DNA from: Prevotella nigrescens
GTDB lineage: Bacteria > Bacteroidota > Bacteroidia > Bacteroidales > Bacteroidaceae
Direction: 5' to 3'
DNA length: 64,000 bases
Assembly (NCBI RefSeq): GCF_031191185.1
Contig: NZ_CP133465.1
Coordinates: 430,001 to 494,000 of the forward strand
Shown: positions 1-64,000 of the stretch, in pieces
Layout of the letters: each line of letters begins with the position of its first letter
How positions within the stretch are numbered: position 1 is the stretch's first letter
Made by a program: the position numbers and the translations under genes
Notes under the pieces: generated by a model
Databases searched by the model: none
Told to the model about the DNA's origin: nothing
The model's input: the letters and a program-made list of their open reading frames with translations, nothing else

Positions 1-1504
<1,504 letters not shown>

Positions 1505-1761
1505 AAAATATCTCTCATGGAACGGGAACACGAATGGCACGAAGGCCATCGGAATGCCCGTCCCGTAATCTGCCCGGGACCAATTATCAATTGGCATAAA
1601 GTTCATGCACCTAAAAAATGACAAGGTCGTTTCTTTTACCCATCTGCCGTCCCGAAAGGAGCGGCAGACGCTTCTCGTACTACTTCTCTGTCCATGTAAA
1701 TCCTATCAAAGAACGATGCCCAACGACGGCACGACAAACGCGCCGGCCGTAAAAGCGAGTG

Positions 1762-1793
1762 CAAAGGTAGGACAAAAAATAATAACAACCAAA
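1762..1793 (-). promoter_or_regulatory. rRNA operon promoter (Bacteroidota type)
   Basis: On the minus strand TTTG (complement of 1790-1793) is followed after 20 bases by TACCTTTG (complement of 1762-1769). This is the Bacteroidota -33/-7 pair TTTG and TAnnTTTG. It lies about 260 bases upstream of the 16S 5' end, inside a 390-base leader (1505-1890) that otherwise shows no gene. The AT-rich stretch upstream of it could act as an UP-like element. Confidence 0.75.
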
Positions 1794-1890
1794 CTTTTCG
1801 CAGAAAAAAATGATTTTTTTGCAAAATGTACACTTATACTAATCCTGGCGGCATAAGACAACAAGGACATACATTATTGTATATAATATA

Positions 1891-3277
1891 CAGAGTGACC
1901 TGTACTGATATAAATAGACACATTTATAACAACAATACTCCGTCAATTTTTATGCTGCGTCAGCATCGAAACTAAATGTCTCATTAATACTTTCTTTATT
2001 TAATGTCGTGTTCGGGTTTTTCTCGAACACGTCAATAATTCGTTGTGCGTAATAGGCATTGATCATCTTCGCTTTAAGGCGACCGATGGACGTGCCAAGT
2101 TCCTTGCACATGATTTTGGCCACATTGAGTGCCGTGAATGAAGAGTTGAAGGCAAAGTCAAGTTTTCTCTTGTCGCGTGCCTGACAATCTGTAAGGCCGA
2201 GGAACTGCTTTGCGTCGCGAAAGCAGAACTCCTCTTGGAACCGTGTGGTGTAATATTCCACCACGTCGCGTCCGCTCATGTTCTCATCCGTAGCGAAGTA
2301 CAGACGGCGGGCACCGTTGGGCAACTCGTGGATGACAAGCGAAACGACCCTGTGCAAGGACTTGCACCATGCCTTGAGCGCATAAGCCTTGCCGGAGGTC
2401 TCCTCCAGCTCAAGCATTTCGACTTTAGACATATCGATGTTCCTCACGTCAATCTTGTCACCTTTGACACGGGGACGGCCGGGCTTTCCCGTGGGTTCCC
2501 CGTCCCATGTGTAGAACAAGGCTGCGTCGTGACGCAAGCGGCTCACAACATGGAATCCCATCTTCATTACCTTGTCGATGAAAGGCCTTTTGGAGAAGGC
2601 TGAGTCGGCGACAAGAACCTTGCAGATACGCTGCAGTCTTACCTTGTCGTCCTCCAACACCTTGGCATACCAGTCATACAGGCTCATCTCTTTTTTCTCC
2701 CCGCCTTTTTCCAATGTGGTCTGCACAGCCTTGAGCATCATACACTCATGCAGGTCCACGTCTATCACCCCGATGCCGAGGATCTCAAGACCGTGCTTTA
2801 CCGCACCTGCACAGCCCGACCAGAACGCACCCACGTATGGGGTATGCTTCCCAGCCTTCTTGATGAAGCTTGGATCAATAACGATGGCATTGCGACCCTT
2901 ACCCTCCCTGAAGGTGAAAGCACTCAGCCACATGTTCATCTCAAGCCAGTTCACGCTGCGCTCTGCCGTCTGCCGATAGCATTGCTCGACACGCTTTCCA
3001 TAGCGTCCCATCTGCGTGAAATTGCATCTCCTTGGGATGACCATCAAAAGAAAAAGCATTTCCATGGCGTTTGTTTGAATACTTTCGTTTAACTTTGCTC
3101 CATCTTCAGCACTAAATGCTGCTTTGCAGAGCCTCATATATCGGCTAATCAAGTTGGTTATCAGCATAAACTTTATGTTTCTTTCTCAATCCATAAAGTT
3201 ACTGAAAATCAACCAGATATCCGATTTTATTATGTTATATATTATTATTTAATCTACTCTTTTTCAGAGACCTGTCA
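1891..3277 (-). mobile_element. IS4-type insertion sequence, ends unresolved
   Basis: An intact IS4-type transposase gene is flanked by AT-rich ends. I could not find convincing terminal inverted repeats by eye. A near direct repeat (cagagtgacctgt at 1891 and cagagacctgt at 3265) brackets the gene and was used only to set approximate limits. The element sits just upstream of the rRNA promoter and is transcribed in the same direction. Confidence 0.4.
1950..3167 (-). CDS. IS4-family DDE transposase
   Basis: A 405-residue cut-and-paste transposase. The catalytic triad fits the IS4 pattern: Asp98 in IDPSF, Asp188 in VADSAF, and the IS4 signature Y-(2)-R-(3)-E-(6)-K at Tyr306, Arg309, Glu313 and Lys320. 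The frame is full length and unbroken, so the enzyme may be active. It is placed between the rRNA promoter and the Bax-inhibitor-like gene. I did not assign it to a named IS. Confidence 0.9.
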   Translation of the reverse strand: MLITNLISRYMRLCKAAFSAEDGAKLNESIQTNAMEMLFLLMVIPRRCNFTQMGRYGKRVEQCYRQTAERSVNWLEMNMWLSAFTFREGKGRNAIVIDPSFIKKAGKHTPYVGAFWSGCAGAVKHGLEILGIGVIDVDLHECMMLKAVQTTLEKGGEKKEMSLYDWYAKVLEDDKVRLQRICKVLVADSAFSKRPFIDKVMKMGFHVVSRLRHDAALFYTWDGEPTGKPGRPRVKGDKIDVRNIDMSKVEMLELEETSGKAYALKAWCKSLHRVVSLVIHELPNGARRLYFATDENMSGRDVVEYYTTRFQEEFCFRDAKQFLGLTDCQARDKRKLDFAFNSSFTALNVAKIMCKELGTSIGRLKAKMINAYYAQRIIDVFEKNPNTTLNKESINETFSFDADAA

Positions 3278-3408
3278 TGTTATCTTTCTGCCACAATTTA
3301 TGTTGGCTTTTGGGTGAAAGCTTCATAAACTGCGAAAATTTAACGGACTATTGTAACAAATAAATAAATGTGTAAAAATTATGAGTAAAAGCCAATATGG
3401 AACAAAAG

Positions 3409-3446
3409 TTTTAGATATCTGTCACGAGAGTTTCAGATATCTAAAA
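3409..3446. repeat. 13-bp perfect hairpin upstream of the BI-1 gene
   Basis: Arms ttttagatatctg (3409-3421) and cagatatctaaaa (3434-3446) are exact complements around a 12-base loop, and a further half site (atatatctg) follows near 3457. It lies in the 490-base AT-rich gap 3168-3659 with no T-run typical of a terminator. It could be an operator or an IS-associated end; function unknown. Confidence 0.5.
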
Positions 3447-3532
3447 TAGTAGTTTTATATATCTGTTTTTCCACCTTTTTATTATGAGATAATAAACAGA
3501 AAACCAAAAGAAATATAAAAAAAGATTACTTA

Positions 3533-3564
3533 TTTGCATTTATCGAAGCTTTAAAGTACATTTG
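3533..3564 (+). promoter_or_regulatory. Promoter for the BI-1 family gene
   Basis: TTTG at 3533-3536 and TACATTTG at 3557-3564 are separated by 20 bases, matching the Bacteroidota -33/-7 consensus. Transcription would start near 3570, leaving a leader of about 90 bases before the ATG at 3660. Confidence 0.65.
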
Positions 3565-3659
3565 CACAAAAATTATTGACATGCACCACTTTCAGAGAAG
3601 TTGGCACATCTCTTGTTCAAGAATAAAAAGAAACAATTACAAATATAAAAAGAGGAATT

Positions 3660-4379
3660 ATGGAGTTTGACAATTTTTCGAGCGCAAATAACGAGCGCTT
3701 CAACGAATTAGAAGCATCGCATACATGGTCTTTGCTTATGCGCAAAGTCTACACATGGATGGCGATGGCACTTACTATTACAGGTGCTGTGGCATACGGA
3801 GTTAGTAACTCTGAGGCGATGTTGACTATGCTTTATAGCGGTATGGGACCAATATTGATTTGTAGTTTAGCCGAACTTGGTATTGTTGTCTACCTTTCTT
3901 CACGTATAGAGAAGCTATCGTTAACGACTGCCACAATGTGGTTTATCATTTTTGCTATTCTAAACGGAGTTACATTGGGTGCAATTTTCTTAATTTACAC
4001 TCTGACTTCCATCGCCCAGACTTTCTTTGTTACAGCAGGGACATTCGCTGCAATGGCTATTGTGGGTAGCACAACAAAGAAAGATCTAACCCAGATAGGC
4101 GGTATCTTATTTATGGCGCTTATAGGTTTAATTATTGCAGTTATAGTAAACGTCTTCTTGCACAGTTCGATGTTTAACTTGATTGTCAGTGGTATAGGTG
4201 TATTAATCTTTACAGGATTGACTGCTTGGGATGCACAAAAAATTAAAGAAATGGTAAAGCAAGCGCCTGATGCAAATGAGTCAGCACAAAAGATTGCGCT
4301 GTTGGGTTCGCTAAGTCTGTACTTAGATTTCATCAACCTTTTCCTTTATTTACTTCGGTTCTTAGGAAGGAGAAACTAA
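3660..4379 (+). CDS. Bax inhibitor-1/YccA family membrane protein
   Basis: A 239-residue integral membrane protein with seven predicted hydrophobic segments, starting after a short soluble N-terminus of about 28 residues. The pattern and length match the BI-1/YccA/YbhL family, whose members modulate membrane protease activity or ion leak; the exact role in Bacteroidota is not established. The C-terminal stretch with DAQKIKEM and the final LYLDFINLFLYLLRFLG segment are typical of the family. It has its own promoter and a hairpin after the stop, so it is probably monocistronic. Confidence 0.9.
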   Translation: MEFDNFSSANNERFNELEASHTWSLLMRKVYTWMAMALTITGAVAYGVSNSEAMLTMLYSGMGPILICSLAELGIVVYLSSRIEKLSLTTATMWFIIFAILNGVTLGAIFLIYTLTSIAQTFFVTAGTFAAMAIVGSTTKKDLTQIGGILFMALIGLIIAVIVNVFLHSSMFNLIVSGIGVLIFTGLTAWDAQKIKEMVKQAPDANESAQKIALLGSLSLYLDFINLFLYLLRFLGRRN

Positions 4380-4407
4380 GGAAAAGATTACTAAGAAAGC
4401 GAACAGG

Positions 4408-4437
4408 CAGATGCACAACTCTTAAGAAGTGCATCTG
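4408..4437 (+). terminator. Hairpin after the BI-1 gene
   Basis: Arms cagatgcac (4408-4416) and gtgcatctg (4429-4437) pair perfectly, followed by the T-rich tagatttgttt. Fits an intrinsic terminator with a short, imperfect T-tract. Confidence 0.55.
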
Positions 4438-4515
4438 TAGATTTGTTTACGTCAATAGATTATTCTCATCGTGTATTTTTCGATTAGAAAATAACTAAAT
4501 AAAAAGAAAACAACA

Positions 4516-5127
4516 ATGAAGAAAACATTAAACAAAATGATGCTGGTGACATTCAGCAGCATTGCATTACTTGGCATTACATCGTGCAATCTTGACAATA
4601 ATAAAGATAATAAGGGACTTACACCAGCCGAAGTCAAAGTCGCATACGAAAGCGTAAAAGGAAACTATACGGGAAAAGTCTTTTTCAACAGGCTTAACGA
4701 AAGTGCAACATCTCTCGAAAGGGACAGTTTACCAGTTTCTGCAACCATTAATACCGACTCAACGCTTATTATCAATAATCTTCCAATGAAAGTACTCACG
4801 GGTCAATTAGAGAATAAAGACTTAAAGAACTCTATTGAGAGTTTAGGAACAACCAATTTGAAATGTTATATAGGTTTCGTTAAGAAAGATCCAGTAACGT
4901 TCTTGGTAAACCCTACCCCGCTTTCACTCAACATAAACTATAAGGGCAAGGCACAGTTGTTTAAGACAAGCTTCTTCTTGAACAATAGGAATTCTTTTGC
5001 TCAAGTTACTGGAAAGAATAAACTTACAATGCAAATCGTCCAATCAGCCAATATGTATCTTGACGACCATCTCGCAACCAGTAGAGCAAACAACACTGCA
5101 TTACTCTTCAGATTAGAACACAGATAA
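4516..5127 (+). CDS. Lipoprotein of unknown function (DUF4840-like)
   Basis: A 203-residue protein with a signal peptide ending in the lipobox LGITSC (Cys at about residue 24), so it should be lipidated by Lgt and SPII and anchored in the outer or inner membrane. The rest is a soluble beta-rich domain with a Leu/Thr/Asn bias. The sequence resembles the DUF4840 group of Bacteroidales lipoproteins, but this call is from memory of the pattern and is tentative. It stands alone between the BI-1 gene and dxs. Confidence 0.7.
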   Translation: MKKTLNKMMLVTFSSIALLGITSCNLDNNKDNKGLTPAEVKVAYESVKGNYTGKVFFNRLNESATSLERDSLPVSATINTDSTLIINNLPMKVLTGQLENKDLKNSIESLGTTNLKCYIGFVKKDPVTFLVNPTPLSLNINYKGKAQLFKTSFFLNNRNSFAQVTGKNKLTMQIVQSANMYLDDHLATSRANNTALLFRLEHR

Positions 5128-5220
5128 GTAAAGCGTAAACATAGAAGCACTGTTGGTATTCTGTATTAACAGGATACCAAACAATATTTATTATTTACAG
5201 AATTCTATTGATATTCCGTT

Positions 5221-5257
5221 AGGGGGGAGACAGAACCACAACGTCCGTCTCCTCCCT
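5221..5257 (+). terminator. Probable terminator after the lipoprotein gene
   Basis: aggggggagac (5221-5231) pairs with gtctcctccct with one mismatch, followed by cttcta. A GC-rich hairpin about 95 bases past the lipoprotein stop and upstream of the dxs promoter. Confidence 0.5.
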
Positions 5258-5322
5258 CTTCTACTAACTAACTTTTACGTCCATTCACAACAAGCCAGTT
5301 TCCTAAATTCGCCTATATTTAT

Positions 5323-5353
5323 TTTGTTGTTCAATCTATTTAAAGTAACTTTG
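5323..5353 (+). promoter_or_regulatory. Promoter for dxs
   Basis: TTTG at 5323-5326 and TAACTTTG at 5346-5353, with 19 bases between, match the Bacteroidota consensus. The ATG of dxs is 23 bases beyond the -7 element, giving a short leader. Confidence 0.7.
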
Positions 5354-5375
5354 CACTCATTATTACATTATAATA

Positions 5376-7313
5376 ATGTCGAACGAGAATACTTTCAAAC
5401 TTTTAAGCAAAATTGATTCGCCTGCCGATTTAAGAAAATTGAGCATTGACGAGCTACCAACCTTATGCGACGAACTTCGTAAAGACATAATTCAAGAAGT
5501 AGCTGTTAATCCAGGACACCTCGCATCGAGCCTTGGCGCAATCGAAATTACCGTAGCCTGTCATTACGTTTTCAATACGCCTGAAGACAGAGTAGTGTGG
5601 GACGTGGGACATCAGGCATACGGACACAAGATTTTAACGCATCGTCGCGAATGCTTCTGCGAAAACAGAAAGAAAGATGGACTTATGCCTTTCCCCTCTC
5701 CAAAAGAAAGCGAATACGACACGTTTACTTGTGGGCATGCTTCCAATTCCATTTCGGCAGCATTAGGAATGGCAGTAGCTGCCAAGATGACAAACCACCC
5801 CGAACGCCACGTAGTAGCCATTATCGGCGACGGTGCAATGAGCGGTGGCTTGGCTTTTGAGGGTTTGAACAATGCTTCGAGCCAGCCCAACGACTTGCTC
5901 ATCATCTTGAACGACAACGATATGTCGATAGACAGAGCCGTTGGCGGTATGCAACAATACCTGCTCAACCTCGATACCAACGAAACTTACAACAGGCTTC
6001 GTTTCAAGGCGTCGCAATGGTTGCATGCCAAAGGCATACTGAACGACAAGCGACGCAAGGGCATTATTCGCCTGAACAATGCCATCAAGTCGGCTCTTGC
6101 CCAACAGCAGAACCTCTTCGAGGGTATGGATATACGCTACTTCGGCCCATTCGACGGGCACGATGTCAAGGAAGTGGTAAGGGTGTTGAACCAACTTAAA
6201 AATATGAAAGGACCGAAACTGCTGCACCTGCACACCACGAAAGGCAAGGGATACAAACCTGCCGAGAAGAGCGCAACAGTGTGGCACGCACCTGGAAAGT
6301 TCGACCCCGAAACAGGACAGCGTCTTGTGCAGGACAACAGCAATAAGCCACCAAAGTTCCAAGATGTGTTTGGGCATACCCTTTTAGAGCTTGCAAGAAG
6401 CAATCCACGCATTGTTGGCGTTACGCCTGCCATGCCGACGGGGTGCTCGATGAACATTATGATGAAGGAAATGCCCGACCGCACCTTCGACGTTGGCATA
6501 GCCGAGGGGCACGCCATGACTTTCTCGGCAGGCATGGCAAAGGACGGCTTGCAACCATTCTGCAACATTTACAGTTCTTTCGCACAGCGCGCTTACGACA
6601 ATATCATTCACGATGCCGCCATCTTGAACCTCCCCGTTGTGCTCTGCTTAGACCGCGCAGGACTCGTTGGCGAAGACGGTGCAACCCACCACGGTGCTTT
6701 CGACATGGCTTTCTTGCGTCCTATCCCGAACGTTACCATTGCTTCGCCAATGGACGAACGCGAATTGCGCCGGCTTATGTTTACTGCCCAACTGCCCGAA
6801 AAGGGCTTCTTCGTGATAAGATACCCTCGTGGCAGCGGTGCATTGATGGATTGGCAATGCCCATTAGAGGAAGTAAAGGTGGGCACAGGACGTAAACTTT
6901 ACGACAAGACTTTCGGCACCGACCAGGAGAAAGCCGCGAAAAGCATAGCCGTCCTTACCATTGGCCCTGTGGGAAACGATGCGCTGAAAGCCATCGAAGA
7001 GCTGGAACAAGAAAACAAGTGCACAGGTCGCATTGCCCACTACGATATGCGTTTCCTGAAGCCAATAGACGAAAACATACTCGAAGAGGTTGGACAGAAC
7101 TTCTCGGAAGTCATCACTGTGGAAGACGGGGCGAAGAACGGTGGACTTGGAACAGCCGTCATGGAATGGCTGAACGAGCACAACCACAACATACACGTGC
7201 AAAGGTTAGCCCTTCCCGACGAATTTATCGAGCAGGGAACAGTGCAGCAACTCCGCCAATTGTGCGGAATTGACAAGGACAGCATAAAGCGGGAAATAGA
7301 AAAAAGATTGTAA
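5376..7313 (+). CDS. dxs: 1-deoxy-D-xylulose-5-phosphate synthase
   Basis: Condenses pyruvate and glyceraldehyde 3-phosphate to DXP, the first step of the MEP isoprenoid pathway and a source for thiamine and pyridoxal. The 645-residue protein has the full family length. The thiamine diphosphate motif starts with GDGAMSGG at residues 151-158 and ends around NDNDMSI; the transketolase-like pyrimidine domain contains [12 protein letters not shown], and a C-terminal transketolase domain with VEDG and GGLG follows. It is followed 22 bases later by trkA, so dxs, trkA and trkH probably share a transcript from the dxs promoter. Confidence 0.97.
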
Positions 7314-7335
7314 GCAACACACACAGAACAAAGGT

Positions 7336-8676
7336 ATGAAGATAATTATAGCAGGAGCATACGCCATTGGAACTTATCTGGCACAGTTTCTTTCTCGCAA
7401 CAAGTACGACATCATACTTATTGACGAGCAAGAAGAGAACTTGAACAAGATTGGTCAGAACTACGACCTTCTTACGTTGCAAGGGAAGCCGACAAGCATA
7501 AAAGTGCTGCAGGAAGCAGGTGTAAAGCATGCTGACCTCTTTATTGCGGTAGACCCCAAAGAGACCATCAACATAACAGCCTGCACCATGGCACACAATC
7601 TCGGAGCAAAAAAGACTGTGGCTAAGATTGACAACCCCGAATACATGGAGCCTAAGAACCAAGAGCTTTTCAAGCAGTTGGGCATCGACAGCCTCATCTA
7701 CCCCGAACTCTTGGCGGCAAAAGACATTATAAACGGACTGAAGATGTCGTGGGTCCGCCAGCGATGGGACGTCCAAGACGGGGCGTTGGTCATGCTGGGC
7801 ATAAAGCTCCGCAAGACTTGCGAGATATTAGACCAGCCACTCAGGGACATAAGCGGGCCGGACGACCCTTACCATGTTGTGGCCATCAAGCGCAAGAACG
7901 AAACCATCATTCCCGGTGGTAACGAGACACTGCAGCAGGAAGACCTCGCCTACTTCATGACGACCAAGGAATACATACCCTACATACGCAAGCTCACCGG
8001 CAAGGAGCACTATGTAGACGTGAAGAACGTAATGATTATGGGCGGTGGGCGCACGGCTGTCCGTTCGGTAAAGATAATGCCCGAATACATGGACGTGAAG
8101 GTTATAGAAAGAAGCATCGACCGTTGCGAATACCTGAACGAAATGTTCGACGAGTCGCAGCTTGTCATCAATGGCGACGGGCGCGACACCGACCTGCTCG
8201 TAGAAGAGGGTATCCGCCACACGCAAGCCTTCGTTGCACTTACGCCGAATGCCGAGACGAACATACTTGCATGCCTGGCTGCAAAGAGCCTGGGTGTCAA
8301 GAAGACCATTGCGGCGGTAGAGAACTTCGACTATGTAGACATGGCAGCCAACCTGGACATCGGCACCATCATCAACAAGAAGGCGATTGCCGCAAGTTAT
8401 ATCTACCAGATGCTGCTCGACGCCAATGTAGACAACGTGCGCTTCCTTATGTCCGTCGATGCCGACGTTGCCGAATTCATTCCCGTGCAAGGCTCGAAGA
8501 TAACGCAGAAGCCCATCAAGGACATGAACCTGCCAAGCGGAATGACCATCGGCGGACTGGTACGGCACGGCGAGGGCATGCTCGTTTCGGGCAATACGCA
8601 GATTGAAGCGGGCGACATAGTAGTCGTGTTCTGCTACAACACCAACATGAAGAAGGTGGAACAACTGTTCAACTAA
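7336..8676 (+). CDS. trkA: Trk potassium uptake regulatory subunit TrkA
   Basis: A 446-residue cytoplasmic protein with two RCK (KTN plus TrkA_C) repeats, the usual length for a tandem TrkA. The first nucleotide-binding fold begins at the N-terminus with IIAGAYAIGTYL, a variant of the usual GxGxxG where Tyr replaces the middle Gly; the second begins near residue 233 with IMGGGRTA. It binds NAD(H) or ATP and gates the TrkH channel. It precedes trkH by 21 bases, so the pair forms a potassium uptake operon behind dxs. Confidence 0.95.
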   Translation: MKIIIAGAYAIGTYLAQFLSRNKYDIILIDEQEENLNKIGQNYDLLTLQGKPTSIKVLQEAGVKHADLFIAVDPKETINITACTMAHNLGAKKTVAKIDNPEYMEPKNQELFKQLGIDSLIYPELLAAKDIINGLKMSWVRQRWDVQDGALVMLGIKLRKTCEILDQPLRDISGPDDPYHVVAIKRKNETIIPGGNETLQQEDLAYFMTTKEYIPYIRKLTGKEHYVDVKNVMIMGGGRTAVRSVKIMPEYMDVKVIERSIDRCEYLNEMFDESQLVINGDGRDTDLLVEEGIRHTQAFVALTPNAETNILACLAAKSLGVKKTIAAVENFDYVDMAANLDIGTIINKKAIAASYIYQMLLDANVDNVRFLMSVDADVAEFIPVQGSKITQKPIKDMNLPSGMTIGGLVRHGEGMLVSGNTQIEAGDIVVVFCYNTNMKKVEQLFN

Positions 8677-8697
8677 AGACGGAAGGAGAGGTTAGCA

Positions 8698-10155
8698 ATG
8701 CTCAATCTAAAGACCATTTCAAAGATTTTAGGGGCGCTTCTGGGAATAGAGGCGCTGCTGATGTCGCTTTGCCTGACAGTGTCATTGCTGTATCAGGGCA
8801 ACGATGTAACGGCGTTCATCTGGGCAATACTCATCACCATAGCCGCGGGAACGTGCTTCCGCCTCATGGGCAGGCATGCCGACAACACCATCGGGCGGAG
8901 GGACGCCTACTTCGTGGTGGCAGTAGCATGGGTCATATTCTCGCTCTTCGGCACCCTGCCTTTCCTTATCAGCGGCTATATCCCGGACTTCACCAATGCC
9001 TTTTTCGAGACGATGTCGGGCTTTACCACCACCGGTGCCACCATCGTGGACTATCCCGAACGTTTTCCAAAGGGGCTGCTCTTCTGGCGCTCGCTGACAC
9101 AGTGGATAGGTGGCTTGGGCATAGTCTTCTTTACCATTGCCATTCTGCCTTCGCTCGTCGGCGGTTCGCTCAAGGTGTTTGCAGCAGAGTCTACCGGGCC
9201 GATCAAGAGCAAGCTGCACCCCCGCCTCAGCACGGGAGCCAAGTGGATATGGATGGTCTATCTCGTCCTCACGACTGCATGTGTGGTAAGCTATAAGCTG
9301 TGCGGCATGACCTGGTTCGACTCTTTCAACTATGCCATGACCAGTACGGCTACGGGCGGCTTTGCAACGGAGAGCGGCTCAATCGCAACTTTCCATTCTC
9401 CTGCGGGCGAGTATGTGTGCACCATCTTCTGCTTCCTTTCGGGCGTGAACTTCACCTTGCTCTACACCTCTGTGGCAGGCTTCAGGTTCAGGCAACTGTT
9501 CAGGAACAGCGAGTTCAAGTTCTACACGATGATGATTGCGGCCTTCACCCTCTTCATCATGCTGGAACTTATTTTCCAGCGCAACTACGAGGTGGAGCAC
9601 GCCTTCCGCAGCTCCGTCTTCCAGGTTGTTTCTTTCATCACGACGACGGGGCTTTACAGCGACGATGCTGCCAAGTGGCCTCACGTTACGTGGGTGGTGC
9701 TGGCAGCCTGCATGTTCTTCGGCGGCTCGTCGGGTTCAACCAGCGGGGGCATCAAGAGCATACGTGGCGTAATGCTGGTGAAGATTGTCAAGAACGAGTT
9801 TCGCCAGATACTCCACCCCAATGCCGTCCTGCCGATGAAGATAGACGGCTACAACGTGCAGATGTCCAAGCGTGTAACGCTGCTGGCTTTCATAGGGCTG
9901 TACTTGTTCCTTGCCGTTATCTGCGCCTTCACGATGATTGCCGCGGGCATCGATTCCACCAACTCGATGACGATAACGCTAAGCAGCCTTGGCAACGTCG
10001 GGCCGACACTGGGCTTGGAGATTGGTCCGACAATGTCGTGGAACGAACTGCCCGACTTTGCCAAATGGATCAGCTCGTTCCTCATGCTTGTCGGGCGTCT
10101 CGAACTCTTCTCCGTCCTGGTGCTTTTCACCCCTTCTTTCTGGAAAGAGAATTAG
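8698..10155 (+). CDS. trkH: Trk potassium transporter membrane subunit TrkH
   Basis: A 485-residue inner membrane potassium channel subunit, the partner of the TrkA protein encoded just upstream. The four pore-loop motifs of the SKT superfamily are visible: TTGATI, TATGGFATE, TTTGLYS and GNVGPT, each with the conserved filter glycine. Length and hydrophobicity agree with the TrkH/KtrB family. GC content of trkA and trkH is higher than most of the window, perhaps because of different codon preference in this stretch. A strong hairpin follows the stop. Confidence 0.96.
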   Translation: MLNLKTISKILGALLGIEALLMSLCLTVSLLYQGNDVTAFIWAILITIAAGTCFRLMGRHADNTIGRRDAYFVVAVAWVIFSLFGTLPFLISGYIPDFTNAFFETMSGFTTTGATIVDYPERFPKGLLFWRSLTQWIGGLGIVFFTIAILPSLVGGSLKVFAAESTGPIKSKLHPRLSTGAKWIWMVYLVLTTACVVSYKLCGMTWFDSFNYAMTSTATGGFATESGSIATFHSPAGEYVCTIFCFLSGVNFTLLYTSVAGFRFRQLFRNSEFKFYTMMIAAFTLFIMLELIFQRNYEVEHAFRSSVFQVVSFITTTGLYSDDAAKWPHVTWVVLAACMFFGGSSGSTSGGIKSIRGVMLVKIVKNEFRQILHPNAVLPMKIDGYNVQMSKRVTLLAFIGLYLFLAVICAFTMIAAGIDSTNSMTITLSSLGNVGPTLGLEIGPTMSWNELPDFAKWISSFLMLVGRLELFSVLVLFTPSFWKEN

Positions 10156-10226
10156 GCTTTGCAGCCCATGCATGGAAAGCTCGTTCCACGCACGCCGAAC
10201 CCACGCCACAGACTGCATAAAATACA

Positions 10227-10268
10227 AGAGGGCAAATCAGGAACACTGCGTCCTGATTGCCCTCTCTT
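10227..10268 (+). terminator. Intrinsic terminator after trkH
   Basis: agagggcaaatcagga pairs with tcctgattgccctct (one bulged A) around a short loop and is followed by cttctttt. Located 72 bases past the trkH stop; should end the dxs-trkA-trkH transcript. Confidence 0.85.
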
Positions 10269-10369
10269 CTTTTCCCGCACTCTCCTGCATTCCTGTCATC
10301 AAGTGTATTCGGTATCTGCCATCGCCGATGTCTGGTATCTGTCGTCATTGGTATTCAGCATCTGCTTAC

Positions 10370-10600
10370 GTTAGTATTCGGCATCTGCCGTCGTCGGTGT
10401 TTAGTACCTGCGATTGTAGGTATATAGTACCTGCAACCAATACCCTTGCAAGGGTATCGACAGACACCCTTGTAAGGGTATTGACTGATACCCTTACAAG
10501 GGTATTCGTCGCCGGTGCGGAATACCGACAGTTGCCGGTGCCATATACCGACAATCAAGTTGTCATAGGAGCTGTTGTCAAGGCTGCATGGTATCATTGA
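10370..10600. repeat. Palindrome-array repeat element, copy 1
   Basis: Three 18-bp palindromes of the form (a/g)tacccttNNaagggtat start at 10440, 10464 and 10488, exactly 24 bases apart, separated by 6-base spacers cgacag and tgactg. They are flanked on both sides by repeats of ggtatctgcc and gccggtgc type and by a right flank (gagctgttgtca, atcattgac) that recurs in a second copy at 56900-57115. The element fills the gap between the convergent trkH and DUF4435 genes. Frames running through it only translate the repeat and are not genes. Confidence 0.85.
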
Positions 10601-10691
10601 CGTTCCGCCACGTACGGCAGGACATGGCGGAGTGGTTTTCCGGACATCTAAGGACGGTGCAAGGTATGATGGTGCGAAGGGAATAGCTGTT

Positions 10692-11696
10692 TCAGTCCTC
10701 GCCATTCCCGTCCAAGAAGCCTTTCAGGTCGGCTTTCAGACGCAAATAAGGTTCACTGTTGGCATAGCCCACGTTGCGCCGCAGCATGGGTACAATTTCT
10801 TCTATGCTGTGATTGTAGTTTGAAAGTTCGTTTCTTTGTTGCACAATGTGTCGCGCATTGCGATAAATCTCCCGCTCATGGTCGCGTATAAGCTTGTCGC
10901 ACACTCTTTTCAGGGCGGGCACCACCACGTTGTCGAACAAGTGGTGCCCCTGTATGTACAAATAGGTGGTTTGCGCCGTTACCCCCAGTCGCCTTATGTC
11001 CTTTTTCAGAGCCAGGTAGGTGTCCTTGGCGTCGGGGTATTCGCGCTGGAACTGCCCTGTCTTCCTTGCCACCTTGCGGCGCAGCTTCTCTATGTTCGCA
11101 TAAGCCGTATGGAAAGTGAAGTTGCCCATTTCTATGGCATGGTTGAAATCGGTGATGGTGAACTTTCCGTAAATTCCTTTCCTGTAGAACCATACGCTCC
11201 ACACGAACAAAGGGAAGATGGCCTCGCTGTAGAGGCGCAGGTACTCCCTGAAGTCGAATATCGGCTTGTCGTTCAGCGTTACGGCGACACACACGTTGTG
11301 CAGGCTCTCGGCACAGCACTGCAGGTTCTCTATGGCATAGGCATAGGTGTGGAACACGTAGGGATTGTGGTTTATGGTGCGCGACATCGACGTGGAACCC
11401 TGAAGGAGGTAGTCGTAGTCGGCGTCCACGCAGGCAATCATGCTCTCGCCGGCATTGCCCGATATCAGGTTCATCAGCACCGAGCGCTTCCCCTTCGTCA
11501 GCGTGTGGCGCGACGGCAGCATCACTTCGAAGTAACGGTGTGCGTTCTCGAACTCGCTCAGTGCCGTGCGCCAGAAGAATATGTCGTCGTAAGCCTCCAC
11601 ATACGCCACGATCCTCTTTCTCGCCCTGCGTCCCTGCAGGCGGTTGGCTGCCTCAAAGTAGTCGGACGACAGATTGTCCTTAAGCTGTTTTCCCAT
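10692..11696 (-). CDS. DUF4435 (TOPRIM-like) protein, partner of the AAA ATPase
   Basis: A 334-residue protein. The N-terminal part fits DUF4435, a TOPRIM-related nuclease-like fold: VEAYDDIFFW with Glu34 and Asp37/Asp38, then VDADYDYLL with Asp91, Asp93 and Asp95, then YAIENLQC with Glu123, the positions expected for metal binding. DUF4435 proteins such as AriB act with an AAA ATPase in the PARIS phage-defence system; whether this one is a nuclease is inference. The gene starts 16 bases after the AAA ATPase stop on the same strand, so the two are almost certainly one operon. The C-terminal half is helical and Arg/Lys-rich without a motif I recognise. Confidence 0.8.
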   Translation of the reverse strand: MGKQLKDNLSSDYFEAANRLQGRRARKRIVAYVEAYDDIFFWRTALSEFENAHRYFEVMLPSRHTLTKGKRSVLMNLISGNAGESMIACVDADYDYLLQGSTSMSRTINHNPYVFHTYAYAIENLQCCAESLHNVCVAVTLNDKPIFDFREYLRLYSEAIFPLFVWSVWFYRKGIYGKFTITDFNHAIEMGNFTFHTAYANIEKLRRKVARKTGQFQREYPDAKDTYLALKKDIRRLGVTAQTTYLYIQGHHLFDNVVVPALKRVCDKLIRDHEREIYRNARHIVQQRNELSNYNHSIEEIVPMLRRNVGYANSEPYLRLKADLKGFLDGNGED

Positions 11697-11712
11697 CAGG
11701 TGTTCCCTTTGC

Positions 11713-12531
11713 TTATCCTACGGTAATCTCGTCAACCTCGGTAACCTTGTCCAGCCATCCGTCCATGACGACCGCCGGACTGTGCGTGGTAAGTATTATC
11801 TGCACATTCGGGTTCAGGCTCAATATCAATCCAATCAGCCTCTTCTGCCATTCAATGTGCAGGCTCACCTCGGGTTCGTCCATGAACAAGGCGTATGGCT
11901 TCCCGTCCTGCACCAGGACGGTGAGCAATATGGCCAGCATCTGCTTTTCCCCGCTCGACAGCTGGTAGGGGAACAAGGTTTCTCCAATCTGCGAAAAGCG
12001 TATCTCGTTCTCCGAACGCACAATCCTCTTGCCCGTCTCGGCAAACAGTTCGTCTATTATGTCCTGGAACAATCGCTTCGGTGCCGAATATTCCTGCGCC
12101 TTGGTTGCAGCGTCGGGCTCCCCGCTTTGCAGCGTTTCAATTATACGGTTGCCAACGTTTACCTGATAGTCGAGATACTTTCGTTGCAGCTGGAACAATT
12201 GCCAGTCAAGTTCGGTCGCAAGTTTCAAGTCCACCTTGCTTATACTCTCCACATTCAGAAGCGGGCGGTCGAACGAACGTATAATATCGTACCTGATCCA
12301 GTTTGCATCGTCTGGCGAAACCTTTATGTGCACGCCTTTCAGCATGTGGCTCGGAAATTCGCCACCCTGCGAGAGTCCTTTTATCACCTTGTTCAATATC
12401 GTGCTCTTGCCCACGCCGTTGATGCCACTCAATATATTTACGTGCTTGTCGAGCTCCCAGCGTATGTGCTTCTGCCCCGCCCACAGCGAGTCAATCTCAA
12501 TCTCTTTAATATAATCGGCATATTTCTGCAT
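11713..12531 (-). CDS. AAA family (ABC-type) ATPase of the DUF4435 module
   Basis: A 272-residue soluble ATPase of the AAA_15/AAA_21 (OLD/RecF-like) type. Visible parts are Walker A GINGVGKST (36-44), an ABC-like signature LSSGEKQML (191-199), Walker B ALFMDEPE (214-221) and a switch His250 in TTHSP. It is smaller than the AriA ATPase of characterised PARIS systems as I recall it, with a short helical insert. It leads a two-gene operon with the DUF4435 gene. By analogy it may sense a phage or DNA signal and control the TOPRIM-like partner, but this is inference; a DNA metabolism role is possible. Confidence 0.85.
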   Translation of the reverse strand: MQKYADYIKEIEIDSLWAGQKHIRWELDKHVNILSGINGVGKSTILNKVIKGLSQGGEFPSHMLKGVHIKVSPDDANWIRYDIIRSFDRPLLNVESISKVDLKLATELDWQLFQLQRKYLDYQVNVGNRIIETLQSGEPDAATKAQEYSAPKRLFQDIIDELFAETGKRIVRSENEIRFSQIGETLFPYQLSSGEKQMLAILLTVLVQDGKPYALFMDEPEVSLHIEWQKRLIGLILSLNPNVQIILTTHSPAVVMDGWLDKVTEVDEITVG

Positions 12532-12632
12532 AGCTGTTCAGTTATTTCTCCAGCAAATGTAGCATTTTTCTTTCAGTTATAAGCCCAAATAGCATCTTTT
12601 TTTTACCATAACCAGCACTTGCCAAATACATT

Positions 12633-12660
12633 GAGGGGGCATCTGTACAGATGCCCCCTC
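12633..12660. promoter_or_regulatory. 28-bp perfect palindrome upstream of the ATPase gene
   Basis: gagggggcatctgt is followed directly by its exact complement acagatgccccctc. It lies about 100 bases upstream of the ATPase start and is followed on the minus strand by an A/T run near 12600. It may be an operator for the ATPase-DUF4435 operon, or a terminator hairpin for something on the minus strand. The rest of the 540-base gap 12532-13072 shows no gene. Confidence 0.5.
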
Positions 12661-13021
12661 TCCGTTTGTAGATTATATTTAAGTAGGTTCTTGTTTTCTT
12701 CAGACTTATCAATCCGAAATCAGAACTTTTCAGCCCAATCCAGACTTATAAGTGTGTCGAAAAAGTTTTGTTCGTTGAGCCCCGCGTTTCAAACAACGAA
12801 GAGCACCAACTTGTTCATCACATAGTTACATTAACTTAATCTGTAGAAAAAAGCATATATCGTATTTAAAAAGTTCATAACTTCTTAGAAGTTCCCGCTG
12901 AACTTCACTTATAAAACACGGAAATGTACAAAACCCCTACTCCCCTCCTATATTTAACACTCTTTTAGATAATGTCCCTTCATAGGCAACTGTTCAGCAA
13001 TACTAATTTTGAAAACCTTAT

Positions 13022-13052
13022 TTTGATATCTGAGAGAATTGCAGTACATTTG
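13022..13052 (+). promoter_or_regulatory. Promoter for rbfA
   Basis: TTTG at 13022-13025 and TACATTTG at 13045-13052 with a 19-base spacer; the rbfA ATG is 21 bases further on. Confidence 0.7.
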
Positions 13053-13072
13053 CAATAAAATTAAGACAGAAA

Positions 13073-13408
13073 ATGCAAGAAACAAGACAAAACCGCATTG
13101 CACGCCTTCTACAGAAAGAGCTTGCGAGCATATTCCAAAGTCAGACACGTGCAACGCACGGCATATTGATAAGCGTTACACAAACAAAGATTAGTCCGGA
13201 CTTGAGCATATGCACGGCCTATCTGAGCATATTCCCATCTGACAAGGCTGAAGAACTTTTAAAGAACATAAACAAGAACGAGAAAACCATACGCTATGAC
13301 TTGGGGCAACGCGTGCGCAGCCAATTGCGTATTATTCCTGAACTACGTTTCTTCTTGGACGACTCGTTAGACTATATTGAACATATCGACGAACTGCTGA
13401 AAAAGTAA
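13073..13408 (+). CDS. rbfA: 30S ribosome-binding factor A
   Basis: A 111-residue KH-like protein that binds the 30S subunit late in maturation, next to the 5' helix of 16S rRNA, and helps processing and cold adaptation. The N-terminal RQNRIARLLQKELASIF and the later LRIIPELRFFLDDSLDY stretches are the conserved blocks of the family, and length is typical. The stop codon overlaps the start of the following permease gene (taatg), so the two are translationally coupled. Confidence 0.93.
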   Translation: MQETRQNRIARLLQKELASIFQSQTRATHGILISVTQTKISPDLSICTAYLSIFPSDKAEELLKNINKNEKTIRYDLGQRVRSQLRIIPELRFFLDDSLDYIEHIDELLKK

Positions 13409-14637
13409 TGGGCTTTCCTTTTTACATTGCCCGGCGCTATCTTTTTTCTAAGAAAAGCACCCACGCCATCAACGTTATCAGTCTGATATCTGTCATTGGC
13501 GTGGCTGTTGCTACCATGGCGTTAGTGGTAGTGCTAAGTGGCTTCAATGGCTTTTCCGACCTTGTAGCATCGTTCTTCACTAACTTCGATCCGCAATTGA
13601 AGATAGAAGCTGCAAAGGGAAAGACCATAGCAGCAGACGACCCTCTCTTGCACAAGATAAAAGCATTGCCCAGCATAGAAGTCGCCACCGAATGCGTTAC
13701 CGACCAAGCCCTGGCAATCTATCAAGGCAAACAAATGATGGTGATGGTGAAAGGGGTGTCCGAAAACTTCGACTCGCTTACCAACATCAGTCATATCTTA
13801 ATGGGCGATGGAACTTTCAAGCTGAATACTGCCAATTTAGACTATGGAATTCTTGGCGTGGGTGTAGCACAGCAACTAAACACAGGCATTGAATGGAACA
13901 ACTATCTGCACATATATGCACCACAACGCAAAGGACAATACGATACTTCGAATCCCACGAACGCCTTCGTGGCAGACTCCTTGCTGTCGCCAAAAACAGT
14001 CTTCCAAGTCAAACAAGGCAAATACGACAACAACTACATTATTACATCGCTACCTTTCGCACGTCGATTGTTCAACAGACAGGGTGAAATTACATCGCTT
14101 GAACTACGTCTCAAGGCTGGTGAGGATATTGATAAGGTAAAGAGTGAGATAGAACATATTGTAGGCAACAAGCTTGTTGTAAAAGACCGATATGAACAAC
14201 AAGCCGACACATTCAACATTATGCATATCGAAAAACTCTTCGCCTACGCATTTCTTACCTTTATTCTCTTGGTGGCATGCTTCAACATTATTGGTTCGCT
14301 CTCTATGCTAATGATAGACAAGAAGAACGATGTACAAACGCTGCGCAGCCTCGGAGCTTCCGACAAACAGATAAATCGGGTCTTCCTGTTCGAAGGACGT
14401 ATGATTTCGGCAGCAGGGGCAGTCATTGGAATTACTGCAGGACTATTGCTGTGCTGGCTACAACAAACTTACGGATTGGTAAAACTGGGCAACCAGGCAG
14501 GCAACTTTGTTGTAAATGCTTACCCTATCAGTGTCCACCCCTGGGACATTGTCGGCATCTTTGCCACAGTCATCATCATCGGCTGGCTTGCCGTCTGGTA
14601 TCCAGTACGATACATGAGCAGACAGCTCACTAAATAA
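13408..14637 (+). CDS. LolC/LolE-type (FtsX family) ABC transporter permease
   Basis: A 409-residue inner membrane permease: one transmembrane segment near residues 20-45, a large periplasmic MacB-like domain of about 200 residues, then three segments near the C-terminus. The N-terminal FYIARRYLFSKK and the SLGASDKQI coupling motif are typical of LolC/E, which extracts lipoproteins from the inner membrane for the outer membrane. The ATPase partner (LolD) is not next to it. It overlaps rbfA by one base at the junction, a pairing I believe is common in Bacteroidales. Confidence 0.88.
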   Translation: MGFPFYIARRYLFSKKSTHAINVISLISVIGVAVATMALVVVLSGFNGFSDLVASFFTNFDPQLKIEAAKGKTIAADDPLLHKIKALPSIEVATECVTDQALAIYQGKQMMVMVKGVSENFDSLTNISHILMGDGTFKLNTANLDYGILGVGVAQQLNTGIEWNNYLHIYAPQRKGQYDTSNPTNAFVADSLLSPKTVFQVKQGKYDNNYIITSLPFARRLFNRQGEITSLELRLKAGEDIDKVKSEIEHIVGNKLVVKDRYEQQADTFNIMHIEKLFAYAFLTFILLVACFNIIGSLSMLMIDKKNDVQTLRSLGASDKQINRVFLFEGRMISAAGAVIGITAGLLLCWLQQTYGLVKLGNQAGNFVVNAYPISVHPWDIVGIFATVIIIGWLAVWYPVRYMSRQLTK

Positions 14638-14686
14638 GAAAACCAGGCAACAGCATTCTTCCGTCTGCCAATTATTAAGACAAAAG

Positions 14687-14718
14687 TTTCTGCAATTCTA
14701 CTTTTTTTTATACCTTTG
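14687..14718 (+). promoter_or_regulatory. Promoter for tRNA-Pro
   Basis: TACCTTTG at 14711-14718 is a full -7 match, with TTTC 20 bases upstream as a near -33. The tRNA begins 14 bases after it. Confidence 0.6.
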
Positions 14719-14732
14719 CAGAGCAATTAACG

Positions 14733-14805
14733 CGGGATGTAGCGCAGTTGGTAGCGCACTACGTTCGGGACGTAGGGGTCGCTGGTTCGAATCCAGTCAT
14801 CCCGA
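14733..14805 (+). tRNA. tRNA-Pro (anticodon CGG)
   Basis: A full cloverleaf can be drawn: acceptor cgggatg/catcccg, D stem gcgc/gcgc, anticodon stem ctacg/cgtag with loop ttcggga (anticodon CGG), and a T arm with loop ttcgaat. The discriminator base is A and the CCA tail is not encoded. It reads codon CCG. Confidence 0.96.
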
Positions 14806-14811
14806 CACCGT

Positions 14812-14850
14812 AAAAGGCAAGCGAAAACAACATCGCCTGCCTTTTCTTAT
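14812..14850 (+). terminator. Terminator after tRNA-Pro
   Basis: aaaaggcaagcg pairs with cgcctgcctttt (one G-T pair) around a 10-base loop, followed by cttattgttctt. Confidence 0.75.
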
Positions 14851-14953
14851 TGTTCTTAACTAATCAGTTCCTCCACCATTTCAGCATAACTTCCAACTTA
14901 TCATATTATACATGCACATATAAGAAACCCATCTTGACTCTTCCTGATTTGAC

Positions 14954-15051
14954 TATACACTTTCTTATTATATTAGCTGAAACAGTAGACACTTTCTCGT
15001 TATGCTTCCTATATAATTAGATTCTTTCTTGCTATGCCTGCTGGAAAGTTG
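14954..15051. repeat. Three degenerate 32-33-bp tandem units
   Basis: Units starting at 14954, 14987 and 15019 share a core like a(t/g)ac-ctttct-ttat-c. They lie in the 400-base gap between tRNA-Pro and ybeY, where I see no gene. The similarity is partial and could be the decayed remains of an older sequence. Confidence 0.4.
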
Positions 15052-15211
15052 GACACAAGTGGGCAATCTATGATAGAATTATAGACACCTGGACTTACCT
15101 GGCACGGGGTTCATGGCTTGCTTTCTGGCACGGCAAAGATACTATTTCTTGCCCTATCTCATATCGTTTCAGCCAGTAATTTAACAATGAAGGATTACAT
15201 AGACTGGAGCC

Positions 15212-15622
15212 TTAGCGTAGTGCCAAGGCTTTATTTTCATTTTCTTCCATTATTTCTCGTTCACCCGGACCTTTATCGTTGATGCCGCAAAGATGGAGTA
15301 CACCGTGAATAATGACGCGGAAAAGTTCGTCTTCGTAGGTCTTACCGAACTTTTCTGCATTGGTGCGAACGGTATCGAGCGATATTACTATGTCGCCATT
15401 AAGAATGTTGCCCTCGCAATAGTCGAAAGTAATGACATCGGTGTAATAGTCATGACCAAGATATTCGTTGTTCACTTCCAATATCTTTTCATCGTTTACA
15501 AACATATAGCCGATTTCGCCCACCTTACGGTTCTGGGTTGCTGCCACTGCTTTTATCCAGCGTGTGGTATCGCGTTTTCCTATCTTTGGGAGCTTTACAC
15601 CCTCTGCGTTGTATGTTATCAT
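15212..15622 (-). CDS. ybeY: Endoribonuclease YbeY / rRNA maturation factor
   Basis: A 136-residue UPF0054 metalloprotein that takes part in 16S rRNA 3' end maturation and ribosome quality control. The metal motif is HGVLHLCGIND: the first two His of H-x3-H-x5-H are present, while the third is Asp, a substitution I recall as usual in Bacteroidota. The N-terminal half contains the FVNDEKILEVNNEYLGHDYYTDVITFDY block of the family. It is 12 bases downstream of coaD on the same strand. Confidence 0.92.
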   Translation of the reverse strand: MITYNAEGVKLPKIGKRDTTRWIKAVAATQNRKVGEIGYMFVNDEKILEVNNEYLGHDYYTDVITFDYCEGNILNGDIVISLDTVRTNAEKFGKTYEDELFRVIIHGVLHLCGINDKGPGEREIMEENENKALALR

Positions 15623-15634
15623 TCTGCGTCTGTT

Positions 15635-16105
15635 TTATCGTTTCCGTGGCAGAAATTTGCTGACGTCCCTGCCAAAGTGTATAAGTTCGCGCACAAGACT
15701 TGAGCTGATGCTTGCAAATTGTGGTTCAGCTACTATCAGAAGTGTTTCAATTCCACTCAAAAAACGGTTTATCTCTGCCTGTTCGCGTTCGTATTCAAAG
15801 TCTTTTATGCTTCGCACGCCCTTTATAAAGAAGGTGGCTTGCTCGCGCTTTGCGAAATCTATAGTAAGATCCGAATAGCTTTTTACCTTTATCTGTGGTA
15901 TATCTGCATAAAGTTGTTGTATTGCGGACATACGCTGTTCGGTGGTTTGCATATATTGCTTACGTTCGTTTACCCCTATGCCAATCACTATTTTGTCGAA
16001 CAAAGGCAATGTTCGGCGCACAATTGAATCGTGCCCAATGGTAAAAGGGTCGAAACTTCCCACAAACAAGCCAATCCGTTCTGTATGTTTATTTTCGTTT
16101 GCCAT
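15635..16105 (-). CDS. coaD: Phosphopantetheine adenylyltransferase
   Basis: Transfers AMP from ATP to 4'-phosphopantetheine, the penultimate step of coenzyme A synthesis. The nucleotidyltransferase motif GSFDPFTIGH lies near the N-terminus, and the ISSSLVRELI block near the C-terminus matches the family (about 157 residues). I chose the ATG at 16105 rather than 16129 because a gaagaat-like ribosome site sits just upstream and the alignment start fits. Overlap-free with ybeY downstream. Confidence 0.95.
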   Translation of the reverse strand: MANENKHTERIGLFVGSFDPFTIGHDSIVRRTLPLFDKIVIGIGVNERKQYMQTTEQRMSAIQQLYADIPQIKVKSYSDLTIDFAKREQATFFIKGVRSIKDFEYEREQAEINRFLSGIETLLIVAEPQFASISSSLVRELIHFGRDVSKFLPRKR

Positions 16106-16149
16106 ATTCTTCAGTATTCTTCTCTTCAAAACACCAGTTATTGCATTTA

Positions 16150-17400
16150 CTATCTGAAAAGTGCATAGAAATGACTCCGCGGTTTACTATTTGTTACCAT
16201 TATATTTGTAGATGGTGCTGAAATAGTTAATCCACAACAAGTACTTATACTGTGTTCTCCGGCATTGGTTAAAGATGAAAAATAATTGGCTGTGTGGCGT
16301 TCGAATGGAACAAGTTGCGACAAAGCCCTGTCAAATCTTCCGACAAGTGTAGCATCGCCAGCACAAAGTTTATGAATATAATCGGAGAAATCGAAGAATG
16401 CTGCAGGACGATATCCATCGAGTACTTGCAAGTTTGAACCAACACTTGTGCCTATTCTGTAGTGCGCATGAATATCATCAAGCACTTGCATCATGGCATC
16501 TATATTCCGACAATCAGTAACAGAGATTGTTCCATAGTGGTAGTCTATACTGCCAATAGAATAATTAGAATAGAAATCGTAGAATCTGTCCACTGCTTTT
16601 CCGTAATCGGGGTGTATGGGTGCAAGATATTTCCACATTTCGCGATAAGGCATTCCGTGCCCCATTATCTCAGTCGGACAACCTATAAGATAGTCGGTAA
16701 CACGGCTCAATTCGTAAGCTGTTTCGATATTTGCCATATAGCAATCGTCGAAGAGGAGGAACTGCAAATGGTTTACTTTGGAACGTCGTATTCCTTCTGC
16801 CAAATCGTCGATATTCATCTGAACAGCTCCGCCACCGAAGTAACGGCTCTGTCGAGTAATGGGCAATCCCATCGCCTTGTTTCTGTCTCGGTCAGCTGCA
16901 ATGCGACGTTGCGCAGACTCAGAGACTTTTTCGGCATATATCCAGCCTACGCCGTGCGAGCCAATCATCATAGAATAAATGCGTGCAGGAGCAACCTCTG
17001 CCACCTTATTTAACAAGTCGGTCATCTTGTCGGAGGTATTCATGGCACCGTCGTCGTAGGTTTTGAGCGTGTCGTTATAACACTTTCCGTTGCGATAAGT
17101 AACATTGATAAGATGGCTTTTATCTATGGAGTTGGCTATTAAGACAAGCAAATTGGTATTGTTCAAGCCTCCTTGCTCAACGATTCCTTTCTTCATATCC
17201 TTGATATTGTTCACGAAGAAGTCATACAAGCTCTGTCCTGAACCCGTCCAAGGCATATAAACAAAGATTGTTTTTTCTTTCGTGGAGGGCGTGTCGTCAG
17301 GGTCTTCGCCCTCTTTGCTGCAGGAAACCAAGGTTGCAGCAACGAACATACACAAAAGCATAAAGACACTGCCAAGGTTTTTAAACAACTTTTGGCGCAT
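16150..17400 (-). CDS. Clostripain-family (C11) cysteine peptidase lipoprotein
   Basis: A peptidase of about 416 residues, clan CD, expected to cleave after Arg or Lys. With the start at 17400, a signal peptide leads to the lipobox LVSC, so it should be surface or periplasmic and lipid-anchored. Catalytic candidates are His in GSHGVGW and Cys in LLFDDCYMAN, with the hydrophobic strand and small residues that define C11. Upstream ATG at 17430 would add 10 residues. Such peptidases occur in gut and oral Bacteroidota; its substrate is unknown. No activating partner lies nearby. Confidence 0.85.
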   Translation of the reverse strand: MRQKLFKNLGSVFMLLCMFVAATLVSCSKEGEDPDDTPSTKEKTIFVYMPWTGSGQSLYDFFVNNIKDMKKGIVEQGGLNNTNLLVLIANSIDKSHLINVTYRNGKCYNDTLKTYDDGAMNTSDKMTDLLNKVAEVAPARIYSMMIGSHGVGWIYAEKVSESAQRRIAADRDRNKAMGLPITRQSRYFGGGAVQMNIDDLAEGIRRSKVNHLQFLLFDDCYMANIETAYELSRVTDYLIGCPTEIMGHGMPYREMWKYLAPIHPDYGKAVDRFYDFYSNYSIGSIDYHYGTISVTDCRNIDAMMQVLDDIHAHYRIGTSVGSNLQVLDGYRPAAFFDFSDYIHKLCAGDATLVGRFDRALSQLVPFERHTANYFSSLTNAGEHSISTCCGLTISAPSTNIMVTNSKPRSHFYALFR

Positions 17401-17543
17401 TGTAATTGAATATGGAGATAAGTATTTCATTGTCTATCAATCGGAATAATATTTCTATTTGACTTGCAAATATAATAATAAAATAATAAAATCGTTGGTT
17501 CACAACTATTTTTTAAGCATCTAACCATAATATTTACTATTTA

Positions 17544-17577
17544 AAAATCCCACAAGGCTTATGCTTTGTGGGATTTT
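17544..17577 (-). terminator. Terminator of the frdCAB operon
   Basis: aaaatcccacaa pairs with ttgtgggatttt; read on the minus strand it is followed by TTTTTAAAT. Sits 53 bases past the frdB stop. Confidence 0.8.
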
Positions 17578-17629
17578 AATATAAGCTGAATGAACTTTAA
17601 AAGCCATTCAAAACTTTACAGTAATTGCT

Positions 17630-18385
17630 TTAGTCGGCAAGTTTTGCTTTGATAAACTCGCGGTTCAAGCGAGCAATGTTAGCAATAGACTCGTTCTTTG
17701 GACACTCTGCCTCGCACGCACGGGTGTTTGTACAGTTACCAAAGCCGAGTTCTTCCATCTTCATAATCATAGCCTTTGCACGTTTAGCCGATTCTATTTT
17801 GCCTTGTGGCAATAGTGCCAACTGGCTTACTTTAGAAGAAAGGAAGAGCATTGCCGAACCGTTCTTACATGCTGCAACGCAAGCTCCACAACCAATACAA
17901 GTTGCACAATCCATAGCCTCATCGGCAGCTTCTTTTGATATAAGAATAGCATTTGCATCTTGTGGCTGACCTGTACGAATGCTTGTATATCCGCCAGCTT
18001 GTATAATTTTATCAAAAGCTCCACGGTCTACCATGCAATCCTTTATTACAGGGAAAGCAGCAGAACGCCATGGTTCTACGGTTATCACATCTCCATCGTT
18101 GAAACGACGCATATAGAGCTGGCAAGTTGTAGCCCCGGTTGCAGGTCCGTGTGGGTGTCCGTTGATATAAAGTGAGCACATTCCGCATATTCCTTCCCGA
18201 CAGTCGTGGTCGAAGACGAAAGGTTCTTTGCCATCTTCGATAAGCTGTTCGTTGAGAATATCCAACATTTCGAGGAAAGACGTATCTCCAGGAATATCCT
18301 TCATCTCGAAAGTATCAAAATGACCTTGTGCAGTTGGTCCGTTCTGACGCCATACTTTAAGCGTAAAACTTATTATCTTTTCCAT
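17630..18385 (-). CDS. frdB: Succinate dehydrogenase/fumarate reductase iron-sulfur subunit
   Basis: A 251-residue electron-transfer subunit linking the flavoprotein with the membrane cytochrome b. The N-terminal 2Fe-2S ferredoxin domain has CREGICGMCSLY, and the C-terminal part has CIGCGACVAAC and CEAECPK, the cysteine sets of the 4Fe-4S and 3Fe-4S clusters. The start at 18385 is preferred over an upstream ATG because it aligns with the family. In anaerobic Bacteroidota the enzyme acts mainly as fumarate reductase. Third gene of frdCAB. Confidence 0.96.
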   Translation of the reverse strand: MEKIISFTLKVWRQNGPTAQGHFDTFEMKDIPGDTSFLEMLDILNEQLIEDGKEPFVFDHDCREGICGMCSLYINGHPHGPATGATTCQLYMRRFNDGDVITVEPWRSAAFPVIKDCMVDRGAFDKIIQAGGYTSIRTGQPQDANAILISKEAADEAMDCATCIGCGACVAACKNGSAMLFLSSKVSQLALLPQGKIESAKRAKAMIMKMEELGFGNCTNTRACEAECPKNESIANIARLNREFIKAKLAD

Positions 18386-18430
18386 TACGTTGATTTCTTT
18401 TAAATTGTTGCAAAGCAACCTTGACCTAAA

Positions 18431-20413
18431 TTAGTTCTTGTAGTTACGTGTCTGAACCTTGATAGCCTCGTATTCGAGTGGTTCTTTTATAAGTTCTGGT
18501 TCTGCATCGTCGCTACCTTTATATTCCCAGCAACCTACGTAGAAATAATGTTCGTCGTCGCGTTTGGCTTCTCCTTCCTCGGTTTGATATTCTTCGCGGA
18601 AGTGTCCACCACAACTTTCGTTGCGCGATAATGCATCGTAAGCAACAAGTTCGCCAACCAAAATGAAATCGCGAAGGTGAATTGCCTTATCGAGCTCTAC
18701 ATTCAGCCCGTCTTTGCTTCCTGGAATGAACAGATTTGTATCGAACTCTTTTCTTATTTCCTTCATTTTCTGCAAACCAGTCTTCAAACCTTCTGCAGTA
18801 CGCCCCATTCCTGCGTATTCCCACATAATACGACCAAACTCCTTATGCAGAGAATCTACACTTCGTTTACCTTTTATGTTCATAAGTCGGTCTATTTCTG
18901 CCTGAACTCCCTTTTCTGCTTTTTCAAATTCAGGGTGATCGGTAGGAATTTTTGCCCACAAAGCTTGGTCGGCTAAGTAGTTTTGTATAGTATAAGGTAA
19001 TACGAAATATCCATCTGCCAAACCTTGCATCAATGCAGAAGCACCAAGACGGTTGGCACCGTGGTCAGAGAAATTACATTCGCCAATGGCGAAAAGTCCT
19101 TTAATCGTGGTTTGCAATTCGTAGTCTACCCATATTCCACCCATTGTATAGTGGATAGCTGGGTAAATCATCATTGGATTGTAATACTTGACACCATTAA
19201 TTTCCTTTGCTAATTCGCCTGGATTAACGTCGGTTATCTCTTCGTACATATCGAAAAGATTACCATAACGCTGGCGGATAACGTCTAAACCAAGACGGTT
19301 TATACTTTCAGAGAAGTCGAGGAACACAGCCAAACCAGTGTTGTTTACACCAAAACCGTGGTCGCAACGCTCTTTAGCTGCACGAGAAGCAACATCGCGT
19401 GGCACTAAGTTTCCGAAAGCCGGGTAGCGACGTTCCAAATAATAGTCGCGATCTTCTTCCGGAATATCAGAACCTTTCTTTGTGCCTGCCTGCAATGCCT
19501 TTGCATCTTCTATTTTCTTTGGTACCCAAATACGTCCATCGTTACGCAAAGATTCTGACATCAATGTTAGTTTCGACTGTTTATCACCGTGAACAGGAAT
19601 ACAAGTTGGGTGAATTTGAACGTAAGCAGGATTTGCAAAATATGCTCCTTTACGATAACATTGTATAGCTGCAGTACAATTACAGCCCATTGCATTGGTA
19701 GAAAGGAAGTAAGCATTGCCATAGCCACCTGTAGCTATTACGACTGCATTGGCAGAGAAACGCTCAAGTTTACCGGTTACTAAGTTCTTTACTATAATTC
19801 CACGTGCATGATCGTCTACAATTACAACGTCTTCCATCTCATAACGTGTGTAAAGTTTCACACGACCATCGTGTACTTGCTTGCTCAATGCAGAGTAAGC
19901 TCCGAGAAGAAGTTGTTGTCCTGTCTGACCCTTTGCATAGAATGTACGTGATACCTGTGCACCACCGAAAGAGCGATTTGCCAACATTCCACCATATTCG
20001 CGCGCAAAAGGAACGCCTTGTGCCACACACTGGTCGATAATGCTGTTTGAAACTTCAGCCAAGCGGTAAACATTTGCCTCGCGAGCGCGATAGTCGCCAC
20101 CTTTCACTGTATCGTAAAACAAGCGATAAACAGAGTCGCCGTCGTTCTGATAGTTCTTTGCAGCATTAATACCACCTTGTGCAGCAATAGAGTGTGCACG
20201 ACGTGGTGAGTCCTGAATACAGAAATTGTAAACAGTAAAGCCCATTTCTCCAAGCGAAGCTGCAGCACTGGCACCTGCCAAGCCTGTTCCAACTACAATT
20301 ACATCGAGCTTTAATTTATTCTTAGGATTAACCAAACGCTGGTGAGCCTTAAAGTTGGTCCACTTCTCTGCTACTGGTCCTTCCGGAATTTTTGAATCTA
20401 ATATTTTAGCCAT
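18431..20413 (-). CDS. frdA: Succinate dehydrogenase/fumarate reductase flavoprotein subunit
   Basis: The catalytic subunit of about 660 residues. It begins with [22 protein letters not shown], the FAD dinucleotide-binding motif; [12 protein letters not shown] is the flavinylation His region, and the catalytic Arg/His stretch follows in MGGIWVDY and SALMQG. The start at 20413 is used instead of 20455, which would run into frdC. Located between frdC and frdB, it is the second gene of the operon. Covalent FAD and menaquinol coupling are family knowledge. Confidence 0.97.
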
Positions 20414-20436
20414 AATCTTGTATCGTTCTATTAGAA

Positions 20437-21135
20437 TTATTGAATTAAACAACAAGCACTATGAAGACTTGGTGCACAACTAAATGTGAAAGCAAGCACT
20501 ACAATCAGGAAACCTAACATGAGAAGTGTGGTGTAAACCAAGCCTATCATCTTCCAACGCTTGAACCAAATCTTGCCATTTACACCGAGAGTTTGCATAG
20601 ATGACCAGAAACCATGTGAAAGATGGAACCAGATAGCGCAAAGCCAAACAATGTAAAGCACCACGAAAACCGGGTTCTTAAAGGTTTCCACAATGTAAGC
20701 ATAGCCATCTGTTGGCCCATACTTGGCTTCAAAGCCCACAATTTCAGCAAACATCATGTTGTACCAGAAGTTGAACAAGTGGAGCAACAAGCCCAAAAGA
20801 ATAATAATTCCCAATACCAACATGTTCTTTGATGCCCATTCTACCTTAGGACTTGAACCGTTTACAGCATAACGCTCGTTACCACGTGCGCTGCGATTTT
20901 GTGCTGTAAGAATAAATGCGTAAACGATATGAGCAACTGTAAGTGCTCCTAAAGCAATTGTAGCTACTACCGCATACCAATTCGCACCAAGAAATGCACA
21001 AATCATATTGTAAGCCTTTTCAGAAAAAAGCGCAACAATATTCATCGACATGTGGAATGTCAGGAATAGAATAAGTGCAATACCAGTTACGGACATCACA
21101 ACTTTTCTACCAATAGAAGAATTGATTAACCACAT
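20437..21135 (-). CDS. frdC: Succinate dehydrogenase/fumarate reductase cytochrome b subunit
   Basis: A 232-residue membrane anchor with five hydrophobic segments and conserved His residues ([33 protein letters not shown]), as in the single-subunit B-type anchor of Bacteroidota, which carries two hemes b and the quinone site. First gene of the operon, 23 bases before frdA. Confidence 0.93.
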
Positions 21136-21280
21136 AAATTGTTTTGTTTTTTAATATTTAAACTGTTAGAATTAATTTGCAACACGGAACGAGCGCATAA
21201 GCTAAAAAGGCATACCATAAAAAGCATACTTATTATAGCAGATACCCAAAAGTTGGTATTAAATGCACATATATTCGGTG

Positions 21281-21288
21281 CAAAAATA
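21281..21288 (-). promoter_or_regulatory. Possible -7 element for frdCAB
   Basis: On the minus strand TATTTTTG (complement of 21281-21288) fits TAnnTTTG, about 145 bases upstream of frdC. A clear -33 at the right distance was not seen. The rest of the gap 21136-21738 is very AT-rich with no gene. Confidence 0.4.
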
Positions 21289-21738
21289 CTATAAAATAAT
21301 GACAAGGCGAAGCTTTTTAGGGGAAAAACGGCTATGGAAAGCCTATAAATGTGTAATATTGACAAAGTCTAAACAAGCATTTAAAACAAAATGTTATTTA
21401 ATTGGAACACAGAACATTTAAAACTAAATTAATAAAAAAGACTGTTCAGCTATCGTTTTACGTTTGTAATGCTGCTTTCTGTATCGTTTTGCATAAATAA
21501 CATGGTTTTCTCTATCCATAACAACCTGTTAGGATTTAAAATTAAGACGAATGGCATATATAGAAAAATATAGAAAAACAGCAAAAAAACACTTTATTAA
21601 GCTATTAAAAATCAGTTTATTATAAGGACTTAGAAAAATATAATTATAAAATTTAAAATTGTAATTAAAAAAAATAATTTTATAATTAAAAACTCAGAAG
21701 GATATTATTAATTATTGCTCACCTACTTGTTCTACAAG

Positions 21739-22368
21739 TTACAAGAAAAGAAGTTTCTGTTTGTTACTGCTACTTTGTTGGAGAGCGTAAAGGCTACTTT
21801 CTTCGGTTACACCCACAAACAGAATTCTGTCTGCCATATCGCAGATATATTTGTTGCGTTCTAAAGCTGTTGATTTCGTATTCGAAGCATAAAATTAAGA
21901 CCTATGCCCATCTTTAAACTCTAAATACTTACGGTTGTTCTTAGGGTCGGTCTTCGCATAGTTATCTTTAATAAATGTACGTGTTCTGCGGATAAGGAAA
22001 AGTTTCATTAGTTCTTGCCAATCTTCTTGACAGTCGCTGTGTTCGAAAGCCTTTATATTTCTGTTAAAGCCGTCGTGTTTTTCTGAAAATGCCCTTTCGC
22101 CTCCAATCTGACGAATATAAGCTTCGGGGCAAATGCCTAAATCTGTATCGTCGCCAATAAAAAGTCGTAGCTGTGCACTTAAATCTTTATAGTGTTTATT
22201 ATAAGGTGTAACCGTAAGCAATAATACTTTACAGTCTTGTTTCTGAATAAGTTCTCTGATATTGCGATAACATGTACCTTGATTGTTACTGAGATTATGG
22301 CTTTCGTCTACAATAATGAGTTTATAATAGCGCGCATTGTCTACATCTAAAGGCTTAGCCATCGACAT
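21739..22368 (-). pseudogene. Decayed helicase fragment joined to a DprA-like tail
   Basis: The stretch 21895-22368 encodes 157 residues matching the middle of an SNF2-like helicase of restriction or defence type: VDESHNL (Walker B), LLLTVTPYNK (motif III) and LIRRTRTFI; it lacks the Walker A end and the C-terminal helicase domain. In the same frame, after one stop codon at 21895, 51 more codons (to 21739) read like the C-terminus of a DprA-type protein: STALERNKYICDMADRILF then EESSLYALQQ. Upstream of 22368 a stop codon comes within 15 bases. This is the remnant of a defence-type locus, probably fused by deletion; the DprA match is tentative. Confidence 0.65.
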
Positions 22369-22462
22369 TATAAATGATGTCTATAATCAATGTAGTAATA
22401 TGATGAATTTGTACTACATAATTCAATTAAATTTCTTACTTTTGCCGAAAAATAAACGAAGA

Positions 22463-24340
22463 ATGAGTATTACATTCAAATACGATGTATTAGTTATTGG
22501 TGGCGGTCATGCTGGTTGTGAAGCTGCAACGGCAGCAGCAAACATTGGTGCAAAGGTATGTTTGGTTACAATGGACATGAACAAAATTGCCCAAATGAGC
22601 TGCAATCCTGCTGTAGGAGGCATTGCAAAAGGGCAAATTGTGAGAGAAATTGACGCTTTAGGCGGACAAATGGGACTTGTTACTGACGCCACTGCTATAC
22701 AGTTTCGCATGCTCAATCGATCAAAAGGACCTGCTGTTTGGAGTCCAAGAGCACAATGTGATAGAGAGAAATTCATAACAGAATGGAAAAGAATACTCGA
22801 TAAAACCGATAATCTTGACATTTTCCAAGACCAAGCTGAAGAACTTATTGTAAAGGACGGATGCGCTATAGGAATACGTACAATTTGGGGAATTGAACTT
22901 TTCGCACGCTCGGTTGTAATAACAGCTGGGACATTTCTGAATGGTCTTATGCATATTGGTAAACGGCAGGTTGAAGGTGGACGATGCGCAGAACCATCTG
23001 TACACAACTTAACAGAAAGTATTACGCGCTGGGGAATTCGTAAGAACCGTATGAAGACTGGCACTCCTGTACGTATAGATAAACGGTCAATTCATTTTGA
23101 TGAAATGGAAGAACAGCCTGGCGAAAACGATTATCACCAATTCTCATTCATAGGTCCATGCAGACCACTTCCACAATTACCATGTTGGTTATGTAACACA
23201 AATGAGGAAGTACACAATATATTACGAAAAGGAATACCCGACTCTCCCCTATTCAACGGACAAATCCAAAGTATCGGACCACGATATTGTCCATCAATAG
23301 AAACTAAACTTGTTACTTTCGCAGAGAAGAAATCACACCCACTGTTTCTTGAGCCAGAAGGCGTTGATACAAACGAAATGTATTTAAACGGATTTTCTTC
23401 TTCGATGCCGTGGGAAATCCAATTAGAAGCATTAAGAAAAATCCCTGCATTGCGAGATGCCAAAATCTATCGACCTGGATATGCTATTGAATATGATTAT
23501 TTTGATCCAATACAATTGAAACCTACGTTGGAATCGAAGATTATTAAAGCACTATTCTTTGCCGGACAAGTGAATGGAACCACTGGTTACGAGGAAGCAG
23601 GAGGACAAGGATTGGTTGCTGGTATTAATGCAGCATTATTATGCGTAGGCAATAACACCTTTACGATGAAACGTGACGAAAGCTATATCGGCGTATTAAT
23701 CGATGATTTAACAACAAAAGGAGTAGATGAACCCTACCGAATGTTTACTTCAAGGGCAGAATACAGAATATTACTTCGCCAAGATGATGCCGATGCGCGA
23801 TTAACAGAGAAAGCCTATAAACTTGGCATAGCAACACGGAAACGTTATAATTGGTGGGTAGAAAAGAAAAGCTATATAGAGAAAATCATTAATTATTGCG
23901 ATGAAACGTCGATTAAACCAAACGAAATTAATGGATATTTAGATAGTATCAATAGTTCTGCAGTACAAGGTTCGATTAAAATTTCTGGACTTATAGCACG
24001 CCCAGATATAAGTTTGTACAACTTAACAAAACATCTACCACGACTTAAAGAGGTCTTAGAATCATTCCCAAATCGTAAAGATGAGATTACAGAGGCAGCC
24101 GAAATAAAGATGAAATATAAAGGTTACATTGAGCGTGAACGTACTTTCGCAGAAAAGATGCGCCGCCTCGAAGATATTAAAATAAAAGGACACTTTGATT
24201 ATAGCACTATACACGACCTTTCAACAGAGTGTCGTCAGAAGTTAGAACACATACAACCAGAGACCTTAGCACAGGCAAGCAGGATTCCAGGAGTAAGCCC
24301 AAGCGATATAAATGTCCTCTTAGTACTTATGGGAAGATAG
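22463..24340 (+). CDS. mnmG: tRNA uridine 5-carboxymethylaminomethyl modification enzyme MnmG
   Basis: Acts with MnmE to make cmnm5U or nm5U at the wobble position of tRNAs for several codons. The 625-residue protein starts with the FAD motif VIGGGHAGCEAA, followed by the CNPAVGG block with its conserved Cys, and the GTF and EEAGGQGLVAGINAA motifs. I use the ATG at 22463; an upstream ATG at 22337 would add 42 residues lying in the remnant of the neighbour. A parS-like site follows the stop. Confidence 0.96.
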   Translation: MSITFKYDVLVIGGGHAGCEAATAAANIGAKVCLVTMDMNKIAQMSCNPAVGGIAKGQIVREIDALGGQMGLVTDATAIQFRMLNRSKGPAVWSPRAQCDREKFITEWKRILDKTDNLDIFQDQAEELIVKDGCAIGIRTIWGIELFARSVVITAGTFLNGLMHIGKRQVEGGRCAEPSVHNLTESITRWGIRKNRMKTGTPVRIDKRSIHFDEMEEQPGENDYHQFSFIGPCRPLPQLPCWLCNTNEEVHNILRKGIPDSPLFNGQIQSIGPRYCPSIETKLVTFAEKKSHPLFLEPEGVDTNEMYLNGFSSSMPWEIQLEALRKIPALRDAKIYRPGYAIEYDYFDPIQLKPTLESKIIKALFFAGQVNGTTGYEEAGGQGLVAGINAALLCVGNNTFTMKRDESYIGVLIDDLTTKGVDEPYRMFTSRAEYRILLRQDDADARLTEKAYKLGIATRKRYNWWVEKKSYIEKIINYCDETSIKPNEINGYLDSINSSAVQGSIKISGLIARPDISLYNLTKHLPRLKEVLESFPNRKDEITEAAEIKMKYKGYIERERTFAEKMRRLEDIKIKGHFDYSTIHDLSTECRQKLEHIQPETLAQASRIPGVSPSDINVLLVLMGR

Positions 24341-24348
24341 CTGCTAAA

Positions 24349-24364
24349 AGTTCCACGTGTAACA
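24349..24364. other. Near match to parS after mnmG
   Basis: AGTTCCACGTGTAACA matches the parS consensus TGTTTCACGTGAAACA in 13 of 16 positions, including the central CACGTG. It lies eight bases past the mnmG stop and about 840 bases from the perfect site. Weak; could be chance. Confidence 0.3.
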
Positions 24365-24398
24365 ATTAACAAGAATATCAATATATAATTAATTGAAA

Positions 24399-24929
24399 AT
24401 GAATAAGAAAATACTACTCGACAACCTACGGTGCATACCCGATTGGCCCATTAAAGGTGTGAACTTTCGCGACGTTACCACCTTATTTAAATCGCCCGAA
24501 GCTCTTAAAGAGATAACGGACGAAATGTATGAACTATACAAAGACAAAGGAATAACTAAGATTGTAGGAATCGAAAGTCGTGGTTTCGTAATGTCGTCTG
24601 CACTTGCTCTGCGCCTTGGAGCAGGCATCGTGCTCTGTCGTAAGCCCGGAAAGCTGCCTTGCGAGACTGTGCAAGAGAGTTACGCAAAGGAATATGGCAT
24701 CGACACAATAGAGATTCATAAAGATGCAATCAACGAAAACGACGTTGTCCTGCTGCACGACGACTTGCTTGCTACAGGCGGAACGATGCGTGCTGCATGC
24801 AATCTTGTAAAGAAATTCAAGCCTAAAAAGATCTATTGTAACTTTATTATAGAACTCAAAAGCGAATTTCCCAATAGCCGTAGCACATTCGACAAAGATA
24901 TAGGAATTTCCTCTTTACTGCAATTCTAA
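24399..24929 (+). CDS. apt: Adenine phosphoribosyltransferase
   Basis: Salvages adenine to AMP using PRPP. The 176-residue protein has the N-terminal PDWPIKGVNFRDVTTLF block, the adenine-binding GIESRGFVMSSALA and the PRPP motif VVLLHDDLLATGGT. I prefer the ATG at 24399 over a TTG two codons earlier. It follows mnmG by 58 bases; the two may share a transcript. A terminator lies 130 bases downstream. Confidence 0.95.
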   Translation: MNKKILLDNLRCIPDWPIKGVNFRDVTTLFKSPEALKEITDEMYELYKDKGITKIVGIESRGFVMSSALALRLGAGIVLCRKPGKLPCETVQESYAKEYGIDTIEIHKDAINENDVVLLHDDLLATGGTMRAACNLVKKFKPKKIYCNFIIELKSEFPNSRSTFDKDIGISSLLQF

Positions 24930-25057
24930 GTAAAATTGATGATGGGCGGGAACTTCGTTGCCTCTTTCAGAATCCTTACTTTGGTGAACAAAACAAATGC
25001 TTTTACGTTTCAGAATAGAGATATCTGACCTTTGCAAGAGCCAGAACACACAAATGG

Positions 25058-25091
25058 ACCGAAAGACACAACATAACCGTCTTTCGGTTTT
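25058..25091 (+). terminator. Terminator after apt
   Basis: accgaaagac pairs with gtctttcggt around an 11-base loop and is followed by tttcgc. The 310-base gap 24930-25242 otherwise holds the parS site and no gene. Confidence 0.65.
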
Positions 25092-25186
25092 CGCAGTCTA
25101 AAAGCAATTGGGAATTTGCTTAAGAGAATAAGATTTCCTCCTTAGTACAACGAGAAAGGTATATGGCAAGTGCGAAATGGCAGTCT

Positions 25187-25202
25187 TGTTTCACGTGAAA
25201 CA
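25187..25202. other. parS centromere site (perfect consensus)
   Basis: TGTTTCACGTGAAACA, a 16-bp palindrome, is the exact canonical parS consensus bound by ParB/Spo0J in diverse bacteria, and it extends two more complementary bases on each side. It is intergenic, 40 bases upstream of the uvrC start. parS sites cluster near the origin. No parA or parB gene is in the window. Confidence 0.85.
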
Positions 25203-25242
25203 AGAAAAGCATAAAACACTTTAATATAAAGAAGTTAGACGA

Positions 25243-27078
25243 ATGACAAAAGAAGAGAACGATAAACGATTGGCTTATCTTAAGAACATAGTATCGAATT
25301 TGCCCAACAAGCCGGGCACATATCAATACTATGACAAAGAGCACACCATTATTTACGTGGGCAAAGCTAAGAATTTGAAGAACCGAGTGTCGTCTTACTT
25401 CCATAAAGAAACCGACCGCTTCAAGACAAAAGTGTTGGTTTCTAAAATCTATGATATAACTTACACGGTTGTAAATAGCGAGGAAGATGCGCTGTTGATA
25501 GAAAATCAGCTTATAAAACAATATCAACCGCGCTACAATGTGCTGCTAAAAGACGGCAAAACCTACCCCAGCATCTGCATAACCAACGAATATTTCCCGC
25601 GAATATTCAACACTCGCACCATAAACAAGCGGTATGGCAGCTTCTATGGTCCTTACAGCCACATCAGCAGTATGTATGCCATACTCGAAATAGTAAAGAA
25701 ACTCTATAAGCCGCGCACGTGTCGGTTCCCCATAACAAAAGAAGGAATAGAGCAAAAGAAATATAAACCCTGCCTGGAATATCACCTTGGGAACTGCGAC
25801 GCGCCTTGCATTGGCAAGCAATCGTACGAAGATTACCAGCAAAATATGGCTCAGGCACGTCAAATACTGAAAGGTAATACACGCGAGGTGCAACGCTTAA
25901 TGAAAGCCAAAATGGAGGAATGTGCTGCAAAATTGCGCTTTGAGGAAGCAGAAGTGTACAAACAACGCTACCTTGCACTTGAGAATTTCGCTGCCAAAAG
26001 CGAGATAGTAAGCTACACAATAGCCGATGTAGATGTCTTCTCTATTGTGAACGACGACAGTAAGAAGAACGCTTTCATAAACTATCTGCACGTTACAAAC
26101 GGTGCCATCAACCAGAGTTTCACTTTCGAATACAAGCGTAAATTAGAGGAAACAGATGCCGAACTGCTCAACGAAGCTATTCCAGAGATTCGTGAACGCT
26201 TTAAAAGTACGGCGAAAGAGATTATCGTTCCCTTTGAATTAGACTTTCATATAAAAGACGCAACCTTCTTCATTCCACAGCGAGGTGACAAGAAACACTT
26301 GCTCGAACTGTCGGAAATGAACGCAAAACAGCATAAGTTCGACCGCTTGAAGCAGGCAGAGAAGCTCAATCCAGAGCAGCGACAAACACGCTTAATGAAG
26401 GAACTGCAAGACCGTTTAAAGCTGCCCAAGCTGCCCTACCAGATAGAATGTTTCGACAACTCGAACATTTCAGGCACCGATGCAGTAGCCGCCTGCGTGG
26501 TATATAAAGGCATGAAGCCTTCGAAAAAGGACTATCGGAAATACAATATCAAGACTGTTGTAGGTCCAGACGATTATGCGTCTATGCAAGAAGTGGTGCG
26601 ACGACGCTACAAACGTATGGTGGAAGAAGGCATGCCCCTACCCGACCTCATCATAACCGACGGCGGGAAAGGGCAGATGGAGGTTGTCAGAGAAGTCGTC
26701 GAAGACGAATTGCAACTCGCTATTCCTATTGCAGGATTGGCAAAAGACAACCGCCACAGAACCAACGAACTGCTTTACGGATTTCCACCACAAACAATCG
26801 GCATTCCAACCAAGTCCGAACTCTTCAAAGTTCTCACACAAATACAAGACGAGGTGCATCGTTTCGCCATATCATTCCACAGGGATAAACGCTCGAAACA
26901 TCAGCTACACAGCGAATTAGACGATATAAAAGGAATCGGAAGCAAAAGTAAAGAACAGCTATTGCAGCGGTTTAAGACTGTAAAAAAAATTAAAGAGGCT
27001 GATATTCAAGAACTTACAGAAGTTATTGGCAGCACGAAAGCAATGCTGTTATACAATTATTTCCACTCAAAGCCCTAA
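25243..27078 (+). CDS. uvrC: UvrABC system protein C
   Basis: The dual-incision nuclease of nucleotide excision repair. The 611-residue protein has the GIY-YIG domain (GTYQYYD then IIYVGKAKNLKNRVSSYF, residues about 20-50), the Cys-rich CLEYHLGNCDAPC region, a UVR domain, the RNase H-like C-terminal half (IECFDNSNISGTDAV, IITDGGKGQMEV) and a tandem helix-hairpin-helix end. Length is normal. The parS site lies directly upstream. Confidence 0.97.
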   Translation: MTKEENDKRLAYLKNIVSNLPNKPGTYQYYDKEHTIIYVGKAKNLKNRVSSYFHKETDRFKTKVLVSKIYDITYTVVNSEEDALLIENQLIKQYQPRYNVLLKDGKTYPSICITNEYFPRIFNTRTINKRYGSFYGPYSHISSMYAILEIVKKLYKPRTCRFPITKEGIEQKKYKPCLEYHLGNCDAPCIGKQSYEDYQQNMAQARQILKGNTREVQRLMKAKMEECAAKLRFEEAEVYKQRYLALENFAAKSEIVSYTIADVDVFSIVNDDSKKNAFINYLHVTNGAINQSFTFEYKRKLEETDAELLNEAIPEIRERFKSTAKEIIVPFELDFHIKDATFFIPQRGDKKHLLELSEMNAKQHKFDRLKQAEKLNPEQRQTRLMKELQDRLKLPKLPYQIECFDNSNISGTDAVAACVVYKGMKPSKKDYRKYNIKTVVGPDDYASMQEVVRRRYKRMVEEGMPLPDLIITDGGKGQMEVVREVVEDELQLAIPIAGLAKDNRHRTNELLYGFPPQTIGIPTKSELFKVLTQIQDEVHRFAISFHRDKRSKHQLHSELDDIKGIGSKSKEQLLQRFKTVKKIKEADIQELTEVIGSTKAMLLYNYFHSKP

Positions 27079-27096
27079 TAATCAAAATAAAATAAG

Positions 27097-27104
27097 TACA
27101 TTTG
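27097..27104 (+). promoter_or_regulatory. Possible -7 element just upstream of dtd
   Basis: TACATTTG ends four bases before the dtd ATG. If used, transcription would start at or next to the start codon, giving a leaderless mRNA. No good -33 is present, so readthrough from uvrC, 30 bases upstream, is equally likely. Confidence 0.3.
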
Positions 27105-27108
27105 CGAT

Positions 27109-27561
27109 ATGAGAATTGTAGTTCAACGTGTAAAGCACGCATCGGTAACCATCGATGGAAACATAAAATCGGCTATCCAAAATGGCTTGCTCATTTTACT
27201 CGGAATTGGCGAAAACGACGACGAAAGCGACATTAAATGGCTTGTAAACAAGGTTGCAAGTCTGAGAATCTTCGACGATGAACAAGGCGTAATGAACAAA
27301 AGCGTGATGGATATAGGCGGCGAAGCCCTTGTTGTTTCGCAGTTTACGCTTATGGCAAGCTATAAAAAAGGAAATCGTCCAAGCTATATTCACGCTGCCA
27401 AACACGAAAAATCTATCCCTCTCTACAAGCGTTTCTGCGAAGAATTGAGCCGTGCTATGGGCAAGTCTGTGGGCGAAGGAGAGTTCGGTGCCGACATGAA
27501 AGTGGAATTGCTGAACGACGGTCCCGTTACAATATGTATGGACACTAAAAACAAAGAATAA
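27109..27561 (+). CDS. dtd: D-aminoacyl-tRNA deacylase
   Basis: Removes D-amino acids and glycine wrongly attached to tRNA. The 150-residue protein opens with MRIVVQRVKHASVTI and carries both catalytic-pocket motifs: SQFTLMA in the middle and GPVTI near the C-terminus. It lies between uvrC and the mazG-like gene with tiny gaps, so uvrC-dtd-mazG-like-deoC may form one transcript. Confidence 0.95.
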   Translation: MRIVVQRVKHASVTIDGNIKSAIQNGLLILLGIGENDDESDIKWLVNKVASLRIFDDEQGVMNKSVMDIGGEALVVSQFTLMASYKKGNRPSYIHAAKHEKSIPLYKRFCEELSRAMGKSVGEGEFGADMKVELLNDGPVTICMDTKNKE

Positions 27562-27565
27562 CAAA

Positions 27566-27934
27566 ATGCACGACGAATTAAGCATCAAAGAAGCGCAAAA
27601 GCTCGTCGATAAATGGATTCACGAGTATGGTGTGCGTTACTTCAGCGAGCTCACCAACATGGCTTGCCTTACCGAAGAGGTGGGCGAACTGGCGCGTGTA
27701 ATGGCTCGTACCTACGGCGACCAGAGTTTCAAGGAAGGCGAAAAGCACAATATCGGCGAAGAAATGGCAGATATTCTGTGGGTTCTGATGTGCTTGGCAA
27801 ACCAAACGGGCGTAGACCTTACGGAGGAACTACAAAAGAGTTTCGACAAAAAGACAAAGCGAGACAAAGACAGACACAAGCAAAACAAGAAGCTAACGAA
27901 GGCGGAAACGCCCGAAAAAACAGAAGAATCATAA
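27566..27934 (+). CDS. MazG-like nucleotide pyrophosphohydrolase
   Basis: A 122-residue all-alpha NTP pyrophosphatase-type protein. EEVGELARVMAR and the later GEEMADILWVLMCLAN supply the acidic EExxE and ExxD metal-binding set, which should hydrolyse a nucleotide triphosphate to monophosphate. The final 25 residues are a Lys-rich, low-complexity tail. Starts four bases after dtd and is 47 bases before deoC. Confidence 0.9.
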   Translation: MHDELSIKEAQKLVDKWIHEYGVRYFSELTNMACLTEEVGELARVMARTYGDQSFKEGEKHNIGEEMADILWVLMCLANQTGVDLTEELQKSFDKKTKRDKDRHKQNKKLTKAETPEKTEES

Positions 27935-27981
27935 CAAAAAACCAAAAACGAAGTATTATAATAAACAAACAATAAGACATT

Positions 27982-28893
27982 ATGCAAAACAATAAAGGTA
28001 ACATTCAAACTACCAGTAAGTACGATGAAATGCTGAAACAATACAACCTTGACATTACAGACGAGGAAGTAAAGGCAGCAGTAAAAAAGATTATTGAAGA
28101 GAAAGTACCTGAGAACGACACCTTAGACGTTAAGAAATTCCTTCTCGGAAGTGTCGAATTAACTACTCTCAAGACCACAGACACAGAAGAAGAAGTGCTC
28201 GCAATGGTCGAGAAAGTGAACAAATTTGCACAGGAATACCCTACTCTTCCACACGTTGGAGCTGTTTGTGCTTATCCGTGCTTCACAAAACTCATTGCCG
28301 ATAGCTTAGAAATAGATGGTGTAGACATAACAAACGTAACAGGAAACTTCCCATCTTCTCAAACATTCCTCGAAGTTAAGACCATCGAAACGGCACTTGC
28401 CATCAAGGACGGTGCCACACAGATAGACATTGTATTGCCTGTGGGCAAGTTCCTTTCGGGCGATTACGAAGATGTCTACGACCAAATCAGCGAACTGAAG
28501 CAGACCTGCGGCGACATACCTATGAAGGTTATCCTCGAAACAGGCGACCTCAACAACGTCCGAAACATAAAGATTGCTGCCCTACTCTCTATGTTTGCAG
28601 GTGCCGATTATATCAAGACAAGCACCGGTAAAGAGAAGATTAGCGCAACTCCGGAGGCTGTTTACGTGATGTGCACGGCGATTAAGGAGTTCTACGACAA
28701 AACCGGCGTACAGATAGGACTAAAGCCTGCGGGCGGCATAAACACCGTTATGGACGCCATTATCTTCTATACCATCTACAAAGAAGTTCTCGGCGAGAAG
28801 TGGCTCACCAACTATTGGTTCCGCCTTGGCACCAGTCGTCTCACCAATTTGCTGCTCAGCGACATTGAAGGCAAAGAGGTTAAGTTCTTTTAA
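27982..28893 (+). CDS. deoC: Deoxyribose-phosphate aldolase
   Basis: Splits 2-deoxyribose 5-phosphate to glyceraldehyde 3-phosphate and acetaldehyde in deoxynucleoside breakdown. The 303-residue protein belongs to the longer Bacteroidota type with an N-terminal extension of about 50 residues. The Schiff-base Lys is in DYIKTSTGKEK, and GLKPAGGI near the C-terminus holds the phosphate-binding Lys. The last gene of the uvrC-dtd-mazG-deoC run, with a terminator following. Confidence 0.95.
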   Translation: MQNNKGNIQTTSKYDEMLKQYNLDITDEEVKAAVKKIIEEKVPENDTLDVKKFLLGSVELTTLKTTDTEEEVLAMVEKVNKFAQEYPTLPHVGAVCAYPCFTKLIADSLEIDGVDITNVTGNFPSSQTFLEVKTIETALAIKDGATQIDIVLPVGKFLSGDYEDVYDQISELKQTCGDIPMKVILETGDLNNVRNIKIAALLSMFAGADYIKTSTGKEKISATPEAVYVMCTAIKEFYDKTGVQIGLKPAGGINTVMDAIIFYTIYKEVLGEKWLTNYWFRLGTSRLTNLLLSDIEGKEVKFF

Positions 28894-28912
28894 ACCTCCG
28901 TTCAAACAATAC

Positions 28913-28948
28913 AAAAATCCTGATTTCAACGCAGAAATCAGGATTTTT
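28913..28948 (+). terminator. Intrinsic terminator after deoC
   Basis: aaaaatcctgatttc and gaaatcaggattttt form a perfect 15-bp stem with a 6-base loop, followed by ttatttctt. Strong terminator. Confidence 0.9.
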
Positions 28949-29095
28949 TATTTCTTAAATTCAATAGAACGGCATTGCTTTATATATACATTCATCAGAA
29001 GAAACGATAACATTGCAGTTGGTCTTATTGAGGTTCCATAAAGCCAAAAATACAGCAATGTTTCCCACTATATAAGCAGAAAAACTGTAAAAAGT

Positions 29096-29285
29096 ATGTA
29101 AATATTTTTCACAAGAATATCTATTACTTAACTACCTTATTATCAATACTTTCCAAAACCTATTGTTTTACATTCTAAAAGCGTAGGTTTTGCACGGTAA
29201 AAGCGGCTCTTTTGCAACGCAAAACCTACGCTTTTGCAATGCCAAATCGAAATTACCATTTTTCTCACGAATTATCTTTACAAAA
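29096..29285 (+). repeat. Dispersed intergenic element, copy 1
   Basis: About 190 bases, starting with tgtaaatatttttc and ending with atctttacaaa. Modules: an 18-base caaaacctattg..-type hairpin, module 1 aaaagcgtaggttttgc (29177-29193), module 2 aaaagcggctcttttgc (29199-29215), and module 3 gcaaaacctacgctttt (29219-29235). Modules 1 and 3 are exact complements and form a hairpin around module 2. Lies between deoC and the convergent prenyl synthase gene. Other copies at 33301, 39777 (reverse), 42987 and a truncated one at 50410. The 570-base gap otherwise has no gene. Confidence 0.85.
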
Positions 29286-29463
29286 CGAACGTAAAATACC
29301 GTTATTGCCATTCCTGTATGGCGTAGTTGCATTCGTGTATTCAACTGCCACATTAAACGGATAATTCTTACTGTCTTATTAGAATGGTTGCCTATAAAAA
29401 ACATCTGCGGGACAACCCTTAAACAGGCTATCCCGCAGACACTTTACTATATTTGCAATTGTT

Positions 29464-30441
29464 TTAGTTCTTCCGTTGAATCACAAAATCCAAGTAAGCC
29501 TTCAGCGCACGGGCTATTGCTCCATCGTGTACGCAGTTTGAAACGAACTGAAAAGCCTCGCTGTGAAACTCCAACATCTTCTTTTCTGCATATTCTATAC
29601 CCCCACTTTCTTTTGCAAAAGATACCAATTGGGCGATTTCATCGGCATTTACCGTACCTTCTTTCACCTTCATTGCCAACGCCATCATTTGCTTGTTGCC
29701 TGTCGATTTCAACGCATAAATAACAGGAAGCGTCAGCTTTCCTTCCAACATATCGTTGCCTGTGGGTTTTCCTATCTCGGTTGAATCGTAGTAATCGAAT
29801 ATGTCATCGCGTATCTGGAAGATAATTCCGATGCGTTGTCCGAACAGTCTTGCAGCCTCAACATCGCTTTCCAATGCGTTGCCAGCCTTTGCGCCAATCG
29901 CCGCACACGCCTCAAACAGAGCCGCCGTCTTCTGGTTTATTACCTGATAATATACTTCTTCCGATATTTCCTGATTAGAAATGTTGGTCAGCTGCAATAT
30001 TTCACCGTTGGAAAGCGTGCGCCCCAACTCTGCAAGGTCGCGCACAATGTCTTCCGACTGCGTATAAGCCACATTCAGCAGTGCCGTAGAAAGAATGTAG
30101 TCGCCCACCAACACTGCCACCTTGTTGTTATAAGTGGCATTCACCGATGCCTGTCCTCTGCGCTCTCCGCTTTCGTCCACCACGTCATCGTGCACCAGAC
30201 TGGCAGTGTGCAGCAACTCCAATCCAACGGCAGCGTGCTGCGCCACGAACGTAACTTCGCCGAAATTCTTTGCCATCAGCAACATCAGCATTGGGCGCAT
30301 ACGCTTTCCTCCCCTGTTCCGTATATGCTCCAACGCACTCGAAAGCAGCCCTTCTTCGTGCATTAACGCTTTGTTAAACAGTGAGATAAAGTCGTTTAAT
30401 TCCTGACTAATCGGTTCTTTTATAATCGACAGATAATCCAT
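29464..30441 (-). CDS. Polyprenyl diphosphate synthase (trans-type)
   Basis: Builds a long isoprenoid chain (probably for menaquinone) from farnesyl or geranyl diphosphate plus IPP. The 325-residue protein has both Asp-rich motifs: LVHDDVVDESGERRG and IRDDIFDYYDS, and the intermediate NQKTAALF and GKPTGNDMLEGK blocks. Family ispB/octaprenyl synthase type; exact chain length cannot be read. Divergent from polA 90 bases away. Confidence 0.93.
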   Translation of the reverse strand: MDYLSIIKEPISQELNDFISLFNKALMHEEGLLSSALEHIRNRGGKRMRPMLMLLMAKNFGEVTFVAQHAAVGLELLHTASLVHDDVVDESGERRGQASVNATYNNKVAVLVGDYILSTALLNVAYTQSEDIVRDLAELGRTLSNGEILQLTNISNQEISEEVYYQVINQKTAALFEACAAIGAKAGNALESDVEAARLFGQRIGIIFQIRDDIFDYYDSTEIGKPTGNDMLEGKLTLPVIYALKSTGNKQMMALAMKVKEGTVNADEIAQLVSFAKESGGIEYAEKKMLEFHSEAFQFVSNCVHDGAIARALKAYLDFVIQRKN

Positions 30442-30530
30442 TCAAAAATTATTTTGATACAAAAATAATGAATAATATCGGTAATTATGGCATTTTTTTA
30501 GTAATTTTACCCTTAAATAATATTTTTACA

Positions 30531-33296
30531 ATGGACAAACTGTTTCTCATCGACGCTTACGCACTTATCTATCGGTCGTATTATGCCCTCATCAGAAATC
30601 CGCGTATCAACTCAAAAGGAGTGAATACATCGGCTATTATGGGTTTCTGCAACACGCTGAACGAAGTGCTGACAAAGGAAAATCCCACACACATTGCCGT
30701 GGCTTTCGACCACGGACTCACCTTCCGACACGAGGCATTCCCCGAGTATAAGGCACAAAGAGAGGAAACACCCGAAGACATAAAGCTGTCTGTTCCCTAC
30801 ATAAAGCAAATTCTTGAAGCCATGCGCATACCTATCCTGCAAGTCGATGGCTTCGAGGCGGACGACATTATCGGTACGGTGGCAACGCTGGCAGGCAGCA
30901 AGGGCATTACCACTTTTATGCTTACGCCCGACAAGGACTACGGTCAGCTTATCCGAGAGAACGTCTATATGTATCGTCCAAGGCATGGCGGAGGGTACGA
31001 TGTGGTGGGTATGAACGAAGTTGAAGACAGATACGGTATCCCTACCCCAGCCCAAGTAATCGACCTCTTGGCACTTATGGGCGACTCTGCCGACAACTTT
31101 CCGGGTTGTCCGGGTGTGGGCGAGAAGACCGCTGCAAAGCTTATCAACCAGTTTGGGTCTATCGACAATATGCTCGAACATACCGACCAGATAAAAGGAA
31201 AGCTAAGAGAGAAAGTGGAAGCTGCCGTCGATGACATAAAGATGTCGAAGTTCCTGGCAACCATTCGCACCGATGTTCCAATCAATATGGAATGGGACGA
31301 ACTGAAGATAGAACAGCCCGACGAAGACAAGCTACGCGAAATCTTCACCGAATTGGAGTTCAAAACACTCCTTAATAAATTTGTTAAAGGTAATCAAAAA
31401 GCGCAAAAAAGCGATAATTTGCAGCTCAATTTATTTGCAGAAAATGCGCCCGAAGATGCAGGCGACGCAAAAAAAGCCCCTTCCTGCAGCCTTTCAGCAG
31501 TGCCACACAATTACAAACTAATTGAGAATGAGCAAGAAGCGCGTAATGTTTGTGATTATTTCTTTACAAGAGAGTTCCTATGTTTAGACACAGAAACCAC
31601 GTCGGCGGACGCCATCGATGCAGAATTGGTGGGTTTAAGCTTCTCGGTTGCCGAAAAAGAGGCATTCTATGTAGCCGTTCCTGCTAACCGTGAAGAAGCC
31701 TTAAAGATAGTAAATATATTCAAACCACTATACGAAGACGAGTCAATTCTGAAGATTGGACAGAACATTAAATACGATTACGAAGTTCTGCACAAATATG
31801 GCGTAACGTTAAAGGGCAAGTTGTTCGACACGATGATTGCACACTATCTTATCCAACCCGAGCTTCGGCACAACATGGACTACATGGCGGAAACGCTTTT
31901 GAACTATAAAACCATTCCAATAGAAAGCCTTATCGGTGCCAAAGGGAAGCAACAACAGAAGAACATGCGCGACCTGCAGCCGAGCGAAATCTACGAGTAC
32001 GCTTGCGAAGATGCCGATATTACGCTGCAGTTGAAGCACGTGCTCGAACCGAAACTGAAGGAAGTGGAAGCCGAAAACCTATTTTGGAACATAGAAATGC
32101 CGCTCGTGCCCGTGCTCGCCGATATGGAACTGCACGGCGTACGCTTAGATACGGCTGCCTTAGAAGAAACTTCGCGCATCTTTACGCAACGCATGAACCA
32201 ATACGAACAGGAAATATACGAACTCGCAGGCGAAAGTTTCAACATCTCAAGTCCCAAGCAGGTGGGCGAAATGCTGTTCGGAAAGTTGCAGATAATGGAG
32301 AAACCGAAGAAGACAAAGACAGGACAGTATGTTACAAGCGAAGAAGTATTAGTGAGTTTGGAGAACAAACACCCCATTGTACATAAGATATTGGAATACA
32401 GAGGCATTAAAAAGCTGCTCAGCACCTATATCGATGCTTTGCCAAAACTTATCAAACCCGAGACAGGACATATACACACGTCGTTCAATCAGGCACTTAC
32501 GGCAACGGGCAGACTGTCGTCGAGCGACCCAAACTTGCAGAATATCCCCGTCAGAACAGACGACGGCAAGGAAATCCGCAAGTGTTTCATACCCGAATCT
32601 GGCTGCGAGTTCTTCTCTGCCGACTACAGTCAGATAGAACTTCGTATCATGGCGCACCTCTCGGAAGACGAAAACATGATGGAAGCCTTCCGCAAAGGGT
32701 TCGACATTCACCGTGCTACGGCTGCCAAAATATGGCACGAAGATATGGAAAACGTAACCGACACACAGCGAAAGAAAGCCAAACAAGCCAATTTTGGCAT
32801 CATCTACGGCATTACTACTTACGGTTTGGCACAGCGAATGGACATTCCGAACGGCGAAGCAAAAGAGCTGATAGACGGATACTTCAACACTTTCCCGAAG
32901 GTAAAGGCTTATATGGAGCGTGCGAAAGAAGAAGCACGGAAGAAGGGTTACGCCGAAACCATCTTCCACCGTCGCCGTTACCTTGCCGACATCAACAGTC
33001 GGAACGCAACTGTAAGGGGGTTTGCCGAGCGCAATGCCATCAACGCCCCTATACAAGGTTCGGAAGCCGACATCATAAAGGTGGCTATGGTGCGCATCTG
33101 GCAACGTTTCAAGCGCGAAAACATACGCTCGAAAATGATTTTACAGGTACACGACGAACTCAACTTCTCGGTATTTCCCGACGAAAAAGAACGAGTAGAG
33201 CGCATCGTGATAGAAGAAATGCAGAATGCCTACCCGCTCAACGTTCCCCTGATAGCCGATGCTGGTTGGGGAGAAAATTGGCTCGAAGCGCACTAA
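30531..33296 (+). CDS. polA: DNA polymerase I
   Basis: A 921-residue enzyme for repair and Okazaki fragment processing. The N-terminal 5'-3' exonuclease domain covers about 1-290 (DAYALIYRSYYAL, DGFEADDIIG). The 3'-5' exonuclease appears active: CLDTETTSAD, then GQNIKYDYEVL, then YACEDADITLQ. The polymerase domain has DYSQIELRIMAHLS, KQANFGIIYGIT and VHDELNF motifs. The ATG at 30531 is used since the preceding 21 residues do not match the family. Immediately after the stop lies dispersed element copy 2. Confidence 0.97.
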   Translation: MDKLFLIDAYALIYRSYYALIRNPRINSKGVNTSAIMGFCNTLNEVLTKENPTHIAVAFDHGLTFRHEAFPEYKAQREETPEDIKLSVPYIKQILEAMRIPILQVDGFEADDIIGTVATLAGSKGITTFMLTPDKDYGQLIRENVYMYRPRHGGGYDVVGMNEVEDRYGIPTPAQVIDLLALMGDSADNFPGCPGVGEKTAAKLINQFGSIDNMLEHTDQIKGKLREKVEAAVDDIKMSKFLATIRTDVPINMEWDELKIEQPDEDKLREIFTELEFKTLLNKFVKGNQKAQKSDNLQLNLFAENAPEDAGDAKKAPSCSLSAVPHNYKLIENEQEARNVCDYFFTREFLCLDTETTSADAIDAELVGLSFSVAEKEAFYVAVPANREEALKIVNIFKPLYEDESILKIGQNIKYDYEVLHKYGVTLKGKLFDTMIAHYLIQPELRHNMDYMAETLLNYKTIPIESLIGAKGKQQQKNMRDLQPSEIYEYACEDADITLQLKHVLEPKLKEVEAENLFWNIEMPLVPVLADMELHGVRLDTAALEETSRIFTQRMNQYEQEIYELAGESFNISSPKQVGEMLFGKLQIMEKPKKTKTGQYVTSEEVLVSLENKHPIVHKILEYRGIKKLLSTYIDALPKLIKPETGHIHTSFNQALTATGRLSSSDPNLQNIPVRTDDGKEIRKCFIPESGCEFFSADYSQIELRIMAHLSEDENMMEAFRKGFDIHRATAAKIWHEDMENVTDTQRKKAKQANFGIIYGITTYGLAQRMDIPNGEAKELIDGYFNTFPKVKAYMERAKEEARKKGYAETIFHRRRYLADINSRNATVRGFAERNAINAPIQGSEADIIKVAMVRIWQRFKRENIRSKMILQVHDELNFSVFPDEKERVERIVIEEMQNAYPLNVPLIADAGWGENWLEAH

Positions 33297-33300
33297 AATG

Positions 33301-33490
33301 GTGTAAATATTTTTCGCAAGCGCATCTATTGCGTAACTATCTTGTTATCAGCGCATTGCAAAACCTATTGTTTTGCATTCCAAAAGCGTAGGTTTTGCAC
33401 GGTAAAAGCGGCTCTTTTGCAACGCAAAACCTACGCTTTCGCAATGCCAAATCGAAATTACCGTTTTTCGTTGGAATTATTTTTACAAAA
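33301..33490 (+). repeat. Dispersed intergenic element, copy 2
   Basis: Starts gtgtaaatatttttc five bases past the polA stop. Module 1 aaaagcgtaggttttgc (33382-33398), module 2 aaaagcggctcttttgc (33404-33420), module 3 gcaaaacctacgctttc (33424-33440): same arrangement as copy 1. Similarity to copy 4 continues to about 33590. Fills the 360-base gap between polA and the U32 gene. Confidence 0.85.
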
Positions 33491-33656
33491 TTAAAGCGAT
33501 TTCCACGGATTCATTTAAAGGTTCCTAGATTTCCTAAGAATACTAGAAATACTATTTGGAAAAACTTTCCTCGATAAACGAATTTTATGGGTTTGGCGCG
33601 CAAATCGTAATCATTCTCATTATTTTGTAGTAACTTTGCCTACGTAAAAGATAAGT

Positions 33657-34904
33657 ATGGATATACAAGAATATGAAATAATGGCACCTGTTGGCTCACG
33701 CGAAAGTCTCGCAGCAGCCATTCAGGCAGGAGCAGGCTCTATATACTTCGGTATTGGGCAGCTTAATATGAGGTCGCATTCTGCCAATCACTTCACCATA
33801 GAAGACTTGAAAGAGATTGCAGAAACGTGCAACGAACGAGGCATAAAGACCTATCTCACGGTAAATACCGTTATTTATGGCGAAGACATCAACGCTATGC
33901 GCGAGATTATTGATGCGGCAAAGGCTGCCAATATCACCGCCGTCATCGTCAGCGACGTAGCCGTCATGGTGTATTGTCGCCAAGTGGGTATGGAAGTACA
34001 CCTGTCTACACAACTCAATATATCGAACATCGAGGCGTTGAAATTCTATGCGCAGTTTGCCGATGTGGCAGTGTTGGCACGCGAACTGAATATGGAACAG
34101 GTGGCAGAAATATACCGACAGATTGAAGAACAGGACATTCGCGGCCCTCGTGGCGAATTGGTACGCATAGAAATGTTCTGCCACGGTGCTTTCTGTATGG
34201 CTATTTCGGGTAAATGCTACATGAGTCTGCACGACTCGAACCGCTCTGCCAACCGTGGACAATGCACACAGATTTGCCGCCGTTCGTACACCGTTACCGA
34301 CAACGAAACAGGTAATCAACTCGAAATCGACAATAAATACATAATGAGTCCGAAAGACCTGAAAACCATTCGCTTCATCGACAAGATGATGAAGGCAGGC
34401 GTAAGGGTCTTCAAGATAGAAGGACGGGCACGCGGTCCCGAATATGTCTACGAGGTTGTAACGTGCTACAAGGAAGCCATACAAAGCGTACTCGACGGCA
34501 CTTACACCGAAGAGAAGAAAGACAAGTGGGACGAACGCTTATCAACCGTGTTCAATCGTGGTTTCTGGGACGGCTACTACCAAGGCCAACGCTTAGGAGA
34601 ATGGACAAAAAACTACGGCAACAAGGCTACGGAAAAGAAAGTTTTGGTGGGCAAAGTTATGAAATACTTCTCTAAACTCGGCGTGGCTGAAATTGCAGTG
34701 GAGGCTTCTGAGATAGAGAAAGACCAGAATATGCTCATCACAGGACCCACAACGGGCATTATGAAGTTCGATGCAAGCGAAATACGCTACGACCTAAAGC
34801 CTGTTGAAAAGGCAGAAAAGGGGTGGCGAGTGTCTGTCCCCGTGCCCGACAAGGTGCGTCCGAACGATAAGGTTTATAAACTTCTGAAGACAAATATAGA
34901 GTAA
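33657..34904 (+). CDS. U32 family protein (RlhA/YegQ-like)
   Basis: A 415-residue protein of the peptidase U32 family, whose members such as RlhA, TrhP and UbiU/V hydroxylate RNA or quinone precursors rather than cut peptides. The N-terminal part is a TIM-barrel (MAPVGSRESLAAAIQAGAGSIYFG), followed by the Cys cluster FCHGAFCMAISGKCYMS and RGQCTQICRRSY, likely an iron-sulfur site. C-terminal beta domain present. It starts about 165 bases after the dispersed element and leads a run of DoxX, sufE and TrmH-type genes on the plus strand. Confidence 0.88.
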   Translation: MDIQEYEIMAPVGSRESLAAAIQAGAGSIYFGIGQLNMRSHSANHFTIEDLKEIAETCNERGIKTYLTVNTVIYGEDINAMREIIDAAKAANITAVIVSDVAVMVYCRQVGMEVHLSTQLNISNIEALKFYAQFADVAVLARELNMEQVAEIYRQIEEQDIRGPRGELVRIEMFCHGAFCMAISGKCYMSLHDSNRSANRGQCTQICRRSYTVTDNETGNQLEIDNKYIMSPKDLKTIRFIDKMMKAGVRVFKIEGRARGPEYVYEVVTCYKEAIQSVLDGTYTEEKKDKWDERLSTVFNRGFWDGYYQGQRLGEWTKNYGNKATEKKVLVGKVMKYFSKLGVAEIAVEASEIEKDQNMLITGPTTGIMKFDASEIRYDLKPVEKAEKGWRVSVPVPDKVRPNDKVYKLLKTNIE

Positions 34905-34930
34905 AAAACGCAAACAAAAAACGATAAATC

Positions 34931-35395
34931 ATGATAGAACTACGACAAATTGCCAAACTGTTCCTACGTCTTACCGTAGCCGCATCGATGCTTTCGTCGG
35001 TAGCCGACCGCTTCGGAATATGGGCAAAGGAACTCTGTATGTGGGGCGATATGGACAAATTCGTCGCCTATACACAATCGCTGATACCCTATATTCCTGC
35101 CGATGTTGTGCCTGTATTGGCGTGGACAGCTACCGTACTTGAAGTTTTGTTCTCGCTCTGCCTGCTTCTCGGACTGAAATTAAAGTGGACAGCATCGCTT
35201 ACAGGACTGATGATACTTGTCTTTGCCATCGCAATGGCAACGTCTGTGGGCATTAAAGCACCGTTAAACTATTCGGCTTTCACCGCTTCGGCAGCAGCTT
35301 TCGGCATACTCGCCTGCGGAAATGGTATATGGGAAGTGGATAACCTGATTGGCAACCGACGCCATAAAGGCCGTCGTATTCAGATGATTAGATAA
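34931..35395 (+). CDS. DoxX family membrane protein
   Basis: A 154-residue protein with four hydrophobic segments and the DoxX-type pattern (FLRLTVAASMLSSVADRFG near the N-terminus, then ALxW..L...LFSLCLLLGL). DoxX proteins are small quinone- or respiratory-associated membrane proteins of mostly unknown job. Sits 26 bases after the U32 gene and 20 before sufE. Confidence 0.75.
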   Translation: MIELRQIAKLFLRLTVAASMLSSVADRFGIWAKELCMWGDMDKFVAYTQSLIPYIPADVVPVLAWTATVLEVLFSLCLLLGLKLKWTASLTGLMILVFAIAMATSVGIKAPLNYSAFTASAAAFGILACGNGIWEVDNLIGNRRHKGRRIQMIR

Positions 35396-35415
35396 ACAAG
35401 AAACAGAATAGGAAG

Positions 35416-35838
35416 ATGACAATCAACGAAATACAAGACGAAATAATAGAAGAATTTGCCGAGTTTACCGAATGGATGGATAAGTACCAAATACTTATCG
35501 ACCTCGGCAACGACCTCAATGCACTCGACCCAGCCTATAAGAACGACCAGAATTTAATAGACGGTTGCCAGAGCCGCGTGTGGCTGCAATGCGATATTAA
35601 AGACGGTAAGCTGGTGTTTACAGCCGATTCTGACGCGCTTATCACCAAAGGTATCATTGCCCTGCTCATAAGGGTTGTAAGCGGACATACACCAAAAGAA
35701 ATACTCGATACCGACCTTTATTTCATCGAACGCATAGGTTTGCATCAGCATTTATCGCCTACACGCAGCAACGGACTGCTGTCGATGGTGAAGAAAATAA
35801 AGGCTTACGCGTTGGCATTCAATATGAAAGGCGAGTGA
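35416..35838 (+). CDS. sufE: SufE family sulfur acceptor
   Basis: Takes the persulfide from the cysteine desulfurase SufS and passes it to the Fe-S scaffold. The 140-residue protein has the acceptor Cys51 in the motif GCQSRVWL and the C-terminal helix NGLLSMVKKIKAYAL. No sufBCDS lies in the window. Its stop overlaps the start of the next methyltransferase gene (gtga). Confidence 0.93.
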   Translation: MTINEIQDEIIEEFAEFTEWMDKYQILIDLGNDLNALDPAYKNDQNLIDGCQSRVWLQCDIKDGKLVFTADSDALITKGIIALLIRVVSGHTPKEILDTDLYFIERIGLHQHLSPTRSNGLLSMVKKIKAYALAFNMKGE

Positions 35839-36392
35839 GAAAGCTACGTACCATAGAAATGAACCGCCTCTCGCTTGAGGAATTTAAGCAGAGTCGGAAG
35901 CTCCCGCTCGTTGTCGTGCTCGACGATGTGCGGTCGCTTTACAACGTTGGTAGCGTGTTTCGTTCGTGCGATGCCTTCCGTATCGAGGCGATTTACCTCT
36001 GCGGAATAACGGCTACACCTCCCAATGCAGAAATACACAAGACGGCTTTAGGAGCTGAAAACTCTGTCGATTGGCAGTATTTCAGCAATGCTGAAGATGC
36101 TGTAACACAGCTGAAAGACAATGGTTACTTCGTTTACAGCGTCGAACAGGTAGAGGGTTCAAACGCATTGCAAGACCTTTCGGAGCATATTTCGCCCATC
36201 AATAACGATGCAACTACCCAAAAGCATTACGCCGTAGTACTCGGAAACGAAGTAAAAGGTGTGCATCAATCGGTTGTAGACCTAAGCGACGGTTGCCTTG
36301 AAATACCCCAGTTCGGCACGAAACACTCTCTAAACGTAAGCGTTACAGCAGGTATCGTGGTCTGGGAGTTTGCCCGCGCACTGCTGTTGTAA
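35835..36392 (+). CDS. TrmH/SpoU family RNA methyltransferase
   Basis: A 185-residue SPOUT 2'-O-ribose methyltransferase; the target (tRNA or rRNA) cannot be read. Motifs are VVLDDVRSLYNVGSVFRSCDAF near residue 25, VVLGNEVKGVHQSVVDL, and the final IPQFGTKHSLNVSVTAGIVVWEF (AdoMet knot). The GTG start at 35835 overlaps the sufE stop; an ATG at 35859 is a less likely alternative. Transcription is convergent with pncB. Confidence 0.9.
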   Translation: MRKLRTIEMNRLSLEEFKQSRKLPLVVVLDDVRSLYNVGSVFRSCDAFRIEAIYLCGITATPPNAEIHKTALGAENSVDWQYFSNAEDAVTQLKDNGYFVYSVEQVEGSNALQDLSEHISPINNDATTQKHYAVVLGNEVKGVHQSVVDLSDGCLEIPQFGTKHSLNVSVTAGIVVWEFARALLL

Positions 36393-36428
36393 ATATTTAG
36401 GCAGTATAAAAACAAAACAATCGCAACC

Positions 36429-37649
36429 CTACCCTATCATCATTTGCAAGTAAGCACACTTCTCTGGATTACCGAGAGTCTTACCTTTGTCGCACGAAAG
36501 CTTCACACAGTCGTGCCATTCACGGTTCTCCGTTATGCGCATTCGGGTGAGTTTAACGACAATATTCATTGGTTTCACGTTCTCAACATCGCAGGTCAGG
36601 AAGGTTCCCATGCCGTAACTGTCCTTCACACGCCCATCTACGTAGTTGTGAATTTCTATGGCTCGGTCGATGTTTAAGCCATTGCTGAACACCACTTGCT
36701 TGGTGGCAGGGTCGATGCCGAGCGACTTATACTTTGCAATAATCTTCTCTAACTGTTCTTCTTCCACGCCGCTGTCCACACGCAAACCGGTGAACATCAT
36801 CGCCATACGCTTGGAAAGGTTGCTGAAGAACACTTTGTCGCCGAAGCAATCGTAGAGATAAATACCGTTGTCGCCATCGTAAACGTCGCTGAATTTGCGC
36901 ATTACATTGAAGTTACATTCAAATATTCCACTCACACATTCTTCAAATTCGATAATCTGATGGCTCATTGTTCCAATGGCGATAAGGTCGTATCGCATCG
37001 CAAGATAAACGTTGCTCGTTCCTGTAAAACGCCCCGTCCAAGGGTGAAAGCCGTTATCATCGGTATAGCCACCTTGCCCGTAGACTTCCTTCATCGTACG
37101 AATGACCATATTCTGGTGGTCGAACGACATACGGCGGCGCGTACCCATATCGCCTAAAATCAACCCATTTGAAAGAATTTTACGCGTCTTTTCCACACAA
37201 CGTTCATACTCTCGCTTAGGATTATAGGCGGTTATATGCCCCTGAAGATTGTGCATCAACTCCGAAACAATGCTTAAAATGGGCATCTCCCACATAATGG
37301 TAGAGTACCATTTACCACGCACTTTTACGTCTAAATGCCCTTCCTCGTCTTGCGTAACCGTAAGTTCGTGAGGGTTGAAGCGATAACCTCGAAGGAAGGT
37401 AAAGTACCATTCGGGCAGATAATACATACGTTTCTTCATGAAAGCAATCTCTTCTTCCGTGATAATCACGCTGGGCATGTATCCCAACTGTTCGTTCAGC
37501 AGCTCGGCAAACCCCTTCGGATAGACAGTTTCATTGCGGTCGAAGAATGTATATTCCACTTCGGCACGAGGATATGTCTGCAGTATGTAGTACTGACAAC
37601 TGAACGTGTAAGCGTCGTTATCGGTGAAATGTTGAATTATTTGTTGCAT
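36429..37649 (-). CDS. pncB: Nicotinate phosphoribosyltransferase
   Basis: Makes nicotinate mononucleotide from nicotinate, PRPP and ATP for NAD salvage. The 406-residue protein shows the family blocks FTDNDAYTFSCQYYIL, GDMGTRRRMSFDHQ, FTGTSNVYLAMRY and FSNGLNIDRA. The length matches the short bacterial PncB class. A -7-like TATCTTTG lies upstream on the minus strand at 37695-37702. Confidence 0.95.
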   Translation of the reverse strand: MQQIIQHFTDNDAYTFSCQYYILQTYPRAEVEYTFFDRNETVYPKGFAELLNEQLGYMPSVIITEEEIAFMKKRMYYLPEWYFTFLRGYRFNPHELTVTQDEEGHLDVKVRGKWYSTIMWEMPILSIVSELMHNLQGHITAYNPKREYERCVEKTRKILSNGLILGDMGTRRRMSFDHQNMVIRTMKEVYGQGGYTDDNGFHPWTGRFTGTSNVYLAMRYDLIAIGTMSHQIIEFEECVSGIFECNFNVMRKFSDVYDGDNGIYLYDCFGDKVFFSNLSKRMAMMFTGLRVDSGVEEEQLEKIIAKYKSLGIDPATKQVVFSNGLNIDRAIEIHNYVDGRVKDSYGMGTFLTCDVENVKPMNIVVKLTRMRITENREWHDCVKLSCDKGKTLGNPEKCAYLQMMIG

Positions 37650-37783
37650 ATTCTTTCTCTAATTTCTGCCTCGTTACTAAGGCATTACCCCTTGCAAAGA
37701 TAATAAAACTTAATGGATAAGTAGGCTAACTCCTATTTATTTTGTACATTTGCACCTAATATTAATGATAAAGAACTGAACAA

Positions 37784-39271
37784 ATGCAGAATTTAGTTAT
37801 ATATAATACGCTGCATCGGCAGAAGGAACGCTTCCAACCGATAGCTGCTCCCAATGTAGGAATGTATGTTTGCGGCCCTACTGTATATGGCGACCCACAC
37901 TTGGGACACGCCCGTCCGTCGATAACATTCGATATTTTGTTCCGTTATCTGCAACACATTGGCTACAAAGTGCGCTACGTTCGCAACATAACCGACGTAG
38001 GACACTTGGAACACGATGCTGATGACGGCGACGACAAGATAGCAAAGAAGGCACGATTGGAACAGCTTGAGCCCATGGAAATTGCACAGTTCTACACCAA
38101 TCGTTACCACGACGCAATGCGTGCACTTAACGTTCTGCCTCCATCAATAGAGCCTCGCGCCACAGGACACATCATTGAGCAAGAGGAACTCGTGAAGGAG
38201 ATAATGGAAAACGGCTACGCTTACGAAAGCAACGGCAGCATTTACTTCGATGTAGCGAAGTACGACAAGGACCATCGCTACGGTGTACTGTCTGGTCGTA
38301 ACCTTACTGATATGATAAACAACTCGCGCGAGCTGAACGGCGTGGGCGAAAAGCGAAACCAAGTAGACTTCGCATTGTGGAAAAAGGCTATGCCTGAACA
38401 CATCATGCGCTGGCCTTCGCCTTGGAGCGACGGCTTCCCAGGCTGGCATTGCGAATGTACGGCAATGGGAAGAAAGTACCTTGGCAAGCATTTCGACATT
38501 CACGGCGGTGGCATGGACTTGGTTTTCCCACACCACGAGTGCGAAATTGCACAGGCTGTGGCATCGCATGGCGAGGAAATGGTGAAGTATTGGATGCACA
38601 ACAATATGATTACCATCAACGGACAGAAGATGGGCAAGTCGCTCAACAACTTCATTACGTTGGAGCAATTCTTCACAGGCAACCACGAAACCTTGCAACA
38701 GGCTTATTCGCCTATGACCATTCGCTTCTTCATTCTGTCTGCTCACTACCGCGGAACGGTAGACTTCTCGAACGAAGCCCTGCAAGCCGCACAGAAAGGA
38801 TACGAAAGACTGATGAACGCCATAGAGGATTTGAAACGCATTCAGACCGCTGCAACAAGCGACGAGAATACCAAGAAGTTCGTTGCAGCATTGCGCCAAA
38901 AGTGCTACGATGCGATGAACGACGACCTTATGACACCTGCTGTCGTCTCAAATCTGTTCGAGGCGTGCCACATAGTGAACCTGCTTATCGACCATAAAGC
39001 GCAAATCAACGAAGAAGACTTAAAGGAACTCAGCGAAACGATGCGTCTTTTTGCTTTCGATATTCTTGGTTTGGTAAACGAACGTGGTGCCAACAACGAC
39101 GCACGCGAAGCTGCTTACGGCAAAGTAGTAGATATGGTGCTCGACTTGCGTGCGAAAGCAAAAGCCAATAAAGACTGGGCTGTAAGCGACCAGATACGCG
39201 ACGCTCTTGCCGAAGCTGGTTTCCAAGTGAAAGATACCAAAGACGGCGTAACTTGGAAGTTGGATAAATAA
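37784..39271 (+). CDS. cysS: Cysteinyl-tRNA synthetase
   Basis: Class I aminoacyl-tRNA synthetase, 495 residues. The HIGH-like sequence is [11 protein letters not shown] after the zinc-site Cys in YVCGPTVY; the second zinc ligands are WHCECTA and HHECEIAQ; the KMSKS-like loop is KMGKSLNN. The anticodon-binding helices follow. TACATTTG (37745-37752) is a -7 candidate upstream. A long hairpin follows the stop. Confidence 0.97.
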
Positions 39272-39287
39272 AAGATAAAAGCCAAAC

Positions 39288-39366
39288 AAGGAGTTAAAGC
39301 GCAAAGGGAATCAGGAGGATAAAAACAACCTCTTGAAACTGCCCTTTGCGCTTTAATTCCTTTTAT
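39288..39366 (+). terminator. Long stem terminator after cysS
   Basis: A 21-base stem (aaggagttaaagcgcaaaggg with one G-T pair against its partner at 39342-39362) encloses a 33-base loop and is followed by ttttattata. It lies between cysS and a convergent gene and could stop both. The stem shares the gagttaa motif with the acpP terminator. Confidence 0.7.
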
Positions 39367-39683
39367 TATATGCGCACTGCGGTGCCCGAACAAGCCACCA
39401 TCAGCATCGAACCGCCCTGCCCTACTGTCTCATAATCGATGTCGATGCCCACAATAGCATTTGCGCCCAATTCCTGCGCACGTTGCATCATTTCCCGAAC
39501 AGAAGTTTCCTTGCCTTCCTGCAACACCTTTTCGTACGACTTGCTGCGTCCGCCTACAATGTCTCTGATACCTGCAAAGAAGTCTTTTATAAAGTTTGCA
39601 CCAATAATTGTTTCACCTGTTACAAGTCCTTTATACTCTAAAATCTTATAACCTTCGATGTTTGGAGTTGTTGTAAGAATCAT
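39366..39683 (-). CDS. YbjQ-type (UPF0145) heavy-metal-binding-domain protein
   Basis: A 105-residue protein of the YbjQ/UPF0145 family, forming small pentameric or decameric barrels with unknown role; the 'heavy-metal-binding' label is by name only. N-terminal [24 protein letters not shown] and central [17 protein letters not shown] are the conserved blocks. Transcription is convergent with cysS. Confidence 0.85.
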
Positions 39684-39776
39684 AATTTGCCTTTCTTTAA
39701 GTTTTAATTGGCAATCGCTTTGACTGCCCTACCCTTTTAACGGAATATTTCTCTAAAAGTTGTAATTGCGTCCTAC

Positions 39777-39967
39777 TTTTGTAAAAATAATTTATAGGAA
39801 AAACGATAATTTCGATTTGGCATTGCGAAAGCGGCTCTTTTGCGATGCAAAACCTACGCTTTTACCGTGCAAAACAGCCGCTTTTGGAACGCAAAACAAT
39901 AGGTTTTACAACGCATTGATAACTAACGAGTTACACAAGAGTCACGCTTGCGAAAAACTTTTACACT
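39777..39967 (-). repeat. Dispersed intergenic element, copy 3 (reverse)
   Basis: Same element on the opposite strand. Read on the minus strand: module 1 aaaagcggctgttttgc (complement of 39869-39885), module 2 aaaagcgtaggttttgc (39847-39863) and module 3 gcaaaagagccgctttc (39827-39843). Here the outer arms carry the ggctc-type core and the middle carries gtagg, the reverse of copies 1 and 2; outer arms still pair with one mismatch. It is in the 640-base gap 39684-40318, upstream of mutS; the rest of the gap shows no gene. Confidence 0.8.
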
Positions 39968-40318
39968 ATTATCGTCTGTTTTCCGCCTATGAAACGAAGA
40001 ATACAAGGGTAGCAGAACAGACAGCCAAAGGGTTCTTCCTATTCAGAAAAGCAAAACTATATGTTAGTCTTCGGTAAATATTGACCGACCATTAAAAATT
40101 CAATAAAGCATTATTCTATTCATCATTATCGCTCAATTGCCATACAACGACTTACAATGCAAGGCTCGGAATCGGTTTCAGATTATAGTCCGATTTCTTG
40201 AAACAGACTATCAGACAAAGCCCAAATAAATTGGCTATCGTTTGGACAATATGCCGAAAATTCGTATTTTTGCATTTCACGAATTTATATAGTAATAGGC
40301 AAGAAAGGTAAAAGCAAT

Positions 40319-42985
40319 ATGGCAAAAGACAACAAAGGGCTCACTCCGATGATGCGACAATTCTTTTCGATGAAAGAAAAGCACCCCGATGCGTTAATGC
40401 TCTTTAGGTGTGGCGACTTCTACGAAACGTATTGCGACGATGCCATAGAAGCTTCTAAGATACTCGGCATAACGCTGACACGCCGAAACAACGGTGCGGC
40501 AGCGGGCGACGAGATGGCTGGATTTCCTCATCACGCACTCGATACCTTCTTGCCAAAGCTTATTCGTGCTGGAAAACGCGTAGCAATATGCGACCAACTC
40601 GAAGACCCGAAGAAGAAGCGCGAAGCTTTGAAGGGCAAACGGGGCTTGTCTGCCGAAGACAAAATGGTGCGACGAGGCATAACGGAACTTGTTACGCCTG
40701 GCGTTGCTATGGGTGACAACGTGCTGAACTATAAGGAAAACAACTTCTTGGCTGCCGTTCACTTCGGCAAAGGTTCTTGCGGTGTGAGCTTTCTCGACAT
40801 TTCGACAGGCGAATTTCTCACCGGTGAGGGCACGTTCGACTATGTTGAAAAGCTCATTGGCAACTTTTCGCCAAAGGAAGTGCTGTACGACCGTGCCCGA
40901 AAGTCTGACTTTGAACGCCATTTCGGTACACGCCTGTGTGTGTATGAAATGGAAGACTGGGTGTTTACCGACCTTTCTGCACGCCATAAACTGCTGAAAC
41001 ACTTCGGAACAAAGAACCTGAAGGGTTTCGGTGTAGACCATCTGAACAACGGAGTGATAGCTGCTGGAGCTATCATGCAGTACTTGGAACTTACCCAGCA
41101 CACAAACATCAACCACATAACGTCGCTCGCTCGCATCGAAGAAGAGAAGTATGTGCGACTCGACCGCTTCACCATTCGTTCCTTGGAACTTGTCGCGCCC
41201 ATGCAGGAGGACGGTTCGTCGCTGCTCAACGTAGTAGACAGAACCATCACACCAATGGGTGGCAGAATGCTGCATCGCTGGCTTGTGTTCCCATTGAAGG
41301 ACGTAAAGCCCATTAACGAGCGTTTGGACATAGTGGAATACTACTTCCGCGAGCCCGATTTCCGCCAATGCCTGAACGACCAACTCCACCGTATGGGCGA
41401 CTTGGAACGCATCATTTCAAAGGTGGCAGCAGGCAGAGTGTCGCCGAGAGAGGTAGTTCAGCTGAAGATAGCCTTACGTGCGATACAGCCAATGAAGACC
41501 GCTTGCCTCTATGCGAACAACGAAGCCTTGAAGCGGGTAGGGGAACAGCTGAACCTCTGCGAGTCTATTCGCGACCGAATAGAGCAGGAAATAAAGCCCG
41601 ACCCACCACACTTGGTTGCCAAAGGCGACGTGATTGCACACGGTTTCAACGCCGAATTGGACGAATTGCGCTCCATTCGCGACAACGGAAAGCAGGTTTT
41701 GCTCGACATTCAGGAGAAAGAAGCGGCTCAAACGGGCATCAGTTCGCTGAAGATAGGCTTCAACAACGTTTTCGGATACTACCTTGAGGTGCGCAATACA
41801 TTTAAAGACAAGGTACCTGCCGACTGGATTCGCAAGCAGACCCTTGCGCAGGCAGAACGCTACATTACCCCTGAACTGAAGGAATACGAAGCCAAAATAC
41901 TTGGTGCCGACGAGAAAATACTCGCTCTCGAAGCGCGTCTTTTCAACGAATTGGTGCAGGATATGCAGGAGTTTATTCCTCAAATACAAATCAACGCCAA
42001 CCTTGTGGCACGCCTCGACTGTCTGTTGGCATTCGCAAACATTGCCGAAGAAAACAAGTATGTGCGCCCCATGGTAGACGACAGTATGGTGATTGACATA
42101 AAGAAAGGCCGCCACCCCGTAATAGAAACCCAACTGCCACTTGGCGAACCATACATACCAAACGATGTATATCTCGACAACGAGCAACAGCAGATTATGA
42201 TGATAACAGGTCCGAATATGGCTGGTAAATCGGCTCTGTTGCGTCAAACCGCACTCATAGTACTATTGGCGCAGATAGGTAGTTTCGTCCCAGCAGAGGG
42301 CGCAAGAATCGGTTTGGTCGATAAAGTTTTCACACGAGTGGGTGCTTCCGACAATATTTCGCTCGGAGAATCTACTTTTATGGTGGAAATGACTGAGGCA
42401 TCGAACATTCTGAACAATGTTACACCCCGCTCGTTGGTACTCTTCGACGAGCTGGGACGTGGCACAAGCACCTACGACGGCATCAGCATAGCGTGGGCAA
42501 TCGTAGAGTATCTGCACGAACAACCACGTGCTGCGGCACGTACACTCTTCGCAACGCACTACCACGAACTGAACGAAATGGCAAAGAACTTCCGCCGAAT
42601 AAAGAACTTCAACGTATCTGTGAAAGAGGTGGACGGCAAGATTATCTTCGTGAGAAAGTTGGAACGAGGCGGCAGCGAACACTCTTTCGGTATTCACGTA
42701 GCCGACATTGCAGGTATGCCAAAGTCGATTGTGAAGCGTGCGAACGTCGTCTTAAAAGAATTGGAAGCCGACAATGCGCAGGTAGGCAGTGTAGGAAAGC
42801 CGTCGGCAGAGAAGCTTGAGCAGAGTAGGGAAGGGGTTCAGCTTTCGTTCTTCCAACTCGACGACCCTGTACTGACGCAGATACACGACGAAATCATAGG
42901 CTTGGACATCAACAACCTTACACCCGTTGAAGCATTGAACAAGCTCAACGAAATCAAGCGAATTGTACTTCCGAACAGCAAATAA
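40319..42985 (+). CDS. mutS: DNA mismatch repair protein MutS
   Basis: Recognises mismatches and starts repair with MutL. The 888-residue protein has the mismatch-binding N-terminus (CGDFYETY with the wedge Phe-x-Glu), connector, lever and clamp domains, and the ATPase: Walker [15 protein letters not shown], then [21 protein letters not shown] and Walker [17 protein letters not shown], ending with a helix-turn-helix dimer part. Full family length. Dispersed element copy 4 starts right after the stop. Confidence 0.97.
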
Positions 42986-42986
42986 A

Positions 42987-43176
42987 GTGTAAATATTTTT
43001 CAAAGAGATATCTATTGTCTAACTATCTCTTTATCAACACTTTGCAAAACCTATTGTTTTGCATTCCAAAAGCGGCTCTTTTGCACGGTAAAAGCGTAGG
43101 TTTTGCAGCGCAAAAGAGCCGCTTTCGCAATGCCAAAGCGCAGTTATCATTTTTAAGAGAATTATCTTTACAAAGT
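42987..43176 (+). repeat. Dispersed intergenic element, copy 4
   Basis: Starts gtgtaaatatttttc at the mutS stop. Module 1 aaaagcggctcttttgc (43068-43084), module 2 aaaagcgtaggttttgc (43090-43106) and module 3 gcaaaagagccgctttc (43110-43126): outer arms of ggctc type, middle gtagg type, like copy 3. Downstream similarity to copy 2 extends to about 43255. Fills the gap to lgt, where no gene is seen. Confidence 0.85.
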
Positions 43177-43414
43177 CAAGGCAATTTCCACGTGTTGGTT
43201 TAAAGGTTTATAGGAACCTTAGGGAGATTAGGAATATTAGGCGAAAACATTTTTTCTTGGGTGCTGGGAACATGATGAAACACGCCCATACCTGCCATTG
43301 TGCAACACAAAACCTATGTGTTTGCAATAACAAAGCAGCTTGCAGCTGACGCCCTTAAACAGCAAAAACAACATCGTTCCCCCAATAAAATTCCATTCAA
43401 TCCCTTCTACCCTC

Positions 43415-43459
43415 TTACAACAACGGCTCTGCAATTAAGTTGCAGAGCCGTTGTTGTAA
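43415..43459. terminator. 20-bp perfect stem between mutS and lgt
   Basis: Arms at 43415-43434 and 43440-43459 are exact complements around a 5-base loop. There is no T-run on either side, so it may be a hairpin that marks both convergent transcript ends rather than a standard terminator. Confidence 0.5.
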
Positions 43460-43484
43460 AGTATTTCTTATCTTATCGGTCGAT

Positions 43485-44327
43485 TTACGCATTGTATTCT
43501 TTTCCTCTCGACCGCATAACCGACCATATACCGAGTGCTATAAACGGTATGCTGAGTATCTGTCCCATATCGATTGGCAAGCCTGCCTCGAAGTCTACTT
43601 GCACTTCCTTTGTGTATTCGATGAAGAAACGGAAGGTGAAAATAAGCGCAAGGCATAAGCCGAAGTAAAGTCCTGTACCCACTTTCTTGGGATATTTCCT
43701 ATAAATAAGGAAGATAACCCAGAAGAAAACGAAGTAGGCAATCGCCTCGTAAAGCTGTCCAGGGTGGCGCGGATAGGTATCAACATCGTAGAAGATAAAC
43801 GCCCAAGGCACATCGGTTACCTTTCCGATAATCTCCGAATTCATCAGATTGCCCAAGCGAATGAACACCGACGTAATGGTAGAGCATATACCCATAAAGT
43901 CTAATACCACCCACACATTCAACTTAGTACGCTTAATGTAGAGGTAAAGGGCTATAAGCAGCCCCACAACCCCACCATGCGAAGCCAAACCCTGATAGCC
44001 TACAAACTTCCAACCGCCGCCAGCAAGGAACTTTATAGGGAGAAATATCTCGACAAAATGTTGCCAAGAGTCGAAGAAATCTTCTGGTTCGTAGAAGAAA
44101 CAATGCCCCAGACGTGCTCCAATAAATGCACCAAGGAAGACGTACATGAACATTGGTTCGAACTTTTCTACTGGTATTTTGTGGCGTTTGAAGAGCCATC
44201 GCATAAGAAAATATGCAACAGCAAAGCCCACAAGCCAGCACATTCCGTACCAACGAATGCCCATTGAGCCGAAACGCACAAGGTATTCGTCGGGTTGCCA
44301 GGCTATATAAAGCAAATTATTCAGCAT
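43485..44327 (-). CDS. lgt: Prolipoprotein diacylglyceryl transferase
   Basis: Attaches diacylglycerol to the lipobox Cys of prolipoproteins at the inner membrane, serving the many lipoproteins in this genome. The 280-residue protein has about seven membrane segments; the signatures YQGLASHGGVVG (His of the HGG motif) and RLGNLMNSEIIGK (Arg/Asn block) are present. Begins 18 bases after ychF. Confidence 0.95.
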   Translation of the reverse strand: MLNNLLYIAWQPDEYLVRFGSMGIRWYGMCWLVGFAVAYFLMRWLFKRHKIPVEKFEPMFMYVFLGAFIGARLGHCFFYEPEDFFDSWQHFVEIFLPIKFLAGGGWKFVGYQGLASHGGVVGLLIALYLYIKRTKLNVWVVLDFMGICSTITSVFIRLGNLMNSEIIGKVTDVPWAFIFYDVDTYPRHPGQLYEAIAYFVFFWVIFLIYRKYPKKVGTGLYFGLCLALIFTFRFFIEYTKEVQVDFEAGLPIDMGQILSIPFIALGIWSVMRSRGKEYNA

Positions 44328-44345
44328 GTTTTATTTCTCCATAAA

Positions 44346-45449
44346 CTATACATTGAAGCGGAAGTGCATAATGTCGCCATCTTGGACAACATATTCCTTG
44401 CCTTCTACGCCAAGCTTTCCAGCTTCGCGGACAGCAGCTTCGGAACCGTATTTCAAATAGTCTTCGTACTTGATAACCTCTGCACGAATGAATCCTTTCT
44501 CAAAATCGGTGTGGATAACGCCTGCACATTGAGGGGCTTTCCAACCTTTTTGGAACGTCCACGCCTTTACTTCCATTTCTCCGGCAGTAATGAATGTCTG
44601 GAGATTAAGTAGTTGATAAGCTTTCTTTATGAGTCGGTTTACACCGCTTTCCCCCAGTCCAAGTTCGTCAAGGAAGAGTTTTTTGTCTTCGTAACTATCT
44701 AACGATGCTATGTCTTCTTCGGTCTTGGCAGCGATAATCATCGCTTCTGCACCTTCTTCAGCGGCAATTTTCTCTACTTGCTTGCTGTATTCGTTGCCGT
44801 TCTTTGCACTGTTTTCGTCCACGTTGCAGACGTAAAGCACGGGCTTTGTGGTGAGAAGAAACAAGTCGTGAGCCGCTTGTTGTTCTTCTTTCGTATCGAA
44901 TTGCACGCTACGGGCGTTCTTGCCTTGCTCCAGCACCGTTTTGTAAGCCTCGAGAACAGCTACCATTGTCTTGGCATCTTTATTGCCCGCAGCCGCCACT
45001 TTCTGCTGTTTTACGAGCTGAGACTCTATGGTTTCAAGGTCTTTCAGTTGGAGTTCGGTATCTATAATCTCCTTGTCTTCAATCGGATTTACTGCCGAAC
45101 CGCCTTCACGAACAATGTTATCGTCTTCGAAACAGCGTATTACGTGAATGATAGCATCGCATTCGCGAATGTTGCCGAGGAACTTGTTGCCTAATCCTTC
45201 GCCTTTGCTTGCACCCTTAACAAGACCTGCAATGTCTACTATCTCGCAGGTAGCAGGGACGATTCGCCCCGGGTGAACGATTTCGGCGAGCTTGTTCAGA
45301 CGCTCGTCGGGCACGGTAATAACCCCCAAGTTGGGTTCTATTGTACAGAAAGGGAAGTTGGCTGCCTGCGCCTTGGCACTGCTCAGACAGTTGAAAAGTG
45401 TAGATTTGCCCACGTTTGGCAAACCTACTATACCACATTTTAATGCCAT
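44346..45449 (-). CDS. ychF: Redox-regulated ATPase/GTPase YchF
   Basis: A 367-residue OBG-type P-loop protein that prefers ATP and binds ribosomes, possibly in oxidative stress. The start [19 protein letters not shown] carries the P-loop; the NKXD-equivalent is changed to CNVDEN as in the family, and the last 85 residues form a TGS domain ([20 protein letters not shown]). A -7-like TATTTTTG lies upstream (complement of 45481-45488). Followed by lgt. Confidence 0.96.
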
Positions 45450-45586
45450 ATTCTAAATAAACGTTTATTTTCTTTTGGTGCAAAAATACTGCTTTATTCT
45501 GACATTATAATCTTTAAAAGCACTATTTTGTGTTCCTATCCTAAATTGTAAGCTATTTTGCATAGCTTAATATAGCCATTGTTGCA

Positions 45587-46546
45587 TTATTCGAACGCCT
45601 TCGCTTCGGCTTCGGCAATAATGCTTTCTTTCTCGTTGTCTTCTGTGTTAGAGACATGTTCCTCGCTTTCTATTATGGCAGAAGCATCGTTCTCGTCATC
45701 TTCTAACGGCAAAATAGATACATTATCTTCTGTTGTCTCAATAACATTGCCACCCTCTGGTTGCTCTAAAGCAATGCGCTTTCGTTTGGCTTCGAATATT
45801 CTATTGGCAAACTTCGTGTCTTTTCGGATATGTTGGAGTGTTATTTTAGCCGCTTCTTGCTGACTTTCTTTTTTCGAATAGCCGTTTCCCTCGCCACAAG
45901 CAATGTCTTCTAACACCACTTGGAAGCAAAAGATAGGACTGCCCTCCTTGTCTTTACCGAAAGAAAGCGGCTTAAACTCAAGGCAAACCTTGTGTTTCTG
46001 TGCCCATTCTATGAGTTTCGACTTAAAGTTTACTTCTTTATAGGCTACCTTATCAATATTGATAAGCTCTCCTAATATCTGCTTTTTCATAAACTTCATA
46101 CAAGCCGTGTAGCCGTGGTCAAGGTATAACGCACCTACCAAAGCCTCGAACGCATTGCCCCCAAGGTAGCTATTGTGCGACTGCGAGTGTCCGCTCGACA
46201 AGATTAAACGTGTTATTCCTAAGTCGTTTGCCAACTTATTGAGGGTTTCACGCTGCACTATCTTAGACCGGGTATTGGTTAAGAAGCCTTCACGCTTGCC
46301 TGGGAAGTGTTCGAAAACAATGTCTCCAACGATAGCATCGAGTATTGCATCACCCAAAAACTCTAAGCGTTCGTTGTTAACAGGTTTGCCTTTATCGTTC
46401 CTTCGTGCCACACTTTTATGTAAAAGTGCCGTCTTATAGAGGGAAAGGTTATGCGGAAGCACACCTATTATATGATACAAAGACAAATAAAGCTCCTTTT
46501 CCTTGCGGAAAGGGAGCTTTATTCTGTCTATCATTTTATTCAGCAT
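45587..46546 (-). CDS. rnc: Ribonuclease III
   Basis: Cuts double-stranded RNA during rRNA and mRNA processing. Catalytic signature NERLEFLGDAILD lies at residues 58-70, followed by a second acidic box and a dsRNA-binding domain that ends near residue 245. The last 70 residues form an acidic tail (VSILPLEDDENDASAI) beyond the usual length. Its start overlaps the fabF stop by about 11 bases, so fabF and rnc are probably coupled. Confidence 0.95.
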   Translation of the reverse strand: MLNKMIDRIKLPFRKEKELYLSLYHIIGVLPHNLSLYKTALLHKSVARRNDKGKPVNNERLEFLGDAILDAIVGDIVFEHFPGKREGFLTNTRSKIVQRETLNKLANDLGITRLILSSGHSQSHNSYLGGNAFEALVGALYLDHGYTACMKFMKKQILGELINIDKVAYKEVNFKSKLIEWAQKHKVCLEFKPLSFGKDKEGSPIFCFQVVLEDIACGEGNGYSKKESQQEAAKITLQHIRKDTKFANRIFEAKRKRIALEQPEGGNVIETTEDNVSILPLEDDENDASAIIESEEHVSNTEDNEKESIIAEAEAKAFE

Positions 46547-47798
46547 ACTTCTTGAAAATCACGCAAGCATTGTGGCCACCAAAGCCGAATGTATTGCTAA
46601 GTGCAGCACGTACTTCGCGTTTCTGAGCCTTATTGAATGTAAAATTCAGTTTGTAATCAATTTCTTCGTCCTTATCGTCTTCCTCATGATTTATGGTTGG
46701 AGGAACAATATCGTTTTGAATGGAAAGCACACAAGCCATTGCCTCAACTGCACCGGCAGCTCCAAGCAAGTGTCCAGTCATACTCTTGGTAGACGAAATA
46801 TTGAGTTTGTAGGCTGCATCGCCAAAAAGCTGGACAATAGCCTTTGCTTCTGAGACGTCGCCGACAGGAGTTGATGTGCCATGGACATTGATATAGTCGA
46901 TGTCTTCAGGCTTCAAACCGGCATCGTCGAGTGCTGCTTGCATTACCAAATGTGCGCCCAAGCCTTCCGGATGAGACGCTGTGATGTGGTAAGCATCGGC
47001 AGATTCACCCTCACCAACCAGCTCTGCGTATATCTTAGCGCCACGAGCCTTTGCGTGTTCTAACTCTTCAAGTATCAGACAGCCTGCTCCTTCACCCATA
47101 ATGAAGCCGTCTCGGCTTGCTGAAAATGGACGCGAAGCGTGTTCCGGGTCATCGTTGCGAGTTGAAAGTGCGTGCATTGCAGTGAAACCGCCTACCCCTG
47201 CTTCGGTAATAGCAGCCTCTGCACCGCCACTGACAATCATATCAGCCTTGCCCAAGCGAATTAAATTGAATGCCTGACTGATAGCATTGGTAGACGATGC
47301 ACAAGCTGATGTCGTTGTAAAGTTAGGACCGTGGAAGCCGAAACGAATACTAATGTGACCAGAAGCAATGTCGGCAATCATCTTTGGTATGAAGAAAGGA
47401 TTGAATTTGGGTCCGTCTTCCTTATGAAGTGCATAATAACCAATTTCTTCTTCAAAGGTTTTAATACCGCCAATACCAACTCCGTAAACCACACCGATAC
47501 GGTTTTTATCGGCTTTCTCCAAGTCGATGCCGCAATCTTCCACACCTTGAATGGCACTGATGAGTGCCAACTGTGTGTAGCGGTCGAGCTTGCGCGCTTC
47601 TTTACGGTCGATATAATCGTTCACATTAAGGTTTTTCACCTCGCAAGCGAACTTTGCTTTAAAATTAGTTGTATCGAAATAAGTAATAGGAGCTGCACCA
47701 CTCTTACCTTCAAGCATTGCTTTCCACGTTTCTTCAGGATTATTTCCCAACGGAGTAACTGCACCCAGCCCTGTTACTACTACTCTTTTTAATTCCAT
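46536..47798 (-). CDS. fabF: 3-oxoacyl-ACP synthase II
   Basis: Elongating condensing enzyme of fatty acid synthesis, 420 residues. Active Cys166 is in TTSACASSTN; the His pair lies in NVHGTSTPVGD and KSMTGHLLGAAGAVEA. It is downstream of acpP on the same strand, but a terminator hairpin separates the two. Confidence 0.97.
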   Translation of the reverse strand: MELKRVVVTGLGAVTPLGNNPEETWKAMLEGKSGAAPITYFDTTNFKAKFACEVKNLNVNDYIDRKEARKLDRYTQLALISAIQGVEDCGIDLEKADKNRIGVVYGVGIGGIKTFEEEIGYYALHKEDGPKFNPFFIPKMIADIASGHISIRFGFHGPNFTTTSACASSTNAISQAFNLIRLGKADMIVSGGAEAAITEAGVGGFTAMHALSTRNDDPEHASRPFSASRDGFIMGEGAGCLILEELEHAKARGAKIYAELVGEGESADAYHITASHPEGLGAHLVMQAALDDAGLKPEDIDYINVHGTSTPVGDVSEAKAIVQLFGDAAYKLNISSTKSMTGHLLGAAGAVEAMACVLSIQNDIVPPTINHEEDDKDEEIDYKLNFTFNKAQKREVRAALSNTFGFGGHNACVIFKKYAE

Positions 47799-47864
47799 TA
47801 ATTTGCTGATTTAAATTCTGTCATCGTGATTACGAGACGCTCTTAGGTTTCTTTCAGAAAAAAA

Positions 47865-47940
47865 TTAAGGAGTTAAGCAAAAGGTTCTACTATACACTTA
47901 TGAAACGTAAGTAAAACGATTGGCTTAACTCCTTAACTCC
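47865..47940 (-). terminator. Terminator between acpP and fabF
   Basis: ttaaggagttaagc (47865-47878) pairs with gcttaactccttaa (47923-47936); on the minus strand the stem is followed by a run of seven or more T. It may end most acpP transcripts and lower fabF expression. Confidence 0.75.
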
Positions 47941-48052
47941 TTTTTCTTGTCTTAGAGCCTGAATGGACGAAACCCAAGTAAGAAATAAGTAAATGTTAAA
48001 GACTAAAAATCAGTTGGAAGCCGAAGCTCCCAACCATCATTTATATATCTTC

Positions 48053-48289
48053 TTACTTTGCGTTCTCTTGGATATAAGCAATGGCATCGCCTACAGTAGC
48101 GATTTTTTCTGCCTTATCGTCTGGAATAGAGATACCAAATTCTTTCTCAAACTCCATAATAAGTTCTACTGTATCCAAAGAATCAGCGCCAAGATCGTTT
48201 GTGAAACTTGCTTCTGGCTTTACTTCTGCCTCGTCTACACCGAGCTTATCTACGATAATTGCCTTTACCTTTGATTCAATTTCTGACAT
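48053..48289 (-). CDS. acpP: Acyl carrier protein
   Basis: A 78-residue acidic carrier with the pantetheine-site Ser37 in [10 protein letters not shown]. Carries growing fatty acyl chains. Located upstream of fabF, with its own promoter and terminator. Confidence 0.97.
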
Positions 48290-48345
48290 AATTGTTAAGT
48301 TTTAAAATGTTTAATACTAACTTTCTAAATTCTAAAATTCGGTTG

Positions 48346-48377
48346 CAAAGGAAAGATAATTTTTTCATACACGCAAA
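48346..48377 (-). promoter_or_regulatory. Promoter for acpP
   Basis: On the minus strand TTTG (complement of 48374-48377), a 20-base spacer, then TTCCTTTG (complement of 48346-48353), close to the TAnnTTTG consensus. The 370-base gap to the DUF4254 gene holds nothing else recognisable. Confidence 0.6.
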
Positions 48378-48657
48378 TTTTTTGCTTAAAAAAGCACTTA
48401 TCTATGCACAGAATATATGTATTTGTGCAATAAAAACAGTACTTTTTGTATTATATTGCGCTAAATCAAGACATTATAACAGATGATTAGCACATTACTT
48501 CTACGGCTCCAGCACATCGTTTGCAAGCCTTCAGCACATTCATCTGATATATATTATTATAGCAGAGAGGCTTCTTTAGATAAAAATGCCTTGCTTTTAT
48601 TTTGTGTATATGATTTATTTGAACTATATTTGCAGAAAAATTAAAAGAACAGAAAAT

Positions 48658-49260
48658 ATGTCATTTACGGAACATTGTAATGAGATTTTTAGTCAAGCTA
48701 TCCGCGATTACCACATCACGGATAATGTAGACACACCTATTAATAATCCATACGAAAGAGATTCTATTGAAAACAGATTGTATTTGAAGTGCTGGATTGA
48801 TACGGTCCAGTGGCATTTTGAGGACCTTATCCGCGATCCGCACATTGCTCCAGAAGACGGAATGAGTTTAAAGCGCCGCATCGACCGTTCCAACCAAGAC
48901 CGAACAGACCTCGTTGAACAGATTGATTCGTATTTCCGACAGCTTTATTCTGACGTAAAAGTGCAGGAAGGAGCTACCATCAATACTGAAAGTCCAGCAT
49001 GGGCAGTAGACCGCTTGTCTATCTTGGCACTGAAAATCTATCACATGAAGGAGCAAGCTGAGCGCACAGATGCATCAGCAGAACACATTCAAAAGTGCCA
49101 GAACAAGCTGAATGTGCTGCTCGAACAGCAAGCAGACCTTGGAACAGCTATCGACCAGCTGCTCGACGACATTCAGGCAGGACGCAAATACATGAAGGTC
49201 TACCATCAGATGAAGATGTACAACGACCCTGCCACCAACCCCGTACTCTACAAAAAGTAA
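48658..49260 (+). CDS. DUF4254 domain-containing protein
   Basis: A 200-residue alpha-helical protein of the DUF4254 family, found in Bacteroidota; function unknown. It begins MSFTEHCNEIFSQAIRDYH; an upstream ATG at 48586 would add 24 hydrophobic residues not typical of the family, so 48658 is preferred. It ends three bases before a heptosyltransferase-like gene, which suggests a role in LPS or cell-envelope glycan assembly. This is inference from context only. Confidence 0.75.
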   Translation: MSFTEHCNEIFSQAIRDYHITDNVDTPINNPYERDSIENRLYLKCWIDTVQWHFEDLIRDPHIAPEDGMSLKRRIDRSNQDRTDLVEQIDSYFRQLYSDVKVQEGATINTESPAWAVDRLSILALKIYHMKEQAERTDASAEHIQKCQNKLNVLLEQQADLGTAIDQLLDDIQAGRKYMKVYHQMKMYNDPATNPVLYKK

Positions 49261-49263
49261 GAG

Positions 49264-50304
49264 GTGAAGACCGACCACATCATCATCATGCGCTTTTCTG
49301 CCATGGGCGACGTTGCCATGACAGTTCCTGTGGTCTTCTCTCTTGCCCATCAATATCCCGACCTTCGCATCAGCGTTCTTTCCCGTCCGTTTGCCAAAGC
49401 GTTCTTCAGCCACATGCCAAAGAATGTGGATTTCATTGCAGCCGACTTGAAAAACGAATACAAGGGCATTAAGGGACTGAACCAACTATACGGCAGACTG
49501 AAGGCAAAACAGCCTACAGCCATTGCCGATTTCCACGATGTGCTGCGCTCGAAATACATACGAACACGCTTTACCCTTTGCGGATACAAGACAGTGCACA
49601 TCGATAAGCACAAGAACGGAAAGCGTAAGCTCTGCCGAAAAACACATAAAGTAATGGAACAACAGCCCACATCGTTCCAGAACTACGCAGAAGTTTTAAG
49701 CAAATTGGGCTATCCTGTAAATCTTTCCTTTTCTTCTTTATTCGCAAACGGTGGCAATCAGCTGTCGCAGCTCCCTGATATAATAGGCGAAAAGCCTGAC
49801 GGCGAACGCTGGATAGGCGTTGCTCCCTTTGCTGCCCACAGCGGAAAGATGTATCCAAAAGAGAAGATGGAAGAGGTGGTAAAGGTGCTTTCCACTGAAT
49901 ACAGCAATCTCCGAATATTCTTTTTTGGCGGTGGAAAGGAAGAAAAACAGATACTCAACACGTGGGCTGCAAAGTATAAAGGCTGCACTTGTGCTTCAGA
50001 AGTGCTGCACGGACTGAACGAAGAGCTCGTCTTAATGAGCCATTTAGACACAATGATTTCGATGGACAGTGCCAATATGCACCTTGCTTCACTTGTCGGC
50101 ACACGCGTTGTAAGCATTTGGGGGGCTACTCACCCTTACTGTGGCTTCCTCGGCTGGAACCAAAAAGAGGAAGATGCCGTACAAAACACCGAACTGGAAT
50201 GTCGCCCTTGTTCTGTATTCGGCAACAAACCGTGCCGCCGTGGCGACTTCGAATGTATGCACAGCATAGCCCCAAGTGCCATTATTGAGCAGTTAAACTT
50301 ATAA
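49264..50304 (+). CDS. Glycosyltransferase family 9 (heptosyltransferase-like)
   Basis: A 346-residue GT-B fold enzyme that probably adds a sugar to the lipopolysaccharide inner core from ADP-heptose or a similar donor. The MRFSAMGDVAMTVPV N-terminus, the LSRPFAKAFF segment and the C-terminal donor-site block MISMDSANMHLASLVGTRVVSIWGATHP are characteristic of the family. The start is GTG at 49264, with an inner ATG at about residue 10. Translationally close to DUF4254. Confidence 0.92.
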   Translation: MKTDHIIIMRFSAMGDVAMTVPVVFSLAHQYPDLRISVLSRPFAKAFFSHMPKNVDFIAADLKNEYKGIKGLNQLYGRLKAKQPTAIADFHDVLRSKYIRTRFTLCGYKTVHIDKHKNGKRKLCRKTHKVMEQQPTSFQNYAEVLSKLGYPVNLSFSSLFANGGNQLSQLPDIIGEKPDGERWIGVAPFAAHSGKMYPKEKMEEVVKVLSTEYSNLRIFFFGGGKEEKQILNTWAAKYKGCTCASEVLHGLNEELVLMSHLDTMISMDSANMHLASLVGTRVVSIWGATHPYCGFLGWNQKEEDAVQNTELECRPCSVFGNKPCRRGDFECMHSIAPSAIIEQLNL

Positions 50305-50409
50305 TATAGTTTATTTTACACTATAATTAAAACTAAATAATAATACCTACTGCTAAACTAATCGGCACAAACTCCTACCCATACACCTTGCTTTACAGAA
50401 GTAGAAATA

Positions 50410-50500
50410 GTATAAAGAATTTTTCAAAGTATATCTATCGTGTAACATCTTCTTTATCAACGCATCACAAAACCTATTGTTTTACCGTGCGAAAAATATT
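50410..50500 (+). repeat. Dispersed intergenic element, copy 5 (truncated)
   Basis: The left part matches copies 1-4 (agaatttttcaa, tatctat, gtgtaac, acaaaacctattgtttt), then it breaks off into ccgtgcgaaaaat without modules 1-3. It lies in the 400-base gap between the glycosyltransferase and the IS. Position again just past a gene end. Confidence 0.7.
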
Positions 50501-50693
50501 TATTTACGTGTAAGTAATATAAATATTAATTATTAACTTTGTCCTAAATCAAGTGTTCTTAGAACATAAATGATTCTATGAAAGACTCTAAAATGTCTTA
50601 TAATACTATTTTTAGAAAGTACGGATAAAAGTGCATTAACCACACTTTTAAAATAATAGTAATTAACACATAAATAAGTTAAGAATCATAATT

Positions 50694-52123
50694 AGTCATC
50701 CCTTAAAAACTATATTTCAGCATAAAGCTTGTACTGACAAGCTCTATGCTGATTCTTTTTATAAGGTCCAAAAGAACTCTCATAGCTCTTTTGAAGTTAT
50801 ATGCTGCTGCAGCTAATAATACATTGATAGCATCTCCTTTCACACCTTTATAAAAGTTGCGAGATAATCGGTGGTCTGCTTTAAGATGTCCTATTGTTGG
50901 TTCTATACCTGCTCGTTTACAAAATAGTTTGTGTTTCTTTCTCTTTTGGTAGTAGCTGTCTTTAGCTTTAGGAACGTCTGGAATGAGTATCTTTGTCTGC
51001 CCAATCTGCTTTACACCTCTATACCCTCTATCTCCTGCTAACTTATCAACCTGCTTTCCTGTCATCCTTTGGATTTGTTCTAACGTCTTTTCGATAGTAT
51101 GCCCATCATATTCATTCCTAAAAGAACATGCACCAAGAATAAGTCCTGACCATGAGCGAAGAATAGATACTTTATTGCCAAACTCATATTGCTTATGCTC
51201 CTTACCTTTGCTGATACAAACTACATCTGGTTCGTGCAGAGAATATACTTTATTCTTTGACTTCCTATTCTGAGAAAGAACTCTGTAATATAGCTCAAAC
51301 ATCTCCTCATATCCTTTCCTTCCCCCAAGATTACGCTCTAGCTCTCTTACCAATCTTCCTGCTATGGTCTTCAGTTGTCTATCTGCCTTAAGAGCTTTCT
51401 TACGATTCTTGGGATGATTACGAAAACGTTGGGAACGGTAAATGCCTTTCAAGGTACGCGTATAACTCTGTCGTAGAGGAAGACAATTGTCATGAACTAT
51501 CTTCAGAACGTTTTTGATTATCTTTTTATGCAACTTCGCATCTGTAGGATAGGTTATATTCTTCTCCTGCACGGTAGAATCAATGAAAGCCGTATCAAAA
51601 TGATCTTCGTTATCATGGTCGGTATTAACGCGGATGCTCTCTGCTAATATTAATTCCATACCTTTTTCACCGATACGATTTCTGAAGTGAACTAACTCGG
51701 AAGCGTCACAGGGTTGTTTGGGCATAAATTCAAGTCCACCACAGAAATATTGGTAGTAAGCATTCTCACTCCATTGAGAAACCACCATTTCATCTGACAC
51801 ATTACGCAAATGTTTTAAAATTAAAAGACCACACAGCAAGCGAATTGGATGAGCAGGGCGGCCGTTAGTGCTGCAATACAAAGGAGAAAAAGCATTTTCA
51901 AAACATTCCCAATTAATCTTATTACTAAGTTGGAAAAGGGGATGTTCATGGCTAAGCATGTCCTCTAGAGAAGAGAACATAGAGAGCTGTTTAGATGTGC
52001 GTTTAAGCATAAATATCTGCAAGAATTATAGTATAAAGGTACAAAAACTTGCAGATATAAACAAATAATTTACAGGATAATATACTATGAATCAGAGGAA
52101 TATTAGGTTTATAAGGGAGGACT
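50694..52123 (-). mobile_element. IS5/IS1182-type insertion sequence, complete
   Basis: Inverted repeats of about 18-22 bases frame the element: agtcatcccttaaaaac at the left and the complement of gtttataagggaggact at the right (near-perfect, two or so mismatches). AATT is directly repeated outside both ends (50690-50693 and 52124-52127), consistent with a 4-bp target duplication, although AATT is itself a palindrome. Length 1430 bp. The transposase stop codon lies within the left repeat. Confidence 0.85.
50703..52022 (-). CDS. IS5/IS1182-family transposase
   Basis: A 439-residue DDE transposase, intact. The first Asp is in FIDSTVQEKNITYPTDAKL, the second in KLAGDRGYRG, and the C-terminal Glu in CKRAGIEPTIGHLKADHRLSRNF. 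The N-terminal DUF772-like domain (RPAHPIRLLCGLLILKHL) fits the family. The frame starts slightly upstream of a better ATG (MLKRTSKQ) near 52010, which may be the true start. Confidence 0.93.
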   Translation of the reverse strand: MQIFMLKRTSKQLSMFSSLEDMLSHEHPLFQLSNKINWECFENAFSPLYCSTNGRPAHPIRLLCGLLILKHLRNVSDEMVVSQWSENAYYQYFCGGLEFMPKQPCDASELVHFRNRIGEKGMELILAESIRVNTDHDNEDHFDTAFIDSTVQEKNITYPTDAKLHKKIIKNVLKIVHDNCLPLRQSYTRTLKGIYRSQRFRNHPKNRKKALKADRQLKTIAGRLVRELERNLGGRKGYEEMFELYYRVLSQNRKSKNKVYSLHEPDVVCISKGKEHKQYEFGNKVSILRSWSGLILGACSFRNEYDGHTIEKTLEQIQRMTGKQVDKLAGDRGYRGVKQIGQTKILIPDVPKAKDSYYQKRKKHKLFCKRAGIEPTIGHLKADHRLSRNFYKGVKGDAINVLLAAAAYNFKRAMRVLLDLIKRISIELVSTSFMLKYSF

Positions 52124-52151
52124 AATTAACATTAAATTAAAAAATAAAAAT

Positions 52152-52805
52152 ATGGATAGGAATAACACAACAAATATACTATTAAAAGGAATAGTAATTT
52201 TAATAGTGCCAGCAATAGCAATAGTAGCTTTAGGAAAAATAGGACTCACAGAGGCACAAGCGATTTTAATAGTAGGAGTATTCACAGTTATTACTGCTGC
52301 AAATCAAATCCGTGCAAGTAATAAAAAAACTTTTATCAATACAATAACAATTGCTCGAAAAGAATATATAGCTACACTTCGTAAAGTAGTTAGTGAGTTT
52401 TGTGCAAGTGCTGAAAGTAAAGACAATAACAATACAAGATTGATAGAATTATCATATCATCTAAAAATGTTTATGAATCCCAATGGTAAACCCAATGATA
52501 ATTCCAATAATAAACCTGATGATACCACCAATGGAAAAACCGAGAATACTGATGGATATTGGGATAGGGAAGCTATTAAACTAATTGATGAAATTATCCA
52601 AGCAGCCCAAACAGAACAAACAGAAGATAAAAAAAGACATATTAGTAAATTTATAAGATTAATGCAACTATGGTTTGCTCTTGAATGGCATGGAATGACA
52701 GAAGAAAGCAAACACGGAATAATGGACGATGATGATAAGAAAAATTTGCAGAAAAAATACTATTTAGAATATAAAACTTGGGTAAAGCAAGAATATAATG
52801 AATAA
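52152..52805 (+). CDS. Hypothetical membrane protein, Asn-rich linker
   Basis: A 217-residue protein with two N-terminal hydrophobic segments (about 9-27 and 38-50), a helical cytoplasmic part (RKEYIATLRKVVSEFCA) and an Asn/Asp-rich low-complexity linker around residues 108-136. I do not recognise the family. Its base composition is more AT-rich than neighbouring genes, and it sits next to an IS, suggesting recent acquisition. A perfect palindrome follows its stop. Confidence 0.6.
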   Translation: MDRNNTTNILLKGIVILIVPAIAIVALGKIGLTEAQAILIVGVFTVITAANQIRASNKKTFINTITIARKEYIATLRKVVSEFCASAESKDNNNTRLIELSYHLKMFMNPNGKPNDNSNNKPDDTTNGKTENTDGYWDREAIKLIDEIIQAAQTEQTEDKKRHISKFIRLMQLWFALEWHGMTEESKHGIMDDDDKKNLQKKYYLEYKTWVKQEYNE

Positions 52806-52827
52806 AAATGCAAAGAGTTAAAGTTGA

Positions 52828-52859
52828 TAACCATTTTCGTGAGCTCACGAAAATGGTTA
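52828..52859 (+). terminator. 32-bp perfect palindrome after the hypothetical gene
   Basis: taaccattttcgtgag is followed directly by its complement. It lies 23 bases past the stop of the hypothetical gene. Loop-less, so it would fold as a hairpin in RNA with a small loop; T-tract weak. Could also be a binding site. Confidence 0.55.
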
Positions 52860-52927
52860 AATCGAGTAGCTAAAAAAAGAAAGGTGCATATAAAATCGGT
52901 AATTTGAAATAAATAACAAGGGAGGTT

Positions 52928-53461
52928 ATGACAAGAATAAACTTAATAATGATGCTTCTTCCTTTCGTGTTTATGATTCACGAATACGAGGAAATTATTA
53001 TGTTTAGACGTTGGATAGACAGGAATAGGGAAGAATTGAGAAAACGATTCCCTAAAATCGAATCATTCTTTACCCGACGAGGAGTTTTCGATTATTCCAC
53101 TTCCACCTTTGCCGTTGGTACTGCTCACGAGTTCATACTTATTTCTGTTGTTTCGTTTTGCTCCGTTTGGACTGGGGAATATCAATGGTGGTTTGCTGCA
53201 TTGACAGGGTATTCCGTTCACCTTTTAATGCATATTGCGCAGTGGATTGTATATCGAAAATATGTGCCTGTTATCATTACAAGCCTCCTGACATTACCTT
53301 ATTGCATCTATTCTTTTGCTGAATTCTCAAAAACAACAGTTCTATCCTTCTCGCAAATGGTTCTATGGGCAGCCATTGGCATTGTTCTTACCATACTAAG
53401 CTTGTTTTCTGCATTCTTCTTTATGGATAGGTTTCAACGTTGGGAAAAAGGTAATAAATAA
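52928..53461 (+). CDS. HXXEE domain-containing membrane protein
   Basis: A 177-residue membrane protein. It contains the family motif HEYEE near residue 18 and a conserved later His-x-x-x-His-x-x-Q (HLLMHIAQW), which may form a metal or di-iron site; function unknown. About five hydrophobic segments. It is 18 bases before the methyltransferase gene, so the two are likely cotranscribed. Confidence 0.8.
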   Translation: MTRINLIMMLLPFVFMIHEYEEIIMFRRWIDRNREELRKRFPKIESFFTRRGVFDYSTSTFAVGTAHEFILISVVSFCSVWTGEYQWWFAALTGYSVHLLMHIAQWIVYRKYVPVIITSLLTLPYCIYSFAEFSKTTVLSFSQMVLWAAIGIVLTILSLFSAFFFMDRFQRWEKGNK

Positions 53462-53479
53462 CAAATCAATAAGAAATAA

Positions 53480-54271
53480 ATGATGGAAGATTATTATAAA
53501 ATAAACAAAGAGGCATGGAATGCAAGAACAGAAATTCATCTGCATTCCTCATTTTATGATTTGAATAAATTCAAAAGAGAAGTAAAGTCTGTTCCCGACT
53601 TGGATTTGTCTTTACTGGGAGATGTTCGGGAGAAGTCTATCCTGCATCTTCAATGCCATTTCGGAATGGATACGCTTTCCTTATCAAAGTTAGGAGCTAA
53701 CGTTGTTGGGGTAGATTTCTCGGAAGAAGCTATACAAACGGCAAAGTCTTTGAACGAGGAATTAGGACTGAATGCGCAATTCTGCTGCTGCAACATTTAC
53801 GATGTACCTACCGTATTGCAAGGGCAACAGTTTGACATTGTATATACGTCTTATGGTGTTGTCAATTGGTTGCCCGACTTAACCCAATGGGGACAGGTGA
53901 TTTCACAAATGCTGAAAGACGGAGGGAAGTTCGTTATCGTGGAATTTCACCCCGTATTGTGGATGTTCGATGGAAACTTTTCTCAAGTCCGATATGCTTA
54001 TTCACGCAAAGAGCCTTACATAGTGGAAGAAGCCATTTATACGGATTCAGAAACCAATAATCGGCAAAAGACCGTTACATGGAACCACGGACTGGCTGAA
54101 GTTATTAATGGCTTGCTCTATAACGGCTTGCAGATACGGTCTTTTGGAGAGTATGATTATTCGCCCTTCAACCTATTTGGAAATATGACTGCCGAAAAGA
54201 ACGGAACGTTCAAAATCGCAGGAAAGAATGGCAAGGTACCGATGCTGTTTTCTGTTGTCGCCTCGAAATAA
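53480..54271 (+). CDS. Class I SAM-dependent methyltransferase
   Basis: A 263-residue enzyme with motif I in ILHLQCHFGMDTLSLSKLGA, acidic loop VVGVDFSEEAI and motif IV-like FDIVYTSYGVVNWL. The substrate cannot be read; closely similar proteins are generic small-molecule methyltransferases. Cotranscribed with the HXXEE gene and closed by a terminator. Confidence 0.88.
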   Translation: MMEDYYKINKEAWNARTEIHLHSSFYDLNKFKREVKSVPDLDLSLLGDVREKSILHLQCHFGMDTLSLSKLGANVVGVDFSEEAIQTAKSLNEELGLNAQFCCCNIYDVPTVLQGQQFDIVYTSYGVVNWLPDLTQWGQVISQMLKDGGKFVIVEFHPVLWMFDGNFSQVRYAYSRKEPYIVEEAIYTDSETNNRQKTVTWNHGLAEVINGLLYNGLQIRSFGEYDYSPFNLFGNMTAEKNGTFKIAGKNGKVPMLFSVVASK

Positions 54272-54288
54272 GTGTTTTCTGCATAACA

Positions 54289-54330
54289 AAACCGCTATCA
54301 AACGAAGCAAAAGCTGTTTGATAGCGGTTT
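54289..54330 (+). terminator. Terminator after the methyltransferase gene
   Basis: aaaccgctatcaaac and gtttgatagcggttt form a perfect 15-bp stem with a 12-base loop, followed by atttgtg. Confidence 0.75.
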
Positions 54331-54406
54331 ATTTGTGCTGATAAGGGTATGTTTCAGGGTTGCTTAAGCATTGATATACCCTTTTCGCATTGCTGTGAGA
54401 AAGATT

Positions 54407-54790
54407 TTATTTCGGCTGTATGATAATCGTTACCTTTACTTGTCCGTAGTTGGCGTTGTTGCGTTTCAGCATATAGATGCGAGTTTGCTGGGGCTTTTCC
54501 ACCACAAGTAGGGTGGTATGTTCGTTGTTTGCCACCTTGTCGGTCCAGCTTCCCGTACGTGCTTCGCGTTTAAATGCGCGGTAAAAGGTATTTCCTTCGC
54601 CATTATCGGTTTCGAGTGTCTTCACAACTTTCACTACCTTTTGGGTTTGCGGATTGCGTTTTACAGCTGTTGTGAAGGAAGAACCACCCGACGAAGAATA
54701 GCGTTCCACAAGATTGTCGATGCTGTTTTGCGCCTTTGCGGCAAGCGTTGTCAGCAAGCAGACAATGAATGTTATTATGTATTTCTTCAT
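54407..54790 (-). CDS. Small secreted protein of the sigma-factor cluster
   Basis: A 127-residue protein with a signal peptide (MKKYIITFIVCLLTTLAAKAQ) and a small basic domain (NSIDNLVERYSSSGG, KVVKVVKTLE). It resembles Bacteroidales secreted proteins of DUF6108/DUF5024 type, but I cannot decide which. It is last in a minus-strand group that starts with an ECF sigma factor. Confidence 0.6.
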   Translation of the reverse strand: MKKYIITFIVCLLTTLAAKAQNSIDNLVERYSSSGGSSFTTAVKRNPQTQKVVKVVKTLETDNGEGNTFYRAFKREARTGSWTDKVANNEHTTLLVVEKPQQTRIYMLKRNNANYGQVKVTIIIQPK

Positions 54791-54826
54791 TTTTTTCTTC
54801 CTTATATTTATGGTTTCGTATCGTTG

Positions 54827-55369
54827 TTACAGCGTTGTTTCGCCGTCAGTATTCAACAGTTGTTCCAATGCTTTGCGCTGTTGGGGGTCGTCAATGCTTT
54901 CAAGCACTTCCGTTTCGGCATTTTCTATCACGGCTTGCCTCTGTACTTTCTGTTCTATTCGGTCGGCTTCGGCAAACGTTTCCTTCAGTTTTCCCTTTAT
55001 TTCGTGCAGATTGTCGTTCCTAACTCCATTGACAATAGTGTAGCTACCCGCATATTTCCTTGCCAATTGGTGGTCTTGATACTGCCCATAAAAGAAATAA
55101 ATGCCGAGCAAAAACAGTAGAGAAGCAGCAATGCCGACGATGCGACGAAACGTAACCGTGTTTGTTCGTGTCGGCTGTCTTGGTGTTTCTTCAATGTATT
55201 CGGATAGTTGCTGAACGGCAGCAAAGTCGAGAAACATTTCCCGATAGTGCAAGTATTCGGGCAATACACGCTCCGAGCGAAAGTAAGCGTAAAGGCTTTG
55301 CTCCTCGCCGAGTGTGGTTTCGCCGTCCAAGAACTTGTCAATCAGTAGTTTTATTTCTTTATTTTCCAT
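54827..55369 (-). CDS. Probable anti-sigma factor
   Basis: A 180-residue protein with one transmembrane segment at about residues 74-92 (IVGIAASLLFLLGIYFFYG). The cytosolic N-terminus (MENKEIKLLIDKFLDGETTLGEEQSLYAYF) looks like the Bacteroidota anti-sigma start, and the C-terminal periplasmic part is short and acidic. Its start overlaps the end of the sigma gene by 11 bases, the usual arrangement for a sigma/anti-sigma pair. Confidence 0.75.
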   Translation of the reverse strand: MENKEIKLLIDKFLDGETTLGEEQSLYAYFRSERVLPEYLHYREMFLDFAAVQQLSEYIEETPRQPTRTNTVTFRRIVGIAASLLFLLGIYFFYGQYQDHQLARKYAGSYTIVNGVRNDNLHEIKGKLKETFAEADRIEQKVQRQAVIENAETEVLESIDDPQQRKALEQLLNTDGETTL

Positions 55370-55832
55370 TGTTGTATTGCTTTAAAACTGCTCGTCTGGC
55401 ACGACTGACAGCCTGCCGTATGGCAGCTTCAGTACTGCCCGTAATCTGTGCAATGCCGGCATATTCCATTCCGTCGATGTGGCGCAGATGCAGAATGGTT
55501 TGCTGGAACGTAGGCAAGGTGTTCATAATGTGGAGCATTCTGTCGATGCGTTCATCGGTTTCCGTGCGTTCTTCCGCCTGTATGGCTTGCAAGCTGCTTA
55601 TTGCCGTGTGTGGCATGGCATGGCGCAGGCGGTCGATAGCTATGTTCCGAGTAATGACGGAAGCGATGGGCATGAGCGGCAAATTGAGTTCGGCATGTAT
55701 CTGCCACAGTCGCAACATTGCATCTTGCACAATGTCTTCCGCCTCATCGCTGTTCTTCAGATAGCGCAGGGCGATGCTGACGAGTTTCGGTCGCGCGGTG
55801 GCGGCTTCTTGCTTAAACTCTGTTTCGGTCAT
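55359..55832 (-). CDS. ECF-type RNA polymerase sigma-70 factor
   Basis: A 157-residue sigma factor. Region 2 (residues about 15-80) contains ALRYLKNSDEAEDIVQDAMLRLW; region 4 holds HLRHIDGMEYAGIAQITGSTEAAIRQAVSRARRAV, a helix-turn-helix. It probably controls a small set of genes, perhaps itself, and is likely held by the downstream anti-sigma factor. The DUF2807 gene ends 24 bases upstream on the same strand. Confidence 0.92.
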   Translation of the reverse strand: MTETEFKQEAATARPKLVSIALRYLKNSDEAEDIVQDAMLRLWQIHAELNLPLMPIASVITRNIAIDRLRHAMPHTAISSLQAIQAEERTETDERIDRMLHIMNTLPTFQQTILHLRHIDGMEYAGIAQITGSTEAAIRQAVSRARRAVLKQYNNGK

Positions 55833-55855
55833 TCACAGGCAGTTTGGTCGGGCTT

Positions 55856-56791
55856 TTAATATTTGTTCAGCTTGGAGCTGTCTACGTGTGAGATGCCTTG
55901 ATTGTCTATCTGGACATCGTCGGCAGTACCTGCAAGCGTTACTTCGCCGAAGCCTGAGTTTGTTACCACGATGCGCCGGCATTCCAAATTGGCCTTTACT
56001 TCCCCGTTTCCGGTATTGCTAATCCTTCCTTCGCCTCCTTTAAAGTTAAGATTAAACTCGCCGAGACCCGAATTTACAATGTCCAGTAAGTCGGTTCTTG
56101 TGGCTTTCAGCCTGATGTCTCCATTGCCTGTATTGTCTATTCTGCCTTTCTTTCCGCTGAACGTAACCTTATATTCGCCCGACCCGCTGTTTGCTATCGT
56201 AAAGTCGTCGGAACAGACTGACGATTTCATATCGATGACACCAGTTCCATCAAACTTAACTTTCGGGGCGTTTATATTTATCTTTCCATCTACCACACCG
56301 CTCATGTTCAGTGTCAGCGATTTGCCCGAAAGGTTGTCTATGTGCAACGAGTTTACACCGCTAAGGTCGATTTTCATGTCTCCTCCTTTCATGTTCCTCG
56401 CCTTGAAATCGTTCACACCGTACATATTGATGATGTCCATACGGGGCGATGTTATTCTTATGATGGGTGTCTTCTTGCATTCGTCCTTGTCCTTGTGCTT
56501 TGTGCCTTTCTTCCAATGTATGCTGAGAAGTCCGTTCTTGTTGTTCACCTCCGTGCTTGCAATGATGTTTGCGGGTGCTGTAATGCTGACGCTGTATGTG
56601 TCGCCCTGCACGTATTCCACGTTTCCTACCATGCCAATGTCAATGCCGCCAAACCCTTTCACGTTGTAGCTTTGGGTAATGATGGCTGTCGAAGCAGTAA
56701 CGGTAATGTCGTTGCGTTTCTCTCTTGGCTTTGTTGCACAGCTGTTCATCGCTCCGAGAAGTATGGCACAGCAAAAAATCAGTCGTTTCAT
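55856..56791 (-). CDS. DUF2807 (head GIN domain) lipoprotein
   Basis: A protein of about 311 residues. The signal ends at the lipobox AMNSC, so it is probably an outer membrane lipoprotein. Most of the mature part is a right-handed beta-helix like repeat with G-V-N-x-L and G-x-G-x-V blocks, the DUF2807 adhesin-like fold. ATG 56797 and 56848 are other possible starts. It precedes the ECF sigma gene and may be under its control. Confidence 0.8.
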   Translation of the reverse strand: MKRLIFCCAILLGAMNSCATKPREKRNDITVTASTAIITQSYNVKGFGGIDIGMVGNVEYVQGDTYSVSITAPANIIASTEVNNKNGLLSIHWKKGTKHKDKDECKKTPIIRITSPRMDIINMYGVNDFKARNMKGGDMKIDLSGVNSLHIDNLSGKSLTLNMSGVVDGKININAPKVKFDGTGVIDMKSSVCSDDFTIANSGSGEYKVTFSGKKGRIDNTGNGDIRLKATRTDLLDIVNSGLGEFNLNFKGGEGRISNTGNGEVKANLECRRIVVTNSGFGEVTLAGTADDVQIDNQGISHVDSSKLNKY

Positions 56792-56899
56792 AAGCATTTT
56801 GTTTTGATTGTCTACTCTTGGTACGCAGCAGGTGTTGTTTTGTGACAACAGTCTGACGAATATTTAATCACCTGCTGTCGCAGGTCTATAACATCTGCA

Positions 56900-57115
56900 A
56901 TTGTCAGTCTATATATGCCTTTGTTGCAGGTATTCAATATCTTCTATCAATACCCTTGTTAGGGTATTGACTGATACCCTTGTGAGGGTATTGACAGACA
57001 CCCTTGTGAGGGTATTCATTATCGGTACGTAATACTGACGGGTGCAGGTGTTACATACCAATAATCGAAGCATAAGGGAAGCTGTTGTCAGAGCTGTATC
57101 CATCATTGACATACT
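56900..57115. repeat. Palindrome-array repeat element, copy 2
   Basis: Three 18-bp palindromes start at 56950, 56974 and 56998, exactly 24 bases apart with 6-base spacers tgactg and tgacag. Flanks match copy 1 at 10370-10600, including gagctgttgtca and atcattgac-like sequences to the right. It fills the 340-base gap between the outer membrane receptor and the DUF2807 gene. Confidence 0.85.
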
Positions 57116-57188
57116 GTCTCTATTTAGCAAATATGGCACCATATTCTAATATGATGCCATACCTTACTGTTATATGCTGCCTGAATGT

Positions 57189-59660
57189 CTACATTCCTAT
57201 TCCGGTACCAACTCCGCCCACCTGGCTGTCGTTCTTCTTTTCCTGGAAATCGTTGGATATCTTGGTTCTGTTTGTCTGGAACTGCCTCTTGGTGTTGCCG
57301 AAGTGCCATGTAAGGGTTAAACCTACTTGCTGAACGGATATGACCATGTTTGTGCGTTGCGTAAAGTCGGCACCTGCGCTGTATTGGTCTTGCCTTATCT
57401 TTCCGGAGAATGGCGTAAAGTAGTTCAGGCTTACGTTCAGCTTCTCGTTGAAGAAGTCTTTTGCTAATGCAATGTTTATCATGCTGAAGCCGTTGCCGTA
57501 TCCCTGCAGGGTGTGTCGCTTCGTCATTCCGCCCGTGTATATGCTCATCTTCACGTTCCAAGGCAAGGTTTGCTGCAGCCCTATGAATGCCGTTGCCTGC
57601 CAGGCGTGCTTCTTCTGGCTGAGCTTGTCGGAACGCATGTCGCCGTAATCGAAGCCACCGTTAAGGAATATGCGTGTATTGGGCGTCAGGGAATAGTTTA
57701 TGAACGTGTTGAAGTTGGTCCATCGGCTGCGCACAATGTTGCCGTAGGTGGTGTTCAATATGCCGTTGGCGTCCATGAACGAATACTGCTCTATCTGGTT
57801 GTTGGCAAATGCTTCGCCCAGAGTAAGGTTTATCATGAACTTCGGAGTAAAGGCATTGAACACAAGATTGACCTTGTGGCTCTTTTCCACGTCGAGGTTT
57901 GGATTGCCGTAAGTGAGCACTGTCGGCGTAGAACGGTCGATGTAAGGGTTGAGGAACGAAATTCCGGGACGCGATATGCGCATGTTGTAGTTCACACCGA
58001 CATTCACCGCAGCTCCGATGTTGTAAGTGAAGCTTGCCGAAGGAACCAGATTGCCATAGTTCTTCTTGAAGTCATCGCCCTTTCCAAGTATGAATTCCAC
58101 GTGCTCCCATGTATGTTCGTAGCGTGCTCCAGCCTTTGCACTGAACTTGCCCAGCGTGAGCTTATACTCTATGTACGATGCTAGTATGCTTTGTGTGTTC
58201 TTGTAGTTTACGCTGTTGTTGCTGTCGAAGACCTCTTTGCCGTTTATTATGTTATAGAACTTAGAGTCGGAAGTGTTTCTTCTGCCAATGAACTTGGCAC
58301 CTGCATTGAGTGTCTGGTTCTTCGACAACGGCGTCGTATAGTCGGCTTGGAACGTGTGCTCCGTGCCACGCATCTTTGAGTTGGAGTGCAAATCGTTCAA
58401 CGTGAGTGGTATTCCTGCAGGCAATGGGTCGTAGATGTTGCGACTTTCGGTTGTTGTAGGGTCTGTCGTGAAGAGATAACTCAAGGTAATGTTGCTTGTT
58501 CTATCGCGATTTAAAAAGCGCTGATAGTCTATGTTTCCATTGAATGAAGTGTTTTCGTTGCGCGTCATCATATCGTTGCCGTACGAGAAGCCGCTGCCAT
58601 ACATACCACCAGAGAAAGTTGTTGTAGGGTGTCCGCTATTCTTTACACTGTAATTCATCAACCCGACAGAAGCACCAATGTTGCTTAAAGAGTCTATCTC
58701 GTAACCCAAACTGAAGTTAGCCATGTTGAAAGGCACTTTTATCTTGCTCTTTTGAAACGAATGCATCTTTGAGCCGTCAGAAGCAATGCGCTCTGTTGTA
58801 AGTTCCATCTTCCCCGTCTCCGAATGGTTGTGCGTTACATTGGCACTGTAGGTCAGCTTGCCTTGCTGTCCACTGACAAATGCAGAACCATTCCAGCCAA
58901 AGTTATTTACCATTGCACTCACACTGCCATTATAGCCGTTCATGCTTTGCTGCTTTCCATTAACTTTATTCATTATGATGTTAAGCACGCCGCCGACACC
59001 TTCGGCATCGTACTTTGCACCTGGGTTGGTAACAACTTCAATCGACTTGACCGACGAGGCCGGCATCGATTTGAATATCTGCGAAGGATTGGCAGAGAAC
59101 ATTACGTTCGGCTTTCCGTCTACATAGACTTTGAAAGAACCTTGTCCGTTCACGGTAATGTTGTCTTGTCCGTCTACCGTTACCATCGGAACCTTGCGCA
59201 ACATATCGAGCACTGTCTTCGATTTGCTGTCCACATCATTCTCTATATCGTAGCTCATCTTGTCGGTTTCCATCTTTACGAGTGGCTTTTGTGCTACTAC
59301 TTCCACACCTTTCATCATCTTTTCATCGTCTTGCACCAAGATAGTGCCAAGGCTTAAAGTAGGATTTGCAGCGCTAAGGTGCACTTTTCGTGTTATCATC
59401 TTACGTCCCATAGAACTGATTGTAACAGTAAAGTTGCCCGTTCCGTCCACTTTCTGCAATATTTTACCATCATCGTCGGTAACAGACATAGCAACAGGCT
59501 TGTCCATTTTTCCACCTTTGAACACACGAATGGTAGCAAACGGTTCGCTTTCATGCGTAAGCGAATCAAGCAATTCGCCTGTAATTGTCGTTGTCTGGGC
59601 ATTTATAGCTGTGCTTATCCACACCAATGCCAATGTCAGTAATGTTTTCTTTATCCTCAT
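57189..59660 (-). CDS. Outer membrane beta-barrel receptor (TonB-dependent-like)
   Basis: An 823-residue outer membrane protein. After a signal peptide, a carboxypeptidase-regulatory-like beta domain covers about 23-105, followed by a plug domain (MLRKVPMVTVDGQDNITVNG, YVDGKPN) and a beta-barrel of the OMP_b-brl_3 type from about residue 240. It lacks a recognised SusD partner nearby. Substrate unknown. Upstream -7-like TATCTTTG is at the complement of 59684-59691. Confidence 0.88.
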   Translation of the reverse strand: MRIKKTLLTLALVWISTAINAQTTTITGELLDSLTHESEPFATIRVFKGGKMDKPVAMSVTDDDGKILQKVDGTGNFTVTISSMGRKMITRKVHLSAANPTLSLGTILVQDDEKMMKGVEVVAQKPLVKMETDKMSYDIENDVDSKSKTVLDMLRKVPMVTVDGQDNITVNGQGSFKVYVDGKPNVMFSANPSQIFKSMPASSVKSIEVVTNPGAKYDAEGVGGVLNIIMNKVNGKQQSMNGYNGSVSAMVNNFGWNGSAFVSGQQGKLTYSANVTHNHSETGKMELTTERIASDGSKMHSFQKSKIKVPFNMANFSLGYEIDSLSNIGASVGLMNYSVKNSGHPTTTFSGGMYGSGFSYGNDMMTRNENTSFNGNIDYQRFLNRDRTSNITLSYLFTTDPTTTESRNIYDPLPAGIPLTLNDLHSNSKMRGTEHTFQADYTTPLSKNQTLNAGAKFIGRRNTSDSKFYNIINGKEVFDSNNSVNYKNTQSILASYIEYKLTLGKFSAKAGARYEHTWEHVEFILGKGDDFKKNYGNLVPSASFTYNIGAAVNVGVNYNMRISRPGISFLNPYIDRSTPTVLTYGNPNLDVEKSHKVNLVFNAFTPKFMINLTLGEAFANNQIEQYSFMDANGILNTTYGNIVRSRWTNFNTFINYSLTPNTRIFLNGGFDYGDMRSDKLSQKKHAWQATAFIGLQQTLPWNVKMSIYTGGMTKRHTLQGYGNGFSMINIALAKDFFNEKLNVSLNYFTPFSGKIRQDQYSAGADFTQRTNMVISVQQVGLTLTWHFGNTKRQFQTNRTKISNDFQEKKNDSQVGGVGTGIGM

Positions 59661-59701
59661 TGTTCGTTGTTTTTATTTTGCTGCAAAGATAACTATAATA
59701 T

Positions 59702-59727
59702 AAAAAGGTCGAAAATAATTTTCGACC
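59702..59727 (-). terminator. Terminator of the DUF3108 gene
   Basis: On the minus strand ggtcgaaaa, a 3-base loop and ttttcgacc are followed by TTTTTATA. A perfect 9-bp stem 34 bases beyond the DUF3108 stop. Confidence 0.8.
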
Positions 59728-59760
59728 ACTTCTGTTATTCTTTTCGACGAAAAAGTATTT

Positions 59761-60570
59761 TCAATTCACTTGCGATGCTATTTTGTGGCGTATTCCCTTC
59801 ATCGATGTAAGATAAGCTTTGGCAGAACCAAACTTTAAGTTCATATCCAAACGAACAGGAATATGGTTGTCGTCGTCAGTAACAAAGAAATTGGCAATAT
59901 TGCGCCACTTGCTATCCTCCTTTTCATAATAGGAAAGCGACAGGCAACGATATTTTTTATCATTATCTGCCTTTATGTTTTTCTTGCCATTGTATATTAT
60001 ACGTGCCGGCAACAGACTTTTACCACTTACCAATGGGAAGTTTACAACAAACCCTTTCTTCCAGCTCGTAGGATTAAAGCTGCGTGCCCGAAGGAATATA
60101 CTCATCATATCGTAAACGCATTCTGTTTGCGAACTGGTCTTCCAATGCTTTTCTCCGTCGCCATCTATACGATGTTGTTTTATTTCTACTTTACCTTTCG
60201 GATAAGAATAGAACACTTCATCTACCGTATATCGCTTGCCTTCCTTTGCGCCCTTACGATAATAAAGCGGTGCCAAGTCCTTTGTGTTGTAACAAAGCAG
60301 CGTGTCTCGCATTACGAAAAACTTGTCGAGCTTTCCGTTTCCTCGCGTTGTCAGCGAAGCACGATAGGCTGGTGTTCCCTTGTAAGTAGAGGAAACAGTG
60401 TACCAAGAAGCTGTTCCCACTTTAACCCAAACAAACTTCCAGTTAAAATAAAGATTGTAGTTTAAAAATTCACCACTATTAAAAGCAGTGTTGCGAAACG
60501 AACATTGTGCCGAAGCCAGTAAAGAAAACAACAGCAAAACAGACACTGCATAAAACTTAAATCTTCTCAT
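59761..60570 (-). CDS. DUF3108 family secreted protein
   Basis: A 269-residue protein with an N-terminal signal peptide (AVSVLLLFSLLASAQC). It matches the DUF3108 periplasmic domain of beta-strand type (FLNYNLYFNWKFVWVKVGTASW-like start), function unknown. First gene on the minus strand beside the AT-rich gap with DnaA boxes; it is divergent from the GH3 gene. Confidence 0.75.
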   Translation of the reverse strand: MRRFKFYAVSVLLLFSLLASAQCSFRNTAFNSGEFLNYNLYFNWKFVWVKVGTASWYTVSSTYKGTPAYRASLTTRGNGKLDKFFVMRDTLLCYNTKDLAPLYYRKGAKEGKRYTVDEVFYSYPKGKVEIKQHRIDGDGEKHWKTSSQTECVYDMMSIFLRARSFNPTSWKKGFVVNFPLVSGKSLLPARIIYNGKKNIKADNDKKYRCLSLSYYEKEDSKWRNIANFFVTDDDNHIPVRLDMNLKFGSAKAYLTSMKGIRHKIASQVN

Positions 60571-60599
60571 CTTATTAACAATTTTCCTTGTTAGTTACA

Positions 60600-61180
60600 T
60601 TATTCTCTTATTTATTCTTTTAAAAAGAAAAAAAGAAAGAGTAGTATGATATGGTGTGGATAGTGTTTATAAGTTTTCAATCAATCTCTTGCATATTTGG
60701 TTATTAAGCCGTGAATGAAAGTTATCCACACTCCAATACTTTGCTTTCTTATTGATATTCAACTATAATATAAAGTTATCCACATTTCAACTTCACCTTG
60801 CAAAGATAGTAAGTTAATATCTTTTATGCGGTAAAAGCTGTGTAAAACTTCTATAAAATCCTATTAACAACTCAGCAGTTATGCCCAATATCTTTTCCAT
60901 TTGCTGTGCGTTGTTCATAAACCAATAGTTATTCTGAAGTTATTATATGAGTTATCTACACAGTTATCCACAGTTGTTATAAGCATATTTAAACTTTTAT
61001 TCTCACTCAAAAAGAATCAATTATAAGTTTGAGAATTTCTTATTAAAAAAAATATTTTTTTAATTACAAATTTTGAAATTATAATTATAATTTTCAGAGA
61101 GAATATCTATAACTGAATAAAATAGCTAAAAAGCAGGGCTATTCAGTAATTTTGCAGTACTTTTGCAATTTAAACAACAG
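60600..61180. other. Candidate replication origin (oriC)
   Basis: The intergenic region between divergent genes contains DnaA boxes TTATCCACA at 60722-60730, 60776-60784 and 60964-60972 (exact) and near matches TGTGGATAG (60655-60663, reverse) and TTATCTACA (60952-60960, exactly 12 bases from the 60964 site). An AT-rich tract follows at about 61035-61120, as expected for a duplex unwinding element. dnaA is not adjacent, which is common in Bacteroidota. Confidence 0.65.
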
Positions 61181-61188
61181 GATTAGAA

Positions 61189-62706
61189 ATGAATTTAACA
61201 AGCATAGTAAATAAGTTGTACTTTCAACCTCGCAGACGCGAATTGGAACGTTATATTAATGAAGGCGAGGAAATGCAACACGAAATATTACAATACTTGG
61301 TTAAGCGTGGCAAAGATACTGAATACGGTAGAAAATATTTGTTTTCTACAATAAACAATTATAACGATTTTGCACAGAATATACCTCTTAATACTTACGA
61401 AGAATTAAAAGGATATATAGATCGAATGAGGCATGGAGAACGAAATATATTATGGCCGGGACAAGTAAAATGGTATGCAAAGTCGTCGGGAACTACTAAT
61501 GATAAAAGTAAGTTTATTCCAATTACGCACGAAGGTTTGCAAAATGTGCATTATCAAGGCGGAAAAGATGTTCTGGCTTACTATTTAAGCAACAACCCTG
61601 ACAGTAAACTTTTCAGCGGAAAAGGACTTATTCTCGGTGGAAGTCATTCGCCAAATTATAATCTTTCAAATTCGCTTGTTGGCGATTTAAGTGCCATTCT
61701 TATAGAAAATATAAATCCATTAGCCAATCTTGTTCGTGTACCTTCTAAAGAAGTTGCATTGCTAAGCGATTTTGAAGTAAAGCGAGATAAAATAGCTCGC
61801 GAAGTGCTTTCGCAAAATGTAACCAATATTTCGGGTGTTCCATCGTGGATGTTGTCAGTTTTGGTACGTGTAATGGAACTGTCCGGAAAGAAACATTTGC
61901 AAGAAGTATGGCCCAATTTGGAAGTTTTCTTCCATGGAGGCATAGCGTTTACGCCTTATCGTGAACAATACGAACAGCTTATCACAAAGCAAGATATGCA
62001 CTATATGGAAATATACAATGCTTCGGAGGGCTTCTTTGGAATACAAGACGATCCGAACGACAAGAGTATGTTGCTAATGTTAGATTATGGCGTGTACTAC
62101 GAATTTTTACCAATGGACGAGTTTGAAAATGAAAAGCCAAATATTGTTCCATTAGAGGGGGTAGAAGTAGGGCGCAATTACGCAATGATTATCAGCACAG
62201 TTTGTGGATTGTGGCGTTACGAAATAGGCGATACAATTCAGTTTACATCTGTTCGTCCCTACAAGTTTGTTATTACAGGTCGTACAAAATATTTTATCAA
62301 TGCTTTCGGCGAAGAACTTATCATGGACAATGCCGAAAAAGGAATAGAAGCTGCCTGCAAAGCTACTGGTGCGCAGATATCCGATTATACAGCAGCTCCT
62401 ATTTTTATGGATTCGAATGCCAAATGTCGCCATCAATGGTTAATAGAGTTCACGAAGATGCCTGACAGCATAAGCGATTTCGAACGCATATTAGACAGCA
62501 AGTTGCAGGAAATAAATTCCGACTACGAGGCAAAACGCTTTCACGATGTAACTTTGCAACAATTGGAAGTAGTAGTAGCACGGAAAGATTTGTTTAACGA
62601 TTGGTTAAAATCGAAGGGTAAACTTGGTGGTCAGCACAAAATTCCACGACTATCGAACAGTCGTAAGAATATAGACGAGATGTTGGCAATGAACATAAAT
62701 CAATAA
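61189..62706 (+). CDS. GH3 auxin-responsive promoter family protein
   Basis: A 505-residue acyl-adenylate-forming enzyme of the GH3 family, in plants joining amino acids to acyl acids; in bacteria the substrates are mostly unknown. The P-loop-like ATP motif is KSSGTTNDKSKFIPIT, followed by YNASEGFFGIQ and the C-terminal WRYEIGDTIQFTSV stretch. Length is close to the family. A -7-like TACTTTTG (61158-61165) lies 24 bases upstream. Followed by an Ig-like lipoprotein 13 bases after the stop. Confidence 0.85.
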   Translation: MNLTSIVNKLYFQPRRRELERYINEGEEMQHEILQYLVKRGKDTEYGRKYLFSTINNYNDFAQNIPLNTYEELKGYIDRMRHGERNILWPGQVKWYAKSSGTTNDKSKFIPITHEGLQNVHYQGGKDVLAYYLSNNPDSKLFSGKGLILGGSHSPNYNLSNSLVGDLSAILIENINPLANLVRVPSKEVALLSDFEVKRDKIAREVLSQNVTNISGVPSWMLSVLVRVMELSGKKHLQEVWPNLEVFFHGGIAFTPYREQYEQLITKQDMHYMEIYNASEGFFGIQDDPNDKSMLLMLDYGVYYEFLPMDEFENEKPNIVPLEGVEVGRNYAMIISTVCGLWRYEIGDTIQFTSVRPYKFVITGRTKYFINAFGEELIMDNAEKGIEAACKATGAQISDYTAAPIFMDSNAKCRHQWLIEFTKMPDSISDFERILDSKLQEINSDYEAKRFHDVTLQQLEVVVARKDLFNDWLKSKGKLGGQHKIPRLSNSRKNIDEMLAMNINQ

Positions 62707-62719
62707 GATTACTAAAGTT

Positions 62720-64000
62720 ATGAACATACAAAGCATAAAGAAAAAAAGTTGGAAAGCAGGAATATTCAGTCTACTTTTACTAACCGTATTTTCGTGTGCA
62801 AGAATGGGAAGTCCTGACGGTGGTTGGTACGACGAAACACCGCCAAAAATACTTGGAACATCGCCTGCAAATGGTTCTGACGATGTAAATAGTAAGAAAG
62901 TTACCATTCTGTTTAATGAGTTTGTAACACTCGACAATCCAACCGAAAAGGTTGTTGTATCGCCACCACAATTAGAAGCACCTGAAGTAAAGGTAAATGG
63001 AAAGCGAATTACAGTGGCTTTGCAAGACACTTTAAAGCCAAACACAACTTACACCATAGATTTTTCTGACGCCATTGCCGATAATAATGAGGGAAATCCA
63101 TTAGGCAATTACACTTATTCGTTCTCTACGGGCAACCATATAGACACGATGGAAGTGGCAGGATATGTGTTGGAAGCACAAAACTTAGAGCCAATAAAAG
63201 GTATATTGGTGGGACTTTACCGTAATCTTAACGATACAGCTTTCCAACACGAACCTATGATGCGCATTGCTCGTACCGATGGAAACGGACACTTTGTGAT
63301 AAAAGGTGTAGCAAAAGGCGATTATCGCATCTATGCCTTACAAGACATGGACGGCAATTACAAGTTTAATCAGGCGAGCGAAAAAATAGCATTTACCCCA
63401 GAAATTATAATGCCTTCGTTTAAACCCGATGTACGACAAGACACTATTTGGCGCGATTCGCTCCATATTAACGATATAAAACAAGTGCCTTATACACACT
63501 TTCTGCCCGACGATGTGGTACTTTCAGCCTTTATCCAAATACAAACCAACCGATATTTTTTAAAGGCAGAACGCAAAGAACCCGACCATTTCACCTTGTT
63601 TTATAGTTACGGCAATGCCGAATTGCCCGAAATAAAAGGTCTGAACTTTAACGAAAAGAACGCTTTTATAGTAGAACCCAGTTTAAATCAAGACACAATA
63701 ACCTACTGGCTTCGCGATACAACGCTCGTAAATCAAGATACATTGCACATGCAAGTATCTTATTTGGCAAGCGATTCGTTAGGAAAATTGGTAAGACAAA
63801 CCGACACATTAGAAGTCTTGTCGAAAGTTCCTTATGAAAAGCGTTTGAAACAATACAAGGAAGAATACGACAAATGGAAAAAACAACAAGAGAAAAATAA
63901 AAAGAAAGGCGAACCTTATCAGACGGAATACCCCACGACACCATTAGAAGTAAGAATAAAAAACGGAACACAAATAGCACCCGACGAAAATCCAACCTTT
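62720..64000 (+). CDS. Ig-like domain lipoprotein, 3' end cut off
   Basis: At least 427 residues, open to the window end. The start MNIQSIKKKSWKAGIF leads to a lipobox (TVFSC), so it is likely an outer membrane lipoprotein. Next comes a SbsA-type Ig-like domain (PPKILGTSPANGSDDV, NPTEKVVVSPP, NTTYTIDFSDAI) and a second carboxypeptidase-like beta repeat (GVAKGDYRIYALQDMDGN). It starts 13 bases after the GH3 gene, so cotranscription is likely. Function unknown; the Lys-rich stretch near 63880 is unusual. Confidence 0.8.
   Translation, partial: MNIQSIKKKSWKAGIFSLLLLTVFSCARMGSPDGGWYDETPPKILGTSPANGSDDVNSKKVTILFNEFVTLDNPTEKVVVSPPQLEAPEVKVNGKRITVALQDTLKPNTTYTIDFSDAIADNNEGNPLGNYTYSFSTGNHIDTMEVAGYVLEAQNLEPIKGILVGLYRNLNDTAFQHEPMMRIARTDGNGHFVIKGVAKGDYRIYALQDMDGNYKFNQASEKIAFTPEIIMPSFKPDVRQDTIWRDSLHINDIKQVPYTHFLPDDVVLSAFIQIQTNRYFLKAERKEPDHFTLFYSYGNAELPEIKGLNFNEKNAFIVEPSLNQDTITYWLRDTTLVNQDTLHMQVSYLASDSLGKLVRQTDTLEVLSKVPYEKRLKQYKEEYDKWKKQQEKNKKKGEPYQTEYPTTPLEVRIKNGTQIAPDENPTF

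Follow-up and report, generated by a model that had tools for sequence, protein, structure and literature searches.

A modular intergenic repeat downstream of polA

What is the 190-bp intergenic sequence that follows polA in this part of the Prevotella nigrescens chromosome, and how have the cores of its palindromic modules come to differ from copy to copy? The window, which is the whole stretch analyzed (64,000 nucleotides; G000:C2:430001-494000, with G000 denoting the 2.68-Mb, six-contig genome itself), contains the focal copy at 33301..33490 (+) and three other full copies at 29096..29285 (+), 39777..39966 (-), and 42987..43174 (+), which match the focal copy with E values of 7e-65, 1e-50, and 3e-43 and thus exclude chance similarity. 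Judged by its length, placement, and abundance, the repeat almost certainly corresponds to PINSR, which was published in 2015 with a length of 188 bp and was left unexplained there, its function being unknown (PMC4755523). PINSR itself is therefore already known, but its modular anatomy, the exchange between copies, the link to insertion sequence-like units, and the wider frame to which it belongs appear to be new.

The four full copies, numbered here by position, are organized as the sequence-only reading described them. They start with gtgtaaatatttttc, or with the variants atgtaaatatttttc in copy 1 and gtgtaaaagtttttc in copy 3, followed by a caaaacctattg hairpin and three modules. Two of them begin directly behind stop codons, the focal copy (copy 2) 4 bases past that of polA (30468-33296) and copy 4 one base past that of mutS (40319-42985). 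Among the matches listed for the MutS protein, the best named ones are from Prevotella. The center of the element is an array of 15-bp AAAA-N7-TTTT units, usually four, set in an A4-N7-T4-N7 frame with a 22-bp period. In the focal copy these are m0 (AAAA-CCTATTG-TTTT; 33360..33374, +), which forms a small hairpin, m1 (AAAA-GCGTAGG-TTTT; 33382..33396, +), which is the left arm of the outer stem, the middle module m2 (AAAA-GCGGCTC-TTTT; 33404..33418, +), and the right arm m3 (AAAA-CCTACGC-TTT; 33426..33439, +), which is complementary to m1 and forms with it a palindromic stem of 16-17 bp. Copies 1 and 2 are of the TAGG/GGCT/CCTA type, with m1/m2/m3 cores GCGTAGG/GCGGCTC/CCTACGC, whereas copies 3 and 4 are of the GGCT/TAGG/AGCC type, with cores GCGGCTG/GCGTAGG/GAGCCGC and GCGGCTC/GCGTAGG/GAGCCGC, respectively; the single outer mismatch reported for copy 3 is present, its m1 and m3 being complementary at 6/7 positions. 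A fifth, truncated copy (L041; about 50400..50494, +) consists of the leader and m0 and lies near a transposase gene (50703-52022, -; DUF772/DDE_Tnp_1), and one of its flanks corresponds, in a related genome, G100, to sequence adjoining a near-full copy that sits at a breakpoint.

Over 35 copies from G100, conservation is weak from position -30, strong from 0 to 190, and weak again to about +205; the weakly conserved upstream strip of the G100 profile corresponds to 33271..33300 (+) and in the focal copy overlaps the end of polA. The element ends, GTGTAAATATTTTTC and GAATTATCTTTACAAA, form a weak inverted pair in the sequence, and many of the invariant columns in an alignment of 70 copies (A1) fall within the A and T tetrads. 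Among 93 arrays of at least three units in G000, G100, and a further relative, G017, 77 have four units, 12 read as three, and four as five. The leader contains a motif (33346-33358) whose place is conserved and which matches WATCAANNNNTTR, taken here to be the IHF consensus, exactly in 29 of the 70 copies, the focal copy not among them. Seven copies (L006, L010, L017, L022, L026, L027, and L028) have a similar stretch past the tail that by eye resembles the 3' end of a coding sequence on the opposite strand.

Copy number and sampling

The repeat occurs in at least 40 places in its own genome, 29 of them nearly full-length, with 40 of 118 first-look candidates scored. Profile scans of stretches picked around the window and its G100 counterpart, independently of module type, gave 25 matches (17 near-full) in 454 kb of G000 and 42 matches (35 near-full) in 400 kb of G100, at a cutoff of 25 bits where decoy matches to reversed sequence reach at most 20.5 bits. 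Five stretches together contain 107 profile matches, of which 82 are near-full, 79 are classed for gene context, and 78 enter the core-pairing count. Repeat copies carry labels of the L001 type, or g0_, g1_, and g2a_ for those from G000, G100, and G017, respectively. Within the genus, six of 299 genomes, including this one, have matches at an E value of 1e-8 with two candidates scored in each, and in two of these six (G184 and G133) the match is limited to the module region. Another dispersed hairpin repeat, ATACCCTTGCAAGGGTAT, is present in the window at 10440-10506 and 56950-57016 in pairs spaced 24 bp apart.

Pairing of the module arms

The outer arms of the array are coupled. Across A1, which holds 70 copies of exactly 190 nt from three genomes, the m1:m3 helix has a covariation of 0.174 compared to 0.077 in shuffled alignments, and 0 of 500 shuffles, which leave shared ancestry in, reach the observed value; 86.3% of cells are paired, and nine pairs are changed on both sides. 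The expected coupling of modules 1 and 3 is thus borne out in other genomic copies. Most of it comes from a switch of a single block of three bases, TAG to GCT, which is carried by 25-26 of the 70 copies, and the arm changes are mostly of this kind and not a series of independent compensations. The middle triplet is broken in 12-14 of the 70 copies, and a further pair (columns 92/130) is mismatched in 25. The inner helix, m2:m3, was rejected as a conserved helix, as its covariation in A1 (0.068) is no higher than that of the shuffles (0.075). A hairpin in the leader was likewise rejected, with no covariation in APC-corrected mutual information over a set of 134 copies that includes some picked for similarity to the focal copy.

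The G100 copies, a sample independent of module type, pair m1 with m3 at 6/7 positions or better in 29 of 34 cases and m2 with m3 in five, and in the own genome L004 and L034 have m1 paired to m2, and L003 and L039 have m2 paired to m3. The proposal that the outer pair stays complementary in both types consequently holds in part: the coupling is there, but with the m2:m3 copies and the broken triplets it is a strong tendency and not a law.

Some pair among m1, m2, and m3 matches at 6/7 in 34/34 copies of G100, 27/29 of G017, and 11/15 of G000, compared to shuffled means of 25.1, 21.6, and 5.5 (0, 3, and 3 of 2000 shuffles reach the observed values), but m1 and m2 are mostly of two different types, so that nearly any m3 pairs with one of them and this count says little alone. 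With 7/7 matching, any pair is found in 8/15 copies of G000 compared to 2.4 in shuffles (0/2000), in 20/29 of G017 compared to 14.4 (25/2000), and in 16/34 of G100 compared to 14.5 (719/2000); the corresponding values for m1:m3 alone are 4/15 and 0.95 (10/2000), 12/29 and 8.1 (114/2000), and 12/34 and 9.3 (344/2000). Pairing does not exceed the within-genome shuffle in the other array-bearing genomes G184 (7/23 compared to 7.9), G010 (3/6 compared to 1.8, reached in 120 of 500 shuffles), G012 (1/3 compared to 1.1), and G294 (0/2 compared to 1.3).

Mosaic copies and chromosomal breakpoints

Copies of PINSR are mosaics of one another, in which module blocks, leaders, and tails are reassorted. 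For example, g0_13 consists of the leader and modules of g1_13 joined to the tail of g1_9, and g1_12 and g1_13, which are 1.4 kb apart, have a common leader (95%) and tail (94%) but different module blocks; these copies support the earlier suggestion of gene conversion among hairpins. L033 is a leader-leader hybrid and L027 a tail-tail hybrid, as expected from exchange inside a palindromic center, with none of either kind among the 42 G100 matches, and in L007 the middle module is inverted in place. Core swapping is not frequent, however, since 19 of 41 pairs with leader identity of at least 0.86 differ in a core by at least 3 bases (drawn from the 134 copies that include some picked for focal similarity) compared to 82% of random pairs, and since of seven orthologous copies that are colinear on both sides, five keep their module types (g1_2/g0_15, g1_23/g0_8, g1_24/g0_7, g1_25/g0_6, and g1_32/g0_4) and two differ widely (g1_7/g0_22 and g1_0/g0_0).

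The repeats are also common where gene order changes between G000 and G100. With the elements masked and blastn matches chained, the two stretches resolve into 33 colinear blocks, averaging about 8 kb, with 32 breakpoints, and an element of at least 40 bits is present at 21 of these. At tight breakpoints (gap below 1 kb) an element is present in 15 of 22 cases; the proportion among colinear intergenic regions is 13 of 84 (Fisher P = 3e-6) or, with only regions of at least 250 bp as the control, 11 of 36 (P = 0.007). Breakpoints account for 23 of the 41 G100 elements of at least 40 bits and the interiors of colinear blocks for 13; among the 64 block ends in G000, 15 have an element within 600 bases. 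Flank mapping of 42 G100 elements agrees with this count: 17 have flanks at two G000 places, seven are occupied in both genomes, two scored as empty, and 10 had one flank mapped, unmapped parts being expected as the G000 stretch covers 454 of the 2105 kb of its contig. Inversions between PINSRs have also been reported in some cases within a single species (PMC4755523). The association is compatible with homologous and enzyme-directed exchange alike and does not say which of the two is at work.

Insertion sequence-like units around some copies

Some copies in the two relatives sit in larger units with insertion sequence-like ends. The list of empty sites has 11 rows representing seven elements, and of five sites that were aligned, two are clean and three are ragged. 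The clean ones are of G017 copies g2a_7 and g2a_12, whose inserts, roughly 450 and 350 bp long, respectively, are absent from G100; AACAAT flanks the g2a_12 insert on either side and is present as a single copy in the empty G100 site, and the target repeat of g2a_7 is ambiguous. No clean empty site of this kind was seen for G000 copies. The ragged sites are those of g1_1, g1_17, and g2a_12 in comparison with G000. Both inserts carry ACGTGAGTTCGG-type motifs, but the larger unit around the repeat contains a third such motif in its interior, and each clean insert has one boundary that is displaced from a motif by about 10-13 bases. With up to 4/18 mismatches and gene-internal matches left out, the end motif is near eight of 42 G100 elements and 13 of 40 G017 elements, but near 0 of 25 elements in G000 at the same mismatch limit, so that ends of this type lend no support to mobility of the window's own copies.

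G100 also contains 1.02-kb insertion sequences, taken here to be of the IS982 family, with ends ACGTGAGTTCGATATAAG that nearly match the unit motifs, a transposase matching DDE_Tnp_1_3, and target repeats of 7 and 8 bases in two copies. A relative in G006 has ends ACGTGAGTTCGGYGTAAG, which are closer to those of the PINSR units. The own genome has both intact and broken relatives, with 51-57% identity over the longer matches; a broken one, L370, has similar ends, and an intact one, L377, has different ends. ISPi1 is described as ISPg3-like with a 7-bp duplication (PMC4755523), and from this published description we infer that the G100 insertion sequence is ISPi1.

Interpretation and alternative explanations

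Taken together, PINSR is probably a nonautonomous dispersed or mobile repeat, with recombination between copies taking place in its palindromic array. Leader and tail strips flank an array of usually four AAAA-7-TTTT units with the m1/m3 palindromic stem, and dispersal would occur through a transposase acting in trans on the larger units with insertion sequence ends. Once dispersed, the copies may undergo homologous recombination, gene conversion, or template switching within their palindromic arrays, and such exchange would keep the arms matched as a block while swapping core sets and rearranging the chromosome. If this is correct, gene order is being scrambled by PINSR, a palindromic array that is itself mobile.

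A selected structured RNA, such as a 3' untranslated region stabilizer or a small RNA transcribed from leader to tail, in which selection keeps the arms paired, would also account for the coupling of m1 and m3, and it would agree with a strong predicted fold (z of -6.1 on the plus strand) and with a variation of 3.4% per site in modules 1-3 compared to 16% in the leader. However, the other strand folds well too (z of -4.7), the leader is without a covarying hairpin, and the mismatches at columns 92/130 and the block-switch character of the arm changes do not favor such selection. A first count of substitutions in modules 1-3, over 130 copies that include some picked for focal similarity, was asymmetric (C>T, 93; G>A, 28), and G-U-tolerant changes exceed others in the spacers (106 compared to 57) and slightly in the cores (17 compared to 9), but once the CCGTAGG core class is separated, a small excess is left in the cores, and that in the spacers falls at few positions, whose reverse-complement equivalents also vary; the reading of this asymmetry as RNA selection was set aside. 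Rfam matches in the window at gathering score are to rRNA and tRNA only, with none on the element, and the structured RNA that the sequence-only reading raised is overall unlikely. Placement is similarly equivocal. By a simple open reading frame caller, none of the 82 near-full copies from the stretches scanned is inside a called gene, and 79 classed copies fall in 34 convergent, 36 tandem, and nine divergent regions, compared to 107, 316, and 105 of 528 background intergenic regions. The preference for gene ends is thus real, and it is compatible either with neutral avoidance of promoters or with a role at 3' ends, including that of a bidirectional intrinsic terminator, for which a palindrome facing at least one gene 3' end in 70 of the 79 copies would be well placed. 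Nonetheless, the outer stem is followed after m3 by TTTCGCAATGCC with no T run, on which ground the intrinsic terminator was dismissed as very unlikely, and by eye at least g1_0, and less clearly g1_1, have a separate hairpin with Ts between the gene and the element. Moreover, arrays with the same frame in G184 favor divergent regions (12/22 compared to 23/129), so the convergent bias of PINSR is not a property of the frame.

Site-specific recombination, in which a recombinase would use each AAAA-N7-TTTT unit as its site and the 7 bp as the crossover region, would explain the inverted arms around a 7-bp core, the small vocabulary of cores in each genome with cores in both orientations, and the elements at breakpoints; the units may also resemble tyrosine-recombinase sites of Bacteroides, which have a 7-bp spacer. 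Such a crossover demands that the cores match between recombining copies, and unequal exchange should alter the number of units, yet four is the number in most arrays, and in g0_13 any point from the modules to the tail is compatible with the crossover. Overall, this reading is unlikely. A repeat spread by a RAYT (TnpA_REP) transposase is extremely unlikely. REP and BIME elements are intergenic palindromic repeats of high copy number associated with RAYT transposases, and PINSR is likewise short, palindromic, intergenic, and abundant, but it consists of a 22-bp A/T-framed array, and a search for Pfam Y1_Tnp gave nothing in G000, G100, G017, or G184; the proposed check for a REP-type transposase is therefore negative in these genomes, and membership in this group was discounted. 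Y1_Tnp is present in three of 12 array-rich and six of 12 array-poor genomes searched.

Relationship to known repeats

The element described here and PINSR as published, with its tens to hundreds of copies, are alike in length (188-190 bp), intergenic location, high copy number, and occurrence at some inversion ends (PMC4755523). PINSR as published is restricted to the P. intermedia/nigrescens clade, with which the six matching genomes of 299 may be compatible. The published account, which compares strains of one species, gives PINSR no terminal inverted repeats and calls it 'distinct from a MITE', whereas motifs resembling insertion sequence ends lie near some copies here and the comparison is between species; its passages on PINSR are also without the internal modules, core swapping, and hybrids that are all found here (PMC4755523). 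In the portions of the literature searched, there is no description of a 22-bp palindromic intergenic tandem repeat in Prevotella besides PINSR itself.

The BrickBuilt MITE of Porphyromonas gingivalis is organized similarly, with a leader, a short-period repeat, and a tail in intergenic regions, and its period of 23 nt is close to the 22 bp seen here (Klein et al. 2015, PMC4596501). However, its repeat consensus (AGAYCATARTATCCTCTCRTRTG) and end (CCGAAAGGTCTC) are unlike those of PINSR, a difference on which BrickBuilt membership was rejected, and its unit number ranges from 1 to 22.8, compared to the four units of most PINSR arrays (PMC4596501). MITE293 and MITE700 are noted in the same source to share ends with ISPg3 (PMC4596501). 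PINSR may be like IS982-group MITEs in the ACGTGAGTTCGG-type ends beside or around some G100 and G017 copies, which resemble those of the 1.02-kb DDE insertion sequences in G100 and G006, and is unlike them in that 34/42 G100, 27/40 G017, and 25/25 G000 sampled elements are without the motif.

The 22-bp frame beyond PINSR

Other members of the genus have the A4-N7-T4-N7 frame as well, combined with different cores and flanks. When spacings from 4 to 11 are compared, exact (7,7) spacing is in clear excess in the stretches taken from six of seven genomes, as in G184 (50 compared to a mean of 0.22) and G010 (11 compared to 0.11), where the arrays shown are without PINSR flanks; the 100 kb of G012 has none. 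These stretches are on contigs with known matches, those of G294 and in part G010 lying around the matches, and thus give no estimate of density, with the G294 contrast inflated. At least 10 two-unit matches are present in 41 of 299 genus genomes, including this one, a number in which overlaps are counted repeatedly and some matches may be low-complexity sequence; the backward control also matches long arrays and so does not serve as a negative control. The arrays in G184 (G184:C82:1-298800, L323-L337) represent an unrelated dispersed element with its own leader and tail, common to most of 15 aligned arrays, and have five units in 14 of 23 cases. Core vocabularies differ between genomes.

It is possible, though doubtful, that PINSR is one lineage's version of genus-wide arrays in which the frame is conserved (AAAA-N7-TTTT-N7, with an A-tract every 11 bp and two helical turns per unit) and not the sequence, such that species would differ in their cores, leaders, and tails through turnover but keep the exact spacing, with cores recurring in both orientations. 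Arrays of this kind might be read by a protein or act as recombination or cruciform sites, and would then be programmed joints in the chromosome. The frame provides a simple search pattern, and it raises the question of what reads or makes a 22-bp A4/T4 frame with free 7-mers.

Outside the genus, five of 198 genomes of the order, one of them the own genome, match a three-unit pattern. Matches in G375, G377, and G479 resemble low-complexity A/T sequence or are single, and those in G481, from another family of the order, are array-like. The G481 arrays (L347, L351, L355, and L358) have the same 22-bp frame, with cores such as GTCTAAC and GTCCAAC.
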